A stretch of 20,674 nt of DNA from a virus: the IMG/VR virus record IMGVR_UViG_3300032677_000199, positions 1 through 20,674 of that record. One strand, written 5' to 3'. The notes beneath the pieces are model-generated. The model saw nothing but the letters and a program-made list of their open reading frames with translations. It made no database searches and was not told where the DNA came from. Position 1 is the first letter of the stretch, and each line of letters begins with the position of its first letter. Shown piece by piece: positions 1 through 20,674 of the stretch. A program made the position numbers and the translations under genes.

Positions 1-125
1 GCTATGGGCAATTGGCTCAAGCCAATCAAACAAATATTTTTAGTCCAGCACAAGTGGGTTCACTAAATAAGTGGAATAATGTCAGTTGCGGGCAATTTTT
101 TACAATGACACTACAAATCACTTAA
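1..125 (+). CDS. RCC1-repeat structural/fibre protein, 3' end only
   Basis: This is the C-terminal 40 residues of a gene that begins outside the window, read in the third frame from base 3 and ending with TAA at 123-125. The residues include YGQLAQANQ, then SPAQVGS, then W..VSCGQFFTMTL. This is the signature of an RCC1 (regulator of chromosome condensation) propeller blade: GQLG, SSPVQV, W..VS.G..HT. RCC1-like repeats are known in large virion proteins of marine T4-like phages, probably fibres or adhesins. The neighbouring glycan-modifying genes fit a host-recognition region. The full length and blade number cannot be seen. The fibre role is inference from context. Confidence 0.65.
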   Translation, partial: YGQLAQANQTNIFSPAQVGSLNKWNNVSCGQFFTMTLQIT

Positions 126-144
126 CAAAAAGGCTTATAGATAT

Positions 145-864
145 ATGAAACAATTTATTATTGACAGTGGATTTTACAATAATCCGGACCAAATGAAAAC
201 ACTATTTGTGAATTTAGATTTCGTTAAGAATGAAAACATATTGGGCGGCAAAATTTGTCCAATGAGTTTTGCCAACCAAGAGATGTTAGGACACATACAA
301 AACACTTTAGGAGTTCCTGACGGAGTTTCTGCGTTTGAATTTGTTCCTGGATCAGGAACATTTATCAGTAATACCAAAGACGAACCACCAGCTAGATCTA
401 TCTGTATACAGTATCCAGAACCCAATACACAATGGGTGGGCATTGTCAGTTTAAATCCATCTTCAACACCTCATTACATCAAATTTTACAAGCACAAGCG
501 TCTTGGGTGGGATCATGTGCCCATGGATCCAGAGGAGTTGAGCAAAGAAAAATTATATTCTTACGACCACGTTGAAACTTTTGTGGAGTTTGAAAATGTC
601 AACTGGCAAGACAAGTGGGAAGAAACTTCGCGCATTGAATTAAAATTCAATGAATTGGTATTATTCAGACCATGGATGTTCCATTCCTACAATGATGTTT
701 TTGGAGAAACACAGCAAGATGGCAGACTACTGCAATTTTTCTTTTTGAAACCCACTCAAGAAGCTTTAAATTCTGTGTTGACCAGCACTTCGCAAACTAT
801 AGCAGCACCTGTTGAATCAATCACAGCACAAGACTCTAGTGATTCTGAACAAACAAGCGCCTGA
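145..864 (+). CDS. 2OG-Fe(II) oxygenase-fold protein (DUF6445-like), proximal metal motif apparently lost
   Basis: The 239-residue protein resembles the phage and bacterial DUF6445-type branch of the 2-oxoglutarate/Fe(II) dioxygenase fold. The resemblance lies in WVGIVSLNP (97-105), FYKHK (114-118), then FNELVLFRPWMFHS (168-181) and GRLLQFFFLKP (193-203). In active members His180 would be the distal iron ligand and Arg194 the 2-oxoglutarate-binding Arg. The proximal His-x-Asp, expected just before the WVGIV strand, appears as Cys87-Ile-Gln89, so the protein may be inactive or differently liganded. The last 35 residues are Ser/Thr/Gln/Glu-rich and look disordered. A weak AAAGG lies about 11 bases upstream of the ATG. 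The substrate is unknown; a role in glycan or virion modification is suggested only by the neighbours. The fold call is moderately firm and activity is doubtful. Confidence 0.5.
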   Translation: MKQFIIDSGFYNNPDQMKTLFVNLDFVKNENILGGKICPMSFANQEMLGHIQNTLGVPDGVSAFEFVPGSGTFISNTKDEPPARSICIQYPEPNTQWVGIVSLNPSSTPHYIKFYKHKRLGWDHVPMDPEELSKEKLYSYDHVETFVEFENVNWQDKWEETSRIELKFNELVLFRPWMFHSYNDVFGETQQDGRLLQFFFLKPTQEALNSVLTSTSQTIAAPVESITAQDSSDSEQTSA

Positions 865-870
865 TATATC

Positions 871-899
871 TTGACTTATCCCCAGCAGTCATGTAAACT
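871..899 (+). promoter_or_regulatory. Putative sigma70-type promoter before the sulfotransferase gene
   Basis: TTGACT at 871-876 is followed after exactly 17 bases by TAAACT at 894-899. The -35 is near-consensus and the -10 matches TATAAT at four of six positions. A start near 906 would give a leader of about 24 bases, with a weak GGAAA before the ATG at 930. It lies in the only real gap of the left cassette and would drive the three genes that follow. Confidence 0.4.
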
Positions 900-929
900 T
901 AACAAGTAGTATCTAACCGGAAAATTATC

Positions 930-1709
930 ATGGAAAATATTCATTTCATATCTGGCCTGCCCCGTGCCGGCACAACATTACTGTCATCAATTTTAAAACA
1001 AAATCCCAAGTTTAGCAGTTCGATATCGGGTCCGTTGGCTCGCTTTGTTAGAGCCATCATTGAAGAATCGCAATCACAGGGCGGGTATCGATTTCAGTGT
1101 CCTGCCGAAAAGCGTAAAGAGTTAATACTTAATGTGGCAGACACTTATTATAAAGACAGCAATGACACAGTGTTTGACACTAATAGAGGCTGGACATATT
1201 TGACCCCTTTGTTGGCAGATCTTTATCCTAAAGCAAAAACTATTGTGTGTATACGCAGTATTCCCTGGATCATTGATAGTTTTGAAACACTATTTGCCAA
1301 GAATCCCTACGATGTACCTCTTATGTTCCCACAAGGAGCTGGTGTTAGTGTGTATAGTCGAGCCAAATACCTTACTGACCCCAGTGCGTTTGTGGGATTC
1401 GCTTATGACGGAGTCAAACAGGCTATGTTTGGTCCTAACAAAGAAAACATCATGATAGTACAGTATGATCAACTGGCTAAAAATCCCAAATTAGTCATGA
1501 AAAAACTATACGAATTCATCGGCGAACCATGGTACGAACATGATTTTGACAATGTAGTAGGTGACTACGATGAATTTGACACTGACATGAACATTAATGG
1601 CTTACATCATGTACGTCAAAAAGTACAATTTAAAGAACGTGAACCAATCATACCAATGGATTTATTCAATCATCTTGAACAGTTGGATTTTTGGAAACAG
1701 ATGAAGTAA
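930..1709 (+). CDS. Sulfotransferase family protein (PAPS-dependent)
   Basis: The 259-residue protein is a cytosolic-type sulfotransferase, predicted to move a sulfo group from PAPS to an acceptor such as a sugar hydroxyl. The N-terminus carries the 5'-phosphosulfate loop SGLPRAGTTLL (8-18). The 3'-phosphate-binding motif is visible as CIRSIPWIIDSF (107-118), with Arg109 and Ser117. The C-terminal part MIVQYDQLAKNP...LYEFIGEPW (175-201) is the usual family pattern of a loading strand followed by the helix-GEP segment. There is no signal peptide or membrane segment. The gene is followed after 3 bases by a glycosyltransferase-like gene, so co-translation and a shared glycan substrate are likely. 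The acceptor is not predictable. The family call is firm. Confidence 0.85.
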   Translation: MENIHFISGLPRAGTTLLSSILKQNPKFSSSISGPLARFVRAIIEESQSQGGYRFQCPAEKRKELILNVADTYYKDSNDTVFDTNRGWTYLTPLLADLYPKAKTIVCIRSIPWIIDSFETLFAKNPYDVPLMFPQGAGVSVYSRAKYLTDPSAFVGFAYDGVKQAMFGPNKENIMIVQYDQLAKNPKLVMKKLYEFIGEPWYEHDFDNVVGDYDEFDTDMNINGLHHVRQKVQFKEREPIIPMDLFNHLEQLDFWKQMK

Positions 1710-1712
1710 GCA

Positions 1713-3089
1713 ATGCCTATGACAGACCACGATGCAGTAAAACAAACTATAGAAATTTTTTCTCGTGCTGATCTACTGGATGAAATAGTATATTTACTAA
1801 CAACTTTTGAAAAACACAAAGTAGTACCAAATGATCTGTTGGGAAATGATTTATACTGTTTTGGTTATAATAAAGCCAAAAAATTTTTCAAGTCTATAGA
1901 ATATGGCGAGCAAGCTCTAGAACAAGCCAAATCTATAGAAGAAAGATTGGCTGTTTCATTTAATCTAGCCAAAGTATATCTATCTGCCAACAAACCAAAC
2001 AAAGCGGTAGCCGCATTCAAATTTATGAATTCTCATACTGATATCGGAGCTGAGGGTATGCTTGATTATTCTGCGGCGCTTTTTGCCTGTAACAGAAAAG
2101 ACGAGTCATATGAAATATTAAAAAAATTAGAAGAAAATCTTTGGAAATTTGATTCTAACATGGCTGACTCTATATTGTTTAATATGGGTGTGCACTATAT
2201 AGCCCGCGGTGATTTTAAAACAGGTATGGAACATCTTTCGATTGGCCGCAATCTAAGGGTATTTGGATCCTATTCAAAAGTTACTGATGGCTTGCCCATG
2301 TGGGACGGCAAACCTTATCCCGGTAAACATTTATTATTTGTGGCAGAAGGTGGTATTGGTGATGAAATTATCAATGTTAGATTTGTTAAAAATGTACTAG
2401 CCATGGGCATGACCTGTTCTATAATGTCAGTACATGGTATTATCGACGTTTATAGTCATTTAGGATTTGCAAAACGTATCAATATCAATCAATACAGTAA
2501 AAAAGACTACGACTACTGGACTCCAATGATGGACTTGCCTAAAACGTTGAATCTAGATTCAAATGAATTATGGACTGGACCATACCTACAAGCCAAACCA
2601 GAATTTGTTGAAAAACACAAAACCACAGTCCCTGGTAAATTCAAGGTAGGGTTGCGTTGGGCCGGCAATGCCAGATACGATCACGAATTACACCGCACAT
2701 TAAACTTGACCAGCATCTTAAATGCCATGCCCAAAGATAGCGACTGGTCCTTGTATTCTATACAGCGTGATGTAGGTATGGAACAATTACCTCAAAATCC
2801 TCGAGTCAAAGACCTCAGCTCTGAACTAACTACGTTTGAAGATTTGCTGGGAATAATGGCAAATTTAGATTTAATCATTACCAGTTGTACCAGTGTAGCA
2901 CATGCTGCGGCAGCATTAGGCAAAAAAACTATTATATTAGTACCAATTATGGAATATTATACTTGGGTAGAAGGAAAACAAACTTCCAGCTGGTATGGCG
3001 ATCATCTTAGATTAATAAGACAAGTCACTCCAGAAATTTGGAAAGAAGCATACACAGAATTACGTGAAGTACTCAAGGACATCGAATGA
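1713..3089 (+). CDS. TPR-helical protein with C-terminal GT9-like glycosyltransferase domain
   Basis: This 458-residue protein has two parts. Residues 1 to about 190 are helical pairs with TPR character, such as YGEQALEQAKSIEERLAVSF and VYLSANKPNKAVAAF. From about 197 the pattern is that of bacterial TPR/GT-B proteins related to heptosyltransferases (GT9): MWDGKPYPGKHLLFVAEGG, GIGDEIINVRFVKN (214-227), VGLRWAGNA (312-320) and ITSCTSVAHAAAALG (389-403). The last normally binds the nucleotide-sugar diphosphate. Such proteins often act on sugar chains or glycoproteins, but the acceptor here is unknown. The ATG at 1713 lies 3 bases after the previous stop; a second in-frame ATG at 1719 is an alternative. 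The last four bases overlap the next start (ATGA). The domain call is good; the activity is inferred. Confidence 0.75.
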   Translation: MPMTDHDAVKQTIEIFSRADLLDEIVYLLTTFEKHKVVPNDLLGNDLYCFGYNKAKKFFKSIEYGEQALEQAKSIEERLAVSFNLAKVYLSANKPNKAVAAFKFMNSHTDIGAEGMLDYSAALFACNRKDESYEILKKLEENLWKFDSNMADSILFNMGVHYIARGDFKTGMEHLSIGRNLRVFGSYSKVTDGLPMWDGKPYPGKHLLFVAEGGIGDEIINVRFVKNVLAMGMTCSIMSVHGIIDVYSHLGFAKRININQYSKKDYDYWTPMMDLPKTLNLDSNELWTGPYLQAKPEFVEKHKTTVPGKFKVGLRWAGNARYDHELHRTLNLTSILNAMPKDSDWSLYSIQRDVGMEQLPQNPRVKDLSSELTTFEDLLGIMANLDLIITSCTSVAHAAAALGKKTIILVPIMEYYTWVEGKQTSSWYGDHLRLIRQVTPEIWKEAYTELREVLKDIE

Positions 3090-5899
3090 AAAAAACTATT
3101 GGATTTGTAACAACAGGATTAAAATTTAACGGACATACTGTAAATGAAAAAGCATTGGGTGGTAGCGAGTCGGCATTAACTTACATGGCCAGAGAAACTG
3201 CCAAATTAGGTCACGATGTTACAGTCTACTGTGAATGTGATGCCCCAGGCTGGTATGACAGTGTAGAGTATAGAACCCTGGATCAGTATACCAAAGACAA
3301 CAAGTCACAGTTTGACGTATTAATAGTCAGTAGATTTACTGATTTTTTAGCCATGGCAGTTGACAGTAAGATGAATATATTGTGGCAACATGATATTGAC
3401 ACAGCTAATTTCCGTGATGCTATAGGCTGTTCGGATCGTGTTTTTTGTTTGAGTGATTTTCACAAGTCGTTATTTGTTAAAAATTACGACATTGATCCTA
3501 CAAATTACGTTTGGAAAACCTCCAACGGGTATGATCAAGAAATAATTACTGAATACGTACCTTACGAAGCAAAGAAAAACAACTACATCTACGCATCTCG
3601 ACCTGAGCGTGGGTTAAAATTATTGTTGGAAAAAATATGGCCCGAAATAGTTGAACGTAATCCCGATGCTGTGCTGCACATCTGTACATATGAACATACT
3701 TTAGAATTGCCAGAGGAAGTTAAAAAGATACACAAAGAAGTTGAAGACCTGTTGGAATATAGCCGAAACATTAAACAGATTGGACACTTGCCAAAACGTC
3801 AATTTTACAATCTATTAAGTAACTGTGCTTACATGGTATACCCAACAAATTTTCCTGAAATTTCCTGTATCAATGCCATCGAAGCACAGTATAATGGATG
3901 TTTAGTTATCACTAGCGACGAATTTGCCTTGTCTGAAACAGTTAAAACCAATACTAAAGTCAAGGCAGAATACGGTAGTATTGATTACGTAAACAATTTC
4001 TTGGATTTACTTGATAAGTATCAAGGCGATGTATACGAAGAAGAAGTAGCCAAAGGTAAAAAGGCTATAGAGTCATATGCTTGGAATAGAATAGCTAAAT
4101 CTTGGAACGCTGAGATTGATTTTATGTTTAACAAGAGACATGACAAGTATAAAGATAAGATTATAGATCAATTGGTTTACAACTCTGATATAGTGGCTGC
4201 TTGGAAATTAACGGGGGATGAAAAATATCGTAAGCTATTAGACCTAGCCAAAGAAACAAATTTAACAGATTCATGGTTTGACTCGACAAATACTGATAGA
4301 GATGAATATTTTCCTACCAGAACGATTGGCCTAATCGAATTAATAAAAAACGAAATTACGGAGTTTCCTAACAAAAAATTAAAAATATTGGACTTGGGTA
4401 GCAACGACGGTATACTTAGTTTGCCATTATTAAAAAAGTTTGCCAATAATATCGAATCAGTAATCATGTACGATACTTCTAAAGAAGTATTAGAGCACGT
4501 TAACAAAACTTACGGACATAAATATCCGCAAATTAAAACAATCAATGATGATGTAAGAAATGTGTTAAATTATGATTTTGAACCTGACATTATTATTGCT
4601 GGAGAAATACTAGAACACGTTGAAGAAACACAACAGTTCCTTGATTTTTTAATGAAACTGGCCAATAAAAATACACTATTTTATTTTACTGTACCTATGG
4701 GACCGTGGGAACAGATGGAAAAACGTAGAGACGAAGAAATACATCATGTACATCACTTTGAATTAAACGACATACGTGAAATTTTTAAAAATGTAAATTT
4801 AAATATTGAATTCAGCGGGGAAGAAGCGTTGGGACGTCGTGGTGAAATGTGTAGCAATTGGATGTTTTGGTTTAGAGCGTCAAAAGATGATAATATTAAA
4901 TTTGATGAAGTTGACTATCAAGACAAGTGGATCAAGACTAGGCCCTATAAAAAGATTTCAACTTGTATGATAGTACGCAACGAGGAAGACAACCTCAGTC
5001 GCTGTTTAAAGACTGTTTATCAGTTCAGCGATGAAATTATAATTGTAGATACCGGATCAATCGATTCTACTAAAGACATTGCCAAAAGATTTACAGATAA
5101 AGTTTACGATTTGGAATGGAAGGAAGATGATGGGCTAGGCAATTTTTCCAGAGCTAGAAACTATTCTATTAGCCTTGCTACTGGAGATTATATCTTTTGG
5201 ATTGATGCCGATGAAGAACTTGAAAATAGCATGAGATTACACAAGTATATTATTAGTGATTACTATGATGGTATATTGTTGAGACAAGTACAGGCCATGA
5301 GTAAAAAATCTCACGACAGCGGTGTAAATATTGATGTTATGCATGATAGATTCTTTAAAAACAACATTGGCATACAGTTTACAGGTGTGATACATGAGTA
5401 CCCTAGTCGCAATGATGAAGATTTCTTGGGTAACAAAATGTTTTGGCAAGATCATATTTACGTGTTACATTATGGATTGGCCAATCGAGAAACACTAAAA
5501 CGCAAAGCCTTGAGAAGGAACACAGATCTCATCTATAAAAATGTAAAAGTCTATCCCAAACGCATCTTTGCTAGACACTACATTATAGTAGATTACTGGA
5601 GTCAGTTTATCACTGGACACCCTAACCCCGATATAAAATGGCTACAGAAAGGCATGGATATTTGGCATAATGATTTGAAAAAATGCGGTGACGATTGGAC
5701 CATACGATTATCTTTGGGAGTAGTACAACATTTCTACAGTTATTGCGCCCAAAACGGTATTTCCTTCAAGGGTCGTTTGCCTGAAAAAGTAGCTTTTCAA
5801 AATGGAGAAAACGGGGAAACCATAGATTTTTACGTTCTGGATAAAGAAGAAGAAAGCGATTTCTTCTTGCACTATCTTGCTAATTTCAAACGGCCATAG
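3086..5899 (+). CDS. Three-domain fusion: GT4-type glycosyltransferase, SAM methyltransferase, GT2-type glycosyltransferase
   Basis: The 937-residue protein holds three enzymes in one chain. Residues 1 to about 345 are a GT-B glycosyltransferase (GT4-like): the GGSES loop (25-29) and the EX7E motif Glu258-Glu266 inside FPEISCINAIEAQYNG. Residues about 395-610 are a class I methyltransferase: motif I DLGSNDG (436-442) and GEILEHVE (506-513). Residues about 620-937 are a GT-A, GT2-like transferase: STCMIVRNEEDN (625-636), DTGSIDST (655-662) and a metal-binding DAD (707-709). The expected product is a glycan carrying a methylated sugar, with donors unknown. The start overlaps the previous stop (ATGA), so the two genes are translationally coupled. 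There is no membrane segment. The domain calls are firm; substrate and order of reactions are unknown. Confidence 0.85.
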   Translation: MKKTIGFVTTGLKFNGHTVNEKALGGSESALTYMARETAKLGHDVTVYCECDAPGWYDSVEYRTLDQYTKDNKSQFDVLIVSRFTDFLAMAVDSKMNILWQHDIDTANFRDAIGCSDRVFCLSDFHKSLFVKNYDIDPTNYVWKTSNGYDQEIITEYVPYEAKKNNYIYASRPERGLKLLLEKIWPEIVERNPDAVLHICTYEHTLELPEEVKKIHKEVEDLLEYSRNIKQIGHLPKRQFYNLLSNCAYMVYPTNFPEISCINAIEAQYNGCLVITSDEFALSETVKTNTKVKAEYGSIDYVNNFLDLLDKYQGDVYEEEVAKGKKAIESYAWNRIAKSWNAEIDFMFNKRHDKYKDKIIDQLVYNSDIVAAWKLTGDEKYRKLLDLAKETNLTDSWFDSTNTDRDEYFPTRTIGLIELIKNEITEFPNKKLKILDLGSNDGILSLPLLKKFANNIESVIMYDTSKEVLEHVNKTYGHKYPQIKTINDDVRNVLNYDFEPDIIIAGEILEHVEETQQFLDFLMKLANKNTLFYFTVPMGPWEQMEKRRDEEIHHVHHFELNDIREIFKNVNLNIEFSGEEALGRRGEMCSNWMFWFRASKDDNIKFDEVDYQDKWIKTRPYKKISTCMIVRNEEDNLSRCLKTVYQFSDEIIIVDTGSIDSTKDIAKRFTDKVYDLEWKEDDGLGNFSRARNYSISLATGDYIFWIDADEELENSMRLHKYIISDYYDGILLRQVQAMSKKSHDSGVNIDVMHDRFFKNNIGIQFTGVIHEYPSRNDEDFLGNKMFWQDHIYVLHYGLANRETLKRKALRRNTDLIYKNVKVYPKRIFARHYIIVDYWSQFITGHPNPDIKWLQKGMDIWHNDLKKCGDDWTIRLSLGVVQHFYSYCAQNGISFKGRLPEKVAFQNGENGETIDFYVLDKEEESDFFLHYLANFKRP

Positions 5900-5900
5900 C

Positions 5901-5920
5901 ATAAATATATAAAAGGAGAT
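5901..5920 (+). promoter_or_regulatory. Late-promoter-like ATAAATA and strong Shine-Dalgarno before the 91-residue gene
   Basis: CATAAATA (5900-5907) resembles the T4 late -10 element TATAAATA. AAGGAGAT (5913-5920) is a strong ribosome site 5 bases before the ATG at 5926. Initiation from the late element would fall close to the Shine-Dalgarno, so the promoter reading is tentative. The ribosome site is clear and fixes the start. Confidence 0.4.
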
Positions 5921-5925
5921 AATAG

Positions 5926-6201
5926 ATGTATTACGCAAAAGTAGAAAATAATCAATTTATTAAAAGAATTAACGTGGCAGACGAGGCTCCAGATGTTACC
6001 TTTACTACAGACCCAACTGCCGAACAACTAGCACCTTACAATGTAGTGATAGTTAATCTTCCGGCTACACTTCCCAGCTATGACCCTGCTACACAAGCTT
6101 TAGTTGACATTGATCCCACATTGGGAGATGATGGTATTTGGTATGCTAATTATCAAGTTGTTACACTACCAACTGAGCCTGATTCTGGTGCTCCGGCTTA
6201 A
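5926..6201 (+). CDS. Small hypothetical protein, 91 residues
   Basis: No family is recognised with confidence. The protein is acidic. It starts MYYAKVENNQFIKRINV, a layout seen at the N-terminus of small phage tail-fibre-associated proteins, and ends in a Pro/Thr/Asp-rich tail. The middle reads as short strands separated by prolines (VVIVNLPATLPSYDP). There is no signal peptide or membrane segment. It has the best ribosome site of the left cassette, suggesting high expression, perhaps as a structural or fibre-associated protein. The next gene starts 5 bases after its stop. A tail role is a guess from the N-terminus, position and promoter type. Confidence 0.6.
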   Translation: MYYAKVENNQFIKRINVADEAPDVTFTTDPTAEQLAPYNVVIVNLPATLPSYDPATQALVDIDPTLGDDGIWYANYQVVTLPTEPDSGAPA

Positions 6202-6206
6202 TTTAA

Positions 6207-6869
6207 ATGCAAGCTAGATACAGACGAGATTATCCTGGTGAATTTGTCATCACTGAATCTCGTTGGTCCGGGGGCAAAAAACAAGAAAATCGTGAGTGGG
6301 TTGAAAACCCTATTAACAATCATCATTTATCCGGGAGAGCTGCTTGTTTGGGTAGTTTGCAGGATATAAGTCAGTTTGATCCTGATATATTAGAGCAACA
6401 TCGTGGCGGATTACTGGGATCAAAAAAACTACAAAACTACGGCACAGGGCATGTAGCACAATACATGCGTCTTGACTTTGCTGTGGATCAAGATTACAAT
6501 ATTATTAAAACATTAGTAGAGTCTGGATACACTAAGACAAACATCGTTTATACTACTGCTCGTAATTGTTTACGCAATCCGGGTGAGTTTTACCTTATAC
6601 CCAATAATCCTCATTTGTGTACAGAAGTATTGCCAATTTATTTGGCTGCGTTTGACGGGCACAAAGAAATTTACATGTTGGGATATCATAATAACACCAA
6701 GGCTGGAAGAGACACGTGGATACAGGAAGTGGCATCATTGATAGAAGCTTACTCTGGTACTGTGTTTACTATGGTGGGCAACGAACAGAATATGCCTGCT
6801 GAATGGATGTGTTACGCCAATACAAGAAACTACACTTATCGAGAATTTATCAGTTATTGTGATGTATAA
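6207..6869 (+). CDS. Hypothetical protein, possibly GT42/DUF115-like
   Basis: This 220-residue protein has no firm family. The C-terminal half has IYLAAFDGHKEIYMLGYHN (163-181), which recalls the strand-helix-strand 'GFKEIYLLG.D' of GT42 sialyltransferases and DUF115/MptE-like proteins. The earlier segment NIVYTTARNCLRNPG could be a preceding Rossmann strand and loop. If so, it would be another sugar-handling enzyme in the cassette, but the catalytic residues cannot be assigned. No good Shine-Dalgarno precedes the ATG, which lies 5 bases after the previous stop, so translation may be coupled. The last 16 bases overlap the 3' end of the opposite-strand Nudix gene. The gene is real; the function is a weak inference. 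Confidence 0.55.
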   Translation: MQARYRRDYPGEFVITESRWSGGKKQENREWVENPINNHHLSGRAACLGSLQDISQFDPDILEQHRGGLLGSKKLQNYGTGHVAQYMRLDFAVDQDYNIIKTLVESGYTKTNIVYTTARNCLRNPGEFYLIPNNPHLCTEVLPIYLAAFDGHKEIYMLGYHNNTKAGRDTWIQEVASLIEAYSGTVFTMVGNEQNMPAEWMCYANTRNYTYREFISYCDV

Positions 6870-7303
6870 AGCTGACTTTGTATAGTTGATATCTTTGTTT
6901 GTACCGCTTCAAAATTAACAGTACTCCATAATCCTGGATGCATAGGTTTTGGCCACACCCCACTATCAATCCAAGCCCAACCAATATGTTCTGAATTAAG
7001 TACTGGTTGGAATTCATTAGCCACGCTACAGAAAAAAGTATGGTAGGAAAATACATTATCGTCGCTGGTAAATTTTTCTAAAGGCACAAGTTTAATGTAT
7101 TCGGGCATGGACCCCAATTCTTCTTGACATTCTCTGATTAAAGTTGTCATTATGGTCTCTCCAGGATCTTGCTTGCCGCCAGGCAATCCCCAACACTGCG
7201 GATGTTTACTATCGTTACGCATTAGATAGAGATATCGGTGCGTAGATATAGAATAAAACCATATACCTACGGCACTTACTGAATTTATATAATTAGAGAC
7301 CAT
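6854..7303 (-). CDS. Nudix hydrolase (NudE-like size)
   Basis: Residues 43-65 hold the complete Nudix box, GX5EX7REUXEEXGU: GKQDPGE, then TIMTTLI, then RECQEELGS. Only the last hydrophobic position is replaced (Ser). The Mg-binding glutamates Glu58, Glu61 and Glu62 are present. Nudix enzymes cleave nucleoside diphosphates linked to another group; T4 NudE (about 151 residues) acts on NADH, ADP-ribose and diadenosine polyphosphates. The substrate here is not predictable. I chose the ATG at 7303, giving 149 residues, because it fits the family length and the fold starts there. The frame is open further upstream to 7357, but that part lies inside gp15. The gene overlaps the gp15 3' end by 19 bases, so it is expressed with the neck operon. 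Confidence 0.85.
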   Translation of the reverse strand: MVSNYINSVSAVGIWFYSISTHRYLYLMRNDSKHPQCWGLPGGKQDPGETIMTTLIRECQEELGSMPEYIKLVPLEKFTSDDNVFSYHTFFCSVANEFQPVLNSEHIGWAWIDSGVWPKPMHPGLWSTVNFEAVQTKISTIQSQLYTSQ

Positions 7304-8688
7304 CTTCCACCGTTGTATGAACCTTGATACGATTTGACCCAATATTCTCCAGTCCATCTGTACTGTATCTCGGTGGTAATATTGGTAACATATTGTGTAT
7401 TTACAGGACTTGATGCGCTGTCAAAAGAAATTAACCAGCGTGTACCATCGTAGGTCACTATGTCATTGGGTCGAGCTACTAAAATTTGCCCATCAACTCC
7501 TGCCCAAGCGGCAGCATACCCATTTTGACTGCCAGTGGCTTCGGTGAAGAGATAGCTCTGCCCTGACTCAGCTGCCGGCAAACCTTGTCCAGGACCACTG
7601 ACCAACGGATTAATAACTGCATTCACTGCGGGTAAAGTATTAGATGGTACAGATTCCTGTACAACTGAAAACAGCAAATATCTAGGGTCAGTAGGATCAT
7701 AAGCTACTGTGCCGTATACCTGTGATTCATCTTCTTGGGTCAGTGCTATAAGACTAATGCCCGGTCGCAGTACACCGTATAGTTCTATTAAAGGCAACCA
7801 TTCTATATTACTGTTAGCAACAGGATCAGGCGGAGCCAGCTGATAATTAGATTCATTTACCACAGCCGAGTGTGCCAACAACTGTATTTTATTGCCTATT
7901 AATACTGATTGATAATTGTAAGGAGTTATGTACTGACGTGTGCCCAGTAACAAGTCATTATTACTTATGGCGTTGACTAAATCACCCGATCCATCATAGA
8001 TGCTGGCAATAATAGTTTCAACAACACCAAGTTTTTTAACTTTACTAGGTAGAGACAACCATATAGGCAGTGTGAATTTAAGCGTAGATATATCTATGGG
8101 ATCCTCTGTGCCACTGGGAATCTGACGACTACTCCATCCGGTACTTACCAATTCTACCATACTTAGGCTGGTCCAGTCTAAATAATTATCAGTATTTTGT
8201 ATTTCAAGACTAGGATTAAACAGCGGTAATATTTGCTCTAATATCTGCATCTTTTGATTGGTATTACTGGTCCATATATCTAAATTGATACTTAATTTGT
8301 ACGGAGATGGCATGTAGCGTTCTATAGTAAAAGCGTTGCCCTGTGTGGTTTCATAAGTATTTGTTGATTGATCATAGGTTCTTTGACGAACAGATTTATT
8401 ATCCACATAAGTGGGATTTTGCATACGAGGACGATCATAATCTAATCCGGTAATATAAAATGTCATCAAGGGAGTACTAGGCATATTGCTAGCGGAATTT
8501 TGTTGTATAATTGTTTGTGCTTGCCGACTAGAGTCACCATAGCGTACCGGAATACGATAAAGTGTATCTCCAGTGCCAGCCGCCCCGGATTCATTGCGCC
8601 CAAATTCAACAAAAAACCCGCTGAACATTCTAGCTATCTGTATCAAATATCTACGTATCTGAGAATCGTAAAAAAAAGACTGTGCCAT
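7285..8688 (-). CDS. 15: Tail sheath stabiliser and completion protein gp15, C-terminally extended
   Basis: The protein is a homologue of T4 gp15, which caps the last sheath and tube rings and joins tail to neck. The N-terminus FFYDSQIRRYLIQIARMFSG aligns with T4's FYNSSFRRYATLMGDLFSN. RIPVRYGDSSRQ, YMPSPYKLSINLDIWTSN and QILEQILPLFNPSL also match T4 segments in order. T4 gp15 has 272 residues and this has 467. The extra C-terminal part from about 245 contains a DGTRW module (414-418) and Trp/Tyr-rich repeats such as YRWTGEYWV near the end. AGGAAA lies 7 bases before the ATG, and gp14 ends 2 bases upstream. The N-terminal identity is firm; the role of the extension is unknown. Confidence 0.85.
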   Translation of the reverse strand: MAQSFFYDSQIRRYLIQIARMFSGFFVEFGRNESGAAGTGDTLYRIPVRYGDSSRQAQTIIQQNSASNMPSTPLMTFYITGLDYDRPRMQNPTYVDNKSVRQRTYDQSTNTYETTQGNAFTIERYMPSPYKLSINLDIWTSNTNQKMQILEQILPLFNPSLEIQNTDNYLDWTSLSMVELVSTGWSSRQIPSGTEDPIDISTLKFTLPIWLSLPSKVKKLGVVETIIASIYDGSGDLVNAISNNDLLLGTRQYITPYNYQSVLIGNKIQLLAHSAVVNESNYQLAPPDPVANSNIEWLPLIELYGVLRPGISLIALTQEDESQVYGTVAYDPTDPRYLLFSVVQESVPSNTLPAVNAVINPLVSGPGQGLPAAESGQSYLFTEATGSQNGYAAAWAGVDGQILVARPNDIVTYDGTRWLISFDSASSPVNTQYVTNITTEIQYRWTGEYWVKSYQGSYNGGRWSLII

Positions 8689-8690
8689 TA

Positions 8691-10013
8691 TTATTTTCCT
8701 AAAGGAGGTGGGTTGGGTGGCAAATTGCCCCCGTCGTTGCCATTGTCGGCCTGCGGTCTTAGCATCTGGCTTAGGCTTTGTCTACTAGGTATATTGCCCT
8801 GATCACTGGTGTTTGTGGTATATGGGTTATTCACAAAACTGCTACGCTGTGTTTCGTTACTTGTGCCCCAATCTAACGGAGTTCTAACATTGTCACTGAT
8901 AGCCTGCCATCTAGCGCCGTCAAATCTAAACAGTCTATTGGGAAAATAATCTAATCTCAAACAATAATCTCCATTTGATGCTGGTGAAGGAAAGCTCACA
9001 CCAGGTGTTACTGGTAGTCCATTGGGAGCCTTATCGTCTCCTGTTAAGTAGCCCATGGTATATCCAAATGTAGATGGGCTAGTCTGTGCGTCTAGTTGAT
9101 CGGGGTTGGATTGATGACCAAACAAGCCATCTTCTGTGCCGGGAACAATATAAAATGATACATTATCGTATCCACTAAGCGGCACATCTACATTGGCCTG
9201 TACTAACAGTGCGTCATTAATCTCTAAATCTTTATTTCTAGTTGAGTCGACATCGCCTACTGTGGTTGGTTTTTCTATTAATGCCCAGTAAGTAGGATCG
9301 TGTATATCTGTTCCTGGCGGTATATTTTTAGTAGCTTCGTAGTATTTTCCACCATTATCGACGGTCATGCCAGCAGGATAAAAATTACCCGAATCCCAAA
9401 TATTATCTGGCATCAATGGTTGATTTATTATTTGTTGAAACTCTTGAGCATTGACCATTGGAGTGGCTTTGACACGCCAAGTATGCGGTAACCACGTCTG
9501 ACTAAAACCTTCCGAAGCATAGTTGGCGTCTTGTATCACATAATATCGTGGCAAAGCTCTGGATATATTACTGTTTAACGGATAATAATCCTTTAAGTTA
9601 GGCAACTCTAAAACATCACCCGCCATGAGTTTGCGTCCAAAACTATCTATCATATCGTTATAATGTGTGGTCAAGAATAGTGTATCGTTTTGTAAAAATA
9701 GACCAAATTGTGTTAGATTAAAATCAATGTCTTGATTGGTATATACCATACGCATGATGTATATGTCAGGCGCATACGCTCTATCTCTATTTTCTAATAA
9801 CAGTAAATCCTCTATAAACAAGGGATTTTGGCTTGTATAAACCGGCAAAGTCGCATCACTGTTTCCGGGATTATCACTAGTGTCGACAATGGGTCCCATG
9901 TATTTGTGTACATAAACATCCACGCCGCCAACTTGGTACCTTTCTGATATTGTACGATCTAAAAATTGGTAATCATTGGTTCTGTTTGGTTTATATAATG
10001 ACAACCTAGGCAC
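8691..10013 (-). CDS. 14: Neck protein gp14 with inserted surface modules, GTG start
   Basis: This homologue of T4 gp14 sits in the head-tail neck. VDVYVHKYMGP (31-41), FGLFLQNDTLFLTTHYN (103-119) and then MAGDVLELPNLKDYYPLN (130-147) follow the T4 gp14 pattern (VECYYVPREY, FGMQVQDEVTLSIN, EGDLIYFPMD). At 440 residues it is far longer than T4's 256. The extra part includes a CBM5/12-like motif (206-247: W, then GKYYEATKN, then DPTYW) and a DGARW module (347-372). The C-terminus is Pro/Gly/Asn-rich (PPNPPP). The start is GTG, supported by AAGGAG 6 bases upstream; this overlaps the end of the endonuclease gene by 8 bases. Confidence 0.75.
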   Translation of the reverse strand: MPRLSLYKPNRTNDYQFLDRTISERYQVGGVDVYVHKYMGPIVDTSDNPGNSDATLPVYTSQNPLFIEDLLLLENRDRAYAPDIYIMRMVYTNQDIDFNLTQFGLFLQNDTLFLTTHYNDMIDSFGRKLMAGDVLELPNLKDYYPLNSNISRALPRYYVIQDANYASEGFSQTWLPHTWRVKATPMVNAQEFQQIINQPLMPDNIWDSGNFYPAGMTVDNGGKYYEATKNIPPGTDIHDPTYWALIEKPTTVGDVDSTRNKDLEINDALLVQANVDVPLSGYDNVSFYIVPGTEDGLFGHQSNPDQLDAQTSPSTFGYTMGYLTGDDKAPNGLPVTPGVSFPSPASNGDYCLRLDYFPNRLFRFDGARWQAISDNVRTPLDWGTSNETQRSSFVNNPYTTNTSDQGNIPSRQSLSQMLRPQADNGNDGGNLPPNPPPLGK

Positions 10014-10674
10014 TTGTAACTCCTTGTGCTAATTTTTTAGCAAGTTTATTTTTCTTCATAGTGGCAGTTCTGTGAGCAATTTCTTCGGCCGTCATTTTGT
10101 AACCAAATCTTCCGTTTTTACTACCAGAACATTTTCTTTTTTCAATATGTTCTGCTGATTGTTTTTTGCCTTTCATTGCCGCACTTTGCTTTGCTTTTGA
10201 CTCTGCTGTTCTAATAACACCTTTGTGCGAAGCACTAGCATTTTTGCGATGTTCATCAGTCCATTTTTTGCCGTATGCAGGATGATTCGACCCTTGTTTT
10301 CCGTACATAGGATTGCCGGCTCCGGACATTCTTATACTTTTAATTTTAGACCCAGCTACTTTAATATTTTCGAATATTCGTCCAGTAACCTTGTATCGCT
10401 CTTGTCCAGATTTTTCACGATATAACATGCAACTAAAGGCATTCCACATTTGATATTGGTGTTTTTTAGAACTTACCATTTTAGTCAGTAGCCAATGAGC
10501 TATAAAATGCTCACGAGCAGTGAGCTTAACCAAATTATTCTGCTCGTCTGTTCCCTGTAAACTACGCGGAATAATATGATGTGTTTCGCTATAGCTAGTT
10601 AAAAATGCCCGTGTTTGGGCACGATTGATAATATCGTAGTACCAACTAGTATATTTGTTATCAATGAACGGCAT
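10006..10674 (-). CDS. HNH homing endonuclease with NUMOD3 motifs
   Basis: This 222-residue free-standing endonuclease has an N-terminal HNH domain, ETHHIIPRSL (30-39), NNLVKLTAREHF (46-57) and His60. It is followed by NUMOD3-type DNA-binding repeats: GNPMYGKQGSNHPAYGKK, TDEHRKNASASHKG and KGKKQSAEHIEKRK...NGRFG. Such enzymes cut cognate phage genomes lacking the gene and spread by repair. The gene lies directly upstream of gp14 and overlaps its GTG start by 8 bases. It is not inside an intron as far as can be seen, because neither flank is a split gene. A CTAAATA element lies 6 bases before the ATG, so its own message would be almost leaderless. The C-terminus is Lys-rich, which fits DNA binding. 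Confidence 0.85.
   Translation of the reverse strand: MPFIDNKYTSWYYDIINRAQTRAFLTSYSETHHIIPRSLQGTDEQNNLVKLTAREHFIAHWLLTKMVSSKKHQYQMWNAFSCMLYREKSGQERYKVTGRIFENIKVAGSKIKSIRMSGAGNPMYGKQGSNHPAYGKKWTDEHRKNASASHKGVIRTAESKAKQSAAMKGKKQSAEHIEKRKCSGSKNGRFGYKMTAEEIAHRTATMKKNKLAKKLAQGVTSA
10020..10025 (-). promoter_or_regulatory. Shine-Dalgarno deciding the GTG start of gp14
   Basis: On the minus strand AAGGAG is followed by a 6-base spacer and GTG (10013-10011). There is no nearby ATG with comparable support. The site lies inside the 3' end of the homing-endonuclease gene. Confidence 0.7.
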
Positions 10675-10680
10675 AATAAG

Positions 10681-10687
10681 TATTTAG
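10681..10687 (-). promoter_or_regulatory. CTAAATA late-promoter-like element upstream of the homing endonuclease and neck operon
   Basis: The element reads CTAAATA on the minus strand and ends 6 bases before the ATG at 10674. The same heptamer precedes gp13, gp18 and gp19 on the plus strand. It resembles the T4 late -10 element TATAAATA. Transcription from it would start at or next to the endonuclease AUG and run through gp14, gp15 and Nudix. This is the only promoter candidate I see for that operon. Confidence 0.5.
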
Positions 10688-10698
10688 CAGATAAACGG

Positions 10699-10727
10699 TT
10701 GACTAATTATTACCAAAATTGTATAAT
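10699..10727 (+). promoter_or_regulatory. Consensus-like sigma70 promoter before the 83-residue gene
   Basis: TTGACT (10699-10704), a 17-base spacer and a perfect TATAAT (10722-10727) make one of the best promoters in the window. It is divergent from the CTAAATA element at 10681-10687. The predicted transcription start (about 7 bases after the -10) is near 10734, only about 4 bases before the ATG at 10738, so the mRNA is predicted to be nearly leaderless. Confidence 0.75.
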
Positions 10728-10737
10728 TACTAGTAAT

Positions 10738-10989
10738 ATGGATAACTTAATAGAGAGAGTTAGTCGAGCTGTAGAAAATATAGCTGCAATCAAAAGCAAG
10801 CAAGCTAGGGTTGACTTGTTAAAAATGATTAAAAATGTAGATCATGAACTCAATAATTTAAATAAAGAATCTGTAGAGTGTCGTAGATTAAAACGAGAAA
10901 CAGCAAAATATCAGGAAATTAAAAAACAAGCAACCAAAATGTTAGAAGATGTTGAATCCTATATAACGTTTGCAGTATTATTAGGTTGA
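10738..10989 (+). CDS. Small helical hypothetical protein, 83 residues
   Basis: No family is recognised. The chain is almost entirely helical by composition, with many Lys, Glu, Leu and Ile and heptad-like spacing (VDHELNNLNKESVECRRLKR), so a short coiled coil or helical hairpin is likely. The C-terminus is hydrophobic (YITFAVLLG). I chose the ATG at 10738. The frame is open to 10615, but that longer form would start inside the opposite-strand endonuclease gene and upstream of a consensus promoter. There is no Shine-Dalgarno. Early expression from the host polymerase is implied; a host-takeover role is possible but only inferred from that. The -35 of the next promoter overlaps its stop codon. 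Confidence 0.6.
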   Translation: MDNLIERVSRAVENIAAIKSKQARVDLLKMIKNVDHELNNLNKESVECRRLKRETAKYQEIKKQATKMLEDVESYITFAVLLG

Positions 10990-11014
10990 CTTTACTTCAC
11001 TTTACTACTATACT
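10986..11014 (+). promoter_or_regulatory. Sigma70 promoter before the 380-residue gene
   Basis: TTGACT (10986-10991), 17 bases, then TATACT (11009-11014). The -35 overlaps the TGA stop of the preceding gene, and the whole promoter fits the 34-base gap between the genes. The predicted start near 11021 leaves about 3 bases before the ATG at 11024. No Shine-Dalgarno is present. Confidence 0.7.
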
Positions 11015-11023
11015 ATTAAAACT

Positions 11024-12166
11024 ATGGCCAAACACGAAATTACAATTAAAGCATTAAATCCCAAAACTGCCGAAGCAAAGCACATTGGGCCCGAACCTGT
11101 TTGGAAAATACAACCAGACACAAGCAATCGAATCGCTAAATTAGCCACTGCCTTTCAGTGGTATAATTATCACTATGGTAAAAAAGACGCCAAAGAGATG
11201 ATTGCAAATTATTTAGATTTTAATAATCGAAATCGCGACGCTAAATTAATTCGAGGACTTGCTGACAGCAATATACAACCTACCATTGGGTGGGTAAGTC
11301 GTATGACATTGGTGGGATTGCAATTAACTGAAGATGAAGAATTAATCCTACAAGAAGAAATCACTAAACTTCTAAAGATGAAACAAGAAATTAAACGTGT
11401 AGTCAGTGAAGCGGAAGTGACACAGCAAAAAACAACTATTCAAGATCATTTGCGTGATAGAGTAAGCGAATGTGCTGGCGAATTAGAAGGTTTATTTGAT
11501 GACTTTATAGATTCGGGTGCTAAAATGACCGCCGATTTTAAACCTATTGCTTTGATTCGTGGAATGAACGTGGCTCCACAAATGATAAATCACATTTCCG
11601 CAGTATGGAAATTGAGATTAGACGAATTTAATGAAGTATTAGAAGGCAAAGACGAACAACTGGTAGAAGGTTATAGCCATTTGACCAAATTACAACTCAA
11701 AAACTGTGTGAAATTTTGCGAAACTGTGATCAACGACTGCGCCAGCTATGTACAGATCAAGAAAGTTGAGCGCAAACCCAGAGCCAAACGAGCTGTCAGT
11801 CCAGAAAAACTCAGTTCAAAGTTTAAATATCTCAAAGAATTTGCGGATCTTAACTTGAAATCTGAAGCAGTCAGCAAATTAGTAGGAGCTTCAGAAGCTT
11901 GGTTATATGACATAATAAGACGTAAATTGATACACGTAATGGCAGACCCTCATGTGGGAACATTTACTGTGAAAGGCAGTAGTTTGGTAGCTTTTGATTC
12001 AGTGACAACTGTACAAAAAACGTTACGCAAGCCAGCTGAACAGTTAAAAGCTATTATGTCAGCAGGAAAACCAGCGGCACGTAAGATATTCAACGAAATC
12101 AATGCTACTGAAATTAAATTTAGTGGCCGAGGCAATGAAAATCTAGTAATACTGAAAGCTTGGTAA
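11024..12166 (+). CDS. Unknown 380-residue phage protein under an early-type promoter
   Basis: I do not recognise this protein. It is soluble and mostly helical, with no signal peptide, membrane segment, zinc site or P-loop. An N-terminal domain (about 1-240) is rich in Glu, Lys and Leu and includes a probable helical bundle (ITKLLKMKQEIKRVVSEAEV). A basic linker with ERKPRAKRAVSPEKL (about 248-262) leads to a C-terminal region with small alternating helices and strands (VGTFTVKGSSLVAF, SGRGNENLVILKAW). The basic linker would suit nucleic-acid or polyanion binding, but this is speculative. It has its own strong promoter and a nearly leaderless start, and read-through from it would enter gp13. 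It is clearly a real gene, given its length and its tight spacing on both sides. Confidence 0.7.
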   Translation: MAKHEITIKALNPKTAEAKHIGPEPVWKIQPDTSNRIAKLATAFQWYNYHYGKKDAKEMIANYLDFNNRNRDAKLIRGLADSNIQPTIGWVSRMTLVGLQLTEDEELILQEEITKLLKMKQEIKRVVSEAEVTQQKTTIQDHLRDRVSECAGELEGLFDDFIDSGAKMTADFKPIALIRGMNVAPQMINHISAVWKLRLDEFNEVLEGKDEQLVEGYSHLTKLQLKNCVKFCETVINDCASYVQIKKVERKPRAKRAVSPEKLSSKFKYLKEFADLNLKSEAVSKLVGASEAWLYDIIRRKLIHVMADPHVGTFTVKGSSLVAFDSVTTVQKTLRKPAEQLKAIMSAGKPAARKIFNEINATEIKFSGRGNENLVILKAW

Positions 12167-12170
12167 CCAA

Positions 12171-12177
12171 CTAAATA
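12171..12177 (+). promoter_or_regulatory. CTAAATA late-promoter-like element of gp13
   Basis: CTAAATA lies 18 bases before the gp13 ATG, in the 29-base gap after the 380-residue gene. By analogy with T4 late promoters, transcription would start about 6 to 7 bases downstream, near 12184. That is at the end of the 5' arm of the hairpin that follows. Confidence 0.5.
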
Positions 12178-12197
12178 TAAGGACAAGGAGTCCTTAT
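12177..12197 (+). promoter_or_regulatory. Translation-control hairpin covering the gp13 start codon
   Basis: ATAAGGAC (12177-12184) and GTCCTTAT (12190-12197) are exact reverse complements and are separated by AAGGA. The Shine-Dalgarno AAGGAG (12185-12190) lies mostly in the loop, and the first two bases of the AUG (12196-12197) are in the stem. A G-U pair can extend the stem across the third base of the AUG. Read-through mRNA should fold and hide the start codon. mRNA begun at the late element would lack nearly all of the 5' arm. T4 gene e is the known precedent for this arrangement. Confidence 0.65.
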
Positions 12198-12966
12198 GGC
12201 ACTGGAATCGCAATCTACATTAGAAACACTCAAACAAAATCTATTTGAATATGTTAAATTACAACTAGCTGATCAAATAGTAGATATTGAATTAGATCCT
12301 GCTCACTTTGAATCAGCTTATGTGAATACTATAGGCACTTATAGACAGAGAGCGGAAAATGCCTATGAAGAAAGTTATAGCTTCATGGAGTTGGTACAGA
12401 ATGTAAGTATCTACGACCTTCCTCAGGAAGTGATACAAGTAAGACAAGTATTCCGCAGAACATTTGGCGATTCAACGGGTCCTTATGCCAGTAATTTTGA
12501 CCCGTTTAGTCAAGCTTCATTAAACGTGTATCTCATGAATTTTAACGTATCAGGCGGGTTAGCCACGTATGATTTTTATAGTCAGTATGTAAAACTGGCT
12601 GGGCGTATGTTCGGAGCTTACATGAACTATACTTGGAATTCTGTTACAAAAAAATTACAATTAGTGCGTGATCCCAAAGGATCGGGAGAAACTGTACTGC
12701 TTTGGACTTATAATATGAAACCAGAAGTAAACCTCTTACAAGATTTCCAAATCAAACAGTGGATAAAAAACTTTATATATGGCAACTGCAAGCTAATTAT
12801 AGGCGAAGCTCGTGAAAAATATGGCAGCATTAACGGACCACAAGGCCCAACTACTTTGAATGGTACCGCCATGAAAGCTGAGGGAATGGCTATTATGGAA
12901 AAATGTTTTGAAGATTTGAAAAACTATATAGATGGTAGTCAGCCTCTGACCTTCATTATTGGATAA
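12196..12966 (+). CDS. 13: Neck protein gp13
   Basis: The 256-residue protein is a homologue of T4 gp13 (309 residues), which with gp14 closes the filled head and receives the tail. The order of elements matches. An N-terminal helix is followed by VDIELDPAHFESAYVNTIGTY, compared with T4 WKVNIDPEQLDDCFDSAITMY. YDLPQEVIQVRQVFR matches T4's YVDLPEELVDIIRVWR. The C-terminal helices have REKYGSINGPQGPTTLNG and MAIMEKCFEDLKNYI, then PLTFIIG, where T4 ends PLPPMVG. The ATG has AAGGAG 5 bases upstream, set in a hairpin. In T4, genes 13, 14 and 15 are adjacent and co-directional; here gp13 is on the opposite strand and about 2.2 kb from gp14. Confidence is good from the end-to-end pattern. Confidence 0.8.
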   Translation: MALESQSTLETLKQNLFEYVKLQLADQIVDIELDPAHFESAYVNTIGTYRQRAENAYEESYSFMELVQNVSIYDLPQEVIQVRQVFRRTFGDSTGPYASNFDPFSQASLNVYLMNFNVSGGLATYDFYSQYVKLAGRMFGAYMNYTWNSVTKKLQLVRDPKGSGETVLLWTYNMKPEVNLLQDFQIKQWIKNFIYGNCKLIIGEAREKYGSINGPQGPTTLNGTAMKAEGMAIMEKCFEDLKNYIDGSQPLTFIIG

Positions 12967-13030
12967 TTGGTTAAAATCTATCATAATGCAGATGATTGGG
13001 TAAACTCTTATTATAAAATATCTAAATTTG

Positions 13031-13039
13031 TGTTATACT
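13031..13039 (+). promoter_or_regulatory. Extended -10 promoter before the exonuclease gene
   Basis: TGTTATACT is an extended -10 (TG-N-TATACT). The -35 at the standard distance is poor (TTATAA at 13011-13016). The predicted transcription start falls on the A of the ATG at 13046, implying a truly leaderless mRNA. No Shine-Dalgarno is present. Confidence 0.5.
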
Positions 13040-13045
13040 TAATGT

Positions 13046-13573
13046 ATGGCACAACATTTAATGATAGACATAGAGGGACTGGCAACTACACCAGACGCTA
13101 CTATATTAACAATAGCGGCACAGAGTTTTAATCCATTTGGCACTGGCTATTATCTCGACCGTAACTTTTATTGCCGAGTGACCATCGAAAGTCAGGAAGA
13201 TAGAGAAGTCAATAACGAAACTATCGAATGGTGGGCCACTCAAGGTGCCGCTCAAGAAGAAGCATTTAACGAAGAAAATAGAATACCATTAGAAGAAGCC
13301 TTAGATGGTCTTTATAAACTGGCGTGGCAACATGATTTTATATGGGCCCAGGGTCCTACTTACGATATAAACATTTTAGAACATGCTTATCGTAGCCGTA
13401 ATAAAAAACAACCGTGGCAGTTTTACAAAATTCGTGATTGTCGTTCTGTAATCTCACTTTGGCCTGACTGCCCAACACCTCCAACAAGCCACCACGCACT
13501 TGAGGATTGTCGTAGACAAATCGAGAGATTACAAATGACACTTAAACATTTAGAAATAAAGGACATTAAATGA
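13046..13573 (+). CDS. dexA: DexA-like 3'-5' exonuclease (DEDDh)
   Basis: The 175-residue DnaQ-fold exonuclease is related to T4 DexA (227 residues). Exo I is DIE with Asp8 and Glu10. TIEWW (59-63) is the same as in T4 DexA (STIEWWKNQ). Exo II is PTYDINIL with Asp107. Exo III is HHALEDC with His149 and Asp154 in an Hx4D spacing. All four acidic residues and the general-base histidine are present, so it should be active on DNA or RNA 3' ends. It is shorter than T4 DexA, mainly in the middle and at the C-terminus. The stop overlaps the dNMP kinase start (ATGA), and both enzymes serve nucleotide recovery. It is transcribed from its own probable leaderless promoter. Confidence 0.8.
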   Translation: MAQHLMIDIEGLATTPDATILTIAAQSFNPFGTGYYLDRNFYCRVTIESQEDREVNNETIEWWATQGAAQEEAFNEENRIPLEEALDGLYKLAWQHDFIWAQGPTYDINILEHAYRSRNKKQPWQFYKIRDCRSVISLWPDCPTPPTSHHALEDCRRQIERLQMTLKHLEIKDIK

Positions 13574-14223
13574 TTATTGGGATTGTGGGTCTAATAGGCA
13601 GTGGCAAAGATACCATAGCTGATTATCTTCAGAATATCTATGGATTTCGTAGAGAATCTTTTGCCAGTACGTTGAAAGATGCTGTGTCTGCTGTTTTTGG
13701 CTGGGACAGAGCTATGTTAGAAGGCCGTACTAAATCCAGTAGAGAGTGGCGAGAACAAGTAGATGCCTGGTGGGCAGAAAGACTAGACATGCCAGAATTG
13801 ACCCCACGTCTAGTGCTACAGCGTTGGGGTACAGAAGTAGCACGTAAAAGTTTTCACGATGATATCTGGATTGCCAGTCTAGAAAATAAATTGCGTAGCA
13901 CACAAGATGACGTAGTTATCACTGACTGTAGATTTCCCAATGAAATACAATCTATTAAAAATGCCGGAGGGAATGTAATACGAGTAGTTCGCGGGCCAGA
14001 ACCAGAATGGTATCGGTTCGCAGAGATGGTCAATCAAAAATCCAGCCCCACACTTGAACACAGCTGGGCCCAGGTCAAGCTGGACAAATTCAACGTACAT
14101 GTGAGCGAAACTGCCTGGGCCGGCACTGAATTTGATCACATATTGGATAATAATCTAGACGGGTTAGATAATTTATACGAGCAGATCACACGTCTGGTTC
14201 AAGATCTCCGTGATGCCAGATAA
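13570..14223 (+). CDS. 1: Deoxynucleoside monophosphate kinase (T4 gene 1 type)
   Basis: The 217-residue P-loop kinase phosphorylates dNMPs to dNDPs for phage DNA synthesis. The Walker A is GLIGSGKDT (7-15). It is followed by IADYLQNIYGFRRESFASTLKDAV, the pattern of T4 gp1 (SGVKRSGKDTTADF, then the LAGPIKDAL helix). LQRWGTEVARKSFHDDIWI matches T4 'MQALGTDLIVNNFDRMYWV'. DVVITDCRFPNEIQSIKNAGG matches 'YYIVPDTRQDHEMDAARAMGA'. AAAGGA 6 bases before the ATG gives a good ribosome site, and the ATGA overlap couples it to the exonuclease. The last 38 bases are antisense to the zinc-binding HNH gene. The expected partner is the phage dNTP-synthesising machinery. Confidence 0.88.
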   Translation: MIIGIVGLIGSGKDTIADYLQNIYGFRRESFASTLKDAVSAVFGWDRAMLEGRTKSSREWREQVDAWWAERLDMPELTPRLVLQRWGTEVARKSFHDDIWIASLENKLRSTQDDVVITDCRFPNEIQSIKNAGGNVIRVVRGPEPEWYRFAEMVNQKSSPTLEHSWAQVKLDKFNVHVSETAWAGTEFDHILDNNLDGLDNLYEQITRLVQDLRDAR

Positions 14224-14536
14224 GATTAGCTTTTTCTATATCTACTCTACAATTTAAGCAAATAGTTTTTAAATTACGAATCGCACTGTTATTCAAATTA
14301 CCATCAATGTGAAATACCATTAACTGTGCTGAATATCTAGCCTTGAATCCACATTTATCACAGGCAGGTTTTTTCTTATAGCCATTTAACTGCCACTTAG
14401 GAGTGGGTTTCGGGATTCTCTTTTTTATAGCATTGCATACACTACAACGACTCAAGTAATAATATTTGCCTTTGCGCTTACAATTTATTGCTCTTGGCCT
14501 TTGATTGCACGCAGGGCATATAGGTCTAGGATCCAT
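14186..14536 (-). CDS. Small HNH-type protein with two Cys4 zinc sites
   Basis: The 116-residue protein has paired zinc ribbons: CPAC (7-10) with CSVC (31-34), then CDKC (59-62) with CLNC (93-96). Between the last two pairs lies the HNH-like core VFHIDGNLNNSAIRNLKTIC, with His76, Asp78, Asn80 and Asn88. This matches the phage HNH pattern 'DHIDGN..NN...NL..LC.NC'. It may be a small nicking or homing endonuclease, or a DNA-binding protein. The second catalytic His is not in a clear position, so activity is uncertain. It stands alone on the minus strand between dNMP kinase and the tail sheath. Its 3' end overlaps the kinase gene by 38 bases. Confidence 0.7.
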   Translation of the reverse strand: MDPRPICPACNQRPRAINCKRKGKYYYLSRCSVCNAIKKRIPKPTPKWQLNGYKKKPACDKCGFKARYSAQLMVFHIDGNLNNSAIRNLKTICLNCRVDIEKANLIWHHGDLEPDV

Positions 14537-14581
14537 AATTTTACGTATCCGTGTAGATTAATTTGTTCTTCTCTATCAGTA

Positions 14582-14604
14582 AGTATAGCATACAGTTATT
14601 TATT
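14582..14604 (-). promoter_or_regulatory. Promoter candidates for the zinc-binding HNH gene
   Basis: On the minus strand an extended -10, TGCTATACT, ends at 14582, and a late-type AATAAATA lies just upstream (14604-14597). The -35 at the standard distance is poor. Either would give a leader of about 40 to 50 bases before the ATG at 14536. Confidence 0.35.
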
Positions 14605-14610
14605 AAGCGA

Positions 14611-14625
14611 ACCAGACAGTCTGGT
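14611..14625. repeat. Perfect inverted repeat between the divergent HNH and sheath genes
   Basis: ACCAGACAGTCTGGT is a 7-base inverted repeat with a 1-base centre; as RNA it can form a 6-bp stem with a 3-base loop. It sits in the divergent gap 14537-14691. No T-run follows on either strand, so it is not a standard terminator. It could be an operator or a transcript-stabilising hairpin. Confidence 0.45.
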
Positions 14626-14656
14626 GTTCTTAACTGCCCAGATTTTTGATTATAAA

Positions 14657-14684
14657 CTAAATATTAATAACAAATTATAAAGGA
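14657..14684 (+). promoter_or_regulatory. CTAAATA late-promoter-like element and ribosome site of the tail sheath gene
   Basis: CTAAATA (14657-14663) lies 28 bases before the sheath ATG. AAAGGA (14679-14684) lies 7 bases before it. This is the expected start of the long late tail transcript through gp18 and gp19. Confidence 0.55.
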
Positions 14685-14691
14685 TTAAACG

Positions 14692-17600
14692 ATGGCACAA
14701 ACATTAGTCTCCCCTGGCGTAGAAGTTACAGTAGTTGATCAAAGTCAATACTTGCCCGCCGCAACTAACTCAGTTCCGCTAGTAGTAATAGCTACAGCGT
14801 CAAATAAATTATCAGCAGATGGTTCAGGTGTAGCCACAGGAACATTGGCAGTTAACGCAGATAAACTTTATCTAGCTACTAGCCAACGTGCGTTGAGTAA
14901 CTATTATGGATTGCCATTCTTTTATCAAACCACAGCAGGAACTCCTATTAATGGATACGAGCTTAATGAATACGGTTTACTGGCAGCTTATTCAGCCTTG
15001 GGTGTTACCAATCAGTGCTATGTATTACGTGCCAATGTAGATTTGACAGTACTTACCGCAAGCCTCAATCGTCCACTAGGCTCGCCAGCTAATGGTACTT
15101 ACTGGTTAGATACACTGGATACACATTGGGGCATATTTCAATGGAATTCAGCTACTAACAATTTTACCAATCAACTTCCTTTAGCCATAACTAATACTGA
15201 ATATCTATATTCTGAGTCTACTGTACCATTACAAACATATGGTAGCATAGGACAATATGCTGTGACAACCACTAGTACCAGCAATCCGGTTTATTATAAA
15301 CGCGGCGGACCTACTTCAGCTCAAGCACCAGACTGGTCACAAGGACCTTGGACTGCCGACCAACTTTATAACACTTGGGTGCTGGTAGGAAGTACAGAAT
15401 GGCAAACAGCTTGGGCCACAGTTCAAGGCCAAGCTACTCCAACGTCATTGACAGCAGGAAATATTATAATTAACGGTATTACTATTGCGATAGCATCCGG
15501 TAACACAGTAACTGATGTAACTACTCTTATCAATAATACTGGTATTACTGGAGTATATGCTGCTAACATTAGTGGTTCATTAAATTTATATTGTGATAGC
15601 ACTGCTAATTCCGGCGAAGGTACAATTACACTAGCTGGAAACAGCGCAAGTCTTATTGCTTTGGGGTTGACAGCAGGTACATATAATGCTCCTATCTTCC
15701 AAGCCAGTCCGAGTTATACAGTCCCGCAGTGGGCTACATACAGCGGTAGCACAGCTGAGCCAACTGGTTCTGTTTGGATGAAAACATCTAATGTTAATCA
15801 AGGCACAGAAATTATAATTAAAAAATATAATTCCACACTGGGAGTATATGTTACACAATCCTGTCCTGTTTATGGCAGCGACGCATTGGCCTTATATGGA
15901 TTAGATCCATCGGGCGGTGGCGCAACTATTGCTGCTGGATCTACCTACGCACAGAGCATTCCTTTTGACAACGGTACAGCTGGTTTATTGCTGTTGGAAC
16001 GCTTCTCAACAGGATCGACAATTATTGCAGGTAGTAATACTACTCAAACTTTTATAAACGGTAATACATTTACCATCAGTGCTACACAGCCTGGTACAGC
16101 AACTTTAACCACAGCAACTGCCACGATAAATGGCACTACTACAAGTGCGTTCATTGCGGCAGTTAGCGCAACAAATATCCCTAATGTTAGTGCTACTGTT
16201 AACTCTGCTGGAAATATTGTAATCACTCACAGCACTGGTGGAGACATTATCTTAACTAATGTTTCTGGAACTCCTGTGACTGCCGCTGGATTTACCACAG
16301 ATACTACACAAGTACGTCAAAATTATGTAAGTGGATCAGCTGCTGGATTGATACTATCTAACTGGGTTGGTACACCATTATTTTCATATACATCAAACAG
16401 CACAGCTCCTGATGTAGATCCTGCTACAGGTACATATTGGTACTACAGTGATCCAACTCAAGTAGATATCATGATATCTAATAATGGTTCATGGTACGGA
16501 TATCAAAATGTAACAACTGACAGCCGTGGGTATGATCTCAGTGCAACAAATGCTACAGGTCCTATTATCAGTAGCCTTGCTCCTACTACACAGACAAACG
16601 CGGCTCAGAGCCCGTTGGTACATGGTGACTTATGGGTCAATACTTCAGATCTAGAACTTTATCCGCTGTTGTATCGTTGGCAAAATGTCAGCGGCGTGGA
16701 TCAGTGGGTACAGATAGCCAATACAGATTCTACTACAAGTAATGGTATCATATTCCAAGATGCTCGTTGGGCCCCTAACGGTACAACAAATCCTGTCACT
16801 GACGCTTTGCCATCTATAGAAACTATGCTTACTAGTAACTATTTGGATCCAGATGCTCCAAACGCTGAACTATTTCCAAACGGAATATTATTGTGGAACA
16901 CACGTCGTTCAGGCTTTAATGTTAAGTCGTTTGAAGTAAATGCTTGGAATAATCAAGCATGGCCTACATACGAATGGAGTAGTACAACAGTATACAGCAT
17001 AGGACAATACGTAATGTACAACGGATTAGTTTATGCCTGTATTCAAAATAACACAGCATCAGAGCCAGATACAAGTCCTACTTATTGGTCTGTACAAACC
17101 GAGACTAATACTTGGAATAGTGCTACTGGTCTTCGTGTTGATGGCAGTCCTTATATGGGTCGTCAATCACAGAGAAAACTTATTGTAGATGCGTTGAGAT
17201 CAGCTATTGATACTAATACTGAGATACGAGAAGAACAAAATGTTTATAATCTTATCGCAGTTCCTGGTTATCCAGAACTAGCTCCAGAAATGAGAGTTTT
17301 AAATGATGACATCAACAATGTGGCATTTAACATAGTTGATACTCCATTACGTTTGTCTCCAACTGATGTGGTAACATGGGCTACAGACAATGGTGGACTA
17401 GGTTTAGTCACAGGCGACGGAAATTTGGCTATTGGCGATACTTATGCAGCCGCTTTTTATCCAAGTTGCCAAACAACAGACTTGTCGGGTAATTTGGTAG
17501 TAACAGCACCAAGTCACATGATGTTGCGTACTATTATACGTAGCGACGAAGTAGCTTATCCTTGGTTAGCTCCAGCTGGCACACGACGTGGGTTAGTTGA

Positions 17601-18105
17601 CAATGCTCAATTGCTGGGATATATTGACTCTATTACTGGTCAATTTTTGCCATTAAGTGTGGGCCAATCATTGCGTGATGTGCTTTATACTAACAACGTC
17701 AATCCAATAACATTTATTCCAGGTGTAGGAATTACTAACTTTGGAAATAAAACATTACAAGGCACTGCTACAGCATTAGATCGTATTAACGTAGCGCGGT
17801 TAGTATGTTTTATACGTTCTAGACTTAACACAATAGGAAAACAATATCTGTTTGAACCTAACGATGCTATAACACGTAATGAAATACGCAATAGTATCAA
17901 CAGTTTGATGATAGATTTGGTAGCTAAACGTGGAATCTATGACTATTTGGTGGTATGTGATAATACAAATAATACACCTACTACTATAGATCAAAATCAG
18001 TTATGGGTAGACATAGCTATAGAGCCAGTGAAAGCAGTTGAATTTATCTATATTCCATTGCGTATAGAAAACACTGGAGCAATTGCAGCGCAGGCGGCAG
18101 CGTAA
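14692..18105 (+). CDS. 18: Tail sheath protein gp18, greatly enlarged
   Basis: This is the contractile sheath subunit. The N-terminus MAQTLVSPGVEVTVVDQS and the C-terminal third are typical of T4-like gp18: RRGLVDNAQLLGYIDS, LPLSVGQSLRDVLYTNNVNP, FGNKTLQG, LDRINVARLVCFIRSRLN and the final strand EFIYIPLRIEN. The length of 1137 residues compares with 659 in T4. The extra mass lies in the middle, which faces outward in T4. It includes two similar beta-rich inserts (about 254-332 and 443-535, each beginning like AGNIIINGITI). There are also four 'G..YW..T' modules (134-164, 357-391, 578-605, 643-673) and a CBM5/12-like motif (762-803). Identity is firm; the inserts are probably surface decoration. 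Confidence 0.92.
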   Translation: MAQTLVSPGVEVTVVDQSQYLPAATNSVPLVVIATASNKLSADGSGVATGTLAVNADKLYLATSQRALSNYYGLPFFYQTTAGTPINGYELNEYGLLAAYSALGVTNQCYVLRANVDLTVLTASLNRPLGSPANGTYWLDTLDTHWGIFQWNSATNNFTNQLPLAITNTEYLYSESTVPLQTYGSIGQYAVTTTSTSNPVYYKRGGPTSAQAPDWSQGPWTADQLYNTWVLVGSTEWQTAWATVQGQATPTSLTAGNIIINGITIAIASGNTVTDVTTLINNTGITGVYAANISGSLNLYCDSTANSGEGTITLAGNSASLIALGLTAGTYNAPIFQASPSYTVPQWATYSGSTAEPTGSVWMKTSNVNQGTEIIIKKYNSTLGVYVTQSCPVYGSDALALYGLDPSGGGATIAAGSTYAQSIPFDNGTAGLLLLERFSTGSTIIAGSNTTQTFINGNTFTISATQPGTATLTTATATINGTTTSAFIAAVSATNIPNVSATVNSAGNIVITHSTGGDIILTNVSGTPVTAAGFTTDTTQVRQNYVSGSAAGLILSNWVGTPLFSYTSNSTAPDVDPATGTYWYYSDPTQVDIMISNNGSWYGYQNVTTDSRGYDLSATNATGPIISSLAPTTQTNAAQSPLVHGDLWVNTSDLELYPLLYRWQNVSGVDQWVQIANTDSTTSNGIIFQDARWAPNGTTNPVTDALPSIETMLTSNYLDPDAPNAELFPNGILLWNTRRSGFNVKSFEVNAWNNQAWPTYEWSSTTVYSIGQYVMYNGLVYACIQNNTASEPDTSPTYWSVQTETNTWNSATGLRVDGSPYMGRQSQRKLIVDALRSAIDTNTEIREEQNVYNLIAVPGYPELAPEMRVLNDDINNVAFNIVDTPLRLSPTDVVTWATDNGGLGLVTGDGNLAIGDTYAAAFYPSCQTTDLSGNLVVTAPSHMMLRTIIRSDEVAYPWLAPAGTRRGLVDNAQLLGYIDSITGQFLPLSVGQSLRDVLYTNNVNPITFIPGVGITNFGNKTLQGTATALDRINVARLVCFIRSRLNTIGKQYLFEPNDAITRNEIRNSINSLMIDLVAKRGIYDYLVVCDNTNNTPTTIDQNQLWVDIAIEPVKAVEFIYIPLRIENTGAIAAQAAA

Positions 18106-18112
18106 AGATATA

Positions 18113-18136
18113 GGGCAAGGTAGAGATATCTTGCCC
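18113..18136 (+). other. Strong hairpin between sheath and tube genes
   Basis: GGGCAAGGTA pairs with TATCTTGCCC (10 bp, one of them G-U) around a GAGA loop of the GNRA tetraloop type. It begins 7 bases after the gp18 stop. No T-run follows (CCCAAAATATT), so it is not a standard Rho-independent terminator. It may protect the 3' end of gp18 mRNA, act as a processing site, or adjust the sheath to tube expression ratio. A CTAAATA element follows at 18147. Confidence 0.6.
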
Positions 18137-18146
18137 AAAATATTAA

Positions 18147-18166
18147 CTAAATAATAGTACAACGGA
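18147..18166 (+). promoter_or_regulatory. CTAAATA late-promoter-like element and ribosome site of the tail tube gene
   Basis: CTAAATA (18147-18153) lies 24 bases before the gp19 ATG, and CGGAG (18163-18167) lies about 10 bases before it. ATAATA (18151-18156) can pair with TATTAT (18169-18174) around the ribosome site. This is weaker than the gp13 hairpin but arranged the same way. Confidence 0.5.
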
Positions 18167-18177
18167 GATATTATAAC

Positions 18178-18834
18178 ATGGCAACATCATCATTAACTAA
18201 CTTTACAATTCCATTAGGAGCTGACGGGCAAAGTGCTTCAACACAAGGCTTATTAATGCCTAAGTTAAGTTTTCGTTACAGAGTATTTTTCCAAAACTTT
18301 GGCACAAGTACTCCTACTACCGAATTAACCAAACAGGTGATGACATTTGATCGTCCTCACGTTACATTTGAAGAAATAAAATTGCCTATCTATAACAGTA
18401 CTATTAAAGTAGCTGGGAAGTACACATGGACTGATGTTACTTGCGAACTACGTGATGATGCCACTGGAGCAGTAAGTCAATTAGTAGGAGAGCAGTTACA
18501 GAAACAATTAGACTTTATGGAACAAAGTTCAGCGAGTTCGGGTATTGATTATAAGTTTACTACACAGTTCCAAGTATTAGATGGTGGCAACGGAGCAAAT
18601 ACTCCGGTAATCTTAGAAGAATGGCAAATATTAGGATGCTATCTCAAAGACGTGAACTACAACAAGATGGATTATGGGACCAGCGAAGCTGTAAAGATTT
18701 CAATGTCAATAACATTTGATAACGCAATTCAAGTAAATGCAGCTGGAGCCAGCAAAGGTGTTGGTCAGGCCATATCACGTACTAACGGCGGCATTGCTAC
18801 TGGAGCAGGCACAGCGTCTGGTGCTGCTGGTTAA
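18178..18834 (+). CDS. 19: Tail tube protein gp19
   Basis: The 218-residue homologue of T4 gp19 (163 residues) forms the hexameric rings of the inner tail tube. The family pattern is visible in LSFRYRVFFQNFG, DRPHVTFEEIKLPIYNSTIKV (the long conserved loop and strand), then EEWQILGCYLKDVNYNKMDY and ISMSITFDNAIQ. The C-terminal 30 residues are Gly/Ala/Ser-rich and probably flexible. It follows gp18 as in T4. It has its own late element and a hairpin upstream, which would allow expression independent of the sheath. The start ATG has a CGGAG ribosome site. Confidence 0.9.
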   Translation: MATSSLTNFTIPLGADGQSASTQGLLMPKLSFRYRVFFQNFGTSTPTTELTKQVMTFDRPHVTFEEIKLPIYNSTIKVAGKYTWTDVTCELRDDATGAVSQLVGEQLQKQLDFMEQSSASSGIDYKFTTQFQVLDGGNGANTPVILEEWQILGCYLKDVNYNKMDYGTSEAVKISMSITFDNAIQVNAAGASKGVGQAISRTNGGIATGAGTASGAAG

Positions 18835-18839
18835 ACAAT

Positions 18840-20084
18840 ATGTCATATTTTGGGCAGGGCAACAGCTTTCTACAGCCGGCTACTAGTCCATTACTTAAGG
18901 ATTATACTCACGCCGCCAAGACTTTCCTTAGCAATGGGTATGGACTGGTTCCTCGCTTTAAATTTTTATTTCATGTAGTATTCAATATAAACACAGCGCA
19001 AATTCCGCAACTGCAAGCTCTATATGGATCTGGCAACAACGCCACAATCGGATTAATGGTTAAGAGTGTTGATTTGCCTAAATTTAAAATAGATACCACC
19101 ACTCTTAATCAGTATAATCGTAAACGGTTAGTTCAGACCAAAGTACATTATGAACCAAGTAAAATAACCTTACACGATGATCAAGATGACACTATACGTA
19201 CCATGTGGTATAATTATTACACATATTATTACGGTGATCCTAGCAAACAGTATCAAGGAATACCCACAACATCTGGCACATTGGGACAAATAGCCACATA
19301 TTTTAACGGCTTTAGTTATAATGCTAATGATATCTATAGTAATACTTTGCAAAATGCCAACTGGGGATTTGTGGGCGAAAGTCCCAATGATGGTACCAAT
19401 CCTTTGTTTTCAGTAGGATCTGGTGGAAAACCACGGTTCTTCAACGATATTACTATATACGGAATGAGTCAAAAAACATTTGCTGCCTGGACTATGATAA
19501 ATCCTATTATTCAGTCATGGAACAGTGATACGTACGATTATCGAGAAGGAGCAGGCACCATGCAACATGATGTCACTATAGAGTATGAAGCTGTAAAATA
19601 CTATACTGGCAATATTGGGGCAGAACAAGCTAGCTCAGTGGTACCTGGATTCGCTGATCCAGCACATTACGATACACAAGCTTCTTCTATTACTACAACA
19701 ACAGGACGCAACTCTGTTTATCATCAAGGTGGAATGGTTGGGGCTACTCAAGGCAGTATTGCCGATCTACAGTCAACGGCCAAAGGCTCTGGAGCTTTAA
19801 ATCAAGTATTAGGTGCTGTACAAGCAGCCACTACAGTGTATAATTCATTTCAATCAGGCGATCCTTCTAGCGTAGCTGGGTTTGCCATGCAGGCCGCTGG
19901 ACCAACACAGTCTTTGTTAAATAATAATGGAATTCCGGCAATACCAGGTTTGGGATCAGTGGGCGCAATATTTGCCAATGCTCCTATAATTGCCAACAAT
20001 CCACAAAATAATTCTGCTCAAGCCAATGGGGTAGGAGTAAATGGTATAGGACCCAATGGCGTTGATATATCACAAGGACCTTAA
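18840..20084 (+). CDS. Tail-tube-fold protein, probably baseplate/tube junction (gp54- or gp48-like)
   Basis: The 414-residue structural protein has a tube-like fold. IGLMVKSVDLPKFKIDTTT, then NRKRLVQTKVHYEPSKITLH, then TIRTMWYNYYTYYYGD is the pattern of tube, tube-initiator (gp54) and tube-cap (gp48) proteins of myoviruses. A second conserved block, RFFNDITIYGMSQKTFAAWT...MQHDVTIEYEAVKYY, closes the barrel near residue 255. The last 150 residues are low-complexity Gly/Ala/Ser/Asn/Gln, ending in repeats of NGVGVNGIGPNG. T4 has no such gene directly after gene 19, so the exact T4 counterpart is uncertain. It starts 5 bases after the gp19 stop with a weak ribosome site and shares that transcript. 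Confidence 0.6.
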   Translation: MSYFGQGNSFLQPATSPLLKDYTHAAKTFLSNGYGLVPRFKFLFHVVFNINTAQIPQLQALYGSGNNATIGLMVKSVDLPKFKIDTTTLNQYNRKRLVQTKVHYEPSKITLHDDQDDTIRTMWYNYYTYYYGDPSKQYQGIPTTSGTLGQIATYFNGFSYNANDIYSNTLQNANWGFVGESPNDGTNPLFSVGSGGKPRFFNDITIYGMSQKTFAAWTMINPIIQSWNSDTYDYREGAGTMQHDVTIEYEAVKYYTGNIGAEQASSVVPGFADPAHYDTQASSITTTTGRNSVYHQGGMVGATQGSIADLQSTAKGSGALNQVLGAVQAATTVYNSFQSGDPSSVAGFAMQAAGPTQSLLNNNGIPAIPGLGSVGAIFANAPIIANNPQNNSAQANGVGVNGIGPNGVDISQGP

Positions 20085-20087
20085 TTT

Positions 20088-20447
20088 ATGGGACAGATTA
20101 ATTCTTATAACCCTTCAATAGATCAAACTGTACAGATATTTGACAGATTTTACGGATATCAACAGTCAGTGTCTTCTCAAGAGTATGATGCAGTTCGCAG
20201 TTATTTCCAATCGGTATTTGGGACTAAATCACAAGCTGAAAATTTTACAGTGGCACTGTTTAGAGTTGCCAATTTGTCCAATCAACCTATTATGAATTTA
20301 CTACAAAGCATGAAGGGGTTGAATGGGGCACAAGTCACTTATAATTTGACTTATTATCTCAATGCTATACAAAGTCCAACTACACTATTGGGAATTAAAG
20401 TGCCGGTAACTCCCAATTACTATGTAGCACATAATATTAGACAGTAA
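20088..20447 (+). CDS. Small conserved-looking structural protein, 119 residues
   Basis: I do not recognise the family. The protein has an N-terminal helical half (DRFYGYQQSVSSQEYDAVRSYFQSVFG), a middle with LFRVANLSNQPIMNLLQSMKG, and an aromatic C-terminal part with VPVTPNYYVAHNIRQ. It has no signal peptide or membrane span. Its place between the tube-fold protein and gp4 in a late operon suggests a minor virion or assembly protein. A tail completion or baseplate-hub role is possible. Its stop overlaps the next start (TAATG). It is a real gene by spacing and coupling; the function is unknown. Confidence 0.6.
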   Translation: MGQINSYNPSIDQTVQIFDRFYGYQQSVSSQEYDAVRSYFQSVFGTKSQAENFTVALFRVANLSNQPIMNLLQSMKGLNGAQVTYNLTYYLNAIQSPTTLLGIKVPVTPNYYVAHNIRQ

Positions 20448-20674
20448 TGGCTAATTTTAGACAAGGCATCTACGAAGTAAAAAATCCTAGTAAGTATGTT
20501 GGGAACGGCAAGCCCTACTTTCGTTCAGGTTGGGAAAATGCGTTCATGAATTTTTGCGATAACAACGATAACATCCTACAATGGGCCAGTGAACCTGTTA
20601 GTATTCCTTACATGAACCCTATCACTGGAAAAATGAGCAAATATGTTCCAGATTTTATAGTAGTATATCGTGGC
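20447..20674 (+). CDS. 4: Head completion protein gp4, 5' part
   Basis: The first 76 residues of a gene run off the window end. YEVKNPSKYVGN, then YFRSGWENAFMNFCDNN, then ILQWASEPVSIPYMNP, then GKMSKYVPDF is the T4-like gp4 pattern (NPEKY.G, YRSSWE..FM..CD.N, W.SE...IPY..P, GK...Y.PDF). gp4 finishes the DNA-filled head before tail attachment and resembles TnsA-type endonucleases. Glu30, Glu49 and Asp69 are candidate active-site acids. The ATG overlaps the previous stop by one base. In T4, gene 4 lies near gene 1; here dNMP kinase is about 6 kb upstream. T4 gp4 is about 150 residues, so about half is seen. Confidence 0.8.
   Translation, partial: MANFRQGIYEVKNPSKYVGNGKPYFRSGWENAFMNFCDNNDNILQWASEPVSIPYMNPITGKMSKYVPDFIVVYRG

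Follow-up and report, generated by a model that had tools for sequence, protein, structure and literature searches.

The tail sheath protein encoded at positions 14692..18105 (+) of the 20,674-nucleotide window analysed here (IMG/VR record IMGVR_UViG_3300032677_000199, positions 1 to 20,674) consists of a conserved T4-type core interrupted by a long internal region that contains two copies of a flagellin-IN-type module and a CBM5/12 (chitin-binding-type) domain. Sequence and model comparisons establish the identity of these domains, the homology of the two modules, the modular gain and loss of domains between related sheaths and a relaxation of purifying selection on them, suggesting an outer sheath region with exchangeable domains whose role is probably one of accessory lateral adhesion. 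This reading as a whole, in which the contractile tail sheath of a RaK2/Atu_ph07-like jumbo myophage would have an adhesive role in addition, is moderately favoured over the alternatives considered below.

The reading frame runs from ATG to stop (1137 residues) and matches phrog_10581 (E = 1.5e-196 over residues 4–1129). Homology with T4 gp18 is supported by the Pfam family Phage_sheath_1C (PF17482; 51 bits against a cut-off of 26.9, residues 1028–1124) and by matches of residues 880–1130 to the solved T4 and KP1 sheaths (E ~1e-27). The top PDB matches of the full-length AlphaFold model (pLDDT 86.4, pTM 0.70) in Foldseek are contractile sheaths throughout (T4, KP1 and eCIS; probability 1.00, E values down to 4e-14); the full-length TM scores are low owing to the many domains, and the folds assigned to the inserts below are taken from domain-level results only. 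The gene lies in a myophage tail cluster together with a gp15-like stabiliser, a gp13-like adaptor, a deoxynucleoside monophosphate kinase (13570..14223, +; phrog_139, E = 2.9e-51; present in 106 related loci), which is found directly upstream of the sheath gene in RaK2 too, and a tail tube protein (18178..18834, +; phrog_4542, E = 4.6e-47; present in 139 related loci). The adjoining tail tube gene and the conserved N-terminal and C-terminal sheath features place the protein among the T4-type (gp18 family) sheaths. Among cultured phages the closest relatives are of the jumbo type (Atu_ph07, Phosso, PA5oct, RaK2 and others), and an uncultured relative with the same gene layout (L124) lies on a 345-kb contig. 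Directly after the tail tube gene, a 414-residue ORF (18840–20084, +) that is kept in 127 related loci contains two stretches resembling tail tube families and may encode a second tube-like protein.

The conserved core is divided between the two ends of the chain. Residues 1–118 (14692..15045, +) align with residues 1–116 of the XacN1 sheath (714 residues) and have the lowest dN/dS of the protein (0.07), while residues 815–1137 (17134..18105, +) match T4 gp18 from its residue 417 onwards (122 bits) and include the Pfam sheath_1C match; the XacN1 alignment resumes at approximately residues 790–805 and extends to near the C-terminus. As the two XacN1 blocks are separated by ~690 residues in the window sheath and ~270 in XacN1, growth has been internal with both ends intact, as proposed in the first-pass annotation. 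T4 gp18 (659 residues) shares the core fold and the C-terminal third with the window sheath, and in both proteins additional domains are nested between the ends. The stretch between the core parts of T4 gp18 comprises domains I and II (88–345, 258 residues; PMC3004832); the middle of the window sheath is 2.7 times longer, and neither IN modules nor a CBM were detected in T4 gp18. This arrangement, with at least three domains and the extra ones between the core halves, corresponds to the Type 3 multi-domain sheaths of large phages in the published classification (Evseev 2022), in which Atu_ph07 is already included.

A length of ~1.7 times that of T4 gp18 had been noted earlier and is confirmed (1137/659 = 1.73). 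The accompanying description of the sheath as exceptionally long is not tenable, given published jumbo-phage sheaths of 1086, 1248 and 1283 residues (PMC9230969) and relatives of up to 1354 residues in the present set. Length as a novelty is ruled out by these published values together with BFVD entries of 1137–1283 residues; the window sheath is unusually large, but not record-size. Long multi-domain sheaths of jumbo phages are already established in PMC9230969, and such a length is ordinary for the group. The sheaths of Agrobacterium phage Atu_ph07 (1086 residues), described there as having five or more domains, and Sinorhizobium phage Phosso (1091 residues) belong to the same family as the window sheath (~42–44% identity over 64–67%) and carry insert 1, but no CBM5/12 was detected in either. 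The longer sheaths of LacPavin_0818_WC45 (1283 residues) and Mad1_20_16 (1248 residues), compared by description only, have five or more domains in published models, with no carbohydrate-binding module mentioned in the passages of PMC9230969 consulted.

Two of the inserted regions are copies of one module. Insert 1 (residues 244–336; 15421..15699, +) is a flagellin-IN-like beta-beta-alpha-beta-beta-beta module identified by profiles, model and Foldseek, and insert 2 (residues 441–545; 16012..16326, +), the ancestral copy, is related to it by hhalign and is present in all 74 aligned sheaths. Comparison of the two family profiles, built from 70–74 sequences, gave a probability of 96.5% (E = 7.3e-10, score 54.0), against maximum scores of 16.5 and 16.9 in 60 and 150 column shuffles, 16.5 for the reversed profile and no more than 15 for the inserts against other regions of the sheath. 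The relation is retained in the mid-distance subset (94.9%) and is weaker in the near clade alone (73%). The order of strands and helix in the AlphaFold model is the same in both inserts. The earlier proposal that residues ~254–332 and ~443–535 represent a single module is thus upheld by family profiles and by strand and helix order, but not by direct self-alignment, in which the pairwise score of 57 is not significant relative to shuffled sequences (47 ± 7.5; 241 of 2000 shuffles as good). The shared 'I.ING' opening that had been cited for the proposal was rejected as evidence of kinship, since the strings are not aligned: hhalign pairs ING 260–262 with ISA 462–464, and within insert 2 Asn456 is found in 18 and Gly457 in 49 of the 74 sequences. 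Four short 'G(T/D).W.(D/N)(T/S)' motifs visible in the alignment (residues ~135, 360, 580 and 646; 15076..16791, +) show a weak and only putative repeat relation, with the best pair (first and third) reaching 46% in hhalign.

Insert 1 forms a self-contained domain rather than part of the core fold, with pLDDT 89 and pTM 0.79 when folded alone. Its best PDB matches in Foldseek are flagellin (2zbi), FliD (6iwy), FlgE (5az4) and the sheath of A-1(L) (8kee), with E values of 0.03–0.09; for 2zbi and 6iwy the probability is 0.99–1.00 at E values of only 0.03–0.04, and 6iwy superimposes with a query TM score of 0.66 and an r.m.s.d. of 2.3. Insert 1 thereby has the outer-domain fold of flagellin and FliD. 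At the sequence level, the E ≤ 0.05 level for Pfam Flagellin_IN is reached by nine of 52 insert-1 family members, the best at 2.1e-5, and a segment of one relative (L112) exceeds the cut-off (24.6 versus 22.7 bits). Taken together, the profiles, the strand and helix order and the flagellin-type matches identify the inserts as copies of one flagellin-IN-type module. Unlike the outer domains of flagellin, FliD and FlgE, with which insert 1 shares its fold, the module is carried by a contractile sheath and not by a flagellum, and the window copy gives no match to the Pfam family, lying below its cut-off. A tblastn search of phage records with insert 1 of the window gave no match at E = 0.1, whereas the insert-1 profile finds Phosso (E = 1.8e-14) and Atu_ph07 (E = 2.4e-9), indicating that single-sequence searches are too weak for this module.

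The weak match of insert 1 to 8kee bears on a further possibility, namely a role for the inserts in anchoring folded tail fibres to the sheath or guiding them along it. The long fibres of the A-1(L) myophage fold back into a groove on the sheath (PMC10966104), and roles in tail appendages have been suggested in PMC9230969, but the window offers no link between a fibre and the insert modules and this role is very improbable.

The CBM5/12 insert (residues 761–803; 16972..17100, +) was overlooked in the first-pass annotation, as was a domain nested inside insert 1 of relatives. It matches Pfam CBM_5_12 over residues 761–799 (32 bits against a cut-off of 26.2), as do 18 of 33 sheath family members at E ≤ 0.01, and its closest solved structure is the chitin-binding domain of ChiA1 (1ed7; E = 6.5e-6). 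In the 74-sequence alignment, the loop that holds it comprises 44–49 residues in some sheaths and 6–21 in others. The core aromatic residues are common to ChiA1 and the sheath domain, with Trp656, Tyr662, Tyr670, Tyr675 and Trp696 of ChiA1 corresponding to residues 762, 768, 776, 781 and 799; these positions (W/Y, Y, Y/F, Y and W) are kept in 35–37 of 37 copies, and Tyr768, Tyr781 and Trp799 in all 37. Trp687, the main chitin-contacting residue of ChiA1 (PMC3701571), has no aromatic counterpart in any of the 37 copies, being deleted or replaced by a non-aromatic residue; in the window sheath it falls in a three-residue gap. Loss of the classical chitin-stacking tryptophan weakens chitin binding as the function of the domain and makes crystalline chitin an improbable ligand. 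The sheath domain further differs from that of ChiA1 in being part of a virion protein. A CBM on the neck fibre of A-1(L) shows no host binding (PMC10966104), and CBM-like folds on virions therefore need not be receptors.

CBM queries against 50,697 phage records matched tail-fibre and minor tail proteins. No CBM5/12 was found in other sheaths in these records at a search sensitivity limited to E values of ~1e-3 to 1, which leaves its absence from other sheaths unproven; the sheath matches of a second query involve flanking sheath sequence only. Within the window, the neighbouring proteins gave no credible match to an IN or nested module, and the best CBM match outside the sheath is a weak one (9 bits) in the ORF at 8691–10013.

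Comparison of the 74 aligned sheaths shows that the two modules are not equivalent. In contrast to the universal insert 2, insert 1 is missing as a block from one lineage, the sheaths of 1000–1025 residues (L043, L045, L046 and L054), and elsewhere it is plain, carries a nested domain of ~75 residues or contains 150–170 further residues. The nested-domain site (residues ~303–309; 15598..15618, +) is empty in the window sheath and occupied in many relatives. On an unrooted tree of core columns only, in which gain is not separable from loss, the state of insert 1 changes at least ten times and the presence of the CBM at least seven times, the latter at one loop. What distinguishes the members of three pairs of relatives (L012/L024, L016/L007 and L020/L011) is the nested domain; the flanking gene DNA is 79–87% identical, and 84–85% on either side of the domain in L012/L024. 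One sheath ORF (L163) has the nested domain twice, at residues 330–416 within insert 1 (conditional E = 6e-25) and at residues 561–640, where insert 2 starts (3e-24), a double occurrence that would fit two modules taking identical insertions.

These distributions bear on the main rival explanation, in which the extra domains are structural, contacting neighbouring subunits and cementing a long jumbo-phage sheath with no outside ligand. In phage 812, an extra sheath domain touches neighbouring subunits and is considered a stabiliser of the disc (PMC9230969); the universal occurrence of insert 2 is what would be expected of a structural part, and the CBM lacks its ligand tryptophan. For insert 2 this explanation is probably right. 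It is less so for the other inserts, as the CBM, insert 1 and the nested domain appear and disappear between close relatives whose sheaths are otherwise similar, which would hardly be expected if they made a required contact between subunits, and as an account of all the extra domains it is rather unlikely.

Median dN/dS values among 20 close relatives are 0.07–0.09 for the core, 0.18 for insert 2, 0.24 for the CBM and 0.27 for insert 1; with synonymous sites near saturation the values are rough, and their ranking is more reliable than their magnitude. Purifying selection acts on all parts of the sheath, though less strongly on the outer ones. The exchangeable inserts might alternatively be near-neutral passengers in exposed loops, or provide surface variation only, without a binding function. 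Their frequent gain and loss, their dN/dS above that of the core and their low-complexity Thr/Ser-rich sequence are consistent with such a view, but ratios of 0.24–0.27, even if rough near saturation, are well under 1, and together with the invariant aromatic residues of the CBM they indicate that its fold is under selection. Passenger status is accordingly judged unlikely, more so than a cementing role.

In the favoured explanation, the two chain ends form a standard sheath core and the residues between them comprise the ancestral insert 2, its second copy insert 1, itself the site at which further domains are inserted in relatives, and the CBM5/12 in the loop that precedes re-entry of the chain into the core. 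Domains I and II of T4 gp18 are exposed (PMC3004832), and from their nesting in the chain surface display of the inserted domains is a sound inference: by analogy they would be located on the sheath exterior, away from the tail tube as in Type 3 sheaths. Additional sheath domains are thought to be nonessential for sheath formation (PMC3004832; PMC9230969), and the inserted domains presumably take no part in contraction. The T4 precedent, the recurrent gain and loss and the relaxed constraint make an exposed accessory layer on every subunit the likeliest arrangement. Such domains could be retained for the weak multivalent sideways binding that hundreds of copies on each tail would give, possibly to glycans or polymers of the host surface or its surroundings. 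Since relatives gain, lose or enlarge some of the modules, the tail surface has the appearance of an evolvable display platform. A more specific proposal, that the sheath is an evolvable high-copy lateral adhesion surface in which the IN modules and the nearby loop act as sockets for swapped domains of glycan-binding type, is tentative and less probable than accessory adhesion as such; if true, tail-side stickiness would change between jumbo phages independently of the tail fibres.

The role of the extra domains in sheaths of large phages has so far been guessed, with adhesion and stability as the hypotheses (PMC9230969). Related sheaths that differ cleanly by single nameable domains at fixed sites offer natural pairs for testing domain roles. 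Through insert 1, the outer part of a contractile sheath becomes linked to the outer domain of flagellar proteins; the CBM5/12 fold, known in the records searched from phage tail-fibre and minor tail proteins, is now placed on a sheath. No description of a sheath CBM5/12 insert, of the assignment of the repeated module to the flagellin-IN type or of domain-by-domain gain and loss between closely related sheaths was found in the open-access literature searched.

Several further observations concern the relatives and the remainder of the window. Six sheaths of 1267–1354 residues (L039, L041, L042, L049, L052 and L057) have insert 1 enlarged to ~250–260 residues, and in L049, L052 and L057 insert 2 is also enlarged, to ~190 residues. 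On the 345-kb contig that encodes the L124 sheath, a giant ORF (L165, 1–13098; 4762 residues in full) annotated as a virion structural protein (phrog_10938, E = 4e-271) contains both a module of flagellin-IN type (E = 6e-8) and a CBM5/12 match that is weak and below the cut-off (18.8 bits), so that like module types occur in another protein of the same phage. In the window, an HNH homing endonuclease (10006–10674, −; phrog_655, E = 1.6e-42) lies between structural genes. The region 930–5899 (+), inside the virion-gene cluster, encodes a sulfotransferase (Pfam Sulfotransfer_3, E = 2e-15), a TPR protein and a 937-residue fusion of GT1, methyltransferase and GT2 domains; no relatives of these genes were found in the limited flanks of the neighbouring loci fetched, and their products could modify virion or host glycans.
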